Below are positions 1 through 64,000 of a DNA stretch of 64,000 nucleotides, one piece after another (position 1 is the first letter of the stretch; every line of letters starts with the position of its first letter). Below the pieces are notes generated by a model, which was given only the letters and a program-made list of their open reading frames with translations, ran no database searches and was not told the DNA's origin. A program made the position numbers and the translations under genes. The stretch comes from Teretinema zuelzerae (GTDB lineage: Bacteria; Spirochaetota; Spirochaetia; Treponematales; Treponemataceae), in NCBI RefSeq assembly GCF_021021555.1, contig NZ_JAINWA010000003.1, positions 1-64,000 of the forward strand, written 5' to 3'.

Positions 1-984
1 GAGCTCGGCTCCCTTCTGATTCGTGAATGTGGACGATCCGGTGAAGTTCATCGCGATGTAGGCCGCGGCCGCGCCCGATAACAGAACGGCGGCCGTCGTC
101 GGAACGGCGTGGAAGGTTTCGGCGAGCCGCGGGCTGCCCATGCCGCCGGGCGATGAAAACGCGCAGAGGGCAGCCGCTGCTGTCGTCGCCGCGAAGGGGG
201 CGAGCGAACGTACCGAGAAAAAGCGGCCGGGAAGCCAGGGCAGGAGCAGCGGAACCCCGGCGGCTCCCGCGGCGAGAGAGGCGGCGAGATACGCCGCATA
301 CGCTCCATAGCGCGCGCCGTACAGCGGATCGAAGGGCAGGGCGAGGGCGAGGGGAACGATAAGCGACGCGAGAAACAACGGCCGGGCATGGACCAGCTCG
401 ATGGGAATCAGCACCGCGCGATCCGCAAGAGTGAAATCAACCGTACTCATGCCGGCGGTTTTTCTCATTCCCGCTTCCAGATACGGTTTGATGTCTCGCG
501 CGCGGACGGGTCCGAACAGAACCTTTCTGCCGGTCGCCCGGCGCAGTTCGTTCGCGTCGACTCCGCTCGCGGAAAGCTGGGGGAGTATCAGCGGAGCCTT
601 CGGCGCGGCCGCGTCCAATCCGCAAAGCCGCGCTCTTCGCGCGATTTCCCCGGCGCAGAACGTTCCCTTTCCCGCGGCGCACCACACGTTCACGCCCTTC
701 GTGTCGATCGCCATAATCCACGCATTTACGCCCGAGAGTTCCTTTCTGAGCGCGTCGAACGAGAGCCGATAGTTCGACGTCACGAGAACCGGCGAATTCG
801 GGTCGGGCTTTCCTGCAAAGTACAGTCCTGGTCCGATGGCGGCTTTATTCCGTCCGATTCCGAGCCTGAGTCGAGCCGCCGCGAGCCTGTCCCCGATCGA
901 CAGCTTCGACGAGACGGCGCGCGCGGGAATCGCGGCCTTCATCGCCGGCGAACCCTGCCGGGCGGAGATTACCCGGCGCAGCAT
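1..984 (-). CDS. hgcA: HgcA, mercury-methylation corrinoid protein (C-terminal end cut by window)
   Basis: Read on the minus strand, this open frame has 328 codons and runs off the left edge. Residues 99-106 read NVWCAAGK, matching the HgcA signature N(V/I)WCA(A/G)GK; Cys102 would be the cobalt ligand in the cap helix. The N-terminal half resembles the corrinoid domain of CODH/ACS proteins (GLYFAGKPDPNSPVLVTSNY, GPVRARDI). From about residue 200 it is a chain of hydrophobic segments, and it ends near MNFTGSSTFTNQKG, like the HgcA membrane domain. In the known family HgcA moves a methyl group to Hg(II) and is re-reduced by the ferredoxin HgcB. No HgcB is in view; it would be expected just beyond base 1. 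The ATG has an SD (GGGAG) and overlaps the end of marR by 16 nt, so translation is probably coupled. Activity is inferred, not shown. Confidence 0.93.
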   Translation of the reverse strand, partial: MLRRVISARQGSPAMKAAIPARAVSSKLSIGDRLAAARLRLGIGRNKAAIGPGLYFAGKPDPNSPVLVTSNYRLSFDALRKELSGVNAWIMAIDTKGVNVWCAAGKGTFCAGEIARRARLCGLDAAAPKAPLILPQLSASGVDANELRRATGRKVLFGPVRARDIKPYLEAGMRKTAGMSTVDFTLADRAVLIPIELVHARPLFLASLIVPLALALPFDPLYGARYGAYAAYLAASLAAGAAGVPLLLPWLPGRFFSVRSLAPFAATTAAAALCAFSSPGGMGSPRLAETFHAVPTTAAVLLSGAAAAYIAMNFTGSSTFTNQKGAEL

Positions 985-1454
985 GAGTCCGCTCCCTTCG
1001 CTTTTCCTGCTCCGCCTTCCGTCCGCTCCTCGGCCATGGCCGCTGCAATGAGGGCGACCGATTCGAGAACCGCTTCGTGCTTGTCCGCGGGGATTCGGGC
1101 GAACAGGGCCCGGTATTGTCCGTCGCATAATGCATGTATGTAATCGCACTTCCCGCGTCCCGTTCCGGTGAGAACGAGCGAGATTTTGCGGCGGCTCGTT
1201 TCGTCTTCGGTCCGCTCGGCCCATCCCTCGCGCACAAGGGAGTCGGCGGTCCGGCTCAGCGTGCTTTTGTCGAGGGCGAGCGCGTCGGCGAGATCCTGCA
1301 GGCTCGAAGGCCCGCGCTCTTCCATTTCCAGCATAAGATGGCACTGGGCGACGGTGACCGAACAGCAAGCCGTTTCGCCGGCGAGAAGCATTCCGGTTTC
1401 CCGTTCGAGCGAACGCATGGATTTCCGGAATCTTCTGATTGTTTGTTTGTTCAT
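969..1454 (-). CDS. MarR-family regulator, probable regulator of hgcA
   Basis: 161-residue winged-helix protein. The HTH and wing lie at about residues 50-100 (LQDLADALALDKSTLSR, then VREGWAERTEDETSRRKISL). It is unusually rich in cysteine: C30, C31 and C38 in the first helix region, and a C158-C159 pair close to the C-terminus. That layout suggests a thiol or metal(loid) sensor, which is inference. It lies directly upstream of hgcA and overlaps it by 16 nt, so the two are very likely cotranscribed and it probably controls both. Its own promoter contains a 12-bp direct repeat. No Shine-Dalgarno sequence precedes the ATG, which sits 6 nt after the putative -10 box, so the mRNA may be leaderless. 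Confidence 0.9.
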   Translation of the reverse strand: MNKQTIRRFRKSMRSLERETGMLLAGETACCSVTVAQCHLMLEMEERGPSSLQDLADALALDKSTLSRTADSLVREGWAERTEDETSRRKISLVLTGTGRGKCDYIHALCDGQYRALFARIPADKHEAVLESVALIAAAMAEERTEGGAGKAKGADSCCAG

Positions 1455-1489
1455 GCAATAGTTGTATTATGCAACAGTTGAATTGTCAA
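1453..1489 (-). promoter_or_regulatory. Promoter and putative operator of marR-hgcA
   Basis: On the minus strand there is a perfect -35 TTGACA (1489-1484), a 17-nt spacer and a weak -10 TACAAC (1466-1461), 6 nt before the marR ATG. CAACTGTTGCAT (1480-1469) and CAACTATTGCAT (1464-1453) form a direct repeat with a 16-bp period that covers the spacer, the -10 and the start codon. This is a good candidate for the MarR binding site. Binding itself is inference. Confidence 0.6.
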
Positions 1490-1519
1490 TATCGAATTTT
1501 CTCGCCGAGAGGACTGCCC

Positions 1520-1864
1520 TCAAATTTCGACGTATACGCTACCGTCCTCGATTTCGACCGGAAGCAATTTCAGCCTCATCGAATCGATTCCTCTCGCAAT
1601 GATGTTGTTTCTGAAATCGTCTTTGATGTCGTTGACGTCGACTTCCCCGGTTTTCAGGCTGAATCGCAAACCGTGGCTGGGACACACCACGTATTCGTCC
1701 TCGTAATCCGCCCTGCGCAGATCTCCCTGGGCGTGGGGGCACTTCGCCGCGAATACGCAGATGGTTCTTTTATAGCAGTAGACGACGTACGGTTTTCCCT
1801 CGTGAGAAAACTCCGTGATGAAGTTATTGCGCACGTCGAATTCGCTTCCGACTAATACTTTCAT
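1520..1864 (-). CDS. Rieske-type [2Fe-2S] protein
   Basis: 114-residue protein consisting of one Rieske fold. The two cluster loops are CPHAQGDL (about residues 43-50) and CPSHGLRFSL (about 61-70), giving the Cys/His pairs that bind a [2Fe-2S] cluster. It resembles small soluble Rieske ferredoxins that pass electrons to oxygenases or reductases rather than the membrane bc1 subunit, since there is no N-terminal membrane helix. An SD (GGAAGG) precedes the ATG. It starts 15 nt after the stop of the gene at 1880-2554 and is probably cotranscribed with it. Its electron partner cannot be named from this window. Confidence 0.9.
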   Translation of the reverse strand: MKVLVGSEFDVRNNFITEFSHEGKPYVVYCYKRTICVFAAKCPHAQGDLRRADYEDEYVVCPSHGLRFSLKTGEVDVNDIKDDFRNNIIARGIDSMRLKLLPVEIEDGSVYVEI

Positions 1865-1879
1865 ATTCGATCCTTCCGT

Positions 1880-2554
1880 TCAGGCGTGTTGAAGCTCCAT
1901 CATCGCATGATCAAGGCTCTCCCTGTCAAGATCGGACTTTTCCCGGTAGTCGATTCCGATGTTGACGTTGTTCATTTCGAAAACGTAGAACAGGCATTCC
2001 TGGATCAGGTGCTCTCCTTCGAGTTTTTTCTGGAGAACGACGCTCGAATTAAGAACGGACAATCTGCGCGCGCTGATGCGTTCCAGTATTTCTTTCAGGC
2101 TTAAGGGGTTGTTCATGCAATCGAGGAGGATTAGTCCGTGGGCCGTTATATACGAGTGAAGACTCGTTTGCATTCCGGAAAAATAATCGTCGATGCTTTC
2201 TTTCTGTAACGGGGGAGAGTCGACGCGGTTCGCCGTTAATAAAGAAAACGACTTCGTCAACACCTCAAGATACTCGGTCTCCTGCTTTTCCTGCAGGTAT
2301 TTATACGCGAACAGATTAGCGAGATATTCGGTTCTTCCGGGTTTTGCCCCGCATTCGGCGTCGAACAGATGCAGGATTATGTGTCCGATTTTATGCAGGA
2401 TATGGAATCTCGAGAAATATATATCGAAGTAGTACGCTGATTTTGCTTCGTCGAGACCGAGATACCCGGAAATATCGTTCTTTGCCGGCGCAGAAAGGGT
2501 ATTCCATCTGAATTCCGGAATAATGAATCTGGGCGAATCGTTTTCTTCTGTCAT
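1880..2554 (-). CDS. Unknown protein with a degenerate M78 (ImmA/IrrE-like) motif
   Basis: 224 residues from the ATG at 2554, chosen because AAAGGGAGAG precedes it; an upstream in-frame extension lacks such a site. Residues 54-62 read HKIGHIILH, followed about 20 residues later by EYLANLFAYKYL. The pattern resembles the M78 peptidase layout (HExGH, then E..AN.FA..L), but the catalytic Glu is replaced by Lys55. If the resemblance is real, the protein may bind metal or DNA-binding partners without peptidase activity. No N-terminal HTH is visible. It is paired with the Rieske gene downstream. The family assignment is tentative. Confidence 0.6.
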   Translation of the reverse strand: MTEENDSPRFIIPEFRWNTLSAPAKNDISGYLGLDEAKSAYYFDIYFSRFHILHKIGHIILHLFDAECGAKPGRTEYLANLFAYKYLQEKQETEYLEVLTKSFSLLTANRVDSPPLQKESIDDYFSGMQTSLHSYITAHGLILLDCMNNPLSLKEILERISARRLSVLNSSVVLQKKLEGEHLIQECLFYVFEMNNVNIGIDYREKSDLDRESLDHAMMELQHA

Positions 2555-2879
2555 GTGCTCTCCCTTTTTTCTGTTCGAAAGGCTAGCACTTTTTTTAATA
2601 TGGATTGAAGTCGGAGGACTGCGTCCCGACGCACGCATTCCGTCGTCTCAATATAGCATAGAATTTAAAGGCGTATCTATCGATACTTTCCGGTTATGGG
2701 AATATTTTTCGGTATTCCTGTATTCCCTAGCAACAGGTGTAACGACTCTTGAAAAATAACTGCGTAGTTGTTGCATGAAAAGCTTTTCGCTGATTTTCAG
2801 CAGGAGATTCTGCAGTCTCATTGCTTTTCTTGAAGTCCTGTTTATGCTATATTTCGCAAAACGGTACAAAGAGGTAGCG
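2555..2879. promoter_or_regulatory. carB: 325-nt divergent intergenic region with the carB promoter
   Basis: No gene is visible here. Near carB there is an extended -10, TG-C-TATATT (2845-2853), placing the transcript start about 20 nt before the carB ATG. No good -35 goes with it. Several small inverted repeats lie upstream: GGAATA/TATTCC (2699-2718), the perfect palindrome GAAAAGCTTTTC (2777-2788) and GCTGA/TCAGC (2789-2801). Their role is unknown; they could be operators of either flanking gene. Confidence 0.5.
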
Positions 2880-5800
2880 ATGAAACGGACAGATATTAAC
2901 AAGGTATTGATTATAGGTTCCGGCCCGATCGTCATCGGTCAGGCATGCGAGTTCGATTATTCCGGCACGCAGGCGTGCAAGGCGTTGCGCGAGCAGGGTT
3001 ATAAAATCGTCCTGGTTAATTCTAATCCGGCGACCATCATGACAGACCCGGTCATGGCGGACGCTACGTATATTGAGCCCCTCAATATCCGCAGGCTCGA
3101 GCAGATCATTGAAAAAGAGCGTCCCGACGCCCTCCTGCCGAACCTCGGCGGGCAAACCGGCCTCAACCTCGCCTGCGAACTGAGCAAGGCCGGAATTCTC
3201 GACAAATACAACGTGAAGGTTATCGGCGTCAATCTTGAAGCCATAGAACGCGGGGAAGACCGGGAAATTTTCAAGAACACCATGCGCGAGCTGGGCATCG
3301 ACACACCCCGCTCAGATATCGCCCACACCGTCCAGGATGCGGAGAAAATTGCCGAACGGCTCGGCTATCCGGTAGTCGTGCGGCCCGCGTACACCATGGG
3401 CGGCGCCGGTGGCGGGCTCGTATACAACGTAGAAGAGCTTCAGACGATCGCCGCGCGCGGACTCGAGCTTTCCATGACTCATCAGCTGCTCATAGAAGAA
3501 TCCATTCTCGGCTGGGAGGAGCTCGAAGTCGAAGTGGTGCGCGATTCAAAAAACCAGATGATTGCCATCTGCTTCATCGAAAATATCGACGCAGTCGGCG
3601 TGCACACCGGCGATTCCTTTTGCTCGGCGCCCTTCCTGACCATCGATAAAAAGCTGGAGGAGCGTCTAAAAGCCGAAGCCTTCAAGATCGTCGAATCCAT
3701 CGGGGTAATCGGCGGAACGAACGTCCAGTTCGCCCACGACCCGAAAACCGGCCGCGTGGTCATCATCGAAATCAATCCGCGCACCTCGCGCTCCTCGGCC
3801 CTTGCTTCCAAGGCCACCGGCTTCCCGATCGCCCTCATTTCCGCGAAGCTCGCCTCCGGCCTCACCCTCGACGAAATTCCGTACTGGAGGGACGGCAGCC
3901 TGGAGAAATACACTCCCTCCGGAGACTACGTCGTTCTCAAATTCGCGCGCTGGGCCTTCGAAAAATTCCGCGGGGTCGAGGACAAGCTCGGCACCCAGAT
4001 GAAGGCGGTAGGAGAGGTCATGTCCATAGGGAAGACCTTCAAGGAAACCTTCCAGAAGGCGATCCGCGGGCTCGAGAATTCCCGCCACGGCCTGGGCTTC
4101 GCCAAGGATTTCAACAAAAAGTCTCTGGAAGAGCTCACGGACATGCTTCGCTTTCCGTCGAGCGAGCGCTACTTCATTCTCTACGAAGCGCTGAGGAAGG
4201 GCGCCGATGTTCAGAAGCTCTACGAGCTTACCTACATCAAGCCGTACTTCCTGGAACAGATGAAGGAACTCGTTGTCCTCGAAGAAGAAATTCTCAAAAA
4301 CCCCGGACGCCTTCCTGCCGACGAATTGCTCGTCAGGGCCAAGAAAGACGGCTTTTCCGATAAGTATCTGGCGAAGATTCTCGGCATCCGGGAAAAAGAC
4401 GTCCGCAAAAAACGCACCGAACTCGGCGTCACGGAAGCCTGGGAAGCCGTTCCCGTTTCCGGCAAGGAAAACACCTACTATTACTACTCGACCTACAACG
4501 CGGCGGACCGCAGCGTCGCGAGCGCCAATCCCAAGAAAATCATGATCCTGGGCGGCGGACCGAACCGGATCGGGCAGGGCATCGAGTTCGACTATTGCTG
4601 CGTCCACGCGGCGATGGCCCTCCGCGAACAGGGCTACGAGACCATCATGGTCAACTGCAATCCGGAAACCGTTTCCACCGACTACGACACGAGCGACAAG
4701 CTCTACTTCGAACCGGTCACGGCCGAAGACGTTCTGCAAATCTACGCCAAGGAAAAGCCGGCCGGCGTTATCGTTCAGTTCGGCGGACAGACCCCGCTCA
4801 ACATCGCGCGCGAACTCTCCGACGAAGGAGCTGCAATCCTCGGCACGAGCATCGATTCGATCGACATCGCGGAAGACCGCGACCTCTTCCGCAAAATGAT
4901 GGATAATCTGGCCGTACCGATGCCCGAGTCCGGCATGGCGGCCGATATCGACGAAGCGGTCAAGGTCGCTTCCGGCATCGGGTATCCGCTGATGATCCGC
5001 CCCTCCTTCGTTCTCGGCGGCCGCGGCATGGAAGTCATCTACGACGAAAACATGCTGCGCGAATACGTCGCGAAGGCAGTCGGCGTAACTCCCGACCGGC
5101 CGCTGCTTTTGGACCGATTCCTCAGAAACGCGGTGGAATGCGAAGCCGACGCGCTCGCCGACGGAGATGAAGTGTATATTCCCGCGGTCATGGAGCACGT
5201 CGAGCTCGCCGGGGTCCACTCGGGCGACTCTGCCTGCGTTATTCCGCCGGTGTCGATCGACGCCGCCCATCTGGCGACTATCAAGGACTACACGACGAAG
5301 ATCGCGAAAGCCCTCCACGTTTGCGGCTTGATGAACATGCAGTACGCTATCGAAGACGGAAAGGTCTACGTGCTCGAGGCGAACCCGCGCGCGAGCAGGA
5401 CCGTTCCCCTCGTTTCCAAGGTGTGCAACACTCAGATGGCGGGCCTCGCCACCCGTTTGATGCTGGGAGAAAAAGTCCCGGCCTTGAAGCTCAAAGACAA
5501 GATTATTCCGCATTTCGGCGCGAAGGAAGCGGTGTTCCCGTTCGAGAAATTTCCGGAAGTCGATCCGGTGCTCGGGCCGGAAATGCGTTCCACCGGCGAA
5601 GTCCTCGGCCTCTCGGACAGCTACGCGCTGGCGTTCTATAAGTCGCAGGAGGGTGCGGGCACATTCCTGCCCTCCGAGCTCGATCCGGCCAAAGGAGCGG
5701 GAAAGGTGCTCATCAGCCTCTCCGATAAAACCGGACAGAGCAGCGAGGCGGTCAAGGTCGGCAAGGTGTTCGAATCGCTCGGCTTCGCCATCCTGGCGAC

Positions 5801-6116
5801 CAGCGGAACCGCGGAGTTCTACCGAGCCGCCGGCGTGAAGTGCGAAACCATCTCCAAGCTGAACGAGGGCCGCCCGAACGTGCTGGACGTCGTGCTGAAC
5901 CGCCAGGTCAACCTGGTGATCAACACTCCGAGCGGCAGGCGCGACGCCCTCGCCGACGACGCGGTCATCCGGAAGGCAGCGATCAAATACCGCGTTCCCT
6001 ACATCACGACCCTTTCCGCGGCTCTCGCGGCGGCCGAGGGAATCCGGGCGGCTCGCGGCGGAAAAGGCGGCGTTAAGTCGGTGCAGGAATATCATACGGC
6101 GATCACCGAGGCCTAA
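2880..6116 (+). CDS. carB: Carbamoyl-phosphate synthase large subunit
   Basis: 1078 residues, the normal length. The enzyme makes carbamoyl phosphate from bicarbonate, ammonia from glutamine and two ATP, for pyrimidine and arginine synthesis. The two homologous halves each begin with a carbamoyl-phosphate synthase signature (GSGPIVIGQACEFDYSG near residue 13; GGGPNRIGQGIEFDYCC near 558), each followed by an ATP-grasp domain. The last ~135 residues, from about 941 (KVLISLSDKTG), form the MGS-like allosteric domain. The start at 2880 follows GAGGTAG; an in-frame ATG 105 nt upstream adds a hydrophobic stretch not found in CarB. The small subunit gene carA is not adjacent. Monocistronic as far as can be seen, with hairpins downstream. 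Confidence 0.97.
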   Translation: MKRTDINKVLIIGSGPIVIGQACEFDYSGTQACKALREQGYKIVLVNSNPATIMTDPVMADATYIEPLNIRRLEQIIEKERPDALLPNLGGQTGLNLACELSKAGILDKYNVKVIGVNLEAIERGEDREIFKNTMRELGIDTPRSDIAHTVQDAEKIAERLGYPVVVRPAYTMGGAGGGLVYNVEELQTIAARGLELSMTHQLLIEESILGWEELEVEVVRDSKNQMIAICFIENIDAVGVHTGDSFCSAPFLTIDKKLEERLKAEAFKIVESIGVIGGTNVQFAHDPKTGRVVIIEINPRTSRSSALASKATGFPIALISAKLASGLTLDEIPYWRDGSLEKYTPSGDYVVLKFARWAFEKFRGVEDKLGTQMKAVGEVMSIGKTFKETFQKAIRGLENSRHGLGFAKDFNKKSLEELTDMLRFPSSERYFILYEALRKGADVQKLYELTYIKPYFLEQMKELVVLEEEILKNPGRLPADELLVRAKKDGFSDKYLAKILGIREKDVRKKRTELGVTEAWEAVPVSGKENTYYYYSTYNAADRSVASANPKKIMILGGGPNRIGQGIEFDYCCVHAAMALREQGYETIMVNCNPETVSTDYDTSDKLYFEPVTAEDVLQIYAKEKPAGVIVQFGGQTPLNIARELSDEGAAILGTSIDSIDIAEDRDLFRKMMDNLAVPMPESGMAADIDEAVKVASGIGYPLMIRPSFVLGGRGMEVIYDENMLREYVAKAVGVTPDRPLLLDRFLRNAVECEADALADGDEVYIPAVMEHVELAGVHSGDSACVIPPVSIDAAHLATIKDYTTKIAKALHVCGLMNMQYAIEDGKVYVLEANPRASRTVPLVSKVCNTQMAGLATRLMLGEKVPALKLKDKIIPHFGAKEAVFPFEKFPEVDPVLGPEMRSTGEVLGLSDSYALAFYKSQEGAGTFLPSELDPAKGAGKVLISLSDKTGQSSEAVKVGKVFESLGFAILATSGTAEFYRAAGVKCETISKLNEGRPNVLDVVLNRQVNLVINTPSGRRDALADDAVIRKAAIKYRVPYITTLSAALAAAEGIRAARGGKGGVKSVQEYHTAITEA

Positions 6117-6134
6117 GCCGTTAGCGCGCGTCCC

Positions 6135-6168
6135 GATCCGGCGAAGCGGCGAAGCGATTCGCCGGATC
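6135..6168 (+). repeat. 11-bp perfect inverted repeat after carB
   Basis: GATCCGGCGAA (6135-6145) is the exact reverse complement of TTCGCCGGATC (6158-6168), with a 12-nt loop. It starts 18 nt after the carB stop. No T-run follows, so it may stabilise the 3' end of the mRNA rather than terminate transcription by itself. Confidence 0.6.
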
Positions 6169-6200
6169 GCCGCGTTACAGGAGGCCATGCAAAAGTACTC

Positions 6201-6235
6201 GCTGTCGGCGCAGTATCAGGCGCCGACAGCATTTT
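6201..6235 (+). terminator. Probable terminator between carB and the convergent marR
   Basis: GCTGTCGGCG (6201-6210) pairs perfectly with CGCCGACAGC (6221-6230) across a 10-nt loop, followed by ATTTTG. On the other strand the hairpin is followed at a distance by a short T-run. It could serve carB on the plus strand and, less clearly, the marR gene at 6273-6698. Confidence 0.65.
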
Positions 6236-6272
6236 GTATTTCCGGCAAGTCCCGTAAAACGAATCCCTGCTT

Positions 6273-6698
6273 TTATACCAAATTCCGCCCCAGTATTTCT
6301 TTTAAAAGCGAAAAGGACTTTTCCCCGACAGCGGTCTTAATTCGATTCTCAAGGTTTATTTTAATTCGCTCGTATTTCCTGGCGCATTCCGTTCCCGCTT
6401 CAGTGAGATACATGTGCTTGTCCCGTTGATTTCCCGGCAGGTGACGGTATTCAATAAACCCGCGCTCTTTCAGTTTTGCCGCCGCTTTGTGCATGGCCTG
6501 CCGGCTGATTTTTATCATTTCCGCGGCTTGCGAGATGGAAAGATCCTTTTGGGCGATTTTCGATATAAGATAAAAATCCGTATGAGAGAAATGGACGTCT
6601 TCCGTCTTGGCCCAAACGTCTTCAGTCGCTTTTCGCAGAACCGCATGTTGCTCGCTGATTAAATCGATGATGGTCAGAGATGCTCTGTCGCTTTGCAT
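6273..6698 (-). CDS. MarR-family transcriptional regulator
   Basis: 141-residue protein. The winged helix spans about residues 40-110 (LSISQAAEMIKISRQAMHKAAAK, then RGFIEYRHLPGNQRDKHMYL, then LTEAG), the usual MarR order. An SD (GGAAGG) precedes the ATG at 6698. It is transcribed away from the DUF2798 membrane protein gene at 6804, and a perfect palindrome lies between them. It most likely represses itself and that neighbour. The ligand is unknown. Confidence 0.9.
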   Translation of the reverse strand: MQSDRASLTIIDLISEQHAVLRKATEDVWAKTEDVHFSHTDFYLISKIAQKDLSISQAAEMIKISRQAMHKAAAKLKERGFIEYRHLPGNQRDKHMYLTEAGTECARKYERIKINLENRIKTAVGEKSFSLLKEILGRNLV

Positions 6699-6717
6699 GA
6701 AAACCTTCCGTATGTTT

Positions 6718-6742
6718 TTATTGTCAACTAGATTGACAATAA
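6718..6742. promoter_or_regulatory. Perfect palindromic operator between marR and the DUF2798 gene
   Basis: TTATTGTCAA (6718-6727) and TTGACAATAA (6733-6742) are exact reverse complements around CTAGA. Each arm holds a TTGACA hexamer facing one of the two divergent genes. On the plus strand TTGACA (6733-6738) is followed 16 nt later by GATACT (6755-6760). A regulator bound here would block both promoters. The neighbouring MarR is the obvious candidate, by inference. Confidence 0.75.
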
Positions 6743-6803
6743 AAGGGGAATTCAGATACTGTGCCTACGCACGGTATAGTACCGACAGGATGGTTGATAG
6801 ACA

Positions 6804-7286
6804 ATGGGCAATACGATTTTTCAGAAACGCCTTTTTACGGCGATGATGTGCTTCTTCATGGTTTTGGGAATGACGCTGTATAATATCATTCTTCACAGCG
6901 GATTCGGGCTTCATGTGTTGACGGATATGCTCAAGGAATTGTGGATCGTATACGCGGTCGCTTTGGTTCTTGATCTGTTCCTCGTCGGTCCTCTGGCGAA
7001 GAAATTCGTATTTTCCGTTATTAAACCCGTCAGCAAGCCGGCCGTCGTTCTTTCGATTTCCACGTGCATGGTTTTTTGCATGGTGACTCTGATGTCGATA
7101 TTCGGTTCAGTCATGGCGAGCGGCGTATCGGCAGAGGCGGTTTCCGGCTATCCTTCAGTCTGTATCCGCAATTTGATCGCGGCTCTTCCCCTGAATCTCT
7201 TGATCGTGTCTCCCCTGGCGCGAGCTCTTTTCATGTTCCTGTTTCCCGAGCTTCGGGAGGAGCGCATTGACACGGAAAAAAGATGA
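6804..7286 (+). CDS. DUF2798-type inner-membrane protein
   Basis: 160 residues with four predicted membrane helices arranged as two similar halves. Each half starts with a helix ending in a GMTLYN-like or SIFGS-like motif and closes with a helix before a PLA(K/R) motif (VGPLAKKF; VSPLARAL). This duplicated layout is that of DUF2798 proteins, whose function is unknown. The gene is divergent from a MarR regulator across a palindromic operator, so its expression is probably inducible. A weak SD (AGGATGG) precedes the ATG. Confidence 0.8.
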   Translation: MGNTIFQKRLFTAMMCFFMVLGMTLYNIILHSGFGLHVLTDMLKELWIVYAVALVLDLFLVGPLAKKFVFSVIKPVSKPAVVLSISTCMVFCMVTLMSIFGSVMASGVSAEAVSGYPSVCIRNLIAALPLNLLIVSPLARALFMFLFPELREERIDTEKR

Positions 7287-7323
7287 AATTATAGTCTAGA
7301 AAACTCTTCGGGAGCGTTCTTTC

Positions 7324-8259
7324 ATGTTTTCATACAATATTATCGGGACCGGCGCCGTGGGCGGCTATTACGGCGGGCGCCTTTCGCAGTCGGGACGCGA
7401 TGTCCGCTTTCTTGCCCGCAGCGACGCCGATGAAATCCGCAAGCACGGGCTGATCGTCGACTCGGTGAAGGGCGATTTCATCCTTCCCGAAGTTCCGGTG
7501 TTCACCAGCGCCGCCGGGATGCCTGCCGCGGACGTCGTCGTCGTTTCGACCAAATCAACCGGCAACGCCCGGCTCCCGGAAATCCTCGAACCCCTCGTTA
7601 GCCCGGGAACGATTGTGCTCATGCTGCAGAACGGACTGGGCATGGAGGAAGAACTCGCCGTCCGCTTCCCGGAGGCGATCGTCGTCGGCGGCATGTGCTT
7701 CATCTGCGCGCAAAAAAGAAAACCCGCCCGCATTTCCCATCTCGACTACGGAGAAATAACCTTCGCCGCCTTCGACCCGCGCGGAGAAGCGGTGCTTGAA
7801 GCGCTGAAAAAAGATTTCGAAGAATCCCTCGTTCCGATCACGCTCGCGGCCTCTCTCGGAGCCGCCCGCTGGCGCAAGCTGTTGTGGAACATCCCGTATA
7901 ACGGCATGAGCGTGATACTCGGGGCCGACACGAAAACGATGATGGACGATCCTTCCTCGCGGGCGATCATTCGCCGCTTGATGGAAGAAGTCGCGCAGGG
8001 AGCGGCATCCTGCGGCTTCCGATTCGACGAAGGCGCCGTGGACAAGATGCTCGCCTATACCGACGGAATGAAGCCCTACGAACCGAGCATGAAGCTCGAC
8101 TTCGACTACGGCCGTCCGATGGAAATCGAATACATGTACCGCAACCCCATCGCCGAGGCGAAAAAGCGCGGCTGCGAACTTCCCGCCGTCTCCATGCTCG
8201 CGGATCTTCTGGAGTTCCGGCAGCGGCGGGCGAACGCCGATCGAAACGCCCCCGCGTGA
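7324..8259 (+). CDS. 2-dehydropantoate 2-reductase family protein (PanE/ApbA)
   Basis: 311 residues. The N-terminal Rossmann fold starts with the NADP-binding motif GTGAVGGYYGGRL (residues 8-20). The C-terminal helical domain contains the RKLLWNIPYN segment, whose Lys is the catalytic residue in PanE. The family reduces ketopantoate to pantoate in pantothenate/CoA synthesis, but many relatives act on other 2-oxo acids, so the substrate is not certain. An SD (GGGAG) precedes the ATG. It lies 37 nt after the DUF2798 gene. CoaX and CoaD elsewhere in the window belong to the same pathway but are not in an operon with it. Confidence 0.85.
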   Translation: MFSYNIIGTGAVGGYYGGRLSQSGRDVRFLARSDADEIRKHGLIVDSVKGDFILPEVPVFTSAAGMPAADVVVVSTKSTGNARLPEILEPLVSPGTIVLMLQNGLGMEEELAVRFPEAIVVGGMCFICAQKRKPARISHLDYGEITFAAFDPRGEAVLEALKKDFEESLVPITLAASLGAARWRKLLWNIPYNGMSVILGADTKTMMDDPSSRAIIRRLMEEVAQGAASCGFRFDEGAVDKMLAYTDGMKPYEPSMKLDFDYGRPMEIEYMYRNPIAEAKKRGCELPAVSMLADLLEFRQRRANADRNAPA

Positions 8260-8321
8260 GGGGGCTCCGAACGAGGACTTTCGACCCCTCTTGATGTGTT
8301 CTGCCTCGGTCTTTTTTTTTA

Positions 8322-9527
8322 TTATCCGAGCGGAACCGGAGAGTCTCCGTCCGCTTCCAGGAGGCGGTTGCCGAAGAATCTGATGCCCAGAAGGCCCAGG
8401 GGGGCGGTGACGAGGATGGCGAGCACGGCTATCGCGAGAATCGCGTTTCCTTCGGGAATGCCGCGAGACAGGGCGACCCCGCCGAGAGCCGCCTGGACGG
8501 TCGCTTTGGGAATGTAGGCGATGGCGCAGAAAAGACGTTCGCGGACGGTCAGGGGAGAGAACGCGGTCGCCAACCAGACGCCGAGCGAGCGGAATACGAG
8601 GCCGGCAAGAATGACGAGAACTCCGCGGAATCCCGCGTCGAGGGCCGCCGCCGGCTCGAGCGAAAAGCCGATCATCACGAACAAAACGATTTCCGCGAAC
8701 ACCCAAATTTTCGAAAGCTTGCCCGCTATTTCGTGCGCGATTTTTTCGTGGCGTTCGAGGAGGATGAAGCCGATGGTCATGATGCCGAGCAGGGCCGCAA
8801 AGTGGAAGTCGTCGCCGATCTGCACGAGAACTGTCGCGCATACGAGCAGTATGAGGGCCTTTTCCGTAGCCCTGATGGTCGCGTAGCGGCGCTTGAACAC
8901 GTACAGAAGGGCCGCTCCTGCGAGGGCGCCGGAGGCGATTCCCGCCGTGATCGAAAGCGGAACAGAGAGTGCTGCTTTCAGCGCTCTCGTTCCTTCGCCG
9001 GCCGCCAAACCGAGGAAGACGGAAAAGATGGTGATGGCGAACACGTCGTCTATCGAAGCTCCGGCCATGACGATGGTGGGAACCTCGTTTTTTTGTCCCC
9101 GCTTTTTCGCCTTGAGGTCGAGCATCGAAGGCACTACCACGGCCGGGGAGACGGCGGCGAGCATCGCGGCGGTCAAGCCTGAAACCGCCCAATCGAAGCC
9201 GAATACGGCATGAAAAAGCGCCGTCAGGGCGGCGGTCTCGAAGACGCAGGGAACCCAGGCCATGAGAAAGGCGGTGAGCCCGACTTTTTTCAAGGTCGCG
9301 CGGCTGATGCCGAGGCCCGCGCGGAGAAGGATGACGATGAGGGCGAATGATTTCAGGTAGGGGTTGAGCTCCCACAAAATCGAAGGCGCGCTCGATTTAA
9401 TGGTGAGCGAGCAAACGATGCCGAACACGACCATGCCGAGAATTCCCGGCAGCCGGGCCTTCGCGAACAGCTTTCCCGAAAGCCAGCCTCCGGCGAGCAG
9501 GAGTGCGAACATCATATTGAATTGCAC
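8322..9527 (-). CDS. Cation:proton antiporter (CPA/NhaP-KefB type)
   Basis: 401 residues, almost entirely membrane-spanning (about 11-13 helices). The Na+/H+ exchanger fold is recognisable: an early GxLxGxxxFG-like segment, the LxxxLRAGLGI segment and the paired acidic motif ASIDDVFAI near residue 180 that carries ions in this superfamily. It would exchange Na+ or K+ for protons at the inner membrane. There is no C-terminal TrkA or RCK domain. The start is GTG at 9527, with AGGAG 8 nt upstream; the nearby ATG is out of frame. It is convergent with the PanE-like gene. Confidence 0.85.
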   Translation of the reverse strand: MQFNMMFALLLAGGWLSGKLFAKARLPGILGMVVFGIVCSLTIKSSAPSILWELNPYLKSFALIVILLRAGLGISRATLKKVGLTAFLMAWVPCVFETAALTALFHAVFGFDWAVSGLTAAMLAAVSPAVVVPSMLDLKAKKRGQKNEVPTIVMAGASIDDVFAITIFSVFLGLAAGEGTRALKAALSVPLSITAGIASGALAGAALLYVFKRRYATIRATEKALILLVCATVLVQIGDDFHFAALLGIMTIGFILLERHEKIAHEIAGKLSKIWVFAEIVLFVMIGFSLEPAAALDAGFRGVLVILAGLVFRSLGVWLATAFSPLTVRERLFCAIAYIPKATVQAALGGVALSRGIPEGNAILAIAVLAILVTAPLGLLGIRFFGNRLLEADGDSPVPLG

Positions 9528-9610
9528 GAATCATTCTCCTTTATAAAGCGGACCGATTATACCAGTTTTCGCGGATTCCGGAAATATAGGCGGCATTAGT
9601 GGAATTTTGC

Positions 9611-9616
9611 TATAAT
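9611..9616 (+). promoter_or_regulatory. Consensus -10 box of the QueG-like gene
   Basis: A perfect TATAAT lies 21 nt before the ATG at 9638. No clear -35 is seen at the usual distance. Because the box lies inside the 5' extension of the reading frame, it argues for the start at 9638 rather than the GTG at 9599. Confidence 0.5.
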
Positions 9617-9637
9617 CTTTTTTATGAGATCGATGAT

Positions 9638-10411
9638 ATGACAAACAGAGTGATTGCAACCATCTGCGACGCAGTCGAAGAAGCGAACGCCGGACACGGC
9701 GGAGAAGACATCTGGAAGAAGCCCCTCGTTTCCTTTATCGATGCCGGCGATCCTGCACTACAGAGCTTGAATCTGAGCGTCTCTGTAAGTCATTTCATGC
9801 CCCGCGACATTCTCCCCGGAGCGAAAAGCGTGGTCTGCTATTTTATTCCCTTTACCGAACGGATTATTACAAGCAATATTTCCGGCGAGCGCGCTTCGCC
9901 TGAATGGGCGCGCGCCTACATCGAGACTAACGCGCTGATTTCCCGCATCGGCGATACGCTCGAAGCCGTATTGGCGCGCTCAGGCTTTTCGGTCGGAAAG
10001 ATTCCCGCTACGCACAACTTCGACCCTGAAGTCTTGATCAGCGACTGGTCCCACCGTCATCTCGCGGCGATCGCGGGGCTCGGCGCCTTCGGGCTCAACA
10101 ACATGCTGATAACCGGCGAGGGCTGCTGCGGCCGCTTCGGGAGTCTGGTTACGGATTGTCCTCTCGAGTCCGTCAAGAAAACGGTTGCCGAAAAATGCCT
10201 GTACAAGATCGACGGGAGCTGCGGAGCCTGCGTTCAGCGTTGCGTCGGCGGCGCGTATCCGGAAGGCGGCTTCGACCGCTTCGCCTGCTATCGGATATGC
10301 CTTGAAAACGCCGAAATACATCGGGACATCGGCTTTGCGGACGTCTGCGGGAAATGCCTTGTCGGCCTTCCCTGTTCCGCGAAGGATCCGTCCGCGCGCC
10401 GCCGCGGCTGA
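9638..10411 (+). CDS. Short epoxyqueuosine reductase-like [4Fe-4S] protein
   Basis: 257 residues. It resembles the short QueG-like proteins common in anaerobes: a corrinoid-reductase-like N-terminal region (LPGAKSVVCYFIPF; HRHLAAIAGLGAFGLNNMLIT), then a ferredoxin-like region with clustered cysteines (CGACVQRC, then CYRICLEN, then CGKCLVGLPC). The canonical CxxCxxxCP motif has Val in place of Pro. It is shorter than true QueG, lacking the C-terminal repeat domain, so tRNA epoxyqueuosine reduction is uncertain even though queA is in this window. It may be a related cobalamin/iron-sulfur reductase. Likely monocistronic. Confidence 0.75.
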   Translation: MTNRVIATICDAVEEANAGHGGEDIWKKPLVSFIDAGDPALQSLNLSVSVSHFMPRDILPGAKSVVCYFIPFTERIITSNISGERASPEWARAYIETNALISRIGDTLEAVLARSGFSVGKIPATHNFDPEVLISDWSHRHLAAIAGLGAFGLNNMLITGEGCCGRFGSLVTDCPLESVKKTVAEKCLYKIDGSCGACVQRCVGGAYPEGGFDRFACYRICLENAEIHRDIGFADVCGKCLVGLPCSAKDPSARRRG

Positions 10412-10436
10412 ACCTGCGACGCGGCATTATGCGCCT

Positions 10437-11102
10437 TCATTCTCTCGTCATGCCGAGAAAGTACCGATGGATGCGCGAGTCCTCGGGATTGAGTTCCGGA
10501 TGGAACGAGAGTCCGAGAATGTTGTCGTATCTCGCCAGTATCGGAGTTCCCTCAGTCTGTTCCCCGGAAAGGAAGCGACGGGACCGGGCGAGAACCGCGA
10601 CTCCCTCGCCGAGTCCGGTAATCATCGGCGCGCGGATAAAGGTCGCGGGGAAGGGCGCCCTGTTTTCTTTTTCTCTCCCGAACGGGGAGTCTGAACCGAA
10701 CTCGAGGGCTACCTGCTCGACGAACGAGTCTTTCTGCCGTCCGTAGGCGTTCCGTTCCACATCGACCGGGAGCGCGCCGAAGCTCGCTACCCGTTCGTCG
10801 CCGCAGGATCGGGCGAGCATGATGAGGCCGGCGCAGGTGCCCATGACGGGCTTTCCCGACTCGATGAAATCGCGGATCGCCTTCCACAGCGGCCCCGGCT
10901 CGTACGAGGCTCCCGTTCCCGGTCCGGTGCCCGGTTTCATCAGCTGCCGCGTGATTACGGTCGATTCGCCTCCGGGAATGACAAGGGCGCCGCAGAGCTC
11001 GAGGTCTCCGACGGTGCGCACTTCCCGCGATTCCTTCCTGAGCGATTCGAATACCGCCCGGTGGCGTTCGAAACCGCCTTGAAGCGCAAGCACTCCGATC
11101 AT
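10437..11102 (-). CDS. pdxT: Pyridoxal 5'-phosphate synthase glutaminase subunit
   Basis: 221 residues. Class I glutaminase that feeds ammonia to PdxS in the DXP-independent vitamin B6 route. The family motifs are all present: LALQGGFERH (5-14), PGGES (43-47), GTCAGLI with the nucleophile Cys90, and FHPEL with the catalytic His near residue 200. A Gly/Pro-rich insert (about 57-70) follows PGGEST and is longer than usual. It starts 4 nt after the pdxS stop, so the two are cotranscribed. Confidence 0.95.
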   Translation of the reverse strand: MIGVLALQGGFERHRAVFESLRKESREVRTVGDLELCGALVIPGGESTVITRQLMKPGTGPGTGASYEPGPLWKAIRDFIESGKPVMGTCAGLIMLARSCGDERVASFGALPVDVERNAYGRQKDSFVEQVALEFGSDSPFGREKENRAPFPATFIRAPMITGLGEGVAVLARSRRFLSGEQTEGTPILARYDNILGLSFHPELNPEDSRIHRYFLGMTRE

Positions 11103-11106
11103 TGTC

Positions 11107-11991
11107 TTACCAGCCCCGCCCGGCGATTTTTTCGGATTCGGCCATGCCCGAGACGGGAATGCCGTCCATTGCCGGCCCGAGTCCGGTAGAAACTTGCAAG
11201 AGCACGGCCGGATCCTTGTAGTGAGCGACCGCGGCTACGATCGCGCGAGCCCGCTGTTCGGGATCTTTCGATTTAAAAATTCCTGAACCGACAAAGACCG
11301 ATTCCGCTCCCAGATGCATCATGAGTGCCGCGTCCGCCGGAGTCGCGACTCCGCCCGCGGCGAAATTGGGAACCGGCAGCTTTCCGAGGCGCCTGGTTTC
11401 AAGCAAGAGTTCGTAGGGAGCCTGGAGCTCCTTCGCCGCGGTCATCAGCTCCGCTTCGTCCATATTCGAAATTCTTCTGATGTCGGCCATGAGGCGCCTC
11501 ATGTGGCGGACCGCTTCAACTATATCGCCGGTGCCCGCTTCTCCCTTCGTGCGGATCATCGCCGCTCCTTCGCCGATTCTCCGGAGAGCTTCGCCGAGGT
11601 TCCTGCAGCCGCAGACGAAGGGAGCCTTGAAATCGTGCTTCGCGATGTGGAATTCCTCGTCGGCCGGGGTGAGCACTTCGCTTTCGTCGATGAAGTCGAT
11701 CCCGAGCTCCTCGAGTATCCGCGCTTCAACGAAATGTCCGATGCGGCATTTCGCCATGACGGGAATCGAGACCGCCTTCTGTATGTCGGCGATCATCTTG
11801 GGATCGCTCATGCGGGATACCCCGCCTTCCTTCCTGATATCGCTGGGAATGCGCTCAAGGGCCATGACCGCCGCGGCTCCCGCCTGTTCGGCTATCATCG
11901 CCTGTTCGACGTTCGTTACATCCATGATGACTCCGCCCTTGAGCATCTCGGCGAGTCCGATTTTCACAGAAAATTCTTCGCGTTTATTCAT
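11107..11991 (-). CDS. pdxS: Pyridoxal 5'-phosphate synthase lyase subunit
   Basis: 294 residues, the normal length. A (beta/alpha)8 barrel that builds PLP from ribose 5-phosphate, glyceraldehyde 3-phosphate and ammonia supplied by PdxT. The catalytic residues are visible: Asp24 (GGVIMDV), Lys81 ([10 protein letters not shown]) and Lys149 (RTKGEAGTG). The phosphate-binding [18 protein letters not shown] segment is intact. An SD (AGGAGAG) lies upstream. It is the middle gene of pdxR-pdxS-pdxT. Confidence 0.97.
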
Positions 11992-12016
11992 GTCCTATTC
12001 TCTCCTCGATCAGTCG

Positions 12017-13564
12017 TTAAAAATCGCCGAAGCCAGCGCCCGGCCCGCTTCGGATACCGCTAATCCCCGCAAGATACTCGGCGGCCGCTTCTCCTATGCG
12101 TTTAATTCCTTCTCTGATGTCCTTCTCCGAAAGAGACCCGTAGCAGAGCCTGAAAGTGTGCTGGAACGTATTGTCGATGTCCTGCAGGGCTCCGGGCAGG
12201 AATGCCGCTCCCCGGTCTATCGCGCGGAGGTAGAGTTCTACGCTCGACGCGCCTTCCGGGAGATTCGCCTGAAGCTGGAATCCCCCTTCGGGAATCGACC
12301 AGGAAACCCCTTTCGGCATGTATTCGCCAAGGGCGGCGAGAACGGCGTCCCGCCTCCGGCGGTAGTGATTCTTGATGCGCGCCCGGTGCGCGCGGTATCC
12401 CGCGTCGTCCGCGAGAAATTCCCGCGCGATTCCCTGCATCAGGGGCGGACACCCGAGATCCATGGCCTTTTTCACCGCGGCGAGCGCTTCGATGCGTTCA
12501 GACGAGCTGACTATCCAGCCGACCCTGAGTCCGCTGATGAAGGACTTCGAAAGAGATCCCAAAATTATCGAGTTTTCCGGCCCCGGATCGGAAAGAAAGG
12601 AGCGGGGCGGAGTGCCGAAGTGGAGATCGCGGAACACCTCGTCCGCGAGCAGCACGGCGTTGTTCGATTTCGCCCATTGCGCGAGCGCGAGCCGTCTTGT
12701 TTCAGAAATATCCGTTCCGCTCGGGTTATGAAGCACCGGACAGAGATAGAGTATCGTTCCGTCGGAAGCGGGACCGAGATGTTCAGGTTCGGGCCCCTCC
12801 TCTCCGCGAGGAACCGTTTCGAAGGGCAGGGCGAAGGCGTTGAAGGCGTTGGTTACGCCGGCATAGCAGGGCGTTTCGCACAGGACCGGCGTTCGCTGCT
12901 CAGCTGCTTGCTGCGCTATCAACGATATCGCCTGCTGCGAGCCGCTGGTAACCAGAATATGCTCAGCGCCTACATCCAGCCCGTCCTCCCGGTAGAGCCG
13001 GGCGATCTCTTCCCGGAGACTCTCCAGGCCGCGAGGATCGCCGTAGTCGCGGAACAGTTCTTCTCCCCTGGAAAGCGCCCGGAGCACGAGGCGTTCCAGT
13101 ATGCCGCTTTCGATCGTGTCGGGGTCGGCTATTCCTCTGGTGAAGACTATCGTCCCTTCTTTATTGGCAAGGGCCATAAGGCCTCCGAGCCCCCGTTGAA
13201 GGCTGTCGCGCAGCTTTCGCGCCGAACCGGAACGGCTTTCAGGCGCAGAGAGCTGTTCCGGCGCGCGCGGCTCGGCTGTCGCCGCATTCGCGTCCGCTGA
13301 GGCGTTTTCGCCCGCTGAGACGCTCGCGCCCGGCGGATCGAGAACAAAGGTTCCTCTGCCGACGTGGGACGAAATGAGTCTGTCTTCCGCGAGATCCTGG
13401 AGCGCTCTCCTGATCGTCGCCGCCGTCACCGAATAGGATTCGGCCATTTCGGCAACCGAGGGCAGCCTCTGTCCCGGGGATAATTCCCCCGAACGGATCC
13501 GGTCCTTCAGATAGTCGCGGATTTGAATATACAAGGGTATTTGGTTTTCTTTGTCTGGTTTCAT
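12017..13564 (-). CDS. pdxR: MocR/PdxR-type regulator (GntR HTH fused to an aminotransferase-like domain)
   Basis: 515 residues. The N-terminal GntR winged helix is at about 1-75 (PLYIQIRDYLKDRIRSGELS; SVTAATIRRAL). A linker rich in Ala, Glu and Pro (about 80-125) follows, then a fold type I aminotransferase-like domain with the PLP lysine in SLSKSFISGLRVGW. PdxR proteins sense PLP and control pdxST. Here the regulator is the first gene of the same transcript rather than being divergent, 25 nt before pdxS, so it would also autoregulate. Its ATG lies inside a long palindrome and no SD is present. The link to B6 control is inferred from the neighbours. Confidence 0.88.
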   Translation of the reverse strand: MKPDKENQIPLYIQIRDYLKDRIRSGELSPGQRLPSVAEMAESYSVTAATIRRALQDLAEDRLISSHVGRGTFVLDPPGASVSAGENASADANAATAEPRAPEQLSAPESRSGSARKLRDSLQRGLGGLMALANKEGTIVFTRGIADPDTIESGILERLVLRALSRGEELFRDYGDPRGLESLREEIARLYREDGLDVGAEHILVTSGSQQAISLIAQQAAEQRTPVLCETPCYAGVTNAFNAFALPFETVPRGEEGPEPEHLGPASDGTILYLCPVLHNPSGTDISETRRLALAQWAKSNNAVLLADEVFRDLHFGTPPRSFLSDPGPENSIILGSLSKSFISGLRVGWIVSSSERIEALAAVKKAMDLGCPPLMQGIAREFLADDAGYRAHRARIKNHYRRRRDAVLAALGEYMPKGVSWSIPEGGFQLQANLPEGASSVELYLRAIDRGAAFLPGALQDIDNTFQHTFRLCYGSLSEKDIREGIKRIGEAAAEYLAGISGIRSGPGAGFGDF

Positions 13565-13607
13565 ATAACTTGATACAGTATTAATACAGTATCAAGTTAT
13601 ATGTCAA
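13562..13607 (-). promoter_or_regulatory. pdxR: pdxR promoter with a 15-bp perfect palindrome covering the start codon
   Basis: CATATAACTTGATAC (13562-13576) and GTATCAAGTTATATG (13589-13603) are exact reverse complements around a 12-nt centre, which itself carries two overlapping copies of ATACAGTAT. On the minus strand TTGACA (13607-13602) with a 17-nt spacer gives TTAATA as a possible -10, so transcription would begin inside the palindrome, only a few nt before the ATG. A bound PdxR would cover both promoter and start codon. MocR regulators commonly bind such mixed repeats. Confidence 0.75.
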
Positions 13608-13628
13608 TCAGTAATTATGCTTTTTATC

Positions 13629-14030
13629 TTATTTTCGACTCTGTATCCAGAAACCGAAAAGCCGATCCGATCCTTCAATATGCGTAATAAACCAGTCGCG
13701 CAGAAAAAGAAGCACGCTGTCGTTGACGGGCATAGCCCCTGTGCGAATTTTGCTTGAAAGACTTTCGACCTGAGTCTCCAATTGTCTGTGCAACTCGGCA
13801 TGGGCGCTTCTTTCAGGATATGAATGCATTCGAAATAAACGCTCTTCGGTCTCGAAATGGGCTTTTGTGTCCTTGGCGATAGTCTCGAACAGCGCTTTCA
13901 TGTCGGATTCAGCGGCCCGATTGCGCACAGCTTCGCTCAAGGCGTTGATCAGAGCGACGATCTGCCGGTGCTGCTCGTCGATTTCGGTTATATTCGTATT
14001 TAAGGTATCGTTCCATTCAATGAATGCCAT
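13629..14030 (-). CDS. Bacteriohemerythrin
   Basis: 133 residues from the ATG at 14030 (MAFIEWND); an ATG 18 nt upstream is also possible. A single hemerythrin domain: the di-iron ligands appear in the expected order as IDEQH, HFETEE, HAELH and HIEGSDR. Such proteins bind O2 reversibly at a non-haem di-iron site and in anaerobes may store, sense or scavenge oxygen. No signal or methyl-accepting domain is attached. It is the last gene of a possible hisS / cysteine-cluster / hemerythrin run. A TATACT box sits 6 nt before the chosen ATG but without a good -35. Confidence 0.92.
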   Translation of the reverse strand: MAFIEWNDTLNTNITEIDEQHRQIVALINALSEAVRNRAAESDMKALFETIAKDTKAHFETEERLFRMHSYPERSAHAELHRQLETQVESLSSKIRTGAMPVNDSVLLFLRDWFITHIEGSDRLFGFWIQSRK

Positions 14031-14081
14031 ATATAGAGTATATGACATAAATGGCGTGCAGGCCTCGATTGAATTGAATTA

Positions 14082-14330
14082 TCAGGAGGTGAGCGCTTCA
14101 AGCCGCGTCAGATAGTCGCGGGCGTGTTCATTGCCGTCTCCGCACGTTTCCCGGTCGGGTTTAAAGTTCGAGCATACTTGCGGATAGTTCGGTTGTCCGT
14201 GAATCCTGCACCGGTTTTCTTCGTCCAGGTTCGCGCAACGGACCCCGGCGGGCTTGCCTTCAGGCATTCCCGGAAGGGGCGAGGATATCGAAATGTATAT
14301 GCAGCACGCCGCGCATCCGGGTCGACACAT
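14082..14330 (-). CDS. YkgJ-like cysteine-cluster protein
   Basis: 82-residue protein with eight cysteines, mostly in the N-terminal half (CRPGCAACC, then CANL, CRIHG, YPQVCSNF). This pattern matches the zinc/iron-chelating YkgJ family, small proteins proposed to bind a metal or iron-sulfur cluster; function unknown. It starts 20 nt after hisS ends and is followed by bacteriohemerythrin, so the three may be cotranscribed. The pairing with an iron-oxygen protein hints at iron handling, which is inference only. Confidence 0.8.
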   Translation of the reverse strand: MCRPGCAACCIYISISSPLPGMPEGKPAGVRCANLDEENRCRIHGQPNYPQVCSNFKPDRETCGDGNEHARDYLTRLEALTS

Positions 14331-14350
14331 GGAAAGGTTTTCTGTTGTCG

Positions 14351-15652
14351 TCAGTTTGCTTCTTTGATTTTCTTCGCGATCTCTTCCGTTGAAAGACCGT
14401 CATAGGCTTCCCTCGTCGTCAAGTCTTTCAAGCTGATCTTGTCGGCTGCGACGAAGAGCCCCCATCTGACGCCCTTTTTTTCCGCCCAGGCGTACTGCTG
14501 CGGGAGCTTCTTCTGGTCCGGGAAGGTTTCGCACGCGATTCCCAAAGCCCGCAGCGCTGACGCCGTTTTCTGATACAGCGCCATATCCGCCGAGTCCTGG
14601 CAGAATACGGCGGCGTCGGTGAATCCTGCCTTCTTTCCCTGAAGCCCCAGCTGCTCGAGGCCGGCGATCAGTCGGTCGAGACCGATGGACGAACCGACTC
14701 CCGGAATCCGGTCCTTCATGTAGAGGCCCGCGAGATTGTCGTAGCGGCCGCCCGAGCATACAGACCCGATGCCGGGAAGGTCGTTCAGGAAGGTTTCGTA
14801 TACGACGCCGGTGTAGTAGTCGAGCCCGCGCGTGATCGAAGGATCGAGTACGAAGGACGAGGCGGTTCCAGTCGCTTCCATAAAGGCGTGAATGTCCCTG
14901 AGCCGGCGGCTGTCCTCTCCCGGACCTCCGGCGAGCCGTTCAAGCAAACTCAAGGTCGCTTCGAAGTCTTCGGGAGCAGTGCCCGCTCCCTGAATGTAGG
15001 CGAGAATTTCATCGGCCGTTTCGGCTCCTGCGATTTCGGCCAGAAGCGCCTTTACTTCGTCGTTGCCTATTTTGGAAAGCTTGTCGACGGTGCGCAGAAT
15101 TTCTTCGCTTTTTCCGGAAAGCCCCCGCGACGCGAGGAAGCGGTTGAACAGTCCGCGGTGGGAAAGCCTGATCGTAACCGAGGTCACGCCGATGGAGGAG
15201 AGGGCCGACCTCATCAGGTCAAGAATCTCGAAATCGACCGCCGCGGAATCGGACCCGACGATGTCGAAATCGCATTGAACGAATTCGCGGTATCTGCCCG
15301 CTTGGGGTTTTTCGCCCCGCCAGACTTTCGATATATGATAGCGCTTGAAGGGAAAGTATAATTCTTCCCGGTGTTCGGCTACGAATCGCGCGAACGGCAC
15401 GGTTAAATCGAAGCGAAGGGCGACATCGCGTCCTCCGTTGTCCTCGAAACGGAATACCTGCTTTTCCGTCTCGCCGTTGCTTTTCCGCAACAGAATTTCC
15501 GAGTACTCAAGGGCAGGCGTATCTATGGGGACGAAGCCCGACGATCTGAATGCCGTGGTGAGCGTTTCGATCAACAGCGCCCGCTGTATTTCCTGGGCCG
15601 GAAGAAAGTCTCGAAATCCTTTCAAAACTCTGGGTTGTATAAGGTCTGCCAT
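14351..15652 (-). CDS. hisS: Histidyl-tRNA synthetase
   Basis: 433 residues. Class II aminoacyl-tRNA synthetase. The start at MADLIQPRVLKGFRDFLP matches the family; an upstream in-frame extension runs through the promoter. Motif 2 is in FKRYHISKVWRGEKPQAGRY and the histidine-binding GLDYYTGVVYE segment is present. The C-terminal anticodon-binding domain covers about residues 335-433. No SD is visible, and a -10 TATCAT ends 6 nt before the ATG, so the transcript may be leaderless. It is divergent from coaX. Confidence 0.96.
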   Translation of the reverse strand: MADLIQPRVLKGFRDFLPAQEIQRALLIETLTTAFRSSGFVPIDTPALEYSEILLRKSNGETEKQVFRFEDNGGRDVALRFDLTVPFARFVAEHREELYFPFKRYHISKVWRGEKPQAGRYREFVQCDFDIVGSDSAAVDFEILDLMRSALSSIGVTSVTIRLSHRGLFNRFLASRGLSGKSEEILRTVDKLSKIGNDEVKALLAEIAGAETADEILAYIQGAGTAPEDFEATLSLLERLAGGPGEDSRRLRDIHAFMEATGTASSFVLDPSITRGLDYYTGVVYETFLNDLPGIGSVCSGGRYDNLAGLYMKDRIPGVGSSIGLDRLIAGLEQLGLQGKKAGFTDAAVFCQDSADMALYQKTASALRALGIACETFPDQKKLPQQYAWAEKKGVRWGLFVAADKISLKDLTTREAYDGLSTEEIAKKIKEAN

Positions 15653-15658
15653 GCTGGT

Positions 15659-15688
15659 ATGATACCCGCTAGCGTCGGTTTTAATCAA
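15659..15688 (-). promoter_or_regulatory. hisS: hisS promoter abutting the start codon
   Basis: Minus strand: -35 TTGATT (15688-15683), 18-nt spacer, -10 TATCAT (15664-15659), then 6 nt and the ATG at 15652. Transcription would begin at or next to the A of ATG. Confidence 0.6.
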
Positions 15689-15722
15689 TCCGTCCCACTC
15701 GTTCCGCGGAGGTGGCTTCTCC

Positions 15723-16505
15723 ATGCTGATGGTTGTCGATATCGGAAACACCAACATTGTCGTCGGTCTCTTTCATGAAACAGATCTTGTCGTCGACTGG
15801 CGGCTCTATACAGACCCCCGCCGCACGGACGACGAATACGCCTCGACGCTCAGATCCCTTTTCCGCGATTCCGGAATCGCTCCCGGAACGATAGAGAAAA
15901 CAGTCGTCTCTTCGGTCGTTCCTTCCTTGAACGACACCTTTTTCCGCATGATAGAAAAACTTACCGGAAAGGCTCCCGTCCATGTAGGGCCGGCCATGTA
16001 CTCGCTTCTTCCGGTCAGGGTCCCCGAGTCCGCGGTGCATGAAATCGGCACCGACCTCGTTTGCGACGCCGTGGCAGCCTATACGCGCTATAAATCCGCC
16101 TGCATCGTCGTGGATTTCGGCACGGCCCTCACCTTTACCGCGATCGGCTTCGACGGAGAGATCCGCGGAGTCGCCATAACGCCGGGGCTGGGAACCGCAG
16201 TTAAAGCCCTCTTCCGCGATACGGCCCAGCTCCCCTCGGTTCCACTGGAAATCCCGCCTTCCAGCCTGGGAACGAACACAACTCATTCAATCCAGTCCGG
16301 GGTCGTCCTCGGTTATGCGGGTCTCGTCGAGTCCCTCGTCGGCAGGATGCGCGCGGATCTGGGAACAGAGGCTCCCGTCATCGCCACCGGCGGGCTTTCG
16401 CACGTTCTTGAACCCATCGTGTCGGTCTTTGATTCAACCGATCAGGGCCTCACTCTCGAAGGGCTCAGGCTCATCGCTTCGATCGTACCAGATCGGCAAG
16501 GCTGA
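15723..16505 (+). CDS. coaX: Type III pantothenate kinase
   Basis: 260 residues. Phosphorylates pantothenate in the first step of CoA synthesis; an ASKHA-fold enzyme. Visible motifs are DIGNTNIVVGLF (residues 6-17, phosphate binding), GTDLVCDAVAAYTRY (pantothenate and metal binding) and VVDFGTALTFTAI. The family's later GG-motif appears as GVAITPGLG, a slightly diverged form. A strong SD (GGAGGTGG) precedes the ATG. Its last 35 nt overlap the convergent NeuB-like gene. Confidence 0.94.
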   Translation: MLMVVDIGNTNIVVGLFHETDLVVDWRLYTDPRRTDDEYASTLRSLFRDSGIAPGTIEKTVVSSVVPSLNDTFFRMIEKLTGKAPVHVGPAMYSLLPVRVPESAVHEIGTDLVCDAVAAYTRYKSACIVVDFGTALTFTAIGFDGEIRGVAITPGLGTAVKALFRDTAQLPSVPLEIPPSSLGTNTTHSIQSGVVLGYAGLVESLVGRMRADLGTEAPVIATGGLSHVLEPIVSVFDSTDQGLTLEGLRLIASIVPDRQG

Positions 16506-17565
16506 CTCCCGCTCCGTTGTCCACGTCACGAACGAGTTCTCCTCCGATCACCCGTTCCAGCATTTCCGGATCGAGCCCCGGGGTCAGTATTTTCTCTGTG
16601 CGAAGAATTCCGATGTCTTCTTCCCTGATCGATTCTCCAGCCTTCATCGACCGCAGATAATGCAGCGAACGATTCGTTCTTCCGTAATTCGCGCGTTCGG
16701 ATTCGGCAAGCCGCTTTACGCCGTCTCCCAGAACCGCAGACGTCTTCGCGTCCCCGTACCGGGCTTTGAGATCTTCCAGAACTGCTTCCGGAGTTCTTCC
16801 TTCTGCTTTGCGCAGTTCCATCGTCATCCGGGCGAACTGTTCAGGGGGGAGGGCAACCGGATCGTCGAGCCCCGGATCGCTTCTGGAAAGACAAATATGC
16901 TTTTCAATCATGCACGCGCCGTTCGCGGCGGCGGCCAGCGGAACCAAAACCGGATCCAGTGAATGGTCGCTTACTCCGACCCGCACTCCGAACACCGCCG
17001 CCAGAGAGCCGAGCACTGAGATATTGTACTCATCTTCAGGGGCGGGATAGCTCGTGATGCAATGAAGCAGTATCCGCTCAGGCGCCTTCTTCGTCATTTC
17101 AAGCGCTTGTTCGATATCTCCCAGGCGGGAAACCCCGCTCGAGAGAATCAGGGGGATGCCGAGTTCCGAGGCGGAACGGAGGAGGGGCAGGTGATTGAGC
17201 TCAGGAGAAGCTATCTTTATCCACTGCGGGTTCAGCTCGGCCAATTCCGTAAGGCTTTTTGTCCCGAAGGGGCTGCAGAGAAATCCGATGCCCTTTTTGT
17301 CGCAGTATTCTTTTATTTCACGGAAAAAGGAAGGAGGCGCCTCAAGCTCTTTGAACCGGTCGAACAGGCGTATGTCTCCGCCGGGAAGCCGGACGAAGCC
17401 GGTGTCGGGATGAAGGATCTCTTCCGCGTAAACTATCTGGAATTTCGCGATGTCCGCCCCGGTATCCCGGGCCGCGTCGATCAATTCCCGCGCTTTTTTC
17501 ATGCTTCCGCCGTGGCTTGTTCCGATTTCGGCTATTACGGCGATTTTTCCGATTGTGTGTATCAT
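16471..17565 (-). CDS. NeuB-family sialic/legionaminic acid-type synthase
   Basis: 364 residues. The N-terminal TIM barrel resembles N-acetylneuraminate synthase (EIGTSHGGSMKKARELIDAA; AKFQIVYAEE; KIASPELNHLPLL; ILLHCITSYPAPEDEYNI; GVSDHS). From about residue 290 there is a C-terminal SAF (antifreeze-like) domain (RSLHYLRSMKAGESIREEDIGILR). The family condenses PEP with a hexosamine to give a nonulosonic acid used in glycans or flagellin glycosylation. No CMP-transferase or epimerase gene is adjacent, so the exact sugar is open. No clear SD precedes the ATG. Confidence 0.85.
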   Translation of the reverse strand: MIHTIGKIAVIAEIGTSHGGSMKKARELIDAARDTGADIAKFQIVYAEEILHPDTGFVRLPGGDIRLFDRFKELEAPPSFFREIKEYCDKKGIGFLCSPFGTKSLTELAELNPQWIKIASPELNHLPLLRSASELGIPLILSSGVSRLGDIEQALEMTKKAPERILLHCITSYPAPEDEYNISVLGSLAAVFGVRVGVSDHSLDPVLVPLAAAANGACMIEKHICLSRSDPGLDDPVALPPEQFARMTMELRKAEGRTPEAVLEDLKARYGDAKTSAVLGDGVKRLAESERANYGRTNRSLHYLRSMKAGESIREEDIGILRTEKILTPGLDPEMLERVIGGELVRDVDNGAGVSLADLVRSKR

Positions 17566-17698
17566 CGTATCTCGGATTTTATCACAGTTTCCCTGCAGGA
17601 TACGAGATCCTCCGATCGGAAAAAAACATGCTCGACAAAAAAGTTTCGATGAGGTATCATTTCTTGTATTAACTGAATTTTACCCAGGAGAAACACGC

Positions 17699-17923
17699 AT
17701 GAAGAATTTATATTGCGACATCTGCCGAAAAGAAATCGAGACTCCGATGCCAAACCGGAATTACTTCCATATTCGCGAGTTCGATGTATGCGAGGCTTGC
17801 AAGGATACTCTGGACGCCCGCCTTCGCCCCGTTCTGCGCTCCCATTTCCCCTATTCTCCTGAATGGTACGAGCAGACCGTGATCACCTTTTTGGAAAAAG
17901 GTTCTTCTTCCGGCCGGATCTGA
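17699..17923 (+). CDS. Small two-CxxC zinc-ribbon-like protein
   Basis: 74 residues. Two CxxC pairs (CDIC at residues 6-9 and CEAC near 32-35) suggest a zinc ribbon over the first half; the second half (RLRPVLRSHFPYSPEWYEQTVITFLEKG) looks helical. A strong SD (CAGGAG) precedes the ATG, whose first base is 17699. No family is recognised beyond this. It stands alone between the NeuB-like gene (divergent) and yebC. Confidence 0.75.
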   Translation: MKNLYCDICRKEIETPMPNRNYFHIREFDVCEACKDTLDARLRPVLRSHFPYSPEWYEQTVITFLEKGSSSGRI

Positions 17924-18013
17924 TTCTTTTCTGAGTCATACCTCGCCTCTTGAAAGACATGCAAGGTTCGTATCCCCCTTTTTTCGATGAGAAAAGGCCC
18001 GGGTTTATGCGCC

Positions 18014-18043
18014 TTGACATGTTTTTTTTCATTATGGTACTAT
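18014..18043 (+). promoter_or_regulatory. yebC: yebC promoter
   Basis: Perfect -35 TTGACA (18014-18019), 18-nt spacer and -10 TACTAT (18038-18043). The transcript would start about 37 nt before the yebC ATG, leaving room for the SD AAAGGAG. The 90 nt further upstream show no gene. Confidence 0.65.
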
Positions 18044-18086
18044 TTCAAAACTTGTAAACCATTCAAAGAGACATAAAGGAGACAGT

Positions 18087-18827
18087 ATGTCAGGACATAG
18101 TAAGTGGGCGACGATTAAACACGCCAAAGGCGCTGCCGACGCGAAACGCGGCCAGCTTTTCACAAAGTTCATCAAGGAAATTTCCATCGCTGCGCGAATG
18201 GGCGGCGGCGATCCCAACGCTAACCCCCGCCTCCGCACCGCGATTCTCAAGGCTCGCGGAGCCAACATGCCCAAGGACAACATCGAGCGGGCCATCAAGA
18301 AGGGAACCGGCGAACTCGGCGCGGCGATCTACGAAGAACTCACTTACGAAGGCTATGGACCCGGCGGAGTCGCCGTTCTCGTCGAAGTTCTCACCGATAA
18401 CAAGAACCGCGCAGCAGCTAACGTCCGCAATCTGTTCTCCAAGAACGGCGGAAACCTCGGCGCGACCGGTTCAGTTTCCTATATGTTCAAGCGCCTCGGC
18501 CAGATCGAATACGACGCATCCGTCGTGAACGAAGACGAAATGATGGAAGCCGCCCTCGAAGCCGGAGCCGACGACGTCGCTGTGGACGACGGAGTGATCA
18601 CGGTAACCACTGACCCCGTCGCCTTCGAATCCACCCTCGAAGCGCTCCAGGCAAAGGGCTACGAATCCCTTTCAGCGGCCGTCAACATGGTTCCCGATAC
18701 CTATTCCACGCTCGACGCCGACATGACCCGCAAGGTGCTCAAGCTCATCGACAAGCTCGAAGAGGACGACGACGTTCAGAATGTATACTCCAACATCGAC
18801 ATTCCCGAAGGATTCGAAGCAGAGTAA
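18087..18827 (+). CDS. yebC: YebC/PmpR (TACO1) family protein
   Basis: 246 residues, full length for the family. The N-terminus [22 protein letters not shown] and the [11 protein letters not shown] and [14 protein letters not shown] segments are hallmarks. Members were described as DNA-binding regulators and more recently as ribosome-associated translation factors. The gene directly precedes ruvCAB, a common arrangement; an intrinsic terminator lies between them. An SD (AAAGGAG) precedes the ATG. Confidence 0.96.
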
Positions 18828-18835
18828 TGTCAACC

Positions 18836-18884
18836 GCGCCGGCCGCTCGAACAACTTCGGTTGTAAAGAGAGCGGTTCCAGCGC
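18836..18884 (+). ncRNA. Structured leader hairpin upstream of the ruvC terminator
   Basis: Nested pairings are visible: GCGC (18836-18839) with GCGC (18881-18884), CCGCTC (18843-18848) with GAGCGG (18870-18875), and ACAAC with GTTGT around a TTCG tetraloop (18851-18864). It begins 9 nt after the yebC stop and is followed 6 nt later by an intrinsic terminator. It may be part of a 3' end structure or an attenuator controlling ruvCAB; this is not established. Confidence 0.4.
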
Positions 18885-18890
18885 GATATC

Positions 18891-18921
18891 AAAACCGCCG
18901 GCCCATCCGGCGGTTTTTTTT
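18891..18921 (+). terminator. Intrinsic terminator between yebC and ruvC
   Basis: AAAACCGCCGG (18891-18901) and CCGGCGGTTTT (18907-18917) form a perfect 11-bp stem with a 5-nt loop, followed by a T-run. It ends only about 17 nt before the ruvC SD, leaving no space for another promoter, so ruvCAB transcription must read through it or start further upstream. Confidence 0.9.
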
Positions 18922-18950
18922 CGTTTTTTTGGGCGCAAAGGAGATCATTT

Positions 18951-19448
18951 CTGCAAAACAAAACCGACCGTCTGGTCATCGGCATCGATCCTGGCCTGGC
19001 TTCGACAGGGTGGGGCATAGTCCTTGCCGCCGGAAATCGTCTCACGCATCTGGGCCACGGTGTCATCGAGACGAGCTCGAAGCTCGATCATCAGACGCGC
19101 CTTGTCCGCATATACGAATCCCTCGTCGAAGTCCTTGACGCGTGGAAACCGCAGGAAGCGGGAATGGAAACCCTTTATTTCGCCAAAAACGTCACGAGCG
19201 CCCTTTCCGTTGCCGAAGCTCGCGGAGTCGTCACTCTCGCGCTCGGTTTGCGCGGCCTTCCGCTCGGCGAATACTCTCCAAACGAGATCAAGCAGGCCGT
19301 TTCCGGTTCCGGCCGCTCCGAAAAGAAAATCGTTCAGGAATCGGTTCGCCTCCTTCTGGGCCTGTCGTCGGTTCCCTCTCCAGATCATGCCGCCGACGCG
19401 CTCGCGGCGGCGATAACGCGCATTCACACAGTGCCTCTGCGGTATTGA
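18951..19448 (+). CDS. ruvC: Holliday junction resolvase RuvC, apparent CTG start
   Basis: 165 residues. Endonuclease that cuts Holliday junctions with RuvAB. The four acidic catalytic residues are present: Asp in GIDPG, Glu in GMETLYF, and two Asp in SPDHAADA. There is no ATG, GTG or TTG at the correct N-terminus. The only plausible start is CTG at 18951, 7 nt after a perfect AAGGAG (18938-18943), which puts GIDPG at residues 11-15, close to its usual place. The first in-frame ATG (19164) would remove the first catalytic Asp. First gene of ruvC-ruvA-ruvB-queA. Confidence 0.88.
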   Translation: MQNKTDRLVIGIDPGLASTGWGIVLAAGNRLTHLGHGVIETSSKLDHQTRLVRIYESLVEVLDAWKPQEAGMETLYFAKNVTSALSVAEARGVVTLALGLRGLPLGEYSPNEIKQAVSGSGRSEKKIVQESVRLLLGLSSVPSPDHAADALAAAITRIHTVPLRY

Positions 19449-19479
19449 TTTCCCCCGCGGAATCACTCATAATGGCGCC

Positions 19480-20103
19480 ATGTTCAACAGCGTTTCCGGA
19501 ACCATTACCGCTAAACACCCTTCAGCGATATATCTCGAGAATAACGGCATAGAATGGGATTTTCAGGTCAGTTCGGCCGCCCTCGATCGTCTGGGACCGG
19601 TCGGTTCCACCGCCCGCATTTACAGCTGGCTGTACCATCGTGAAGACCAGATGCGGCTGTTCGGATTTTATTCGGTCGAAGAGCGCAACCTTTTCCTTGA
19701 TTTATTAAAGGTCGACGGAATCGGCCCGAAGCAGGCGGTGAAGATTCTTTCAAGCATCCCCTGCGCCGAGCTTGAAGCGGCTCTCGAAGCTGAAGACCTT
19801 TCGCGCCTTGAATCCGCACCCGGAATCGGGAAAAAAACCGCGCAGAAAATGATTCTCGCCCTCAAGGGCAAATTGACCCGCATCGATTCAAGCCCCGGAA
19901 AACGCGGCAAGGACGCTCAAACTCCCTTCGACGACATCGTAAACGCTCTATCCGACATGGGCTTCGACCGGAAGCTCGCCCTCGAGGCTGTCGAATCCTC
20001 CGCCGCCTCCCTGGGCGTGAAAATTTCAGCATCGGGCGCCTCAGTCGGCCATGAAAAGGAGCAGGAATTGTTCCGCCAGGCTCTGGTCGCCTTAAGCTCA
20101 TGA
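19480..20103 (+). CDS. ruvA: Holliday junction DNA helicase subunit RuvA
   Basis: 207 residues. Binds the four-way junction as a tetramer and loads RuvB. An N-terminal OB fold is at about 1-62, tandem helix-hairpin-helix motifs ([27 protein letters not shown]) at about 70-135, and a C-terminal RuvB-binding domain at about 155-207. Its stop codon overlaps the ruvB ATG in ATGA, so the two are translationally coupled. Confidence 0.96.
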
Positions 20104-21161
20104 CGGATAACGATGTAAACGACGCCTTTCCCGGCATCACCCGGCCTGATTCCCTTCCCGACGATGAACGCGACCGCGCTCTCAGACCGCGCAAACTCGT
20201 CGATTTTCAGGGGCAGGAACAGATCAAAACGAATCTCGCGGTCTTTATCCAGGCTGCCCGGGAACGAGGGGAAAGCCTTGATCATGTGTTTCTGATCGGT
20301 CCTCCGGGCCTCGGGAAGACGACTCTTGCGCAAATAACGGCGAACGAGCTCGGCGTCGACTTCAAGGTCACGAGCGCTCCCGCCCTGGATAAGCCCAAGG
20401 ATCTTGCAGGAATTCTCGCGACGGTGACCGAGCGCACCGTTTTTTTCATCGACGAAATCCACCGCCTCAAGCCGGCCATAGAGGAAATGCTGTATATCGC
20501 GATGGAGGACTACGAACTCGACTGGATCATCGGCCAGGGTCCGAGCGCGCGCACAGTACGCATTCCCCTTCCTCCGTTCACCCTTATCGGCGCGACCACA
20601 CGCGCGGGAATGGTTTCAAGCCCGCTTGTCAGCCGTTTCGGCATCGTGCAGCGTTTCGCTTTTTACAGCGACGACGAACTCACCGACATCATCCTCCGTT
20701 CAGCCGGCATTCTCGGAGCCGAGATCGACGGATCCGCGGCCCGCGCGCTTGCCCACTGCTCGCGGGGCACGCCGCGCGTCGCGAACCGCCTGCTCCGCCG
20801 AATGCGGGACTTCGCCCAGGTGTTCGGCAACGGCTTGATCACCGAATCGGTAGTCTCTGACGGGCTAGAGAAGCTTGAAATCGACTGCCTCGGCCTTGAA
20901 CGCTACGACCGCGAAATTCTGCGCTCGATAATCCAGAATTACGGCGGCGGACCCGTCGGGGCGGAAACTCTCGCCATATCGGTGGGAGAAGCCCAGGACA
21001 CGCTCGAAGACTATTACGAACCGTATCTGATTCAGGCCGGCCTGCTCCAGCGCACCCCGCGCGGACGCATGGCGACCGAACAAGCCTACTCGCACCTGAA
21101 TCTGCAGCGTACCAACCGGGGAAAAGACGACACAGATGCAAACCAGCGACTTCCATTTTGA
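20100..21161 (+). CDS. ruvB: Holliday junction branch-migration ATPase RuvB
   Basis: 353 residues. AAA+ hexameric motor that drives branch migration. Walker A GPPGLGKT is at 67-74, Walker B is FIDEIH, and the sensor and arginine-finger region is [21 protein letters not shown]. The C-terminal winged-helix domain ends with [19 protein letters not shown]. It overlaps ruvA by 4 nt and queA by 26 nt, the tightest part of this operon. Confidence 0.98.
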
Positions 21162-22197
21162 ACTTCCGCCCGAACTCATAGCCCAGACTCCGTCGGGAGA
21201 GCGGGGCAAAGACCGGCTTCTCCGCCTCGACCGGCGAACAGGCGCCTGGTCTGATCATGATTTTTCAGGAATCGCCGATCTCGTCGATCCCGGCACGCTC
21301 ATGGTCTTCAACAACTCGCGCGTCCGCCACGCACGTTTGTACGGCATCGCCGATTCAAGCGGCAACCGCGCGGAATTCCTTCTCATTTCCCGCGTAGACT
21401 CGCCCGATTGCGAGAACGGCTCGCTCTGGAAGGCGATGGCCAGGAACGCCAAGAGGCACAAGCCGGGAAGAACTTATTCGTTCGACGACGGGTTGAAAGG
21501 CGAGATAGTTGCAGACGAAGACGGCTCTCTTGCGGGTACCGAATTCCGCCTCGTCAGATTCAACCGTGTCGTCGAAGATTCCTGGCTGGACAAGTTCGGC
21601 CATCTTCCGCTTCCTCCGTACATCACGCGCGAGGACGGCATCGAAGACGCTGACCGCTACCAGACTGTGTATTCCCGGACCGTCGGCTCGGTAGCTGCTC
21701 CTACGGCTGGTTTGCATTTTACCCCGGAGGTTCTCGCCTCGCTCGACGCCCGCGGAATTGAACGGGCAGAAGTCACCCTTCATGTCGGGTTAGGCACCTT
21801 TCTCCCGGTCAGAACCGAGACGATAGAAGATCACGTCATGCATGAAGAGCGGTATGAAATCCCTGAGGCGACGGCCCAGGCGGTGAATCGCGCGAAGGCG
21901 GAGGGGCGCCCTGTCCTGGCGGTGGGAACCACCAGCGTTCGAACCCTCGAGTCTGCGTACGACGCGGATAAGGGCTTCCTTCCCGCGGGAGAGGGTTCAA
22001 CCGGCATATTCATCTATCCCGGCTACGAGTTTAAAGCGGTGGATCAGCTTTTTACCAATTTCCACACCCCGGGCTCGACGCTTTTGATGCTGGTTTCTGC
22101 ATTCGCGGGCAGGGAACGGATTCTCGCGGTCTACGATCACGCGATCGAGGAGCGGTATCGGTTTTTCTCCTACGGAGACTCGATGCTCATCAGGTAA
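21136..22197 (+). CDS. queA: S-adenosylmethionine:tRNA ribosyltransferase-isomerase
   Basis: 353 residues. Transfers and isomerises the ribosyl part of SAM onto 7-aminomethyl-7-deazaguanine in tRNA to make epoxyqueuosine. The N-terminal [24 protein letters not shown], the central [12 protein letters not shown] and the C-terminal [16 protein letters not shown] are family signatures. It overlaps the end of ruvB by 26 nt, and queA is often linked with ruvB. Its last 8 nt overlap the convergent molybdenum hydroxylase FAD subunit gene. Confidence 0.97.
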
Positions 22198-23029
22198 GCG
22201 TTTTGAGTCCTTCTTCCAGAAGGTTGAAGATGCAGGACCGCTCAAGCGACGGCGGAAAATAGCTTTCTTCGAAAAAAAGCTCGGCCTTTTCCTTGATGAT
22301 CATGATATCCCTCATGCTTAAGGGGAGGCTTCTTCCGATCAGAAGATTTTCGAATTCCTTCTTTCGAAAGAAAAATTTCCCTGCGAAGGCTATGCGCAAA
22401 TCCGCAAGGATGTTTTTTTGGAACTTCGCGAGAAAAGCGAAGGACGCGGTTCCTGTCGTCACAATTCCTTCGGCTCCAAGCCGCTGATAGATGCTGACAT
22501 CCCACAGTTCGGTGGGAATGCGTATTTTGCTTATGAAGTCGGGTTCTCTCGAAGCTTCGCGCCCTTCGTTCGAAAAGTATCGCGACATGGGAATCCAGGA
22601 AGCTTCGCCGGGGGTTCTGATTTCCAATCGGGCGTCCAGCGCTAAAAGCGGAGCGAATGCGCTCAGCCGTTGCCCTTTCGCCGAGATGTTTCCGCCAATC
22701 GTAGCGAGCGAGCGTATTCCCGGATTCGCGATTCCCTTGATAGCGTCGTACAGCACGTCGGGAACGTTTTTTCTTCCCAATTGAAGAATAGCGTCCAGCG
22801 TGACGGCAGCTCCGAATTCCACATATCGCTCGGTTTTACTGATGCTGCAGAGTTCGGGGATTCTTCCCAATGCCAATACTTCCGACGGCAGATGCAGATT
22901 CCTTCCCGTCTGACGTCTGGCGATCTCGGTGCATCCGGCCGCAAGCGTGATTCCGGTAACGTTTTTCAGAGTCGTCTGGACTTCCGCTATGCTTTGAGCA
23001 TAGGTTACTTCTGTTAATTTATTGAGCAT
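22190..23029 (-). CDS. Molybdenum hydroxylase (xanthine dehydrogenase-like) FAD-binding subunit
   Basis: 279 residues. It resembles the medium subunit of xanthine/CO dehydrogenase-type enzymes. The FAD-binding motifs are AAGCTEIARR (about residues 31-40, in place of AGGTD) and TIGGNISAKGQRLSAFAPLLAL (about 111-131). The C-terminal CO_deh_flav_C domain covers about 175-279. It is the last of three subunits; its start overlaps the end of the iron-sulfur subunit gene by 11 nt. The substrate is unknown. Confidence 0.88.
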   Translation of the reverse strand: MLNKLTEVTYAQSIAEVQTTLKNVTGITLAAGCTEIARRQTGRNLHLPSEVLALGRIPELCSISKTERYVEFGAAVTLDAILQLGRKNVPDVLYDAIKGIANPGIRSLATIGGNISAKGQRLSAFAPLLALDARLEIRTPGEASWIPMSRYFSNEGREASREPDFISKIRIPTELWDVSIYQRLGAEGIVTTGTASFAFLAKFQKNILADLRIAFAGKFFFRKKEFENLLIGRSLPLSMRDIMIIKEKAELFFEESYFPPSLERSCIFNLLEEGLKTLT

Positions 23030-23495
23030 TTTTCCGCTTCCGCCGCAAAACCGCGGCTGTTTTTACTCCCGCGATCAAATCTTCGATGCTTGTGCACCGG
23101 CATGCGTTTCCCGCAAAACACTCCCGTATCTCCTCGGACGTCGGCCTGAGCGTTTTTTCCAACAAGGCGTGCGCGTGGAGGATTTTTCCCGCGTCGCAGT
23201 ATCCGCACATCTCCACCTTCGCTGAAGCGAATCCTTCTTCGATGTCCCGGTAGTCGACCATTGTTTTAAAGTATTCGAGAGTGATGATCGAAGCGCCCCT
23301 GATTTGAAACACGGGAATCATGCAGGACGGCACCGGGCTTCCGTTCATAAGCACCGTACAGGAACCGCATCTTCCGGAAAGGCAGCCTTCCTTCGCCGAA
23401 AATTTCGAGTAGCGGTTTCTCAGAATATGCAGGAGCCGCTCTCCCGGATTCGAGTCGATGAACATCAGGTCGCCGTCAAGTTCGAATGGTATCAT
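23019..23495 (-). CDS. Molybdenum hydroxylase [2Fe-2S] subunit
   Basis: 158 residues. The N-terminal plant-type ferredoxin loop is CLSGRCGSCTVLMNG followed by a fourth Cys in PVPSC. The second, helical [2Fe-2S] domain has MCGYCDAGKILHAHALL and NACRCTS. All eight cluster cysteines appear present, so electron transfer could still work even though the large subunit is degenerate. It abuts the large subunit gene (1-nt overlap) and overlaps the FAD subunit gene by 11 nt. Confidence 0.92.
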   Translation of the reverse strand: MIPFELDGDLMFIDSNPGERLLHILRNRYSKFSAKEGCLSGRCGSCTVLMNGSPVPSCMIPVFQIRGASIITLEYFKTMVDYRDIEEGFASAKVEMCGYCDAGKILHAHALLEKTLRPTSEEIRECFAGNACRCTSIEDLIAGVKTAAVLRRKRKNAQ

Positions 23496-25582
23496 TATTG
23501 AACATCCTTGCGCGCTGCGTGCATCGCGGCCCAGATAAAATCCTGGGGCGCCGGAACTTTCTCGGCCTGTTTACCGATGATCTGCGAAAGGGCCGCGTTG
23601 TAAGCGGCCGGAATGAGATTTCCGGCGATCGTTCCTATTCCCCTGGAAGGAGATTCCGAATCGACGAGGATGATATGAATGTCCGGCATTTTCGCGGGGG
23701 ATAAAACGTTGTATTGAATGCTGTCCCGCGGGGCGAGCTTGCCGTCTTTAACCGTGATATGCTCGGTAAGCGTCTTTGACAGCGCCGCGTACGCCGACTT
23801 TCGCAGAGCCGTCGTCGCCGAGTTTTTATTTCTGATTTTTCCCGCGTTGCAGGCGATCCAGATGTTCTGAATGACGACCTCGTAGGTCGCGGGATTAAGC
23901 TCCAATTCTACGGCGCACGCTCCCGGCGTCGTCGAGATGAACGGAGTTCCGCAACAGGTTTTCGGGTTCCAGGACGAGGCGCGCGGAGCTGTCCATATTT
24001 TTTTTACGGATATCGGAAGCGGCTGGCGGAAGCGTTGTTTTTGAATCGTGGCGCACGCTTTTTCCAGCAGGGGAAGCTGTATCGCGAGTTTTGCGGACAA
24101 CGTGTCGGGGCCCGTTTCGCTCATCGTATCGGTATCTACTCCTGCGAACTCTATAGCGTCTTCTTCGATTCCGAGAATGTCGGCGGCCGTCCGTCTCATC
24201 GCCTGCCTCATTCCCGACGACTGTACATCGGCGAAAATTTTCAGGATGCCGTCTGTTTCCATGGTCATTTCGAGGCTGTATTTCGTTCCATCCGGAACGC
24301 GCGAAGTAAATCCGTTTCCCTGGAAGCCGGTCGCCAACGAGATTGATTTGATGGTTCCGTCCCGGAAGTCTTTCTTGCGATTCGCCAGCAAGCTGTAGGC
24401 GGCGTATTTACGGGGAAAATCGCTGGCTATGCATAAGTGTTCGAGCAATTCCGCGATTTCCATTTCACCGATGTCGTCGGTGATTCCTGCCCTGTCTTCC
24501 TGCTTTTTCGTCCTTTTATACCGCAGATTCAGGAGTTTCCATTCGACCGGAGAGATCGGCATGCGCTGGAGCGCTTTCGAGAAATGCGATTCCAAAGCGA
24601 GCAGGGCGGACGATTCTCCCCATCCCGACAGGGTTCCCATCGGGGGCAGGCTGGTCCGGATCGCCCATGTTTCAACGCGGTACGCTTCGGGTTCGTATAG
24701 ACCGGTCGCCGAAATGCTGATGCGGTCGACGATTTCGTCGATCAGGGGGCTGTAGGCTCCGGCATTTACCAAAATGCGGACGATGAGGGCTTTGAGCTTG
24801 CCGTCTTCTCCGATCTTGCTTCTGCAGCGGATCAGTACGGGCGCCGATTTTCCTGAAAAAAGAAAGTCTTCCTGGCGGGTGAAGGCGATCTGCACCGGGT
24901 GTTTGCATAGAACCGACGCTAGCGCCGCCTGAGCCGCCAACAGGGATGGAAACCATATTTTACCGTCCATCGGATCGCCCAGCGCGGTCGGCGCAACTCG
25001 TATTTCCCGGGGATCGAGGTCGAGAACGGCTGAAACCGTGTTCCTGACATGGAAGGGCCACTGGGTGGCCAGATGGATATCCATCCGGTCTCCCGCCAAA
25101 TTCACGTTCACCGCCAGCGGTTCGGCGTAATAGTGGTCGCTCGGCCCGATTTCCGTGGTGCTTTCGGTTTCCAGCCCCTCTCCTTCGAAAACCTGGTCGG
25201 GATCTCCGATATAGATCACTCGCTTCGCCGCGACCTGTGAGGCTGCAAACTGCGTATCGAAATGAAGCGGGTCGAGTTTTTCGGTTTCTATGAGAACTTC
25301 CGCGACCAGTTCGCGCACCTTCGTCAGGTCGGGGCCGACCAGAACGCCGAGCGGCTCGCCGAAGTAGGCTATTTCATAGGGAGTGAAGACCGGGATGGAT
25401 GTTCCGAATGCGCGCAGACGGTTTTCTCCGGGAATATCGGTCGCGGTATAGAGATGGTATCCGTCGGGCAGGGGCGGGCTCTTTATGTTTACGAGCCGCC
25501 CTCGTTGAATCGAGGAGCGCACCAGTACGCCGTAGTATTGATTCGGGAATTTCAAGTCGGTGCAAAACGCCCGTTCATCCAT
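23495..25582 (-). CDS. Molybdenum hydroxylase large subunit, divergent, with family motifs lost
   Basis: 695 residues, shorter than usual (about 750-800) and missing much of the N-terminal hammerhead entry. The fold is recognisable: SDHYYAEPLAVNV, HVRNTVSAVLDLDPREIRV and a C-terminal GIGTIAGNLIPAAYNAAL. The cofactor and catalytic motifs are changed: GGGFGGK reads GDPMDGK (202-208), RGFGxPQ reads SGWGESS (319-325), the GQG cofactor loop reads SSGMRQ (455-460), and the catalytic Glu of GxGEP is Thr651. It is therefore either a non-canonical enzyme or inactive. It begins 5 nt after the DegT aminotransferase gene, so it appears to belong to the same transcript. Confidence 0.85.
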   Translation of the reverse strand: MDERAFCTDLKFPNQYYGVLVRSSIQRGRLVNIKSPPLPDGYHLYTATDIPGENRLRAFGTSIPVFTPYEIAYFGEPLGVLVGPDLTKVRELVAEVLIETEKLDPLHFDTQFAASQVAAKRVIYIGDPDQVFEGEGLETESTTEIGPSDHYYAEPLAVNVNLAGDRMDIHLATQWPFHVRNTVSAVLDLDPREIRVAPTALGDPMDGKIWFPSLLAAQAALASVLCKHPVQIAFTRQEDFLFSGKSAPVLIRCRSKIGEDGKLKALIVRILVNAGAYSPLIDEIVDRISISATGLYEPEAYRVETWAIRTSLPPMGTLSGWGESSALLALESHFSKALQRMPISPVEWKLLNLRYKRTKKQEDRAGITDDIGEMEIAELLEHLCIASDFPRKYAAYSLLANRKKDFRDGTIKSISLATGFQGNGFTSRVPDGTKYSLEMTMETDGILKIFADVQSSGMRQAMRRTAADILGIEEDAIEFAGVDTDTMSETGPDTLSAKLAIQLPLLEKACATIQKQRFRQPLPISVKKIWTAPRASSWNPKTCCGTPFISTTPGACAVELELNPATYEVVIQNIWIACNAGKIRNKNSATTALRKSAYAALSKTLTEHITVKDGKLAPRDSIQYNVLSPAKMPDIHIILVDSESPSRGIGTIAGNLIPAAYNAALSQIIGKQAEKVPAPQDFIWAAMHAARKDVQ

Positions 25583-25587
25583 GCGGC

Positions 25588-26763
25588 TCAGCTCCTTGCG
25601 TAGGTATCCGCTGTCGAAATAACAGCCCTGATCACCCGGTCTTCCTGTTCTTCGCTCATGCCCGGCCAGAAGGGAAGCGTAATTGTCGTCTCGTATCGGC
25701 GCGCGGAACAGGGAAATTCTTCTCTCGTAAGATTATAGCGTTTTTTAAAATATGTCAGTTCAAAATGCGGAATAAAGTGGACTGAAATGCCCAATCCCTG
25801 TTTCTGCAGTTCGGCGGCGAATTCGTCCCTGCCGATCGTCAGTTTTTCGGGGATAATGCGCAACAGGAACAGATGCCATGCATTTCCCGTCCCGTCCGGA
25901 GGGAGCTCCAGGCTCGGGCAGGACCGGAAGGCTTCGGCGTATTTTCTGGCCGTTTTGCTTCTCTGGTCGAGAAACGAATCAGCTTTTTTCAATTGTTCGC
26001 GGCCGATTGCCGCGAGAATGTCGGGCAGATTGCATTTCCATCCGTCCTCAACCACGTCGTAGACCCAGGATGCCTGCACAGAGGTATACCGGTCCCATAT
26101 CGTTCTGTTTATGCCGTGGGACCGCATCAGCTTGATCCGCTTTTCCGCTTCGTCGCCGCGCACATGAACCATGCCTCCTTCCCCGGTGGTGATGGTTTTG
26201 GTTGCGTAAAACGACCACACTCCCGCGTCGCCGAGCGTTCCCGCGAAGCCTCCAGGCGTCCGCGAGGGAAAGGCGTGGGCCGCGTCCTCGATGACCGCTT
26301 TTCCGTATTTTTTTCCAAGATAACAAATGGCTTCCATGTCGCAGGGAAGCCCCGCGACATGGACCGGAACAATCGCGCGAATTTCAGGATGCTTTTTCAA
26401 CGCTTCTTCGATCCTGTTCGGATCGATGTTGTAAGAATCGCTTTCGATGTCCGCCCAGCGTATGTCGGCTCCGAGGTGCCGTGCCGCGGTCGCCGTAGAG
26501 GCGAAGGTGTAGGGCGTCGTCAGTATCGATGTTCCCGGGCCTACGCCGAAGGCGTCGTATGCGAGCATGAGGCCAGATGTCGCGCTGTTCACTGCGAGGC
26601 AGTGCGTTCCGCCGATGAAGCGCGAAAACTCGTTTTCGAAGGCAAGCGCTTCTGGACCCGTCGTCAGCCACCCCGAGCGCAGCACGCGCAGAACGGCGTC
26701 TTCTTCGTCCTGAGAAAAGGACGGTTTGAAAAAAGGTATGTTATCGTTCATGTTTTCCGCCAT
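25588..26763 (-). CDS. DegT/DnrJ/EryC1/StrS sugar aminotransferase
   Basis: 391 residues. PLP enzyme that aminates keto-sugar nucleotides. Visible features are VNSATSGLMLAYDAFGVGPG (cofactor region), VIEDAAHAF and the PLP lysine in FYATKTITTGEGG. It would accept the 4-keto sugar made by the CapD-like enzyme encoded just upstream, whose stop it overlaps by 23 nt. The start at 26763 follows AAGGAAGG. Such products are building blocks for surface glycans or glycosylated flagellin. Confidence 0.92.
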   Translation of the reverse strand: MAENMNDNIPFFKPSFSQDEEDAVLRVLRSGWLTTGPEALAFENEFSRFIGGTHCLAVNSATSGLMLAYDAFGVGPGTSILTTPYTFASTATAARHLGADIRWADIESDSYNIDPNRIEEALKKHPEIRAIVPVHVAGLPCDMEAICYLGKKYGKAVIEDAAHAFPSRTPGGFAGTLGDAGVWSFYATKTITTGEGGMVHVRGDEAEKRIKLMRSHGINRTIWDRYTSVQASWVYDVVEDGWKCNLPDILAAIGREQLKKADSFLDQRSKTARKYAEAFRSCPSLELPPDGTGNAWHLFLLRIIPEKLTIGRDEFAAELQKQGLGISVHFIPHFELTYFKKRYNLTREEFPCSARRYETTITLPFWPGMSEEQEDRVIRAVISTADTYARS

Positions 26764-28240
26764 TCATTCCTTCCTTTATTCCCGGAACATGGCCGGCAAG
26801 AATGCGATAGAGTTCTTTTCTGTTTCTGTACAGGTGCGCGGCCTCGGGATCGAAGAGGCAGATCGGCCGTATTTCCTCCATAAAGGAATCAAGATCGAGG
26901 GTTTTGTCTTCTTCCGACCGTTCCAGCTTGAGTATTCGGGGAAAATCCGTTTCCATCGGTTTTTCGCGCCTGCTCCACAGCGGCTCGTCGAGGCGTTCTC
27001 CCGGACGCGAACCGATGATCGAGACGGGAATATCCTTTCCCGGCTCGTACCCCATGAAGCGGATGAGCTGTTCCGCTATTTCAATGATTTTTACCGGCTC
27101 GCCCATGTCGAGAAGATATGAGTTGCCGTTTTTTCCGACTCCGCCTGTTTTTAAAACGAGCGAACAGGCCTCCGGAATGGTCATGAAGTACCGCACCATC
27201 TGCGGATCGGTAACCGTCACCGGGCCGCCCTTTTTAATCTGATCGATGAAAAGCGGAAGAATGGAACCTCTCGAGCCGAGCACATTGCCGAATCTCACGA
27301 ACATATAGGCCGTATCGGCAGGGGCTTTTTTTCCGGCGTCGAGCACCATGTTTTCGCAGAGCATTTTCGACACTCCGTAAGCGGAAACAGGCTCAACCGC
27401 CTTGTCGGTCGAAATAAGAACAAACCGTTTAACGCCCTGGGCCAGGCAGGCGTCAATCAGGTTCTTCGTTCCGAAAATATTGTTTTCCATCACGGCGACG
27501 GGATTTTCTTCCATGAGGGGCACATGCTTATATGCCGCGGCGTGAAACACGACGTCGCAATGCAGCTGTCCGATGATGTACCGCATATACTCACGGTCTT
27601 TCAGTTCGCCTATGACCGGCACTATCGTCGCTTTTTCTCCGACCCCGCTTTCCTGTAAAAGACGCAGCTCCCTGTCGATCTGATAGATTGAATTTTCTCC
27701 GTGGCCGAACAGATATATTCGTTCGGCGCCGCCTGAAAGAAGCTGGCGCGCGAGTTCGCTTCCGATCGAACCTCCGGCTCCCGTGATCAGCACCCGTTTT
27801 CCCCTCAGATACGCGAGGCTTTCCTTGAGGCTGATCGCTACCGGGGCTCTGCCCAGAAGATCCTGAGGGTTTATGTCTCGCGCCTGTATGAGGTGGGCCG
27901 ATCCTTCAAGAATCTGGGCAATGCCGGGCAGCAGCCTGATACGGGAAAAACCGGCGGCTTTGAGCACGCTGTAAATGTTACGGAGCGTTTGAGGGCTTGC
28001 GCTCGGAATCGCGATGAGCGCTTCGTCGCCCGCTCCTATCCGGAGAAGCCTGGCCGTCTGCTCGATGGGGCCCAGAACGGGAGTTCCGTCGATGGTTTTG
28101 CCGATTTTCTGGGGATCGTCGTCGAGAAAGGCGATAACCTTTCCGAAGATTCCTTTTTCGCGTATTTCCCGGGCGAGCATCGTTCCGGCGATTCCCGCTC
28201 CAATAATATGAATATTCGTTTCAGAAAAAGACTTCGTCAT
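26741..28240 (-). CDS. CapD/WbpM-like nucleotide-sugar 4,6-dehydratase, soluble form
   Basis: 499 residues. An N-terminal nucleotide-binding domain (about 8-125, HIIGAGIAGTMLAREI) is followed by an extended SDR domain with GAGGSIGSELARQLL (about 155-170), AAAYKHVPLMEENP and STDKAVEPVSAYGVSK. Homologues usually carry four N-terminal membrane helices; here they are absent. The active site has a standard YxxxK (YGVSK), whereas many relatives have Met in place of Tyr. It probably makes UDP-4-keto-6-deoxy-HexNAc for the DegT enzyme downstream. It starts 1 nt after the NusG-like gene. Confidence 0.9.
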   Translation of the reverse strand: MTKSFSETNIHIIGAGIAGTMLAREIREKGIFGKVIAFLDDDPQKIGKTIDGTPVLGPIEQTARLLRIGAGDEALIAIPSASPQTLRNIYSVLKAAGFSRIRLLPGIAQILEGSAHLIQARDINPQDLLGRAPVAISLKESLAYLRGKRVLITGAGGSIGSELARQLLSGGAERIYLFGHGENSIYQIDRELRLLQESGVGEKATIVPVIGELKDREYMRYIIGQLHCDVVFHAAAYKHVPLMEENPVAVMENNIFGTKNLIDACLAQGVKRFVLISTDKAVEPVSAYGVSKMLCENMVLDAGKKAPADTAYMFVRFGNVLGSRGSILPLFIDQIKKGGPVTVTDPQMVRYFMTIPEACSLVLKTGGVGKNGNSYLLDMGEPVKIIEIAEQLIRFMGYEPGKDIPVSIIGSRPGERLDEPLWSRREKPMETDFPRILKLERSEEDKTLDLDSFMEEIRPICLFDPEAAHLYRNRKELYRILAGHVPGIKEGMNGGKHER

Positions 28241-28762
28241 TTATTCACGACCTATGATTTCAAAGGCTAGATCGACGAAGAATGATTCTTCATACATATC
28301 AAGCTGAATTTTGGCCCTCTTCTTCCGCCTGTCGACTTTCACGATCTTGCCTTCCAATCCCTTGAGCGGTCCTTCGATCACCTGTATCCGGTCGTTTTCA
28401 TCGAACAGCACCCGGGATGCCTGCGCAATCGGACCGAAAGACATAAAATGCTTCAGAATCGAAAGGTCGCGCCCCGACAAGGGCTTTGCTTCGGAATTAG
28501 CCGGCAAAAAACGGTAGAATCCGGGCGTCGTCCTGAGTATCCAGTATAGAGAGTCGGTAAGTTTCGGAAGTTCTATAAAGATGTATCCGGGAAAAATAGG
28601 CAAAAGAACCGTAGTTTTCTTGCCGTTTTTCGTTTGAGACATTTTTTTTCGCGGAAAAATGAGTCTGAGGGCTTCATTTTCGATTTTGGGAAGAGCAGTT
28701 TGGACTTTTTGTATATAGAGCTCTTCAGAGCGCGTTTTAACTTGGAGGGCAAAATACTCCAT
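28241..28762 (-). CDS. NusG-family antiterminator paralogue (LoaP/RfaH-like)
   Basis: 173 residues. An N-terminal NGN domain (EYFALQVKTRSEELY; LLPIFPGYIFIEL; TPGFYRFLP) and a C-terminal KOW domain (IQVIEGPLKGLEGKIVKVDRRKKRAKIQL). It heads a six-gene minus-strand unit with glycan and molybdenum hydroxylase genes, the place typical of specialised NusG paralogues that help RNA polymerase through long polysaccharide operons. It is not the housekeeping nusG, which normally sits near rpoB and rplK. No SD; a TATGAT box lies 12 nt before the ATG. Confidence 0.88.
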   Translation of the reverse strand: MEYFALQVKTRSEELYIQKVQTALPKIENEALRLIFPRKKMSQTKNGKKTTVLLPIFPGYIFIELPKLTDSLYWILRTTPGFYRFLPANSEAKPLSGRDLSILKHFMSFGPIAQASRVLFDENDRIQVIEGPLKGLEGKIVKVDRRKKRAKIQLDMYEESFFVDLAFEIIGRE

Positions 28763-28851
28763 GCATCGAACAGTATCATAGAAAAATCAAAAAGAAAAGC
28801 TCATCTGCTTTTTTGCTCGGCCGATACTAATATCAGAAAGGGAGGGGACTC

Positions 28852-29379
28852 ATGCGTTCCTTAAAATTTGCAACGGCTATCATTCTGGGCTTTGCGGTGT
28901 CTGCCGCCGGCGCTCAGACTTTCAATCTTTCCATCGTGCAGAATGAAAAAGCGCCTGCGATCGCGATCGAGCTGAGCAGGGTTGTCGAGGATGAAATCCT
29001 GGGGCAATGTTTTAACGCGGGCTTGATTATTTCTAACGATGAAATCCGCTTTAACGGGTCTGATTTTCCGGACAAGAAATTCGGAATCAAACAGGCTGCC
29101 TTCGGCATGTCGGACTACCTTCTGGCCGTGCTTCTCGTTTACGGCAAAAACGAAAAAAAAATAGAAGAAAAAAGCTTAACCTATGCCGAGCTGGAAAAAA
29201 TTCAGTGGAGACTGGTAAAGGTGAGCGACTCCTCCGTAATTGCGGAAAAAACTATAAAAGCGTCGAGCATTCCGGTCCAGGATTCGGATCCGTATAATCA
29301 GGCCCGGGTGATAGCGCGATCGATCACGAGCGAAACCACCGAGCTCGTGAGAAATTCCGGAAAAAAGGAGAAACAATAA
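28852..29379 (+). CDS. Secreted protein of unknown function
   Basis: 175 residues. An N-terminal signal peptide (FATAIILGFAVSAAGAQ) with cleavage likely after AGA near residue 21. The mature part has no motif I recognise; it alternates short strands with charged segments and ends in Lys/Glu. A strong SD (GAAAGGGAGGGG) precedes the ATG. The stop is 1 nt before the SPOR protein gene, so the two are cotranscribed and probably act together at the envelope. Confidence 0.7.
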   Translation: MRSLKFATAIILGFAVSAAGAQTFNLSIVQNEKAPAIAIELSRVVEDEILGQCFNAGLIISNDEIRFNGSDFPDKKFGIKQAAFGMSDYLLAVLLVYGKNEKKIEEKSLTYAELEKIQWRLVKVSDSSVIAEKTIKASSIPVQDSDPYNQARVIARSITSETTELVRNSGKKEKQ

Positions 29380-29380
29380 A

Positions 29381-30817
29381 ATGAAAGGCCTGAAAACCAG
29401 CATTTTCAGCTTGTTGCTTATTCTATCTACAGCAACCGCCCCCCTTTGGGCGATTTGGGAAGGAAACGCCGGCATCGCCGCGGCGGGCGAATTCCCCTCG
29501 TCCGGATTGTTCGCCCGCAGCGACATGTTCCCCAAAAACACCATCGTCGAGATTCAGAATCTCGAGACTGAAATCACTATCCGCGCCGTCATCACCGGTC
29601 CTTCCGGCGTTCCCGGACTCGTCGCGGTATTGTCTCCTGAAACGGCTTCAGCCTTAAGCGTGCGCGCCGGTTCGGTAAGCCGCGTGCGCATATCGGTGCC
29701 CTCCGCGGTTTCCGAGACAGCGGCCCGCGGAACCCTGAGCTCGCCGACCGCCAGCGTCAATCCCGATCCGGATTCGAATCCTGCCGCGGCCGCGGCCATG
29801 GCGAAGATCGACCTGGAAACAACGAACGCGGACACCTCCGCCGACGATCTCATCTCGGCCCTGGGCTCAGAGGCCGCAGCGGAAGATGCCCCCGCGGTTC
29901 AGGAAACTCCCGCGGAACAAACTCCCGCGGAAGAATCGATCGCGGCTCAGGAGACTGCCATCCCGGAAGACTCTGCCGCGACAGCTCCGGCATCGATCAT
30001 CGACACCGCGCCGGACCTGCCTGCATCGGAATCTCCTGCCTCCGTTTCGGAAGCATTCGCGGCAAAAGAACCCGAGCTTCCCTCCGAGGCTCCCGCCGCG
30101 GCCGCTCCTGAAGTTCTGGACGATCCCGTCGCCGAAGCGCCTGAAACCGCGCCTGAACATTACTTTGCGGAGCCTGAGCTGTCCCTGGCAGCCGAAGAAC
30201 CGCCGGAAGCAATCGCCGAACAGGCCGCTGCCGTCGCCTCCGATGCCCCCGTCCCTTCAATTGTACCCGAAACCGAGGTTTCCCTCGTCCCGTCGGCTGA
30301 GCGGCCTCCCGAGGCGCCCGTCGAACAGAACATTTCCGCGGTTCCGGTGGTGCCTGAAATCGCGGCTCCGGCCGCTCCTTCTGCTGAAACCGCGCCGTCG
30401 CCGATAGAAACCGTCCCGTCGATCGCCGTCGTTCCTTCAATCAGGGCTCCCTCGAAAGCCGCCTCTTCGGCTTCCGCCGCCGTCGTTCCCCCGGTTCAGG
30501 CAAGCGCCGCGCCGACCGCGGCCGTCAGTGCTTCGGCCCCGGCTCCCGCCGCGATATCGGGCTTGCCCTTTATCAGCTCCTTTGCGAAAGGAAGCTACTA
30601 TGTGCAGATCGCAAGCTGCGCCGAAACTCTCAACGCCAAGAAAATCGTAGACGAGTGGGGCGCTTCGTATCCCGTCGTCGTCGAGCGCTCTTCCAGCGCG
30701 AAGGGCGAATTATTGAAAGTGTACGTCGGACCCGTCCAAAAAGACGAATACGGAGCTGTCCTCGAACGTTTCCGCCAGCTCGGATTCAAGGATGCCTTCG
30801 TCAAAAAGGCGAATTAA
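29381..30817 (+). CDS. SPOR-domain envelope protein with RlpA-like N-terminus
   Basis: 478 residues. A signal peptide (about 1-24) precedes a domain of about 90 residues (GEFPSSGLFARSDMFPKNTI; VRAGSVSRVRI) that resembles a double-psi beta-barrel as in RlpA. A long linker, about 140-395, is rich in Ala, Pro and Glu and is low complexity. The C-terminal SPOR domain, about 400-478 (GSYYVQIASCAETLNAKKI; LLKVYVGPVQKDEY), binds denuded peptidoglycan in known members. The combination points to a role at the cell wall or septum. The catalytic Asp/His of lytic RlpA are not evident. Confidence 0.8.
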   Translation: MKGLKTSIFSLLLILSTATAPLWAIWEGNAGIAAAGEFPSSGLFARSDMFPKNTIVEIQNLETEITIRAVITGPSGVPGLVAVLSPETASALSVRAGSVSRVRISVPSAVSETAARGTLSSPTASVNPDPDSNPAAAAAMAKIDLETTNADTSADDLISALGSEAAAEDAPAVQETPAEQTPAEESIAAQETAIPEDSAATAPASIIDTAPDLPASESPASVSEAFAAKEPELPSEAPAAAAPEVLDDPVAEAPETAPEHYFAEPELSLAAEEPPEAIAEQAAAVASDAPVPSIVPETEVSLVPSAERPPEAPVEQNISAVPVVPEIAAPAAPSAETAPSPIETVPSIAVVPSIRAPSKAASSASAAVVPPVQASAAPTAAVSASAPAPAAISGLPFISSFAKGSYYVQIASCAETLNAKKIVDEWGASYPVVVERSSSAKGELLKVYVGPVQKDEYGAVLERFRQLGFKDAFVKKAN

Positions 30818-30820
30818 CCG

Positions 30821-31894
30821 ATGGACTATATCGAACAACTTTCGTTTATCGTTGAACGCTCCAGCGCCTTCGCCGGAAAACATGTCAGAATCTCTGTCAT
30901 CGTAAATCCCGTCGCGGGCGGCTTTACCATTCCTTCCCGGGTAAAAGCGAATAAAATCGCTCTGGAGGAAGCCGTTCAGTCTGTTTCCTATCGGAAGCCG
31001 GCAGCCCGTTCCTGTTCCTGCGCTGTGTTTCGCACTGAATCGGCCGGACATGCTTCCCGCCTGGCGCGCGCCGTATTCGACTCGATTCTTGAAGACGCGG
31101 CTTCAGATGTTCTTCATCTCGTCGTAACCGCCGGCGGCGACGGAACAAGCCTGGACGTCCAGGCTGAAATGGCGAAAATGGTTCTGGAAGAGGGCCGCGG
31201 CGAATTGTCCGATCGGGTCTGCCTTCTCAGACTGCCCTTCGGCACCGGAAACGACGGCTCAGACGGTCGAACGCTCTCTGAATCCTTTACTCGCCTTGTC
31301 GGCGACTCCCGCTTCGAATTCAGGCCGGCCGTAGTCGTTCGCCCGCATAACTGTTCTGCTTCCCCCTGGTACGCCTTCAACATCGCGAGCCTCGGCCTCG
31401 ACGCCTTCGTCACCCACATGACGAACCATGTCAAACGGATCGTTCCCGGGGACGTCTACAAAATCTGGGTCGACGCCGCTTGTCTGTTCTACAACCGCCT
31501 CTATCCCCTCGGATCGATGCGGGTTAACGCGTATTCAGCCGACGGCACGCAGGTTTCCTCCTACGCTGAACCCCTGCTTCTCCAGGTGATGGGCGTATCA
31601 GGCTACCGCACCTACGGCTCCAACCAGCGCATCCTTCCAGACGAAAGGAACGTCTGCGCCGCCCGGGACATGAGCCTCCTGCGCAAGCTGTCGCTTAAAA
31701 AATACGTAAAAGAGGGAACTCATGCGGGTTTTCCCGAAATGATCATGTACACTGCCGCCAAACTGGTCATCAACTACGATAAAAAGATTCTCGTGCAGAT
31801 GGACGGCGAGTCCCACCTTTTGGACGCGGCAAGTTTTCCGCTGGTAATGGAATTATCGAAACCCTTCATGCAGGTTCTCGTTCCGCAGATGTAG
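30821..31894 (+). CDS. Diacylglycerol kinase-like lipid kinase
   Basis: 357 residues. The DAGK catalytic domain is visible: VIVNPVAGG (about residues 26-34), VVTAGGDGTSLDVQ and LRLPFGTGND. The C-terminal half (VQMDGESHLLDAASFPLVMELS) matches the YegS/DgkB lipid kinase fold. It would phosphorylate diacylglycerol, a sphingoid base or a related lipid at the inner membrane. It starts 3 nt after the SPOR gene and closes this three-gene operon, before a shared terminator with secA. Confidence 0.85.
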   Translation: MDYIEQLSFIVERSSAFAGKHVRISVIVNPVAGGFTIPSRVKANKIALEEAVQSVSYRKPAARSCSCAVFRTESAGHASRLARAVFDSILEDAASDVLHLVVTAGGDGTSLDVQAEMAKMVLEEGRGELSDRVCLLRLPFGTGNDGSDGRTLSESFTRLVGDSRFEFRPAVVVRPHNCSASPWYAFNIASLGLDAFVTHMTNHVKRIVPGDVYKIWVDAACLFYNRLYPLGSMRVNAYSADGTQVSSYAEPLLLQVMGVSGYRTYGSNQRILPDERNVCAARDMSLLRKLSLKKYVKEGTHAGFPEMIMYTAAKLVINYDKKILVQMDGESHLLDAASFPLVMELSKPFMQVLVPQM

Positions 31895-31924
31895 AATAAA
31901 AGCATTTTATCATTTTGAAATACA

Positions 31925-31962
31925 AAAGCGGTCCGCTTATTCGCCGGACCGCTTTCTTTTTT
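31925..31962. terminator. Bidirectional terminator between the lipid kinase gene and secA
   Basis: AAAGCGGTCCG (31925-31935) pairs perfectly with CGGACCGCTTT (31945-31955); C then seven T follow on the plus strand. On the minus strand the hairpin is followed by TTTTGTATTT, so it can also end secA transcripts. Confidence 0.9.
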
Positions 31963-31975
31963 TGAACGTATCGGG

Positions 31976-34759
31976 TCACACTCCGTGGCAGTGTTTGTAC
32001 TTTTTACCGCTTCCGCAGGGGCACGGCTCGTTCCTGCCCACCTTCGGGATGCTGCGCACCACCTGAACGTTCTGCGGATTGCTTACGCTCATGGGGCCGG
32101 CCGGACGGGCCGCGGGCGCCTTGGTTCCAGCTCCCGCGTCCTGATTTCCCGCGAAGGTGCCGAGCGCGTTGTGCTGGGCGTTCACCGTTACCTGGCGCAC
32201 CTGCCGAACGGGAGCGGCTTCTCCTTCAACCTTCACTTTCACCAGGAACACCCGCGACGCTATTTCCAAACGGATGTCGTCGAGCATGCGGTAGAAAATA
32301 TCGAATCCTTCGAGCTTGTACTCGGTAAGGGGATTCTTCTGGCCGTAGGAACGCAGATACACGGCCTCGCGAAGAGACTCGAGGTTTTCAAGATGGTCCA
32401 GCCACTTCTTGTCGATGGCCTGCAAATACTGGAATCGGATGAAGGTGTTGAGATTTTCCTTCCCGGCAAGGCCTTCCTTCTGTTCCAGATCAGCCTGGAA
32501 GCGCTCGAAAATCTTCGTTTTCGCCTCGTCGGGATTTTTCTGCGCCGCATCGATGTCGGAATCCCGCAATCCATAGCCGAAACGCTCCTTGAACTTTTCG
32601 ACGAGTTCGGAAATCGCCTCATCCTTGTTTTTTCTGCCGGAAGCCGAGAATTCGTCGATATAGGTTCCGATGTATTCGTCAGCCGTTTCAAGAACCCGCT
32701 TCGCCAAATCGCAGTCCTGCAGGATGCTGTTGCGCTGGTCGTAAATATAGGTTCGCTGTTCGTTGAGCACATCGTCGTATTCCAGCAGATGCTTTCGTAT
32801 GTCGAAGTTGCGCTCTTCAACCCTGGACTGGGCTTTTTCTATGCTTTTGTTCAGCCAGGGATGGTAAATAGGTTCTCCCGGCTCCATTCCGATCCTCGTC
32901 ATGAGCCGTTTGAGGTTTTCGCCTCCGAACAGCCTCATCAGATCGTCGTCGAGCGAGAGGAAGAACTGCGATCGTCCCGGATCGCCCTGTCGTCCCGATC
33001 GTCCGCGCAGCTGGTTGTCGATGCGGCGGCTTTCATGCCGCTCGGTGCCGATGACGTACAAGCCGCCGAGGCTGCGCACTTCCTCGTAGTCGGCCTGCCA
33101 TTTTTTGTATTCTTCTTCGAATACCGCCTGGTATTCCTCGGGCGTCGCCTGGGTCCCCGCGCGCTTTCTCGCCCGGTATTCGGGGTTTCCTCCGAGCTTG
33201 ATGTCGGTTCCGCGTCCGGCCATGTTCGTCGCGATGGTGACCGAACCCTTCGCTCCCGCTTCGGAAATGATGAGAGCTTCCCGCGCGTGGTTCTTTGCGT
33301 TCAAAACCTCATGGCGGACTCCCTTTCGGGTGAGCAGAGTTGAAATGCGTTCCGATTTCTCGATCGACACGGTGCCTACGAGCACCGGCTGTCCTTTTTT
33401 ATGGGCTTCTGCGATTTCATCGCAAAGCGCGTTCCATTTTTCCGTTTCGTTCAGATACACCACATCGTCTTCGTCGATGCGCGCTACCGGGAGGTTGGTG
33501 GGAATCACCACTACTTCAAGGCCGTAAATCTTGTTGAACTCGACCGCTTCCGTATCGGCGGTTCCCGTCATTCCCGAAAGCTTGGCGTACATTCTGAAGA
33601 AATTCTGAAAGGTGATGGTAGCCATCGTCCGGTTGCGCTGGGCGATGCGAATTTTTTCCTTCGCTTCGATGGCCTGATGCAAACCGTCGGAATAGCGGCG
33701 GCCTTCAAGCACGCGACCGGTAAACTCGTCGACGATCTGGACCTGTCCGTCGCGCACGACGTAATCCACGTCGATTTTATACAGATGGTGAGCCCTGATC
33801 GATTGGGTGAAGTAATGGATGTATTCGAAGTTTTCTTCGTCGAAGAGGCTTCCCGTGATCAGACCGCGTTTATGCAGGATGGCTTCGATGTTGTTCATTC
33901 CCTCGTCGGTGAACGAAACCTTCCGGCTCTTCTCGTCGAGCTTGTAGTCTCCGCGAACTTCCTCGCCCTGCACCTCGTCGGGGTAGTCTCCCGTGTCCGG
34001 CTTCCGCTCCACTTCCCGAAGCTGGCCGACCAGCTTGTCTACATCGAAGAATCGGGCGGTATCGTCTTCTGCGGAACCGGAGATGATCAGCGGGGTTCGC
34101 GCCTCGTCGATCAGGATCGAGTCGATTTCATCGACTACTGCAAAATTGAATTCTCTCTGGGTGCGTTCGCTCGTCTCCCATTTCATATTGTCGCGCAGAT
34201 AATCGAAGCCGAACTCGTTGTTGGTTCCGTAGGTTATATCGCAGTTATAGGCTTTTCTCCGCGCTTCGTTGTCCATATTGGAAAGAATAGAGCCGACCGT
34301 CATGCCGAGGTACGCGTACACGGGACGCATCCAGTCCGCGTCGCGTTCCGCCAGATAGTCGTTCACGGTGACGATATGAACGCCCTTTCCGCTCAAACTG
34401 TTGAGGTAGGCCGCGGCGACGCACATGAGGGTTTTTCCTTCGCCGGTTTTCATTTCTACGATGCGCCCCGAATGAAGAACCAGAGAACCGAGCATCTGCA
34501 CGTCGTACGGACGCTCCCCCAATACGCGGCGGGCTGCTTCCCTCGCCAGGGCGAATGCTTGGGGGAGGAACGAATCCAGGGATTCTCCGGCCTCGAATCG
34601 CGCTTTTAATGCGGCTGATTGTTTCGGGAAGTCTTCTTTTTTCAGGCTTACCGCCCAGGCTTCCTGGGCGTTGATCTCGTGGAGGAGGGGAAGAATTGCC
34701 TGTATGTCTCTTTCATGCTGGGATCCGAAGAAGAAGCGGATAATTTTATCTGTAATCAT
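31976..34759 (-). CDS. secA: Preprotein translocase ATPase SecA
   Basis: 927 residues. Motor of the Sec pathway. Walker A KTGEGKT is at 104-110; the DEAD-type nucleotide-binding domains, preprotein cross-linking domain and helical scaffold follow in normal order. The C-terminus carries the zinc-binding SEC-C motif ([16 protein letters not shown]). An acidic, variable linker precedes it. The ATG at 34759 has no SD and a -10 TACACT ends 6 nt upstream, so the mRNA is probably leaderless. It is convergent with the lipid kinase gene. Confidence 0.98.
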
Positions 34760-34765
34760 TGAAAC

Positions 34766-34816
34766 AGTGTACTAAAACCTGTAGCGGTTGACAAGCACGA
34801 AATTGCGCTCTACCTT
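34766..34816. promoter_or_regulatory. Overlapping divergent promoters of secA and the LIC_12708-like gene
   Basis: Minus strand: TTGTCA (34794-34789), exactly 17 nt, TACACT (34771-34766), then 6 nt to the secA ATG. Plus strand: TTGACA (34788-34793), 17 nt, weak TACCTT (34811-34816), then the SD CGGAGG. The two -35 boxes overlap back to back, so the promoters probably compete. Confidence 0.7.
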
Positions 34817-34832
34817 GTTTCCCGGAGGCGGT

Positions 34833-36074
34833 ATGCGCGCTTTTTTGAACCTTCCAAAGCGGTTATTCGCGGCGGTTTCCGTGTTGTTTCTCCTTTTTTC
34901 ATGTTCCCGCGACGCCGTCACGTTCGTCGGCCGGGAGAAGCTTTTTTCGCTGGATTATGGCCGTTTCGAGAATGAAATAGATCTTTTCCAGCTTGATTTC
35001 GGCTCGAACGGACCGGATACGCAGATATTCATGAAAGACGGTATGTTTTACATCACCAACTCTGGCGGAAAAAAAATCCTCCAGCTGACTTCTTTCGGCG
35101 ATCTCCTGTCCGTATTCTACAATCCCGAACATAATCCCGAACCTTCCTTCGCCCGCTCCGTCGACGCGGATTCCGCGCAGATTGAATCCGCCGATTCAAC
35201 GCGCAAGGCCATCTCGTACCCGTTCAATCATCCGGTTTTCCTTTGCGTCGACAATCTGAAGCGCCTGTCCGTGGTGGACCAGGTTCCGCCGGAGCGAATG
35301 GAGTACGACTCCGTATCGCAGGTAGCCCTGAAAAATGTCGTGCTTCGTTTCTCCAGCGACGGAAAATTTCTCGACTGGATAGGCCAGGAAGGTCCGGGCG
35401 GATCTCCCTTTCCTCCGGTTGCCGCCCTGCATACGAATAATAAAAACGAGTTGATCGTACTGTCCCGATCTCAAAACTCACTGATTGTGTACTGGTATTC
35501 CGTCGACGGAAATCTTCTCTTCAGAGTTCCGGTCAGCTATCGGAATCTTCCCGGCCCCTACGATTCCCAGTCGCAGGTGTTTTCCTCTCTTGAAAAAATC
35601 GTACCTTCCTTTACGGATCGAACGCTCTACCTGAAAATCGATTATTATATTCCGGTAATCGATCAATCCACCGGCGCCAACGCCGGAATCAGTTTCGACA
35701 AGAGCTGCGTGTATCCGTTCCTGATCGATGAAGGCGCCTACGGGTCGAGAATCGATCTTCCCGCGTATACTGAAGTCGAGCAGGGCAAGCTCGGTACCAC
35801 CCAGTTCCGCAAGCCGTATGAATTGCTGGGCGTTACTGCGAGCGGATGGTTTTTTCTTTCCACTCCCTCTTCCGACGGATACACCATCGAGATGATGGAT
35901 GTAAAAAGCGGAAGAATCATCTCGCGCACCCTGCAGATCCAAAATGAAGAACTCGCGTATAACGCGATGGCCCTCTCTCCCGACGGCATCCTTTCCGCCC
36001 TGTTGGCGACTCCCTGGCAGTCTTCCGTAGTATGGTGGCGCACCGACGCGCTGATCGGAGAAATACGCAGATGA
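34833..36074 (+). CDS. Spirochaete lipoprotein, LIC_12708-like
   Basis: 413 residues from the ATG at 34833, which follows CCGGAGGCGG. A lipoprotein signal peptide ends at Cys24 (LFLLFSC). The mature protein is a series of short beta-strand repeats (LDYGRFENEIDLFQLDF; ITNSGGKKILQLTSFGDLL; SSDGKFLDWIGQEGPGGSPFPP), consistent with a beta-propeller. The overall layout resembles the spirochaete family annotated LIC_12708, of unknown function. It overlaps the next gene in ATGA. Confidence 0.8.
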   Translation: MRAFLNLPKRLFAAVSVLFLLFSCSRDAVTFVGREKLFSLDYGRFENEIDLFQLDFGSNGPDTQIFMKDGMFYITNSGGKKILQLTSFGDLLSVFYNPEHNPEPSFARSVDADSAQIESADSTRKAISYPFNHPVFLCVDNLKRLSVVDQVPPERMEYDSVSQVALKNVVLRFSSDGKFLDWIGQEGPGGSPFPPVAALHTNNKNELIVLSRSQNSLIVYWYSVDGNLLFRVPVSYRNLPGPYDSQSQVFSSLEKIVPSFTDRTLYLKIDYYIPVIDQSTGANAGISFDKSCVYPFLIDEGAYGSRIDLPAYTEVEQGKLGTTQFRKPYELLGVTASGWFFLSTPSSDGYTIEMMDVKSGRIISRTLQIQNEELAYNAMALSPDGILSALLATPWQSSVVWWRTDALIGEIRR

Positions 36075-36634
36075 TAGGCGGAGACGAAGAGTCGCGGCCC
36101 GCCGACGGACAAGGCCAACCGGTTTTTCATTACAACCGCGAAAGACGCCTCCAGCGCGCTCCGGAGCCGGTCCGCCGCGCCTGGGCGGAGGGATATACGC
36201 CGAACAAGGGCTTCATCCGCGGGTTGACGGCGAACGCCGGGCTGAAAAGCATTCTGGTGTCCATCCTTCTTCTGGTCATGGCGATTTATTTCGTCTCGTT
36301 TTTTGGTGAAAAAGAAAACTCCTCCTCCCTCGACGGTATCGATTACACGCTTCGCGCTTTTCTGCACGGAGAAACCGTCTATGTAACCGTGACATGCACT
36401 TCGGAAGAACCTGATTCGAGCCTTATACCGGTTTCGGCCGCGTTCACCGCCCTCGATGCCTCCGGCGAGACGGTCTCGTCGTCCTCGGCCTCAGACGTTT
36501 TCGCAGGCGCAGAAACCCGAATACGAACGACGTTTCAGGATTATGAGATAGCCCGCATCCGGACAGTGCTTGCAATAGGTTCGGACGAACAAAAAAAACA
36601 ACTAACGCTCAGCGTCTCTGTTGACCGGAACTGA
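36071..36634 (+). CDS. Single-pass membrane protein of unknown function
   Basis: 187 residues from the ATG at 36071, chosen because it overlaps the stop of the preceding lipoprotein gene (ATGA). A charged cytoplasmic N-terminus (about 1-55) is followed by one membrane helix (about 58-78, ILVSILLLVMAIYFVSFF). The outer domain of about 105 residues has a beta-rich, Ser/Thr-rich pattern. No family recognised. Coupling to the lipoprotein suggests that they work together at the envelope. Confidence 0.7.
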   Translation: MIGGDEESRPADGQGQPVFHYNRERRLQRAPEPVRRAWAEGYTPNKGFIRGLTANAGLKSILVSILLLVMAIYFVSFFGEKENSSSLDGIDYTLRAFLHGETVYVTVTCTSEEPDSSLIPVSAAFTALDASGETVSSSSASDVFAGAETRIRTTFQDYEIARIRTVLAIGSDEQKKQLTLSVSVDRN

Positions 36635-36719
36635 TCTTTTTTATATGCTTAAGATCAGGATTCGTCCCGGTCGTTGAATAAGCGCATCCGCAAGCATTGC
36701 TGGATCCCAGGAGAAAAAG

Positions 36720-37133
36720 ATGTTGCAGTTTTATTTTTTGTCCATAATGCTCAATTTAGTCGGGGGATTGGTTCTTCTTTTTTCCGATCGGGAGGATTTA
36801 GACCAGGTAATAGATTCAAAACTGACATCCCTCGCCCGAGATGAAACGTTTCGCCTTGTTCTTGGAATCCTTGCCGCTATAACCGGTTTCTTCAAGCTGC
36901 TATCCGTTATACGGGGAGACGTGCCCGTTGTGGGAGATCTCCTTCCGTCCCTGTCCGGACTCGCCTGCGGTTTTATCTTCCTCTATGAGTTTTATCGGAC
37001 GAGAACGGCTCTCGACGAAGAATCGATACCTGTTTTTCTGAAGAGCATCGTTAATTCCAGAAAATATGTAGGCGTTATTAGCGTGTGCGCGGCAGTCCTT
37101 CATTTCCTTTTCCCGACTATACTATTCCTGTAA
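36720..37133 (+). CDS. Integral membrane protein of unknown function
   Basis: 137 residues with about four predicted helices: at the N-terminus (FYFLSIMLNLVGGLVLLF), about 48-62, about 73-88 and at the C-terminus (VISVCAAVLHFLFPTILFL). No motif recognised. An SD (GGAG) precedes the ATG. The Nudix gene follows 6 nt later, so the two share a transcript. A CTGATCTT/AAGATCAG inverted repeat (36631-36658) separates it from the gene before. Confidence 0.7.
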   Translation: MLQFYFLSIMLNLVGGLVLLFSDREDLDQVIDSKLTSLARDETFRLVLGILAAITGFFKLLSVIRGDVPVVGDLLPSLSGLACGFIFLYEFYRTRTALDEESIPVFLKSIVNSRKYVGVISVCAAVLHFLFPTILFL

Positions 37134-37139
37134 TCCTCG

Positions 37140-37550
37140 ATGAGAGAATCAATAGCGGGAATCATACTTAAAGATTATACTTTTCTCATAGGCCTTCGCT
37201 TGCCGAAAGGCGAGATGGGCGGCCGGTGGGAATTTCCCGGGGGCAAAATAGACCCGGGCGAAACAGCCGAAATTGCGATACGGCGCGAATTTCTCGAGGA
37301 AATGAATATCGACGTATCGATCGGCGAGCTGATAACAACGGTAGAGTTCACCAATCACGCAGGTCCTTCGCTCCTTCACGCCTATCACGTTTCGATCCCG
37401 GATCACGCTTCCATAGTGCTTACCGAACATTCGGAGCTTCGATGGGCGACTCTGCAGGAGATCGAAGAGCTTCCCTTCGTGGACTCGGATCGGCTGCTTC
37501 TGCCCGAAATTAAAAAATGGCATTCCAGGATCAAGCATGAGACCCTATAA
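37140..37550 (+). CDS. Nudix hydrolase (MutT-like)
   Basis: 136 residues. The Nudix box GGKIDPGETAEIAIRREFLEEM (start near residue 37) has all the Glu/Arg metal-binding positions; the usual Gly after EE is replaced by Asn. Length and the N-terminal strand resemble MutT-type (d)NTP pyrophosphatases that remove oxidised nucleotides, but the substrate cannot be fixed from sequence. It overlaps the start of the next lipoprotein gene by 14 nt. Confidence 0.9.
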   Translation: MRESIAGIILKDYTFLIGLRLPKGEMGGRWEFPGGKIDPGETAEIAIRREFLEEMNIDVSIGELITTVEFTNHAGPSLLHAYHVSIPDHASIVLTEHSELRWATLQEIEELPFVDSDRLLLPEIKKWHSRIKHETL

Positions 37551-37914
37551 GCCTGTCGCAGCCGTTCTTTCGCTTGCCGCTTGTCTGTTTTTTTGCGCAT
37601 CGTGTTCGCCTCGTAATTCGATATCTGAACTCGCGTTTCCATCCACGCCGGCGATTTCGGCCGATAATCGCTTCGCCCTGATAACAGATCCCTATGTCGC
37701 TGCCCGCGATCAACCCGGAGAGAAGGGAATCACGATCAGCCACTTCAGGAGAGGCGATGTTCTTACGGTTCTCGGAAATACGATACTTCCGTCGGCCGAT
37801 GAGAAAACCTCCCGGCTTTGGATCCAAACAGAAAAAGGCTGGATTTCTTCAGTTCAGGTCAGGCTGTACTCAGACGAATCCCGTGCCCGAAGAGCCGGAG
37901 ATAAAATCAGGTAA
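37537..37914 (+). CDS. Small lipoprotein with SH3b-like domain
   Basis: 125 residues. The lipobox ends at Cys23 (FFCASC). The mature part (YVAARDQPGEKGITISHFRRGDVLTVLG; TSRLWIQTEKGWISSVQVRLY) follows the pattern of bacterial SH3 domains, which often bind cell-wall peptides. It lies at the end of a membrane protein-Nudix-lipoprotein run and is convergent with rlmN. Confidence 0.75.
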   Translation: MRPYKPVAAVLSLAACLFFCASCSPRNSISELAFPSTPAISADNRFALITDPYVAARDQPGEKGITISHFRRGDVLTVLGNTILPSADEKTSRLWIQTEKGWISSVQVRLYSDESRARRAGDKIR

Positions 37915-37936
37915 TTTTTCGGGTCTTGAACTTCTC

Positions 37937-39010
37937 TCACTCGAAATCATCTTCGTCGTCTGTTTCATGTACTGATGACTGCATCGATGATTTTCCGAGC
38001 TGACCGCAGGCTCCGCCGATTTTTTCGCCCCGTTTATAGCGCAATGTGGCGTTCAGTCCGAGTTTTTCCAAATAGTCAGCGAAAACGTGAATTTCATTTT
38101 TATCGGGCGTTTGAAAGGGCAGGGTTTCGACGGGGTTCCATGCGATCAGGTTGAAGTGCGCGTTCAGTCCGCGGGCAAAATCAGCCATTTCCCTCGCATT
38201 CTCTTCCGATGTATTGACTCCCCTCATCAAGGCAGCTTCGAGGGTTACCCTCCGTCCCGTTTTATCGGAAAAATACCGGATCGCTTCCTTGAGTTCGGGC
38301 AACGGGTTGGTTTTATTGACCGGCATGAGCTGTGTCCGCAGCCGGGAATTGGCCGATGTAAGGGATACCGCAAGGCGGATGTCCGGTCCATTGTCCGCCA
38401 AATCGCGGATGCCGGAAACAAGTCCTGAAGTCGAAAGCGTAATCCGCCTTTTTGACAAGGCTCTGCCTTCCGGGTGCGTAAGGATTCGTATCGCTTTTCT
38501 GATTTCCGGGAGATTCAGCATCGGTTCTCCCATACCCATGAACACAATGTTGTCCAGTTTACCGACTGTGTCTTCAAGATGGAAGAATTGTTCGACAATT
38601 TCTCCTGCGTCTAAATTTCTGCTGAATCCGATGTGGCCTGTCTGGCAAAAGGCGCATCCCATGGGACAGCCGATTTGACAAGACACGCAAGCTGTTTTTC
38701 TTCCCTGTCTGTCTGTGAGCAGTACCGTTTCGACCGCCCCGCCGTCTGCGCATGCTATCTGGAGTTTAACCGTTCCGTCTGGATCCCGCAAAGTTTGCGA
38801 AATCACTGTCGAAAAAAGAACCGCTTTTCCCGCCAGCTCTTCACGTTCTTTCAATGAAATATTGGTCATGGCCGAGAAATCGCGAGCTCCGTCGGCGATC
38901 CATTTGAAAATCTGCTTTGCCCTGAATTTTTTTTCCAGCTGCAATGCAGAAAAAAGCTCTTCCGGGAGCAATCCCGAAAGAGCCTTCATAGTCGAATGCG
39001 AATTGTTCAT
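37937..39010 (-). CDS. rlmN: 23S rRNA/tRNA adenine C2-methyltransferase
   Basis: 357 residues. Radical SAM enzyme that methylates A2503 of 23S rRNA and A37 of some tRNAs. The cluster motif CxxxCxxC is C115, C119 and C122. The GMGEPMLNLPEI and LSTSGLVSGIRDLA segments are typical. The methyl-carrying cysteine is in GGACGQLG near residue 336. An acidic C-terminal tail (DETDDEDDFE-like) is added. An SD (GGAAGG) precedes the ATG. It follows the TPR gene by 9 nt. Confidence 0.96.
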   Translation of the reverse strand: MNNSHSTMKALSGLLPEELFSALQLEKKFRAKQIFKWIADGARDFSAMTNISLKEREELAGKAVLFSTVISQTLRDPDGTVKLQIACADGGAVETVLLTDRQGRKTACVSCQIGCPMGCAFCQTGHIGFSRNLDAGEIVEQFFHLEDTVGKLDNIVFMGMGEPMLNLPEIRKAIRILTHPEGRALSKRRITLSTSGLVSGIRDLADNGPDIRLAVSLTSANSRLRTQLMPVNKTNPLPELKEAIRYFSDKTGRRVTLEAALMRGVNTSEENAREMADFARGLNAHFNLIAWNPVETLPFQTPDKNEIHVFADYLEKLGLNATLRYKRGEKIGGACGQLGKSSMQSSVHETDDEDDFE

Positions 39011-39019
39011 ATCCTTCCG

Positions 39020-40159
39020 TCAGCGAAGCTTATCAAGCATATCGGTGATAAGTTGATTGCGAATTCCGAGTTTTTGGAACGACTGAAGGGTTTCAACCGC
39101 TTTTTGGCGTTCTCCTACGTTTATCTGGCATTCCGCGAGCTCAAGGTACAGCCTGAAGTTCTTGGGATCAGCCTGAATCAATCTGTCCAGGCTCGAAGCC
39201 GCCTCGTCGAAGCGGCCCTGGATCTTGCTGATCATTGCAAGGCCCAATACGGCGTATACGTCGAACTCTATGTCGAGCGCGCGCTGGTAATAGTTCTGCG
39301 CCAAGTCGTAATCGCCCATGTTTCGATAGGCGTCGCCTGCGCGGGTAAGGATCACTTTGTTGTTCGGATCCTTATCGAGAATTTTATTCCAGTATTCTAC
39401 CGACCTGAACTGCTGATTCATTCCGCGGTAGCAATCCGCGAGACCGAAAAGGGCGTAGAAATTGTCGGGATCCATCTTCAGGGCTCGTTCAAAATAATAG
39501 ATTCCCTGTTCGAAGGTTTTCAGCTTTCTGTGGCAGTTGCCGATGGAGGTCAACACGCGGATATCGACGCCTTGATCGTTGATATCAAGCATTTTCTGCC
39601 AATAATACAACGCGTCTCGATATTCTTTGAAATCATAGTGAAGATGTCCCAGTCCTATGAGGGCGTACGGGTTGTTTTCTTCCATATCCAAAACTCTCAG
39701 GTAGAGAATTTTAGATTGCTTGAAATCCCGGATTTTGCGATAGGCGTCCGCAACCCGCGTCAGAACGGTAATATTTCTGTCGTCATGCTGGAGATATTGT
39801 TCCCAAATCTCTATAGCCTTGTTGTATTGATTGAGCGCTTTATAGCAGTCTGCCAGGCCGAAAAGGGCGTAATTATTTCCCGGATGAAACGAGAGGCAGT
39901 TTGTATAATAATCCACAGCCTCGCGGAACTTATTCCGTTTTCTCGCGGCGTCTCCGAGCCCTACCAGCGCATAGTTATTATCCTGTTCGAGCGAAAGGAT
40001 TTTTTGAAACGCGCGTTCCGCTTCGTCTATTTTATTATCTTTTAATAGCAGATACCCGTTTTTAGACAGTTCCGCTATTTCATTGAATTTCTTTTCTTCT
40101 TCAGTAATGCCCGCAGTAGGTTCGGGCATGGGAGGCATGTCGTTCAATGCATCTGCCAT
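39020..40159 (-). CDS. Tetratricopeptide-repeat protein
   Basis: 379 residues with about ten consecutive TPR units from residue ~30 to the end (for example NNYALVGLGDAARKRNKFRE, NNYALFGLADCYKALNQYN, NFYALFGLADCYRGMNQ). No signal peptide, so probably cytoplasmic. TPR arrays bind protein partners; none can be named. It starts 12 nt after the small gene at 40172-40507 and is followed by rlmN, forming one transcript. Confidence 0.88.
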   Translation of the reverse strand: MADALNDMPPMPEPTAGITEEEKKFNEIAELSKNGYLLLKDNKIDEAERAFQKILSLEQDNNYALVGLGDAARKRNKFREAVDYYTNCLSFHPGNNYALFGLADCYKALNQYNKAIEIWEQYLQHDDRNITVLTRVADAYRKIRDFKQSKILYLRVLDMEENNPYALIGLGHLHYDFKEYRDALYYWQKMLDINDQGVDIRVLTSIGNCHRKLKTFEQGIYYFERALKMDPDNFYALFGLADCYRGMNQQFRSVEYWNKILDKDPNNKVILTRAGDAYRNMGDYDLAQNYYQRALDIEFDVYAVLGLAMISKIQGRFDEAASSLDRLIQADPKNFRLYLELAECQINVGERQKAVETLQSFQKLGIRNQLITDMLDKLR

Positions 40160-40171
40160 TTTTATTCCTCT

Positions 40172-40507
40172 TCACGTTTTAATCAATGATTCTATCACTT
40201 GAGCGATTTTGCCGATCAGCGGCTCAGCCTTTCTTTTATTATGAGCCAGCCAAAACATTTTTAAAGCATCTATCTCCCGTCCTTTCGAAAGATAATGATC
40301 GCCGATCCTCGTCAAACCATCAGAATACCCGGTAGTAACGAATATTCTTCTTGCAGCCTCGATTTCGCCCTCGTTATAGAACTGGTTGCCCTTTCTGTTA
40401 AGAGCCGCCTTCTGTTCGGCGCTGAGGTTCTGTATGGGAGCGTCGACGCTTTTTATCAAGCCTAGTTCACGAAAACGTGAAAAATCAGCTGTTTTTTTTT
40501 GATCCAA
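40172..40507 (-). CDS. Conserved small protein of unknown function
   Basis: 111 residues. It starts with TTG at 40507, behind AAGGG, and runs straight into a tract of nine A (CAA AAA AAA A), a possible slippage site. The sequence is helical with a repeat-like feel (NRKGNQFYNEGEIEAARRIFVTTG; LTRIGDHYLSKGREIDALKMFWLA), resembling two degenerate TPR-like hairpins. It probably works with the TPR protein encoded just after it. The exact family is not recognised. Confidence 0.7.
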   Translation of the reverse strand: MDQKKTADFSRFRELGLIKSVDAPIQNLSAEQKAALNRKGNQFYNEGEIEAARRIFVTTGYSDGLTRIGDHYLSKGREIDALKMFWLAHNKRKAEPLIGKIAQVIESLIKT

Positions 40508-40555
40508 CTATAACCCTTACCAATATAATAAGATTTTTAAGAAGGGTATGCAAGT

Positions 40556-41125
40556 CTAATTATCGCACGGGTTTATCATTTCAGGGGATTCGATTTCCTT
40601 TTTTCGATAAAAATCAACGATAGACCTGCCGTACACCCTTTGGTCGATTCTTTCCAGATTTCCGATGATCTCCGGCATTTCCCGTTCGCTCGGCCGGTGC
40701 ATGATCGCCAGTCCCCCGGGTTTCAGCACAGACAGATCTCCGGTCATTTCAATCAGTCCTGCATGGAATTTATACGGAAAAGGGGGGTCGAGATAAATGA
40801 TGTCGAATTGTTGTTTGGAACGCTTGAGAAAAAGCTCTACCGACATGAATTTGCATTCTATCCGCTTCGGAGCTATCGATACGTTCTTGAATATCGTTTT
40901 AACCTTGCCTTGATCTTTTTCGACAAGATACACGGGATCGGCGCCCCTGGACGCAGCTTCCAGGGCGCAAATTCCCGATCCTGAAAAAAGATCCAGGAAT
41001 GACTTGCCCTCAAGGTCTCCCAAAATCGCAAAAAGCGATTCCCTCATTCGATCCATCGCAGGCCGGATTACTCCCGGAGGACATTCGACAGTTCTTCCTC
41101 TCAGCGCGCCGCCGGTAATCCTCAT
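40556..41125 (-). CDS. rsmD: 16S rRNA (guanine966-N2)-methyltransferase
   Basis: 189 residues. It begins with MRITGGALRGRTVECPPG and RPAMDRMRESLFAIL, typical of RsmD. The SAM-binding motif is FLDLFSGSGICALEAASRG and the catalytic motif is YLDPPFPY. It would methylate G966 in small-subunit rRNA. It starts 1 nt after the FAD-dependent oxidoreductase gene ends, so the two are cotranscribed. Confidence 0.94.
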   Translation of the reverse strand: MRITGGALRGRTVECPPGVIRPAMDRMRESLFAILGDLEGKSFLDLFSGSGICALEAASRGADPVYLVEKDQGKVKTIFKNVSIAPKRIECKFMSVELFLKRSKQQFDIIYLDPPFPYKFHAGLIEMTGDLSVLKPGGLAIMHRPSEREMPEIIGNLERIDQRVYGRSIVDFYRKKEIESPEMINPCDN

Positions 41126-41126
41126 G

Positions 41127-42413
41127 TCACCAGCCCTTCCTGCGCTTTATTCCGTCGGCAGCCCTGAGTCCTGACGCCCAGGCGCCGGTAATGCCCCGGG
41201 ATGTTCCCGCTCCGTCTCCGATCAGATAGATATCGTCCGCGGCCATGAAGAACTCGTCTTTGAAAACCGGCTTGTTCGCATACAGCTTTATTTCAGGATA
41301 ATAGAGAATCGTGCCGGGATGCAAAACTCCGGGAACGATGGTGTCAAGTTGTTTTAACGCCTTCCATATAGAACGGAGAAATTTCGCAGGCATGGCCAGG
41401 CTGATGTCTCCGGGGGTACAGGAGGGGAGCGAGGGTTCGAAGTCGTATAAATCGTCGTTGAGTCCGTCTTTGGTAGTGCGCTTTCCCATGCGGAAGTCGC
41501 CGATCCTCTGCATGATCGGATGTCCGCCTCCGGTCAACATGGCCAGGGATGCGAGAAATTCGGCGTAATCCTGTCCGGAGGCGAGCGGTTGCGTGAACTC
41601 TACGCTTCGAAGAATGGCGAAGTTCACCAGTCCGTTCGGCGGACGCTCATGAGACCAGGCATGTCCGTTCACGCTGTAATACGTTTGTCCATTTGCGGCG
41701 GTATATCTTTCCTGTACGACGTGAGCGGCTCCTGAATTGGTGCAGAATGTGCGGGTTCGCTCGGGGAAGATGAATTTCGGGTCGTAGTAGTCTTTCACGA
41801 TCGGATAGTGCTCTAATCGCGTTTCAACACGAACGCCGACGTCGATGCTGTTGTCGGTGTACGCGATATCGTTTTCGCGCATAAAACGTCGTAGAAAGTC
41901 GAACCCGTGCCGGCCGGGCGCTACGATCAGCTGATCATAACCGGCTTCGCGTTTCGATGTATGCGCTGTTTTCGTGTTTTTATCGATCGAGATCAGTTCT
42001 TCTTCGAGCGATATTTCGACTCCCGCCGCCGCAAGACGCGCCAGCAGGGTTTTAATGAGGGCCAAGCCTCCGTCGGTTCCCAGATGGGATTGTCTGATCA
42101 TCAACAATTCGACGCCAATCCGGCTCGCACGTTTTTGATAGGTGGAAAGATTTTTTTGAGGCATGATATCGGGTTGAAGGAATTGTTCGACCCGTTCTAT
42201 ATAACGCGAGGAATCTTCCCTGTTCCAGTATTCAACCGGAAAGCCGATCGGCCAGGTGAAATTCATCTTGCAGTCGTTCCGAAGGCCTCCGGACGAGACT
42301 TTTTCTTTTTCTATCAGAAGGATTTTCATATCCTGCTTGACGGACAATAGTTCAAAAGCGGCGGCGAGTCCTGCAGGACCGGAGCCTGCAATGATACAGT
42401 CATAGTGAATCAT
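41127..42413 (-). CDS. FAD-dependent dehydrogenase, uncharacterised (COG2509-like)
   Basis: 428 residues. The N-terminal dinucleotide-binding motif is IIAGSGPAGLAAAFELL (about residues 7-23) and the C-terminal FAD motif is DIYLIGDGAGTSRGITGAWASGLRAA. The middle (FCTNSGAAHVVQERY; YYSVNGHAWSHERPPNGLVNFAIL) matches the predicted FAD-dependent dehydrogenase group COG2509, whose substrate is unknown. It follows an unknown 146-residue gene by 12 nt and precedes rsmD. No signal peptide. Confidence 0.82.
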   Translation of the reverse strand: MIHYDCIIAGSGPAGLAAAFELLSVKQDMKILLIEKEKVSSGGLRNDCKMNFTWPIGFPVEYWNREDSSRYIERVEQFLQPDIMPQKNLSTYQKRASRIGVELLMIRQSHLGTDGGLALIKTLLARLAAAGVEISLEEELISIDKNTKTAHTSKREAGYDQLIVAPGRHGFDFLRRFMRENDIAYTDNSIDVGVRVETRLEHYPIVKDYYDPKFIFPERTRTFCTNSGAAHVVQERYTAANGQTYYSVNGHAWSHERPPNGLVNFAILRSVEFTQPLASGQDYAEFLASLAMLTGGGHPIMQRIGDFRMGKRTTKDGLNDDLYDFEPSLPSCTPGDISLAMPAKFLRSIWKALKQLDTIVPGVLHPGTILYYPEIKLYANKPVFKDEFFMAADDIYLIGDGAGTSRGITGAWASGLRAADGIKRRKGW

Positions 42414-42425
42414 GACTGCACTATA

Positions 42426-42866
42426 TCAGAAATGAAGAAGTTCGCTCAACTCATTTTGCGATACCATATCGCGGGAATCGAAATTTGCGTCTTTTTTCTG
42501 GATATTATTTTGAATTTCCGCGGAGAGCGCAAGATGCGTATTTTTTATGGTTTGAATTTTAGGGAGCAAGTTTGCAAATGACTCTGATAAACCTGATTTT
42601 CCAGACAACACTAGGGTCAGCAAATCTATATATCGTTCCTGGCATGAGCGTAATGAATGCAGAATGGCGATATAGCCCGAGATCCGGGAATTCGAGAGTA
42701 TCTGAGCCGATAATTTCTGTATCGAAACGTCGAGAAACAGGATGTCGTCGACAAATTTATCGTAAAAATAATCTCCCGCGAGATCCAGCAATAATCCTTC
42801 CTTGAGAAGATCGGCTGTTCTGGCTAACTGATAGATATTGTCCTGAAATACGATGTTCTGAAGCAT
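42426..42866 (-). CDS. Conserved protein of unknown function
   Basis: 146 residues from the ATG at 42866, chosen because ACGGAG lies 7 nt before it; an in-frame ATG 36 nt upstream lacks a comparable site. It is predicted to be mostly helical (LARTADLLKEGLLLDLAGDY; ILHSLRSCQERYIDLL). It contains no motif I recognise. First gene of the unit that includes the FAD protein and rsmD; divergent from rpsF. Confidence 0.65.
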   Translation of the reverse strand: MLQNIVFQDNIYQLARTADLLKEGLLLDLAGDYFYDKFVDDILFLDVSIQKLSAQILSNSRISGYIAILHSLRSCQERYIDLLTLVLSGKSGLSESFANLLPKIQTIKNTHLALSAEIQNNIQKKDANFDSRDMVSQNELSELLHF

Positions 42867-42916
42867 ATGATTTCTCCGTTGTTCCTTGCTATCTATCGGC
42901 ATTACAAGTCTTTATC

Positions 42917-43037
42917 TTGACCAAAGAGAGATAAAACGATATAAATACAGTTCCGGTCTTGTACCGGTTTCCGGGAATTGATCCGGAAAAACTCCCGCCC
43001 GTGCGCAAGACGCTCGGGCCCAGCAATGTGTCCGTGA
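42917..43037 (+). promoter_or_regulatory. rpsF: rpsF promoter and structured leader, candidate S6:S18 autoregulatory element
   Basis: Promoter: TTGACC (42917-42922), 17-nt spacer, TATAAA (42940-42945). The ~95-nt leader holds three hairpins: CCGGT/ACCGG (42953-42967), TTTCCGG/CCGGAAA (42968-42989) and GCCCG-U-GCG/CGC-U-CGGGC (42997-43019), followed by a strong GAGGAGG SD. Many bacteria bind an S6:S18 dimer to a CCG-containing structure in this leader; whether this is one is inference. Confidence 0.6.
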
Positions 43038-43046
43038 GGAGGAACC

Positions 43047-43328
43047 ATGAGAAAGTATGAACTAATGGTCGTATTCCCGATTGAGGAAGACCAGTTCAAA
43101 CCCGGAATCGAAGCGGTAAAGAAAACCCTGACTGATTTCGGCGCGCAGATCGCAGGAGAAGATCCCTATGGAGATAGGGATCTTACCTATGAAGTCAAGG
43201 GAAGAACCAGAGGGCGGTATGTTCTGTTCACCCTCAACGCATCCCCCGAGAAGATCGTTGAAATGGATAGGCAGTTTAAGTTGAATACCAACCTGCTTAC
43301 ATTCCTTTTCGTTAAAGTAGAAGAATAA
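43047..43328 (+). CDS. rpsF: 30S ribosomal protein S6
   Basis: 93 residues. It begins MRKYELMVVFPIEED, typical of S6, and keeps the YxxxxRTRGRYVLFTLNA-like core that contacts S18. Strong SD (GAGGAGG). First gene of rpsF-ssb-rpsR-rplI-dnaB, a standard bacterial order. Confidence 0.96.
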   Translation: MRKYELMVVFPIEEDQFKPGIEAVKKTLTDFGAQIAGEDPYGDRDLTYEVKGRTRGRYVLFTLNASPEKIVEMDRQFKLNTNLLTFLFVKVEE

Positions 43329-43345
43329 ACCCAAAGGAGCGCCTT

Positions 43346-43861
43346 GTGGCTGACGTAAATCACGTAGTGTTAATCGGACGGCTTACCCGCGATGCAGAGT
43401 TGAAATATACTTCCGGGGGAATGGCTGTCTGTAAATTCGCTTTAGCGGTGAATAAACGACGGAAACAGGGTGAGCAATGGGTTGATGAAGCTAATTTCTT
43501 CGATATCGTCCTGTGGGGTCGGTCCGGAGAAACGTTGAATCAATATCTGGTTAAGGGGAAGCAAGTCGCAGTAGAAGGCGAATTGCACCAGAATCGATGG
43601 GAACAGGAAGGGCAAAGCCGCAGCAAGGTTGAAATCATGGCCAACAATGTTCAGCTTCTGGGCGGCGGTCCCGGCGGATCGGGGGCTTCCGGCTCCATGT
43701 CCGGCGGAGCTTCCGGCGGTTATTCCAATTCCTTGGGCGCTCAGGGCGGCTCAGGGTCTTCAGATGCTTCATGGCAGAAAAGACCGAACGCGCCTTCGCG
43801 TCCTGTTCAGGATATGGATGATTCGATTCCCCCTGATTTCCCCGACGATATTCCATTTTAA
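43346..43861 (+). CDS. ssb: Single-stranded DNA-binding protein
   Basis: 171 residues with GTG start at 43346 behind AAAGGAG. The OB fold covers about 1-110 ([51 protein letters not shown]). A Gly/Ser-rich linker (about 112-148) precedes the acidic tip [14 protein letters not shown], which binds repair and replication partners. Placed between rpsF and rpsR as in many bacteria. Confidence 0.97.
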
Positions 43862-43872
43862 GGAGAACTGAT

Positions 43873-44178
43873 ATGTCTGATGAAAAGATGAGAGATATGG
43901 ATAATGATATGCCGATGCAGGATGCCATGCGCGATTCCGACGACCGCGGCAGCGGTCGCAGGGGCAAGGTGTTTTTCCGCAAGAAGGTGTGCCGTTTCTG
44001 CACCCAGAAATCGAAAATCGATTATAAGGATTCCGACGGTCTCCGCAGATACACCACCGAGCGGGGCAAGATTCTTCCCCGCCGCATCACCGGAACCTGC
44101 GCCAAGCATCAGCGACGCCTTGCTGTCGAGATCAAGCGCGCACGCGCTCTCGCCATGCTTCCGTACGTCGTAAGCTGA
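43873..44178 (+). CDS. rpsR: 30S ribosomal protein S18
   Basis: 101 residues. The conserved S18 body runs from about residue 33 ([16 protein letters not shown]) to [11 protein letters not shown]. Cys pair CRFC plus a later Cys (GTCAKH) mark the zinc-type (C+) form. An acidic, Met-rich N-terminal extension of about 30 residues ([17 protein letters not shown]) precedes it and is not part of the usual fold. Cotranscribed with rpsF and ssb. Confidence 0.96.
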
Positions 44179-44203
44179 GAATAGAACGTTTATTCGTTGA
44201 ATC

Positions 44204-44246
44204 GAGCGGTCCTTTCTTTTATGTAAAAGATCGGCCGCTCCTTTTA
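44204..44246 (+). terminator. Hairpin with T-rich tail between rpsR and rplI
   Basis: GAGCGG (44204-44209) pairs with CCGCTC (44235-44240), with an inner TCTTTTA/TAAAAGA stem (44215-44230), followed by CTTTTATA. It could partly terminate the rpsF-ssb-rpsR transcript before rplI-dnaB, or act as an attenuator. No strong promoter is seen between it and rplI. Confidence 0.5.
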
Positions 44247-44315
44247 TATCCGGCATGATATCGATCCAACTCCTGGACGCGGTATCAGTCGTAATCAAAG
44301 AGTAAGGAGCTCGAA

Positions 44316-44870
44316 ATGAAAGTAATCCTCAACAAGGATGTAAAGCACCTCGGAGAAGAGGGCGATGTTAAGGACGTAGCCAACGGATACGCCCGGAACT
44401 ATCTGTTCCCCCGCGAACTGGCCCTTCCATGCAACGACATGACTCTCGCGTTTTTCGAATCCCGCAAAGCGGAAATCGAAGCGAAGAAAGCTGAAAAGCG
44501 CGCAACCGCAGCCAGCCTCAAAGACAAGCTTGAAGCTCTCGCTATCACCCTCGTCATGCCGGCCGGAAACAACGGAAAGCTGTACGGAGCCGTCACGAAT
44601 CAGACAATTGCCGACGAACTCATCAAACTCGGTTTCGAGATTGAAAGGAAGCGCATTGAGCTTCCCGGTCTTACTTTCAAGAGCGTCGGAAAATATACTG
44701 TTACCGTCAAGCTGTATGAAAGCGCCACGGCTACCCTCCAGGTCGTCGTCGAAGCTCAGCCGCATGCTGAATCTTCTTCGTCCAAACCTGTACGCCAGGA
44801 ACGCCATAGCCGCCGCCATGAGGACGCCGCTCCCGAAGCTGCTCCCGAAACCGCTGCAGACGCAGAGTAA
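44316..44870 (+). CDS. rplI: 50S ribosomal protein L9
   Basis: 184 residues. The N-terminal domain MKVILNKDVKHLGEEGDVKDVANGYARNYLFP is diagnostic, followed by the long linking helix (about 42-75) and the C-terminal rRNA-binding domain (about 76-148). A charged and Ala/Glu-rich tail of about 35 residues (SSSSKPVRQERHSRRHED, then PEAAPET) extends beyond the usual end. SD GGAG. dnaB follows after 9 nt. Confidence 0.96.
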   Translation: MKVILNKDVKHLGEEGDVKDVANGYARNYLFPRELALPCNDMTLAFFESRKAEIEAKKAEKRATAASLKDKLEALAITLVMPAGNNGKLYGAVTNQTIADELIKLGFEIERKRIELPGLTFKSVGKYTVTVKLYESATATLQVVVEAQPHAESSSSKPVRQERHSRRHEDAAPEAAPETAADAE

Positions 44871-44879
44871 AAACGCCGT

Positions 44880-46214
44880 ATGAACATGCCTTCGCTGAAA
44901 GATAAGGTTCCGCCTAATAACTTGGAAGCCGAACAGGCGACCTTAGGCGCCCTTCTTCTGGATGCGGAGGCTATCGGCACCGTTATCAGGTACCTGAGGC
45001 CTGATAATTTCTATTCCCTTCAAAATCAGAAGATATTCAAATCCATTATTTCCCTTTTTAATAAAGGGCAGCGTTCAGATCTCATCACCATCACAGACGA
45101 GCTTCGCCAAGCCGGGGAGCTCGAGGCGGCCGGAGGGCCGGCCTACATCGCTTCCCTGACAGATACCGTGCCCACAAGCGCGAACGTCGAGTATTACGCC
45201 AGAATCGTATTGGAAAATTCCGTTCGAAGGGCTTTGTTGACGATTTCCCACAAAATCATAGCGGAAGCCCACGACCAGTCGACGGAAAGCCGCGCTGTGC
45301 TCGAAAACGCCCAAAAGCAGATTTTCGAGCTTACCGACGCGAACCAGTCGGCAACTTTTAAAACGCCGAAAGACATAATTCCCCGAGCGATCGAAGCAAT
45401 CGAAAAGCTCTATCATACCCGCGATGCCTTTACCGGCGTTCCATCTGGTCTAATCGAACTCGATCAAATGACGAGCGGGTTCCAGAAATCGGAATTGATC
45501 ATTATCGGCGCACGTCCATCCGTCGGTAAAACAGCCCTTGCTCTTTCCATGGCGGCTCATACGTCGATAAAAGAGAAAATTCCGACAGCGTTTTTTTCCC
45601 TTGAAATGTCCGATATGCAGCTCATGCAGCGTCTTATATCATCCGAGGCTAAAATACCTTCGGAGAAAATCAGAACCGGCTTGCTTAAATTGAGCGATTT
45701 TCAGAGCATACAGGATGCGGCCGGGCTTATCTACGAAGCGCCCCTGTATATTGTCGATATGCCGAATATGAAGCTTCTCGATCTTCGGGCAATGGCCCGC
45801 CGCTTGAGGGCTCAATTCAATATAGAAATCATTTTCGTCGATTATCTTACCCTGATCACCAGCGAAAACAGTTTGATTCCTCGCCATGAACAAATCGCCG
45901 AAATTTCCCGGTCGTTGAAAAGTCTTGCCCGCGAACTGAATATTCCGGTCGTTGCGCTTTCTCAGGTAAAACGGGATGCCGAAGGAAAGAAACCCAATCT
46001 TGCGGACTTGCGCGAATCGGGATCGATAGAGCAGGACGCAGACGTCGTCATGTTTCTTCATCGCGAAAGGGTGTCCTCCAAGGATGCCGGCGATAAAGAA
46101 CAGGCGATCGATACCGAACTAATCGTCGCGAAGCAGCGAAACGGACCGATCGGCGATGTCGAGATCCTGTTTTTGCCGAGATATACAAAATTCGTTTCTA
46201 AAGCGCATGGATAA
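44880..46214 (+). CDS. dnaB: Replicative DNA helicase DnaB
   Basis: 444 residues. The N-terminal domain (NNLEAEQATLGALLLDAEAI) and the RecA-like motor with Walker A GARPSVGKTALAL (about 203-215) and FFSLEMSDMQLMQRL are typical. Near the C-terminus SGSIEQDADVVMFLHRE and the arginine-finger region are intact, with no intein. Ring helicase that unwinds DNA at the fork. Last gene of the operon, directly before a strong terminator. Confidence 0.98.
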   Translation: MNMPSLKDKVPPNNLEAEQATLGALLLDAEAIGTVIRYLRPDNFYSLQNQKIFKSIISLFNKGQRSDLITITDELRQAGELEAAGGPAYIASLTDTVPTSANVEYYARIVLENSVRRALLTISHKIIAEAHDQSTESRAVLENAQKQIFELTDANQSATFKTPKDIIPRAIEAIEKLYHTRDAFTGVPSGLIELDQMTSGFQKSELIIIGARPSVGKTALALSMAAHTSIKEKIPTAFFSLEMSDMQLMQRLISSEAKIPSEKIRTGLLKLSDFQSIQDAAGLIYEAPLYIVDMPNMKLLDLRAMARRLRAQFNIEIIFVDYLTLITSENSLIPRHEQIAEISRSLKSLARELNIPVVALSQVKRDAEGKKPNLADLRESGSIEQDADVVMFLHRERVSSKDAGDKEQAIDTELIVAKQRNGPIGDVEILFLPRYTKFVSKAHG

Positions 46215-46216
46215 AA

Positions 46217-46244
46217 AAAACGGCCCGAAGGCCGTTTTTTTTTT
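46217..46244. terminator. Bidirectional terminator between dnaB and a lipoprotein gene
   Basis: CGGCC (46221-46225) pairs with GGCCG (46230-46234) around a CGAA tetraloop, extended by flanking A8 and T10 runs, so it can work on both strands: for dnaB and for the lipoprotein gene ending at 46243. Confidence 0.92.
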
Positions 46245-48249
46245 ATTCTATCCAATATCCTTCGGAAGAGATCGCCGCTGTTGAGACGACTTCCTGCCTG
46301 TTCTTGTCGTACCAGCTCAGGGACCCGTCACGATTAAGACTGACTACATATTGATCCGTCATGGAACATTTATCCGGAAGGGAATACCCCCTGTCGTATC
46401 TGAATTGAACGCCGCCCGACGTGGGAATTTCTACGAGCGAGCTTTTTCCCAGATTCGTAATGATGCCTTTGTTTATCGGCATCAGCGAAGCGTTCAAATC
46501 TTCGTCTGCGTAAGAGGCGATGACCGTCGCTGTCGTTTTAAGAATCTGAACCGGATCTACGCGTATCGACACGAGTTCCGTTGCTTTATTCTGTCCTCCT
46601 TTTACGAGAAAACCGAAAAAGGCATCATTGTCGTCGATTGAACGGGACAGACCGTACAGAAGATCTCCGGTAATCGGCAAGGGAACCGTTTCGCCTGTTA
46701 TAATGTTCACCAAAATCAGCGGATTAGGAGTTCTTGAGTTCGACGATTTGGAAATAAGTATGAAGTTTTCATCGATAGGGACAACATCCTGGAAACCGAT
46801 GCCCGGATACTGCAGTTCGGAACCATTATTTTTTTTGACGACGGCAAGCCGGTTCCCTTCAAGAAATACGATACCATCGGAATTGATGAAAAGACTGGAG
46901 ATTCCTTCTTGCGCCGAATGCAATTCCTTTCGTTTATCGCCGTCGAGCGAGGTTTGTATCACCGGGACGGCTTCTGTAGTCGACCAGAACACAAGAGAAT
47001 CCTCGAACAACTTGATGCGATTGCCGGATATTCCGTCGAATGCGAATACAGGAGGAGCCCCTGGGCCAGAAGATATGAAAACCGCTCCCTTTGAAAGAAA
47101 AAATACTCTGCTTCCGTCAGTCGCTAGATCGTCGATTCTTTGAAGCGATATTTCCGTAATACGGGCAATCGCTGCAGCGGGTTGTTGGAATCCAACAGCG
47201 GGGGCGCCGCTTCCATGCTCAGCGGTCATGAGCTCGCCCGTCGAAAGTCCTAAAAGCAATCCAGCCGCGGTACGTTCCGCCGCTGTTACCGAGACCCCCT
47301 CCGGAAGAGTAAAGACGCTTATGCCGTTGTTGCCGTCTTTTAGGAGCCAGTCGTTATCTGCGCCGCGTTCGACCCACCAGGGCACGATGTCGTTCTTCGA
47401 TCCTGCGGCTACGGGATTTTGCGCCGGCCACGAAGATACGGCTTTTCCGCTCGTCGCATCGAACATTTCAATAAATCCGTCTCTGTATCCGGCGATGAAC
47501 CGGTTGTTATTCAAGAGCATCGGACTGTTAAGATCTGTTTGCGACTGGTATTCCGCCCTGATTTTGCCGGATGAAATATCGGTATACAAAAGTCGTCCCG
47601 AAGGACCGAACGTTACCATGCTTGTTTCGGAAGCGCCGGTCGCGCCGAGATTGACGACCCCGGGCGGCTGTGAAAATACCTGTTTGAATTTGCCCGATTT
47701 CGACTCCAATAGAGTCATCCCGTCGACAGAGGCTGTGCCGATCATCAGCCAGGTTCCCTTTGCCGACCATTCAAGAGAGCGCACGGAATCTTTGAACCGT
47801 TTTGCGTACAACCGCCTTTTTGTTCTCCAGTTCCATACAGAAATTCTATGAAGACTGAATCCGTCGGTTTCATAGACCGATAGTACATCTTCCAGGGGAT
47901 TAATTGCGATTTTTTGGATCATTACATCAGAGACCTGCCAGGTTTCGCTTGAGCCGTCGGCATCATGCTTTGTTACGAAACCGTCGGCGCCGGCGCTGAA
48001 GAAGGTGCCTTCGGGTGCGGCGTTTCTAATAGCCAGAACCGCCTGGGAATGCCTTCTCCCGGGGGATTCCGCAGGAACTGCATCGCCGGTATCCTGAATT
48101 TGAGATGTTTGATCATCCGAAGCTGCGCTGTTTCGGGCCGGGGTAAATCCTTCGATCGTCTGGGCTTGCTTCGACTGGCCGGCATCGACTGTTGCGCATG
48201 AAATGCACATAATTCCGGAAACCAGAAAAATAAACGCTTTTCTAATCAT
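46243..48249 (-). CDS. Large lipoprotein with beta-propeller-like (WD40/PQQ-type) repeats
   Basis: 668 residues from the ATG at 48249, which overlaps the stop of the CpXC gene. The signal peptide ends at Cys15 or Cys18 (GIMCISC). The mature part consists of repeating four-strand units with WD40-like spacing (FFSAGADGFVTKHDADGS; LEWSAKGTWLMIGTASVDGMTLLES; NNRFIAGYRDGFIEMFDATSGKAVSSW), suggesting one or two beta-propellers. Likely an outer-envelope scaffold; no enzyme motif is visible. Last gene of the rpsB/frr-rseP block. Confidence 0.78.
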   Translation of the reverse strand: MIRKAFIFLVSGIMCISCATVDAGQSKQAQTIEGFTPARNSAASDDQTSQIQDTGDAVPAESPGRRHSQAVLAIRNAAPEGTFFSAGADGFVTKHDADGSSETWQVSDVMIQKIAINPLEDVLSVYETDGFSLHRISVWNWRTKRRLYAKRFKDSVRSLEWSAKGTWLMIGTASVDGMTLLESKSGKFKQVFSQPPGVVNLGATGASETSMVTFGPSGRLLYTDISSGKIRAEYQSQTDLNSPMLLNNNRFIAGYRDGFIEMFDATSGKAVSSWPAQNPVAAGSKNDIVPWWVERGADNDWLLKDGNNGISVFTLPEGVSVTAAERTAAGLLLGLSTGELMTAEHGSGAPAVGFQQPAAAIARITEISLQRIDDLATDGSRVFFLSKGAVFISSGPGAPPVFAFDGISGNRIKLFEDSLVFWSTTEAVPVIQTSLDGDKRKELHSAQEGISSLFINSDGIVFLEGNRLAVVKKNNGSELQYPGIGFQDVVPIDENFILISKSSNSRTPNPLILVNIITGETVPLPITGDLLYGLSRSIDDNDAFFGFLVKGGQNKATELVSIRVDPVQILKTTATVIASYADEDLNASLMPINKGIITNLGKSSLVEIPTSGGVQFRYDRGYSLPDKCSMTDQYVVSLNRDGSLSWYDKNRQEVVSTAAISSEGYWIE

Positions 48250-48862
48250 TACCGTTGTCCTCGATAAGAATGTTTTGCCAGGAGATGTATGAGCCGTTGC
48301 AGACGGCTTTGGAAACATCGTCGTCGGGATTATTCGAAATCGACTGGCGTATGGAATGATACAATTTCATGGGTATCTTGGTTACCGCGACCTCATCGTT
48401 CCGTAATCCATGAATATGAAACTCCAGTGCTTCACTGTCATTTGCAGATTCAAAATAGATGCGAACTGATTTTCCGGGATTCGTCTGTTCCGCCTGTTCG
48501 GCAAGATGGTATTTGAGGGTTTCGACAGCCGTAACATCGAGACCGGCTTTAAGGGCTGCTATCCTGTCGGCGAGTTCAGGATATCCGATGACGACTTGCG
48601 TTCCTTCGGGTATCTCGAGCTTCCTTGAGAAAAAAAGCATTCGATCAGCTTCAGGAATCAACAGGAGCCGAGCGTGCTTCGACGGCCAAAGAACTTCGGT
48701 TCGCAGATCTGTGTTCAGCTGCGCATTGCAAGAAGGGCATACGCAGGATAAAAAAGAACCGTCGTCAATTGCGTCGATCACCTCGGGTCGTTCGTCAAGG
48801 TTGACGGTTTCGGGAAGGTCCACTGAAAAAGTCTGATCGCAATGACATGTAAGTTCTCTCAT
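48242..48862 (-). CDS. CpXC-domain protein
   Basis: 206 residues. The N-terminal zinc-binding segment has CHCDQTF and, about 35 residues later, CVCPSCNAQL, the CpXC pattern. The rest is mixed alpha/beta without recognisable active-site residues. Function unknown. It lies between rseP and the large lipoprotein gene, 27 nt after rseP, and its stop overlaps the lipoprotein start (GTAATGATTAG). Confidence 0.8.
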   Translation of the reverse strand: MRELTCHCDQTFSVDLPETVNLDERPEVIDAIDDGSFLSCVCPSCNAQLNTDLRTEVLWPSKHARLLLIPEADRMLFFSRKLEIPEGTQVVIGYPELADRIAALKAGLDVTAVETLKYHLAEQAEQTNPGKSVRIYFESANDSEALEFHIHGLRNDEVAVTKIPMKLYHSIRQSISNNPDDDVSKAVCNGSYISWQNILIEDNGND

Positions 48863-48889
48863 TCTGTCGCCCCCAAATAACTTGAATCG

Positions 48890-50218
48890 TCATTGCCGAA
48901 GCAAAAACTGTATGTCTCCGAACATCGCAAGCGTAAAGAGAAATAAAATAAAAGCGATGCCGATAAATTGCACGTAATACATTGTTTTAGGCCGTATTGG
49001 GCGGCCTCTGAAGAGTTCCAGCACGGAAAATAAAATAATGCCGCCGTCGAGTATTGGAACCGGCAACAGATTCATTAAAAAAAGAGACACGCAAATAATG
49101 CTCATCAACTCGGCAAAGCCGGAAATGCTCGACTGAGCGATTTCGCCGATCATCAGCGTTATGCGCACCGGCCCGGAAACTGCTTCGGATACATCCACTC
49201 CGCGGAAAAGCAATCCTATGCTTTTTACGGTGAGCGCGATTAATCGGACTGTTTGTTCCGCTCCTGATGAGATGCTGTCGAGAAAACCGGTGCCGGGCAC
49301 CGTGACGATGACGGTATTCCATTGGATGCCTGTTTTCGGTATCGAATCTTGCAGGTACAGTACAACGATTGTTTTTTCGAGAATCAGGGAATCGCGTTGT
49401 ATGGTGAGCGTCGCTTCTTCCGGCTTTTCTTTGAACATCTCTTCGAATCCGAAATAATCTTCAACAGACCTGCCGTCAACTGCTGTAACAATATCTCCCG
49501 CGCGCAACCCGGCAGATTCCGCGGCGGAACCGGATTCGACAGAGCCGATCGATAAAGGAATCCACGGCTGCACGCCGATTCTGCCTGCTCCGGTTTTTTT
49601 ATCAAGAGCCGGGGTAACGAAGGTCGTTAATAGGCTTTCGCCGCGTTTATAAACCGCCTCGATTTTTTTTTCAGGGTTCAAAGAAATATATTGCTGAAGA
49701 TCGGTGAATGTATGCATGTCGTTCCCGTCAAGTGACACGATCTCGTCGCCGCGAATCAGCCCGGCTTCTTGAGCGGGAGACGGAGAATCGACATCGCCGA
49801 ACGAAACCGGGATGATTTTATTCGAGTACGTGTGATAGAGGCTTCCCGCGGCGCTTATGAACGATAGCGCTATGAAGGCGAGCAGCAGATTGGCCGCGGG
49901 GCCGGAGAACGCTATAAATACTCTTTTAAGCGGATGCGCCGCGTAGAAACTTCCCGGTTCTTTGGGAATATCGATTAATCCTTTTTCAAGTGATTCGCTG
50001 ACGGCTTTTTCGCCCTTCATACCGCAATATCCGCCAAGGGGAAGGGCCGATAACCGATACTCCGTGTCTCCGATTTTCTTTCGAAATATAACCGGACCCC
50101 AGCCGATGGAAAATGTTTCCACCGTTACGCCGCTCAATCGCGCGCTGATAAAGTGGCCTAATTCATGTATGAGGACGACGATTCCGAGCGCGACGAGACC
50201 TATGACTATTTTCAGCAT
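48890..50218 (-). CDS. rseP: Site-2 intramembrane zinc protease RseP
   Basis: 442 residues. The zinc motif HELGH is at 18-22 in the first helix; two PDZ domains lie at about 120-200 and 215-290 (GLIRGDEIVSLDGNDMHTF; GLRAGDIVTAVDGRSVEDYF); the C-terminal metal-binding segment is NLLPVPILDGG. Cleaves membrane-embedded anti-sigma factors or signal-peptide remnants. It overlaps the dxr stop by 7 nt, within the standard uppS-cdsA-dxr-rseP block. Confidence 0.95.
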   Translation of the reverse strand: MLKIVIGLVALGIVVLIHELGHFISARLSGVTVETFSIGWGPVIFRKKIGDTEYRLSALPLGGYCGMKGEKAVSESLEKGLIDIPKEPGSFYAAHPLKRVFIAFSGPAANLLLAFIALSFISAAGSLYHTYSNKIIPVSFGDVDSPSPAQEAGLIRGDEIVSLDGNDMHTFTDLQQYISLNPEKKIEAVYKRGESLLTTFVTPALDKKTGAGRIGVQPWIPLSIGSVESGSAAESAGLRAGDIVTAVDGRSVEDYFGFEEMFKEKPEEATLTIQRDSLILEKTIVVLYLQDSIPKTGIQWNTVIVTVPGTGFLDSISSGAEQTVRLIALTVKSIGLLFRGVDVSEAVSGPVRITLMIGEIAQSSISGFAELMSIICVSLFLMNLLPVPILDGGIILFSVLELFRGRPIRPKTMYYVQFIGIAFILFLFTLAMFGDIQFLLRQ

Positions 50219-51324
50219 TTAAGAAGAGTCTCCATTATATTAATCGCGCGCATTCGTGCTTTCTCATCCGCGTCAAGGACTTCCTCGAAACTTGCGGGTT
50301 CCTGCGCCCAATCATGCTCCAGCGTTCCGGCGGTAACTCGCGCAAGGTCCGAGAAGCGTATTTTTTTATGAAGAAAAGCGTCGACAGCGATTTCGTTCGC
50401 CGCGTTGAAAGCGATAGGATAGGATGCCCCAAGCCCCGCTGCACGATACGCCAATCCCAATAATGGAAAATCTTCGCGCCGCGGGGGTTCGAAGTCCATC
50501 GCGAATTTCTTCGAGAAATCGAGAATTTCCAAGCTGGATTCAGGAAGTTCGGGCCAATCAAGAGCCGAGGCGATCGGATGCCGCATATCCGGTTTTGAAA
50601 TCTGGGCGTACAATGTTCCGTCCTTAGTTCTGATCAGCGAGTGGACGAGGCTTTGCGGATGTACAACTACTTTAACTTTTTCGGCAGGCATGTTAAAAAG
50701 CCTGCATGCTTCAATGACCTCTAATCCCTTGTTCGCCAGAGACGCCGAATCGATCGTTATTTTCGCCCCCATGCTCCATGTCGGATGGCGAAGCGCGTCT
50801 TCCAGAGTAGCTTGAGCGATTTGCTCAGAGGTCCAGGCGCGAAAAGGTCCTCCTGAAGCGGTGAGAATCAATTCCGAAACCGCATCCGGACCGAACGATT
50901 GAATCAACGCGAAAACTGCCGAATGTTCCGAATCGACAGGAAGCAGCTTAGCTCCGTTTTTTAGAGCCGCAGCCTGGATTAACGGTCCGGCCATGACGAT
51001 AGTTTCTTTATTGGCAAGCGCCAAATCCTTTCCAGATTCCAATGCCGCTACCGAAGGCATCAGCCCGCTGGCTCCAGCGATTCCGTTTACTACGATATCC
51101 GCATCAGACTCGGTTAGTCCCCTTAGAAGGGATTCCATCCCGGATTCCGAGGTGAGGTACGCACGGGCATTCGGAAAAAAAGCCGCCAATTTCTTCAAGG
51201 ATGCTCCGTCCGAATGGGCTTGAATCCCGACCACCTCGTACTTTTCCGGCGTATGCAACACGATGTCGACCGTGCTTGTTCCGATTGAGCCGGTAGCTCC
51301 GAGAATGAAAACCTTTTTTTTCAT
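50212..51324 (-). CDS. dxr: 1-deoxy-D-xylulose 5-phosphate reductoisomerase
   Basis: 370 residues from the ATG at 51324 (MKKKVFILGATGSIGTSTVDIV), which overlaps the cdsA stop in ATGA. NADPH binding is in GATGSIG. The metal and substrate segments PVDSEHSAVF, ASGGPFR and HPTWSMGAKITIDSASLANKGLE are conserved. Second enzyme of the MEP isoprenoid pathway, supplying the precursors used by UppS in the same operon. Confidence 0.97.
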   Translation of the reverse strand: MKKKVFILGATGSIGTSTVDIVLHTPEKYEVVGIQAHSDGASLKKLAAFFPNARAYLTSESGMESLLRGLTESDADIVVNGIAGASGLMPSVAALESGKDLALANKETIVMAGPLIQAAALKNGAKLLPVDSEHSAVFALIQSFGPDAVSELILTASGGPFRAWTSEQIAQATLEDALRHPTWSMGAKITIDSASLANKGLEVIEACRLFNMPAEKVKVVVHPQSLVHSLIRTKDGTLYAQISKPDMRHPIASALDWPELPESSLEILDFSKKFAMDFEPPRREDFPLLGLAYRAAGLGASYPIAFNAANEIAVDAFLHKKIRFSDLARVTAGTLEHDWAQEPASFEEVLDADEKARMRAINIMETLLKC

Positions 51325-52175
51325 ATGCCGAAACCAAGGAGGTAGTCGCAAAGAATATAAAAGACGGGAGCGGCCAGCAGAACCGAATCTATGCTGTCCA
51401 GAACTCCTCCGCGGCCGGGTATTACGTTCCCCGAGTCTTTGATTCCCGCTGCCCGTTTAAAGATCGATTCCAGTATGTCTCCGATAATAGCAGCAGAAGA
51501 AGTCAATACTCCCAAAGCGATCAACCCCGCAGGATGAATGTCGAAAACCGCCGGAAAAAAGAATCTTCCAAGGAAGGCGGCAAATATCGAGCCTGCGACG
51601 CCTCCGAAAAAACCCGCAAGGCTTTTATTTGGGCTGGCAGGAATCATTCCTCTGTTTCCCTTGCCGAAGAGCATGCCGAAAAACCATGCCAAGGAGTCGC
51701 ATCCGAACACCATCATGAAAAATACCGCGAGCAAGGCTCCGGCATCCTCCCAAACGGTGATGATTGAAAGGTACATTACCAGGTATCCGGGATAAATCAT
51801 GGTGAAGAAGGACGATCCGATCCGCTCGAGGGCCTTTTCGTCTATTCCCCTGAAACTGATGACGAACTCTATGGCGAACAAAATGAATACGCCGATTGCG
51901 ATGGAGTAGGTGATGATCCGGAACGGATATCCGAGCACCGAATATGCGAAAGATGCCAGCGGTATTATCAAAGAAATCGGCAACAACAGGCCGAGAGGGA
52001 GCACCTTCAGTTTTTTAGCCAATAGATTATGCATTTCCAGTACGGCGAGAACGCTGAAAAAGAGGATTTCCAGATGAAACGCTAGGTAACCATAATGCGG
52101 CAGGAATACTACTGACGCGACCAAAAGAGGGAGCCCGAGGAAAAAAAGAAGCAAGCGTTCTATGAGTTTTTTCAT
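51321..52175 (-). CDS. cdsA: Phosphatidate cytidylyltransferase
   Basis: 284 residues with about eight membrane helices. The C-terminal family signature is KRAAGIKDSGNVIPGRGGVLDSIDS, a slight variant of the canonical PGHGGxxDRxDS (Arg for His, Ser for Arg). It makes CDP-diacylglycerol from phosphatidic acid and CTP. It overlaps uppS by 4 nt and dxr by 4 nt. Confidence 0.93.
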   Translation of the reverse strand: MKKLIERLLLFFLGLPLLVASVVFLPHYGYLAFHLEILFFSVLAVLEMHNLLAKKLKVLPLGLLLPISLIIPLASFAYSVLGYPFRIITYSIAIGVFILFAIEFVISFRGIDEKALERIGSSFFTMIYPGYLVMYLSIITVWEDAGALLAVFFMMVFGCDSLAWFFGMLFGKGNRGMIPASPNKSLAGFFGGVAGSIFAAFLGRFFFPAVFDIHPAGLIALGVLTSSAAIIGDILESIFKRAAGIKDSGNVIPGRGGVLDSIDSVLLAAPVFYILCDYLLGFGI

Positions 52176-52882
52176 TTTACTGTTCCGAATCTTCTGTCTC
52201 GAGTTGTGTAAAAATCCACGGCCTGTTCAAGGTGGGTTTCAGTCCAATCAGGCCAAAGATCTTCAGAAAAATATAATTCTGCATACGCAGATTGCCATAA
52301 AAGGAAATTGCTGATTCGTTGTTCGCCGCCTGTTCGGATGAGAAGATCCATGGGCGGAAGCTCCGGCGCATCGAAATATTCGCTGAATGCCGCTTCGTCG
52401 AGCATTGGTATTTTTTCAATTGGTATTTTTTTTACCGCCCGGAGTATTTCGTCACGTCCGCCGTAATTTATAGCGAGACTGACGGTTGTACCTGTATAAG
52501 AAGAGGTCTCCTGAACTACAGCATTAATTTCAGAAGCGATATCGGCGGGCAGACCGGAAATATCCCCAAGGTGCCGTACGCGAATGCCGTTTTGTCGATA
52601 AAAATTCAGCTCAGCCTTAAGATGCACTGAAATGAGAGACATAAGAAACCCTACCTCTTCGGCTGCCCGTTTCCAGTTTTCCGTAGAAAAAGCGTAGAGA
52701 GTGATGTACGGTATCCCGAGATTAGCGGCTTTCTTGACGATCGCCTTCGCTACCTCAAGGCCCCGTTTATGCCCCTGCGTTCTGGCTAATCCCTGACGTT
52801 GCGCCCACCTGCCGTTTCCGTCCATAATGATGCCGACGTGCGCCGGCAAGTTGGCGCAATTGCGCGAAGAGTGCTGTGTCAT
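52172..52882 (-). CDS. uppS: Undecaprenyl diphosphate synthase (cis-prenyltransferase)
   Basis: 236 residues. The active-site region HVGIIMDGNGRWAQRQGLARTQGH has the catalytic Asp. AFSTENWKRAAEEVGFLM, INYGGRDEI and the C-terminal DLLIRTGGEQRISNFLLWQSAYAEL segments are typical. It makes the lipid carrier for peptidoglycan and glycans. Its start overlaps the frr stop by 1 nt. Confidence 0.96.
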   Translation of the reverse strand: MTQHSSRNCANLPAHVGIIMDGNGRWAQRQGLARTQGHKRGLEVAKAIVKKAANLGIPYITLYAFSTENWKRAAEEVGFLMSLISVHLKAELNFYRQNGIRVRHLGDISGLPADIASEINAVVQETSSYTGTTVSLAINYGGRDEILRAVKKIPIEKIPMLDEAAFSEYFDAPELPPMDLLIRTGGEQRISNFLLWQSAYAELYFSEDLWPDWTETHLEQAVDFYTTRDRRFGTVK

Positions 52883-53436
52883 CAGCCTTCCATTATTTCT
52901 TTTTCTTTATCTTCCAGAATCTTATTGATATCCTGGATGAATTTATCTGTTGTTTTTTGAAGTTCCTCTTCAGTGGTTTTTAAACCGTCTTCGGTTAAGA
53001 GTCCTTCTTTTTGGAGTTTCTTTAGCTCGTCGTTTCCGTCTCTTCGGATGTTCCTGATCGCGACCCGGCTTTGTTCTGCGGTGGCTTTTGCCTGTTTCGC
53101 AAGATCCTTGCGTCGTTCTTCCGTGAGCGGGGGTATCGCTATGCGGATAACCTTGCCGTCGTTCGAGGGATTAAGTCCAAGTTCCGATTTTTGTATGGCT
53201 TTTTCTATTTCGCCGATTAGGTTTTTATCCCAGGGCTGAATTACAACCAGGCGCGCTTCGGGAATTGAAATCGTCGCAACCTGGGAAAGAGGGGCTTTGT
53301 CGCCGTAGTAATCGACGCGAACCTTATCAAAAAGGCTGGCCGAGGCGCGTCCTGTGCGGATAGTATTCAGTTCATCTTTCAACGCGGAAATGGATTTTTT
53401 CATCCGTTCCACATGAGGCGCGGTATGTTCGGACAT
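52882..53436 (-). CDS. frr: Ribosome recycling factor
   Basis: 184 residues from the ATG at 53436, directly behind AAGGAG; an in-frame upstream extension runs through the terminator hairpin. The three-helix-bundle sequence ([71 protein letters not shown]) is diagnostic. pyrH, which often sits between tsf and frr, is absent here. Confidence 0.97.
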
Positions 53437-53465
53437 CTGATTCTCCTTAAGTTTATTGTAAAAGA

Positions 53466-53497
53466 GAAAACCGGCCTCCATCAGAAAGCCGGTTTTC
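53466..53497 (-). terminator. Hairpin between tsf and frr
   Basis: On the minus strand GAAAACCGGC (53497-53488) pairs with GCCGGTTTTC (53475-53466), followed by TCTTTTAC. It lies 20 nt after the tsf stop. A TACAAT box between it and frr could start a separate frr transcript; otherwise it acts as a partial terminator. Confidence 0.7.
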
Positions 53498-53517
53498 CTT
53501 ACTTGAATTAAGTCTGA

Positions 53518-54357
53518 TCAGTTGACTCCGAGCTGGAAAAGCACCATCTTCGAGAGGGTGATTTTTGCTCCTACTGAAGCGCCGACCTCATCCATTTTCT
53601 TTGATACAGACAGCTTGTCGTCCTTAACGAACGGCTGATCCAGGAAGCAGATTTCAGCAAGATGCTTTTTCAGCTTTCCTTGCACGATTCCTGCCTGGAC
53701 GTTTTCAGGCTTGCCGGATTCTTTAGCCTGAGCTTTGAAAATCTCGGTCTGTTCCTCGATGTATTTGGGATCGACTTCAGCAGAGGTCGTATACATCGGG
53801 GTGAAAGCGGCGACATGAAGACAGCAGTCGTACGCGAATTCCTGAACGGAAGCGTTTTCGAACACGCCCGCTTTATCGGATTTCATCATGATCAGAACGC
53901 CGGTCTTTTTGTCTGAGTGGATATACTTGGCGATGTATTCATCGGCTCCAGCCGACAATGAAACCAGGCGGTTGAGAGCCATGTTCTCTCGAACCTTGGT
54001 CGCCATGTCAAGAACCATAGCGGACAGATCGGGAGTTACTTCCGTGGCATTCTTCGCGAACGCGGTAGTGATTACATTGTCGCCGAGCGCTACGAAATCT
54101 TCATTTTTTGCGACGAAGTCCGTCTCGCAGGTAAGCTCGGCCATAACGGCCTTCTTTCCGTCGGTCTTGATGAGGATAAGACCTTCTGAGGTAGCTCTGC
54201 CTGCTCTTTTTTCTACAGCCGCAAGACCCTTCTCCTTGAGAAGCTTCTCGGCTGCTGCGGCGTCGCCGTTGCAGGCCGCAAGCGCGTTCTTGCACTCCAT
54301 CATGCCTGCGCTGGTTTTATCGCGAAGCGCTTTAACGTCGGATGCTTTAATTTCCAT
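53518..54357 (-). CDS. tsf: Translation elongation factor Ts
   Basis: 279 residues. It begins with the UBA-like N-domain (KASDVKALRDKTSAGMMECKNAL) and keeps the EF-Tu-contacting TDFVAKNEDF. The core has HVAAFTPMYTTSAEVDPKYIEEQTEIF and the C-terminal QPFVKDDKLSV. Nucleotide-exchange factor for EF-Tu. It is 14 nt downstream of rpsB, the usual pairing. Confidence 0.97.
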   Translation of the reverse strand: MEIKASDVKALRDKTSAGMMECKNALAACNGDAAAAEKLLKEKGLAAVEKRAGRATSEGLILIKTDGKKAVMAELTCETDFVAKNEDFVALGDNVITTAFAKNATEVTPDLSAMVLDMATKVRENMALNRLVSLSAGADEYIAKYIHSDKKTGVLIMMKSDKAGVFENASVQEFAYDCCLHVAAFTPMYTTSAEVDPKYIEEQTEIFKAQAKESGKPENVQAGIVQGKLKKHLAEICFLDQPFVKDDKLSVSKKMDEVGASVGAKITLSKMVLFQLGVN

Positions 54358-54371
54358 AACGGGCAGTCTCC

Positions 54372-55241
54372 TTATTTGTCGTAAAGTTTGTCTTCGTCAA
54401 CGAGTTCCGGAGTTTCTTCGCCAGAATCAGCGGCAACTTTATCGGTAGGAGTGTAGTTGCTGTAGTCTTCGATTTCTTCGTCTTTTTCGACGGATGCGCT
54501 GCCTGATTCGGAGAATTCCTCATCGTCGTCCTGAAGGTTTTCGATGATTTTAAGTCCGTTCTCGTTGTCGGCTTCGATAACAGCATTCGCAATGATCTGG
54601 GTAAACAAAGAAATGGCGCGGATAGCATCGTCGTTGCCGGGGATCGGGTAATCGATTCCCTCGGGATTGCAGTTGGTATCGACGACAGCGACGATCGGGA
54701 TGCCCATTCTGCGAGCTTCGGCGACGGCGATCGTTTCCTTGCGGGTATCGATCACGAAGATGATTCCGGGAAGCTCTTTCATTTCCTTGATTCCGCCGAG
54801 GTTCTTCTCAAGCTTCGCCTTTTCCTTCTGGAGAGCGGCGATTTCTTTTTTTGTGAGGCTTTCGAATGTTCCGTCGATTTCCATCTTTTCAATCTTCTTC
54901 AGGCGAAGAAGGCTTTTTTTGATGGTTGTGAAGTTCGTGAGCATACCGCCGAGCCAGCGGTTATTGACGAAGAACATTCCGCAGCGTTCAGCTTCTTTAG
55001 CGATGGTCTGCTGCGCTTGTTTCTTCGTTCCGACGAAGAGGACGGTTTTTCCCGCGGCTGTTGTTTTGCGAACAGCTTCGTAGGCTTCCTTGATGGAAAG
55101 AATGGTTTTCTGCAGGTCGATGATATGAATCCCGTTGCGTTCTGCGAAGATATACTTCTTCATACGGGGATCCCAGCGCTTTACCTGGTGGCCGAAATGC
55201 ACACCGGATTCAAGCAAACTCTTCATGGTTACAACTGCCAT
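54372..55241 (-). CDS. rpsB: 30S ribosomal protein S2
   Basis: 289 residues from the ATG at 55241 ([19 protein letters not shown]), which follows AAAGGAG; an in-frame extension of 10 codons lacks this site. The conserved body ends near residue 235. A very acidic tail of about 55 residues follows ([10 protein letters not shown], then [10 protein letters not shown], then [10 protein letters not shown]), unusual for S2. First gene of the rpsB-tsf-frr block. Confidence 0.97.
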
Positions 55242-55300
55242 GAGATTTCTCCTTTGTTTGTCGTCCGCCATCAGGCTTTCGACAATCCTTCTCTTGTTCT

Positions 55301-55320
55301 CGGATTATATAAATAATCCG
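55301..55320 (-). promoter_or_regulatory. rpsB: rpsB -10 region inside a palindrome
   Basis: CGGATTAT (55301-55308) and ATAATCCG (55313-55320) are perfect inverted repeats around ATAA. On the minus strand the repeat contains a consensus TATAAT (55309-55304), placing the transcript start about 55 nt before rpsB. No good -35 is seen. The palindrome could be an operator or stem. Confidence 0.45.
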
Positions 55321-55344
55321 GAAGATATGCTGGGCGATTTTCTA

Positions 55345-55932
55345 TTAAATAGTAAATGAATACCCATGCTCGCGCAGTATTGCATATAACTCATGGATTG
55401 GCAAGCCTACGATGCCGCTCCATGAACCCTCGATACGCGTAATGAGACAGGATGCGAGGCCCTGGATGCGGTAGGCTCCCGCTACTCCCTGCCATTCTCC
55501 GGTATCGAGGTATTTTTCGATCGTACTCGCGTCCATCTCCATAAATGTCACTTTGCTTACAGAATGAGTCGTCGAAATATACTGGGTAGTCGCGTCGTAC
55601 AAGCTCAATCCTGTGATGACTTCATGCGTTTTTCCGGAAAAGCTCGCGAGCATATTCGCCGCTTCGTCTCTATCGGCAGGTTTTCCGAAAATTCTGTTTT
55701 CAAGACAAATGAGGGTATCGGCGCCTAAAACCCAGGGAGCGCTGATTTTTAGGTCCATGCGAATGACCGATTCAACCTTTTTCATTGAATGAAGTTCAGC
55801 CGTTTCAATGGGCGACAGTTCCGGGAAAAAAGGTTCTTCGTAGGACGGACTCATTACCGTGAAGGGAATTGCAAGATTCTTCAGTATTTCCTGGCGTCTG
55901 GGCGATGTAGAAGCGAGAACTATGGGTTCCAT
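55345..55932 (-). CDS. maf: Maf-family nucleotide pyrophosphatase
   Basis: 195 residues from the ATG at 55932 behind AAGGAAG. The N-terminal LASTSPRRQEIL, the catalytic GADTLICL Asp and the C-terminal YLDTGEWQGVAGAYRIQG are family hallmarks. Maf proteins hydrolyse non-canonical or modified nucleotides and were first linked to septum inhibition. Transcribed toward rpsB. Confidence 0.93.
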   Translation of the reverse strand: MEPIVLASTSPRRQEILKNLAIPFTVMSPSYEEPFFPELSPIETAELHSMKKVESVIRMDLKISAPWVLGADTLICLENRIFGKPADRDEAANMLASFSGKTHEVITGLSLYDATTQYISTTHSVSKVTFMEMDASTIEKYLDTGEWQGVAGAYRIQGLASCLITRIEGSWSGIVGLPIHELYAILREHGYSFTI

Positions 55933-55951
55933 AAATACTTCCTTGATTGAG

Positions 55952-55981
55952 TTGACAAAAAATTGATTTTCTTGCATTAAT
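55952..55981 (+). promoter_or_regulatory. Probable promoter of tRNA-Arg
   Basis: TTGACA (55952-55957) followed 18 nt later by ATTAAT (55976-55981), the latter preceded by TGC as in an extended -10. It would start transcription about 25 nt before the tRNA. Confidence 0.5.
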
Positions 55982-56012
55982 AAAAAGCGCGTGCGATTTT
56001 AAGCGCTGTTTC

Positions 56013-56086
56013 GGAAGATTAGCTCATTTGGATAGAGCGTTGCCCTCCGGAGGCAAAGGCGGTGGGTTCGAATCCCGCATCTTCCA
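56013..56086 (+). tRNA. tRNA-Arg (anticodon CCG)
   Basis: 74 nt with a complete cloverleaf: acceptor GGAAGAT/ATCTTCC, D stem GCTC/GAGC, anticodon stem TTGCC/GGCAA around loop CTCCGGA, a 5-nt variable loop and T arm GTGGG-TTCGAAT-CCCGC. The anticodon at 56047-56049 is CCG, reading CGG for arginine. The discriminator is A and no CCA is encoded, fitting the presence of a cca gene at 59513-60889. A terminator follows within 20 nt. Confidence 0.97.
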
Positions 56087-56100
56087 ACATATCAGGTAAA

Positions 56101-56130
56101 AAAAGACCCGGCCACGGCCGGGTCTTTTTT
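56101..56130. terminator. Bidirectional terminator after tRNA-Arg
   Basis: GACCCGGC (56105-56112) and GCCGGGTC (56117-56124) form a stem with a CACG tetraloop, flanked by A-run and T-run. It can end the tRNA transcript and, on the other strand, the HEAT-like gene. Confidence 0.92.
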
Positions 56131-56147
56131 ATTTATATCTCAGCCTG

Positions 56148-56891
56148 TCACTTTCCCGCTGTATCTTTCTGGCTGGAAGACTTGTTTCCGTTTTTGTTGT
56201 TTCCGCTTCCGCTTACGCTCTTTAATACTTCGTATGCTCTGTTTCGAACGGGCGTCACATAATTATAGTTATTCGCAATCCGTACAATAGATTCAACCAT
56301 CGGGGCTTTGTTCGATACGTTCGGAGCAAGCTTTTCGTACGTGTTCAAAACTTCAAGGGCGAGCGAGCTGGTAGGGAGAATAATATCGAACTTGCGGGTG
56401 ATCCAGACGATCATATCCACGACTTCGTCGTTATCGTTGAATCCCAATTCGCCCAGGGATTTCACTGCGGAGGTGATAACCATCGGCTCGTTGTCGGCGT
56501 ACATGACGGCCACCAGAGTGTCTTTTGCCTGAGTGGTGCCCATCTTTCCCAGGAGTTCGCATGCCTTGGCCCTGATATCGGGATAGCTGTTCATCGTTCT
56601 GCCGTTTTCCCGAACGATGGTGTTGATTCCTTCTGCTGCGAGAGAATTGAGAGCCGCCTGAATATCCTCGGTGGTTCTTCCGGCCTCGATGGCGCTTTCT
56701 ATATACTGAAGGGCAACCTGTTTGTTGTCTCTTCCTTCTGCGGTAGCGAGTTCTTTAATGATGACTCCCTCTACGGAATTGAGGTATGCCTCTTCAACCG
56801 TCATGATGGAATCAGTCTGCTGTTGTGCATTAACGCCCGCGGCTGCGATCAGGCAGATTGTTCCCAGGGCTAATAACGGTTTCATGCGCAT
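56148..56891 (-). CDS. Secreted HEAT-repeat-like protein
   Basis: 247 residues. A signal peptide (LLALGTICLIAAAGVNAQ) ends near residue 23. The mature part is made of helical pairs resembling HEAT repeats (DIRAKACELLGKMGTTQAKD; MVITSAVKSLGELGFNDNDE; PVRNRAYEVLKSV). The C-terminal tail is Ser/Asn/Lys-rich. A periplasmic scaffold is plausible, function unknown. An SD (GGGAGG) precedes the ATG. Confidence 0.78.
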   Translation of the reverse strand: MRMKPLLALGTICLIAAAGVNAQQQTDSIMTVEEAYLNSVEGVIIKELATAEGRDNKQVALQYIESAIEAGRTTEDIQAALNSLAAEGINTIVRENGRTMNSYPDIRAKACELLGKMGTTQAKDTLVAVMYADNEPMVITSAVKSLGELGFNDNDEVVDMIVWITRKFDIILPTSSLALEVLNTYEKLAPNVSNKAPMVESIVRIANNYNYVTPVRNRAYEVLKSVSGSGNNKNGNKSSSQKDTAGK

Positions 56892-56994
56892 AATAGTGAC
56901 CTCCCGTGGTCGGTAAAAATATCAATTTTCTAAAATTATATACCAGTATTTCGGTATTTGCTATACAAAGTCAAGCCGTTTTCAAACAGCTCAG

Positions 56995-57582
56995 TTACTG
57001 GTTTTTCAACACCAGTTGCCAGTTTTGGCCTGTTTTTTCAAGGATATATATGGCTGCAGGCGATTTAGGAGAAATCTCCATAATGACGTATACGCGGGTA
57101 GGGGATACATACTGTATGTCGTCTACCCGCATGTTTTGCCTGGAAGGTACGAAAACATAGGTAAAGTAGTCTTTAAGATTCTTGAGCTTTACCCCTTTGG
57201 TCGGCAAGCTTTCGGAAACTTCCTTCAATACGGCAGGCGATGAAAAATACGTTCTGTATTCAGTAGACAGATATCCCAGCCACCCCTGATAGTCCCGGGA
57301 AAGCGTTATTTTATTCAGTTTTTCCACAACGAGTTCGATTTCGCTTTTAGCGTTTATATACTCTTCTTTTGTAATTTTTACAGTGTCGAATTCGAATACG
57401 ACTTCTTCATTCGATGTTTCCGCTTGGGGAAGAATTGGTTGAGGCACTGATTCGGAACCGCTATCGATCGATACAGGATCAGGCGCAGTATGATCAGGAA
57501 CAACAACTGAATTATCCTTTGTCGCGCATGATGAGGTGATCGATAACGTAGCAATCAATAAAAAATAACACAGTCTTTTCAT
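56995..57582 (-). CDS. Lipoprotein of unknown function
   Basis: 195 residues. The lipobox ends at Cys19 (SITSSC). A Pro/Ser/Glu-rich tether (about 24-60) precedes a C-terminal domain of about 120 residues (LSRDYQGWLGYLSTEYRTYFSSPAVL; TRVYVIMEISPKSPAAIYILEKTGQNWQLVL) that looks like an NTF2-like or DUF-type alpha/beta fold. Probably periplasmic face of an envelope membrane. Not in an obvious operon. Confidence 0.72.
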   Translation of the reverse strand: MKRLCYFLLIATLSITSSCATKDNSVVVPDHTAPDPVSIDSGSESVPQPILPQAETSNEEVVFEFDTVKITKEEYINAKSEIELVVEKLNKITLSRDYQGWLGYLSTEYRTYFSSPAVLKEVSESLPTKGVKLKNLKDYFTYVFVPSRQNMRVDDIQYVSPTRVYVIMEISPKSPAAIYILEKTGQNWQLVLKNQ

Positions 57583-57680
57583 GCTTCAATACTATCCCGA
57601 AGGATTGCAGACGTCAAATACCTTTTTTTAGTTTTAATGGGAGTTGACGCAGGTCAAAGCAGAGTACTAGAGTGTTTTAC

Positions 57681-58190
57681 ATGGTTAAAGCAGTGTTTCC
57701 AGGTTCGTTCGATCCTCCTACATGGGGGCATCTTAATGTAATCGAGCGAGCAAGAAAGATTTTTAGCGAAATTCATGTAGTCGTGGCGGTTAATAGCGAT
57801 AAAAAGTATTTATTCACTGAGGATGAACGGGTTTCTTTAATGAAAGAACTTGTGAAACCCTGGGATAACGTGCATGTGCGCTCATGGAACCGGCTGATCG
57901 TGAATTACGCCGAGGCGATAGACGCGCGGGTATTGATTCGGGGAGTCAGAAATCTTGCCGACTTTTCGTATGAATTCGATCTGGCGATGATGAACCAAGG
58001 TTTATCCCCCGACATTGAAACAGTTTTTCTTGCTACGGATCCGAAGTACTTCGTATTGCGATCAAGCGCCATTAAGGAATTAGCTTCTTTCGGGGGAGAT
58101 GTTTCGACAATGGTTCCCGATCTTGTGAAGGAACAATTGGAAAAAAAGTTCAAGATTCCGTTTCTTTCGACAAAAATCGAAAAAATGTAA
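57681..58190 (+). CDS. coaD: Phosphopantetheine adenylyltransferase
   Basis: 169 residues from the ATG at 57681; an in-frame GTG 9 nt upstream is possible. The nucleotidyl-transferase motif [14 protein letters not shown] begins at residue 8; [20 protein letters not shown] and [17 protein letters not shown] are typical. It adenylates 4'-phosphopantetheine in CoA synthesis. No SD is obvious and TACTAG lies 10 nt before the ATG, so the leader is very short. rpmF and acpP follow on the same strand. Confidence 0.94.
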
Positions 58191-58198
58191 ATGTTGAC

Positions 58199-58228
58199 TT
58201 GACATTGTTTGAATTAACTGTTTAATAT
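58199..58228 (+). promoter_or_regulatory. rpmF: rpmF promoter
   Basis: TTGACA (58199-58204), 18-nt spacer, TAATAT (58223-58228). An overlapping TTGACT lies 5 nt upstream. It would drive rpmF-acpP-rnc. Confidence 0.6.
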
Positions 58229-58288
58229 CCTTATTATCTTTATTTCTGGCTTGTTGGACGGAAATTATTATGGAGCGAGGTTAAATAT

Positions 58289-58477
58289 ATGGCAGTTCCC
58301 AGAGCGAAAACTTCAAAAGCCCGTACCCGCAGAAGACAAGGAATCAATATGCGCTTGAGCGCGCCGACCCTTGTAGAATGCGGAAATTGCGGCAACTTGA
58401 TTCTTACTCACCGTGTGTGTCCGAAATGCGGATTCTATCGCGGTAGACAGTTTATCATGCCCGAAAACAACGGTTGA
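58289..58477 (+). CDS. rpmF: 50S ribosomal protein L32
   Basis: 62 residues. The start MAVPRAKTSKARTRRRQG is diagnostic. The zinc ribbon has C31, C34, C44 and C47 (CGNC; CPKC). Often linked to fatty-acid genes; here acpP follows after 19 nt. Confidence 0.96.
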   Translation: MAVPRAKTSKARTRRRQGINMRLSAPTLVECGNCGNLILTHRVCPKCGFYRGRQFIMPENNG

Positions 58478-58496
58478 TTTGAAGGAGAGCTGAAAA

Positions 58497-58733
58497 ATGG
58501 ACGAATTATTCGTTAAGATACAGAAACTGATTGCCGACAAGCTCGAGATCGATGAATCAAAGATCACTATCGATGCTTCATTCCGCCAGGATCTCGGCGC
58601 CGACAGCCTCGACACCTACGAGCTTGTCTACGCGATCGAAGAAGAAATGGGAATCAGCATTCCCGATGAAAAAGCGAACGAATTCGAAACAGTTCGCGAC
58701 GCATACGATTTCATCAAATCCCAGTCTAAGTAA
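58497..58733 (+). CDS. acpP: Acyl carrier protein
   Basis: 78 residues. The phosphopantetheine attachment site is Ser37 in GADSLDTYELV. The acidic helix EEEMGISIPDE that contacts fatty-acid enzymes is present. SD AAGGAGAG. It is carried between rpmF and rnc, without other fab genes in the window. Confidence 0.97.
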   Translation: MDELFVKIQKLIADKLEIDESKITIDASFRQDLGADSLDTYELVYAIEEEMGISIPDEKANEFETVRDAYDFIKSQSK

Positions 58734-58760
58734 CACTGTGAGCATTCCAGGAGGTTCTTT

Positions 58761-59486
58761 TTGTTTCCATTCCGAGACAGCCTGACTGGCGACCGGAAAC
58801 AAAATCTTCTGGCTTTCCAGAAACAGGCCGGTTTCCGCTTCAAGGATGCCGGCCTGCTTGATTTGGCCTTCCATCATAGATCTTCAACTAATGAAACCAC
58901 CGGCATTCGCGAAAATAATGAACGCCTTGAATTTCTCGGAGACGCCGTCCTCGGCATGGTCGTCGCCGCGCGCTTGTATGAGTGCATGGCGGACCGGCAG
59001 GAAGGGGATCTTGCGAAGGCGAAATCAGTCGTCGTATCCGAAGACACGTTGTCGGGAATTGCTCTTTCTCTTCGCATAAACGAGTATCTGGTACTCGGCA
59101 AGGGAGAAGAGATGTCGGGCGGACGCGCAAAGAAAGCGATTCTGGCCGATGCGGTGGAAGCCATCATCGGAGCATTGTATCTTGATTCAGGGATAAAGGC
59201 CGCCGAAGAGTTTATTCTGAAAATCATGGATCCCCAGATTCAGCTCGTGCTGCAGAATAGACATCATAAGGATTACAAAACCCTTCTTCAGGAATATCTT
59301 CAAAAACAATACAAAACCATACCCAGATATGCGTTGGTGAAGAAAACAGGCCCGGACCACGACAGGACTTTCTGGGTTACGGTCGACTTGCGCGGCTCGG
59401 TGTACGGTCCTGAAAGCGGAAAGAACAAAAAAGAAGCCGAGCAGGCGGCCGCAAAACGCGCCTGGGACGAACTTGGGCTCTGTTGA
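58761..59486 (+). CDS. rnc: Ribonuclease III
   Basis: 241 residues with a TTG start at 58761 directly behind CAGGAGG. The signature NERLEFLGDAVLG (about 53-65) and the second acidic site ILADAVEAIIGALYLD are intact; the C-terminal double-stranded RNA-binding domain covers about 165-241. Processes rRNA and mRNA. Follows acpP by 27 nt, convergent with cca. Confidence 0.97.
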   Translation: MFPFRDSLTGDRKQNLLAFQKQAGFRFKDAGLLDLAFHHRSSTNETTGIRENNERLEFLGDAVLGMVVAARLYECMADRQEGDLAKAKSVVVSEDTLSGIALSLRINEYLVLGKGEEMSGGRAKKAILADAVEAIIGALYLDSGIKAAEEFILKIMDPQIQLVLQNRHHKDYKTLLQEYLQKQYKTIPRYALVKKTGPDHDRTFWVTVDLRGSVYGPESGKNKKEAEQAAAKRAWDELGLC

Positions 59487-59512
59487 CGCTTTAGAGCCTG
59501 CAACAAAATCTA

Positions 59513-60889
59513 TCAGCCGACAGGCATTTCTTGATTGAATTTCTTTTGATATATTAACCGGGCTATTTCCAACAGACGTTGTTTTTCGTTCAATTCGGGA
59601 TCGTCCAGCACTGTTTCCAGCAATTCATTCAGAATTTTACCCGTAACCGGCCCGGGGCCGATTCCGAGCGAGACGAGATCGCCTCCGTTCACAGAGAGAT
59701 CCTTCAATGCAAACGCGTGTTTCTCTTTCTGGATCTTTTGTATGCGGTCGTCGAATTCATCAAGCATCGTATGTTTTAACGCGTGCGCAGGAGTTCCGGT
59801 AATGGCGGCGGTATCGGCTCTCCGCAGACTGAACAAGTCTTGAATCGATTCTTCTCCGACTCGAACAATAAATCGTCTGACCGCAGCGTCGGTCCATTCG
59901 CTTTGATAATTGAACATATGCTGCCTGATCAGGTGCGTCGTCTGTTGCGTCAATTTGACGGGAAATTTCAATCGCTTCAGTATGTTTTCCGCGATTCGAG
60001 CCGACTCTGTTTCATGATTATGGAATGTCCATTCTCCTCCGGGTCCGATCGCTCTGACGGCGGGCTTTCCTATATCGTGGAACAGAGCGGCAAGGCGAAG
60101 CTCGATCGCAGGCGGTGCAGAATCGCAAGCGAAATATATATGATCGAGAACGTCGAATTCATGCAGCCCTTTTTGCTCGATTCCTCTGCAGTTTTGCAGT
60201 TCGGGAAATATCAGGCGCAATAGACCTGTTTCTTCCATGCATCTGAGACCGATCGACGGTTTCGGAGCGAGAGCGATTTTAATAAACTCGTCCCGAATTC
60301 TTTCTATTGCTACCTGGGCTGTCACCTGAAGGGCGGGGCCGATTGCGTCGAGCGTCTTCCGTTCTATCGAGAATCCCAGCTGCGCTGCGAAACGGACTGC
60401 TCTCATAGGTCTTAAACCGTCTTCGGAAAATCGTTCTTTCGCGTCGCCGACGGTTCGAATGATGCCGTGCCGAATATCCTGTATTCCGTTAAAGGGATCG
60501 GTAATGATGCCTTCTGGCAGGGCTGCGGCTATCGCGTTCATGGTAAAATCCCGTCTTGACAAGTCTTCTTCGATTGTCGGCGCGAATTCGATCTTGTCCG
60601 GCCTTCTGCCGTCCGTATATCCCTCTTCGGTCCTGAATGTGGTACACTCGATATGTCGGTCGCCAACGATTATGGTGACGGTTCCGTGTTCGATTCCGGT
60701 GGGTATTATGCGTTTGAATAGCCGCGCGACCTGATCAGGCGTTGCGTCGGTTGCGATATCCAGGTCGTCATGTTCTTTTCCGAGAAAGTGATCCCGTACC
60801 GCGCCGCCGACAAGATATACGGAAAATCCGGCCGATTTAAAAGCGACCGATATTTTTTTCAAGATTTCCGGTACTTGAATTTTATGCAT
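59513..60889 (-). CDS. cca: CCA tRNA nucleotidyltransferase with HD domain
   Basis: 458 residues. The polymerase motif is GGAVRDHFLGKEHDDLDIATDATP, followed by RRDFTMNAIAA and the nucleotide-binding EDGLRPMRAVRFAAQLGF. An HD phosphohydrolase domain (ALFHDIGKP; HNHETESARIA) lies at about 245-345. It adds CCA to tRNA 3' ends; the only tRNA in this window lacks an encoded CCA. A TATACT box ends 7 nt before the ATG and no SD is seen. Confidence 0.94.
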   Translation of the reverse strand: MHKIQVPEILKKISVAFKSAGFSVYLVGGAVRDHFLGKEHDDLDIATDATPDQVARLFKRIIPTGIEHGTVTIIVGDRHIECTTFRTEEGYTDGRRPDKIEFAPTIEEDLSRRDFTMNAIAAALPEGIITDPFNGIQDIRHGIIRTVGDAKERFSEDGLRPMRAVRFAAQLGFSIERKTLDAIGPALQVTAQVAIERIRDEFIKIALAPKPSIGLRCMEETGLLRLIFPELQNCRGIEQKGLHEFDVLDHIYFACDSAPPAIELRLAALFHDIGKPAVRAIGPGGEWTFHNHETESARIAENILKRLKFPVKLTQQTTHLIRQHMFNYQSEWTDAAVRRFIVRVGEESIQDLFSLRRADTAAITGTPAHALKHTMLDEFDDRIQKIQKEKHAFALKDLSVNGGDLVSLGIGPGPVTGKILNELLETVLDDPELNEKQRLLEIARLIYQKKFNQEMPVG

Positions 60890-60896
60890 CGCCGGA

Positions 60897-60925
60897 AGTA
60901 TATGTGAAACCCGTATTCAAGACAA
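60897..60925 (-). promoter_or_regulatory. cca: cca promoter abutting the start codon
   Basis: Minus strand: TTGTCT (60925-60920), exactly 17 nt, TATACT (60902-60897), then 7 nt to the ATG. Leader length would be zero to one nucleotide. Confidence 0.65.
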
Positions 60926-60938
60926 GCGAGGTGGCGTA

Positions 60939-61640
60939 GTGCGCGCATTGATTTTTACCGGGGGCGGACAGCCTTTTTTTGAGAAAGCGAGGCCGGTAAT
61001 CGGGTTTTGGGATTTCGTTGTGGCGGCAGATTCCGGCCTTGAATACGCATTGGACGCAGGAATTACTCCGGACTTGGTGGTCGGGGACATGGACAGCTTG
61101 CGGAATCCTGATTTGTTGTTGGCTCTGCCCCGGGATCGAATATGTCTGTATCCGCGTGATAAAGATTATTCGGATACCGACCTTGCGTTCCTCGCTTGCA
61201 GGGAACGAGGCGTCGACGATATCGTGCTAATCGGCGGGGGCGGGGGGCGAATCGATCATTTCATGGCTTTGCAGTCTCTGTTCGTTCATGATTATTGCCC
61301 TTCGTTATGGATTACGGATGAAAATATCACGGCTTTCATTAACGACGGAGCCTCGCTCAGAGTCGAAGGACTGGCGCCGGAGGACGCGGTGTCCTTATTT
61401 CCGGTCGGAAAATCGCCGCATCGAGTCCGGGGGGACGGCTTATTCTGGGGAATCGACGGACTTTCCTGGGATCAAGGCTTGTATAGCCTGAGCAATCGGA
61501 GCGTGTCCGGCGAAATACGCGTAGCCAGCGAAGCGGGCCGCTTTTTATGCGTTCTCCCGCTCCGCGCCGAGTTGACGCTCGGCAAATGCTCCGTCCAAAC
61601 CTGCATCACTCATACAGGGGCGCACCTTCGCGATCCTTGA
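60939..61640 (+). CDS. thiN: Thiamine diphosphokinase
   Basis: 233 residues, GTG start at 60939 behind GCGAGGTGG. The family motifs are visible: AADSGLEYALDAGITPDLVVGDMDSL, DYSDTDLAFL, and GGGGGRIDHFMALQSL. It converts thiamine to thiamine diphosphate with ATP. Divergent from cca; its last 35 nt overlap the convergent Band 7-like gene. Confidence 0.93.
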   Translation: MRALIFTGGGQPFFEKARPVIGFWDFVVAADSGLEYALDAGITPDLVVGDMDSLRNPDLLLALPRDRICLYPRDKDYSDTDLAFLACRERGVDDIVLIGGGGGRIDHFMALQSLFVHDYCPSLWITDENITAFINDGASLRVEGLAPEDAVSLFPVGKSPHRVRGDGLFWGIDGLSWDQGLYSLSNRSVSGEIRVASEAGRFLCVLPLRAELTLGKCSVQTCITHTGAHLRDP

Positions 61641-62427
61641 GCTGCATAAAATCGATAAGAATCGGATATTTCGTCAACAGCACGCCCCATTGAGAAAGTC
61701 TCTCTATTTGCAGGTATTCGGCAACGCCGGACGACGCTTCCTCGGCGGCGAGTTTCGCCATCATCAGGCTTTTATGACGTTGATACTCTTGATAGGTTTC
61801 GGCAGCCGTCAAATAGAGCGAAAAATCCGGTATTTTCATATCAGTCACGGTTATATTTGTTATGAGTACGTCTCCCGTTTCTCTATCCGCAATATTGCTT
61901 TCGATTTTTTGCACTATTTGTTGAGGATCCTGTCTCCATTGATCGAAATCAGCGGGATTAGAAAGAGCTTCGATTACTGCGTTGTACGCTTCCGTTTCAG
62001 CGATTTTTTCCATGCTGTCCAGAATCTGTTCATTAAGCGCCTGTTGGTCGGCGATGCCTTCCGCATCGACTAGTTCAACCAATCGGGCCGGTTTGAATTT
62101 TCCGGTGATTTTTACGGACATGCTCCAGCTGAAATCAGGCGATCCTTCAAAAAAACGGGAATACAAATCGCCGGAAGGCAGAACGCCTTGTATGGTTGTA
62201 TTGCAGTGCACTGGCTGTTGTTCGAAAACAAGGATGGTTGCATTCGTAGGAATGAGGCGTTCCCATCTCCAGTCGAAATCGCCTGGTACTATTGGATCGG
62301 CGTCATATCCTGATGTTTTCGACGCCATAATCCCGACGTGTCCGGGCGGAACGATGAATTGAACCCAGCCCGCGAAAAAAACGCCTGCAGAGAATACTAT
62401 TAGAACCAGGAGTAGAATCTTTTTCAT
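61606..62427 (-). CDS. SPFH/Band 7-like membrane-anchored protein
   Basis: 273 residues. An N-terminal membrane helix or uncleaved signal (ILLLVLIVFSAGVFFAGW), then a Band 7-like beta region (VQFIVPPGHVGIMASKTSG; DFDWRWERLIPTNATILVFEQQPV). The C-terminal part is helical (DFSLYLTAAETYQEYQRHKSLMMAKLAAEEASS), as in SPFH proteins that form rings or microdomains. The sequence is diverged and the assignment tentative. Confidence 0.65.
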   Translation of the reverse strand: MKKILLLVLIVFSAGVFFAGWVQFIVPPGHVGIMASKTSGYDADPIVPGDFDWRWERLIPTNATILVFEQQPVHCNTTIQGVLPSGDLYSRFFEGSPDFSWSMSVKITGKFKPARLVELVDAEGIADQQALNEQILDSMEKIAETEAYNAVIEALSNPADFDQWRQDPQQIVQKIESNIADRETGDVLITNITVTDMKIPDFSLYLTAAETYQEYQRHKSLMMAKLAAEEASSGVAEYLQIERLSQWGVLLTKYPILIDFMQLKDREGAPLYE

Positions 62428-62495
62428 AACGATCCTCTGTTGAATATCATGTTTTTATTGGTATAGTGTCTTCCAAAGGAGTATACCGTACTTTT

Positions 62496-62837
62496 ATGCA
62501 CAGGAAAAGCCGAAAACAGCAGACTGTCCGCTTTTTATACCGATCCATACTCTTTCTTGCTGTGTTCGCGATCGCCCTTTTTCTATTTTTTTACTATGGA
62601 AATACACAGTCTTTTCTCGATTCTACGCAGAAAATGATTCTTTTCGTGCTTTCTCACATCTCTGTTTCGTTGCTTTTTTTGTCAACGATAACGTTGATTC
62701 TAGAGGTGTATCTTTCGGTTTTTCAAAAAATGAGGTTTTATCTGCAATTAGCGGTCCCGACGCTGTTTTATTTTCTCATCGGCGCGGCAGGCACCTTTAT
62801 CTCCCGCGTAATCCTCTTTTTGTCTTCCGGGATGTAA
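62496..62837 (+). CDS. Small integral membrane protein
   Basis: 113 residues with about three membrane helices (SILFLAVFAIALFLFFYYG; ILFVLSHISVSLLFLSTITLI; LFYFLIGAAGTFISRVILFL) after a basic N-terminus. An AAGGAG lies 13 nt before the ATG, a rather long spacing; an in-frame GTG at 62466 is the alternative. Function unknown. Confidence 0.6.
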   Translation: MHRKSRKQQTVRFLYRSILFLAVFAIALFLFFYYGNTQSFLDSTQKMILFVLSHISVSLLFLSTITLILEVYLSVFQKMRFYLQLAVPTLFYFLIGAAGTFISRVILFLSSGM

Positions 62838-62852
62838 TGATCTGTTCGGCAA

Positions 62853-62881
62853 TTGACACCCGTTTCTCTCCTCCGTATCAT
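62853..62881 (+). promoter_or_regulatory. aroH: aroH promoter abutting the start codon
   Basis: TTGACA (62853-62858), exactly 17 nt, TATCAT (62876-62881), then 8 nt and the ATG at 62890. The leader would be at most two nucleotides. Confidence 0.7.
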
Positions 62882-62889
62882 CGGTTTTC

Positions 62890-63270
62890 ATGAATACTTC
62901 TGATCGTTTATACGCAGTACGCGGAGCGGTTTGCTGCGAAAACACCGTTGAATCTATAGGCTCCCGCGTTTCTGAACTGTACTCGCTGCTTTTAGCGCAG
63001 AATTCCGTATCAGAATGCGATATCGTTTCGGTTCAATTTACCATGACGGCTGATCTTGACGCCCTTAATCCCGCTACCGCTCTCAGGAAAGCAGGAATGG
63101 CTTCGTCGGTCCCTCTTTTCGCTGCTGCCGAACCTTTCATCCGAGGAGGGATGCCTCGCGTTGTACGGATACTGCTTACGTATTACGGTTCGCGCGCCGG
63201 ATCCCCCGTGTACCTTCACGGAGCCGAGAAGCTTCGCCCCGACCTGATCGGCGCATCCGCTGGTGTCTGA
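62890..63270 (+). CDS. aroH: Chorismate mutase, AroH type
   Basis: 126 residues. A monofunctional mutase of the AroH (trimeric barrel) class: YAVRGAVCCENTVESI (Arg of the active site), VSVQFTMTADLDALNPATALRKAG and MPRVVRILLTYYG align with the family's key segments. It converts chorismate to prephenate for Phe/Tyr synthesis. No SD; a strong promoter ends 8 nt before the ATG. The GT5-like gene begins 1 nt after its stop. Confidence 0.88.
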   Translation: MNTSDRLYAVRGAVCCENTVESIGSRVSELYSLLLAQNSVSECDIVSVQFTMTADLDALNPATALRKAGMASSVPLFAAAEPFIRGGMPRVVRILLTYYGSRAGSPVYLHGAEKLRPDLIGASAGV

Positions 63271-63271
63271 C

Positions 63272-64000
63272 ATGATGCCGATCCAGGAGGTTTGGTACGT
63301 CGCCAGAGAATATGCAGGAATCGCCGAAGCCGGCGGAGTGAAAAACGTATCTTGCTCTCTTGCCGAGGGAATGGCCGCCCAGGGGTATTCAGTTACAGTC
63401 TTCATTCCCGCGTACGGTTGCGTCACTATCAGCGGAGAACTTCTCTATCAGGATGTCATTGAAGCCGCAGGAGAATCCCATTCGATTTATTTTAAAAAGA
63501 CCAGCATTAACGGCGTTCGCATAGTACTGGTCGATGGAGCCGTGTTTCGCGATAAACAGGCCGTCTATGTATATACCGCCGAAGAGGCGAGAAGACTTCC
63601 GGGCGATCCGCGCGGCCGGGGGCATTTCGATGCCGATATCATGAATGTTCTCCTTCAAAAAGCGGTTCTCAGATTTTCCTGTCTTTCAGGAGAAATCCCT
63701 TCGATAATTCACGGCCAGGACGCGCATACCGCCTTGCTGCCCGCGTTTATGCGAACGGATGAAGCCTATGCTTCAAGGTTTTCAAAGACGCTCGCTCCCG
63801 TCACAATTCACAATGCGGGTCCGGGGTATCGGCAGGGCTATCCGGGGATACTGCGGGCTCGGCATATTACCGGCCTCCCGGAGTCGGTTCTTTCCTTCGG
63901 CGCGTGCAACGGCATGGTCGAACCCTTCCTGTTGGCCGGACAGTTCGGTTTGCTCACGACGGTATCGCCTTGGTATGCGGAGGAGATAACTTCAGAACAG
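63272..64000 (+). CDS. GT5 glycogen/starch synthase-like protein (3' end cut by window)
   Basis: 243 codons are present, open to the right edge. The N-terminal catalytic half of GT5 is recognisable: VWYVAREYAGIAEAGGVKNV, YSVTVFIPAYG, IIHGQDAHTALLPAFM, VTIHNAGPGYRQGYPG and TTVSPWYAEEI. The ADP-glucose-binding KxGGL motif reads EAGGV, with Glu19 in place of the key Lys and Val for Leu, so nucleotide-sugar specificity may differ. Adjacent in-frame ATGs at 63272 and 63275 are both possible. Coupled to aroH. True glycogen synthesis is not certain. Confidence 0.85.
   Translation, partial: MMPIQEVWYVAREYAGIAEAGGVKNVSCSLAEGMAAQGYSVTVFIPAYGCVTISGELLYQDVIEAAGESHSIYFKKTSINGVRIVLVDGAVFRDKQAVYVYTAEEARRLPGDPRGRGHFDADIMNVLLQKAVLRFSCLSGEIPSIIHGQDAHTALLPAFMRTDEAYASRFSKTLAPVTIHNAGPGYRQGYPGILRARHITGLPESVLSFGACNGMVEPFLLAGQFGLLTTVSPWYAEEITSEQ

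Follow-up and report, generated by a model that had tools for sequence, protein, structure and literature searches.

In Pseudodesulfovibrio mercurii ND132 (cited in PMC10349881; biochemistry in PMC11588087), HgcA carries a conserved cysteine in its cap helix, hgcB lies next to hgcA, and a regulator gene is placed upstream in the same operon. HgcA is a membrane-bound corrinoid protein whose cap-helix cysteine ligates cobalt (function of the cysteine from PMC11588087); together with the ferredoxin HgcB it would pass a methyl group to Hg(II), giving methylmercury. The regulators known upstream of hgcA are ArsR proteins in desulfovibrios and AbrB/PrlF-like genes in archaea (PMC10349881), and PMC7438021 mentions an unnamed putative regulator with hgcA in 112 genomes. 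For Dethiobacter alkaliphilus and Geobacter daltonii, a single sentence in PMC10349881 places a MarR family gene upstream of hgcA, without giving a sequence, a cysteine motif, an operator or any association across the phylum. Spirochaete hgcAB pairs are already published, including two Treponemataceae genomes (PMC7536318, PMC7438021 and PMC7573106), and spirochaete-like sequences from the Baltic Sea are found in the first two of these sources.

The locus described here has in common with ND132 an HgcA with the cap-helix cysteine, an adjacent hgcB (seen here in relatives) and a regulator upstream in the same operon. It differs in its spirochaete host, in the position of hgcB outside the present assembly, and in the regulator, which in ND132 is ArsR-like and here belongs to the MarR family, has a CC..C motif and comes with an inverted-repeat site of its own. 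With the published spirochaete pairs it shares the phylum, probably the family, and the gene pair, while a MarR association and an operator are not described in the parts of PMC7536318 and PMC7438021 that we could draw on. Our reading, to which we give a probability of about 0.8 from sequence comparison, is that a marR-hgcA-hgcB operon begins here, in a spirochaete resembling treponemes, and that the MarR protein most likely represses it in a thiol-responsive manner.

The window, that is the whole stretch of 64,000 nucleotides that was analysed, begins at base 1 of contig C3 (1,989,004 bases), in an assembly of three contigs and 3.62 Mb that is 97% complete. Its features at the hgcA end are collected in the table.

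Table. Features of the marR-hgcA locus, in window coordinates
Feature	Position	Strand	Remarks	Basis
hgcA	1..984	-	Complete at the 5' end, truncated at the 3' end by the contig edge; 328 codons in the window, about 30 codons and the stop missing	NF040863 score, contig start, C-terminus compared with relatives
C-terminal membrane domain of HgcA, incomplete	1..414	-		Hydrophobic segments; alignment with complete relatives
Corrinoid-binding domain of HgcA (CdhD-like)	487..834	-	Residues 51-166	PF03599, 39 bits (cut-off 24.8)
Cap-helix motif NVWCAAGK	667..690	-	Residues 99-106; cobalt-ligand Cys102, codon 679-681	Alignment; Cys function from PMC11588087
marR, cysteine-rich MarR-family regulator	969..1454	-	First gene of the operon	Pfam PF01047; cysteine conservation; adjacency to hgcA across the phylum
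Shine-Dalgarno-like AAGGGAG, putative	992..998	-	Within the 3' end of marR, 7 nt before the hgcA ATG	Read from the sequence
Predicted operator, inverted repeat GTTGCATAATACAAC (minus strand)	1461..1475	.	6 nt upstream of the marR ATG	Sole exact genome match; conserved only upstream of MarR-linked hgcA loci
TTGACA, possible −35 element	1484..1489	-	Operator just downstream	Read from the sequence

The sequence-only reading had called positions 1-984 an HgcA gene of a spirochaete, and this identification holds. The open frame starts with an ATG at 984-982 on the minus strand and meets no stop as far as window base 1; since that base is also the first of its contig, the gene is cut before its stop codon. 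Although truncated, the product scores 305.2 bits against the NCBIfam HgcA equivalog NF040863 (curated cut-off 275 bits), over profile positions 3-297 of 325. It matches the HgcA cap-helix pattern N(V/I)WC(A/S)AGK, and the NFTGSST segment is found at residues 313-319 (window 28-48). An alignment of 54 HgcA proteins including this one has 49 columns with a conservation of 95% or more; the window protein carries the consensus residue at 47 of them, deviating only with M91 for L and R259 for K. The same alignment shows the relatives extending about 30-35 residues further, so that the window lacks the final membrane helix and the stop codon; of the roughly five helices expected in the membrane domain, hydrophobic segments are seen and the last helix is beyond the contig edge. 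As to the host, the genome encodes FlaA, the sheath protein of spirochaete flagella, in three copies; it was found in 0 of 14 control genomes.

AcsC, the corrinoid protein of CODH/ACS, occurs in Spirochaetota, the same phylum also carries a separate HgcA-like/HgcB-like pair that falls under the HgcA cut-off, and HgcA itself weakly matches the AcsC-type model. The window protein could on these grounds be an HgcA-like paralogue or a CODH/ACS corrinoid protein without mercury methylation, which we consider very improbable given its score above the equivalog cut-off and its place in the tree. In a maximum likelihood tree of 64 proteins, a check put forward in the sequence-only reading, it pairs with an HgcA of the same genus (support 100/99, 65% identity); AcsC forms a separate 100/100 branch with a length of 5.45 changes per site, and the HgcA-like group has its own fully supported branch. 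Identity as a CODH/ACS corrinoid protein was rejected on the NF040863 score and this separation of AcsC, and identity as a fused HgcAB-like protein was rejected because the score against NF043039 is far under that model's cut-off. No CdhD-type protein besides HgcA was found in the genome, and no CODH/ACS corrinoid protein was seen. Its absence is no argument against methylation, because the methyl donor used by HgcAB in vitro is S-adenosylmethionine (PMC11588087).

The HgcA-like protein, which scores under the HgcA cut-off and occupies a long branch of its own, was met in six Spirochaetota genomes (loci L120-L125, in G324, G373, G428, G421, G346 and G337), with the cap helix NVWC(A/S)(A/S)GKG where it was read. 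In the four of these loci whose neighbourhood was read (L120, L121, L123 and L124), the next gene encodes a small ferredoxin with two clusters, in which GTGC occurs and the C-terminus carries CC.

A search for hgcB, the gene of a ferredoxin with two CxxCxxCxxxC motifs, had been put forward as a check on hgcA, with absence from the genome counting against it. The search was made, and no protein exceeded the HgcB cut-off (best match 45.9 bits against 99), nor did the ends of all three contigs hold hgcB, the missing 3' end of hgcA or a joining piece. We rejected this result as evidence against function, and do not take it to refute HgcA, because the contig breaks inside hgcA and complete relatives have hgcB downstream; for the same reasons the missing gene is best read, from sequence, as an assembly gap. 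HgcB follows in every over-cut-off spirochaete hgcA locus that has downstream sequence, directly after hgcA except in two, where it is about 570 nt away. Two HgcB proteins of the genus, when run against the HgcB model, both scored above its cut-off.

The same facts could also mean that hgcA is a decaying remnant, ended by a real breakpoint and with hgcB gone. Such loss does occur in the genus, where one species has the MarR protein without detectable hgcA and another has an hgcA split by a frameshift, and hgcB is nowhere to be found in an assembly that is 97% complete. We nevertheless judge a remnant unlikely: the frame stays open right up to the contig edge, has lost none of the key residues and is cut by that edge rather than by a stop, the promoter region and operator are intact, and no other contig end bears hgcB or a joining partner. 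An hgcB lying in the assembly gap is the preferred reading.

Several observations concern gene ends and downstream genes in other loci. The split hgcA of the genus (G003, L032 6609-7855) is spread over two reading frames, through either a real mutation or a sequencing error. A contig scan with the window protein gave one relative, in a record from a Planctomycetaceae MAG (L018); there too the contig stops inside the gene, only a few codons from the corresponding point, which we treated as coincidence. In five relatives of the window hgcA clade (L029, L030, L031, L032 and L117) hgcB is followed by a gene of the C-GCAxxG-C-C family (TIGR01909), which may be a fourth gene of the operon, lost here in the gap. 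A gene of this family also follows a MarR in G373 (L106), with no adjoining hgcA.

The gene ahead of hgcA overlaps its start by 16 nt at the 3' end, making hgcA the second gene of the operon, and encodes a MarR winged helix-turn-helix domain (PF01047, 44.8 bits; cut-off 24.6). The solved MarR proteins 3e6m, 3s2w and YusO (1s3j) have this fold in common with it by sequence; in the two whose alignments extend over this part, 3s2w and 1s3j, residues other than cysteine stand at the CC and C positions. A fold predicted from the single sequence had a pLDDT of 48, too poor for use. Among 24 homologues, C30, C31 and C38 are present in all, C159 near the C-terminus in 22 and a further mid-protein cysteine in 18, and the relatives share the motif CC(G/S)(V/I)(T/S)xxQCH.

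The distribution of this protein was surveyed in Spirochaetota only, with a profile built from 15 sequences and matches counted at E 1e-20 or better. It was found in 25 of 393 genomes, and in 22 of those 25 it is directly upstream of hgcA. Half of the hgcA-positive genomes have it (23 of 46), compared with 2 of 347 hgcA-negative ones (Fisher p 2e-22, a guide only, as the genomes are not mutually independent). Within the genus, it is present in six of seven hgcA-positive genomes, the contig of the seventh (G008) ending at the hgcA start, and as an orphan in one of five hgcA-negative genomes. Within the family, eight genomes match strongly, at 186 bits or more, and the best of the remaining matches reaches 81 bits. 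Distances between HgcA proteins correlate with those between MarR proteins (Mantel r 0.56, with none of 5000 permutations as high). At other hgcA loci the upstream gene, as read from the sequences, is ArsR-like, AbrB/PrlF-like, an Acr3-like pump or something else. One genome of the genus (G010, 77% complete; L105 5282-5710) has an hgcA-type MarR without hgcA, followed by a gene on the other strand; it looks as if hgcAB were lost there and the regulator left behind.

MarR proteins are common and often control efflux, and three genomes (G373, G405 and G540) have matches away from hgcA, as would be expected if the protein were a general stress or drug regulator standing beside hgcA by chance. These three matches are weaker and do not have the CC..C motif, and strong matches occur almost only adjoining hgcA. 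A further point against a chance neighbour is that the exact form of the operator pattern, GTTGYATWNTRCAAC, occurs once in the 3.62 Mb genome, in the marR promoter. We thus regard this explanation as unlikely, and favour a regulator of hgcAB. In the genome scan only the exact match is telling, as at one mismatch a reversed control pattern gives as many hits.

Across genomes, GTTGYATWNTRCAAC with at most two mismatches was found upstream of marR in 19 of 25 regions, where dinucleotide shuffles predict 0.17, and in the 900 bases before hgcA it was found at 20 of the 27 loci linked to MarR and at 1 of the remaining 32. The lone unlinked locus with the operator, L047, has a divergent MarR; with this locus reassigned, the counts become 21 of 28 linked and 0 of 31 unlinked. 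These statistics are partly circular, since some of the sequences tested, mostly from the genus, had already been seen when the pattern was drawn up; the unlinked loci are a better control than the shuffles, and loci outside the genus also lessen the circularity. Six MarR-linked loci (L027, L028, L049, L110, L111 and L114) match the operator poorly, with 3-5 mismatches. A possible −10 element, TACAAC at 1461-1466, would fall within the operator. A consensus promoter scan proposes a different pair, at 1495-1466. Directly upstream of the marR promoter lies a gene for a small Rieske-type ferredoxin (window 1520-1864, minus strand).

In the literature searched, the sole counterpart to a cysteine-rich MarR with an operator before hgcA is the "MarR family" entry for the two bacteria of PMC10349881, a likeness at family level. 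The cysteine-rich MarR and its DNA site thus look to be the new part of the finding. HgcA itself belongs to an established family and, though new as a member, comes from a phylum where that family had been recorded before: it was detected over the cut-off in 46 of 393 sampled Spirochaetota genomes, and in 8 of 274 genomes of the family (seven over the cut-off and a further copy that is split), which belong to 2 of 20 genera. The suggestion that this host would widen the set of candidate methylators does not hold at the level of the phylum, where the host is no surprise because spirochaete hgcAB is established in the literature (PMC7536318, PMC7438021 and PMC7573106). In two species of the genus (L027 and L028) hgcA falls in the tree with another family of the order instead of with the genus itself, suggesting that it was transferred or replaced.

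The conserved cysteines, the gene order and the operator point to a thiol-sensing repressor dedicated to hgcAB. It would most likely repress its own gene: by binding the inverted repeat in the marR promoter it would keep marR-hgcAB off, and the binding of a soft metal or metalloid, or oxidation, at its cysteines would release it from the operator. Tentatively, and at rather less than even odds, the CC..C protein may be a dedicated sensor, with a ligand that serves hgcAB as its natural signal; this could be Hg(II), As(III), some other soft metal(loid) or a metabolite that reacts with thiols.

All forecasts of mercury in food webs are limited by the questions of which microbes produce methylmercury and what turns the genes on. 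The hgcA of this spirochaete adds a member to the known set. A MarR protein with a defined DNA site and conserved cysteines offers a concrete handle on how hgcAB is regulated, and one that is distinct from the ArsR proteins of desulfovibrios and from the AbrB/PrlF-like genes of archaea. If the protein is indeed such a dedicated sensor, the identity of its ligand would reveal the purpose of hgcAB in these bacteria.
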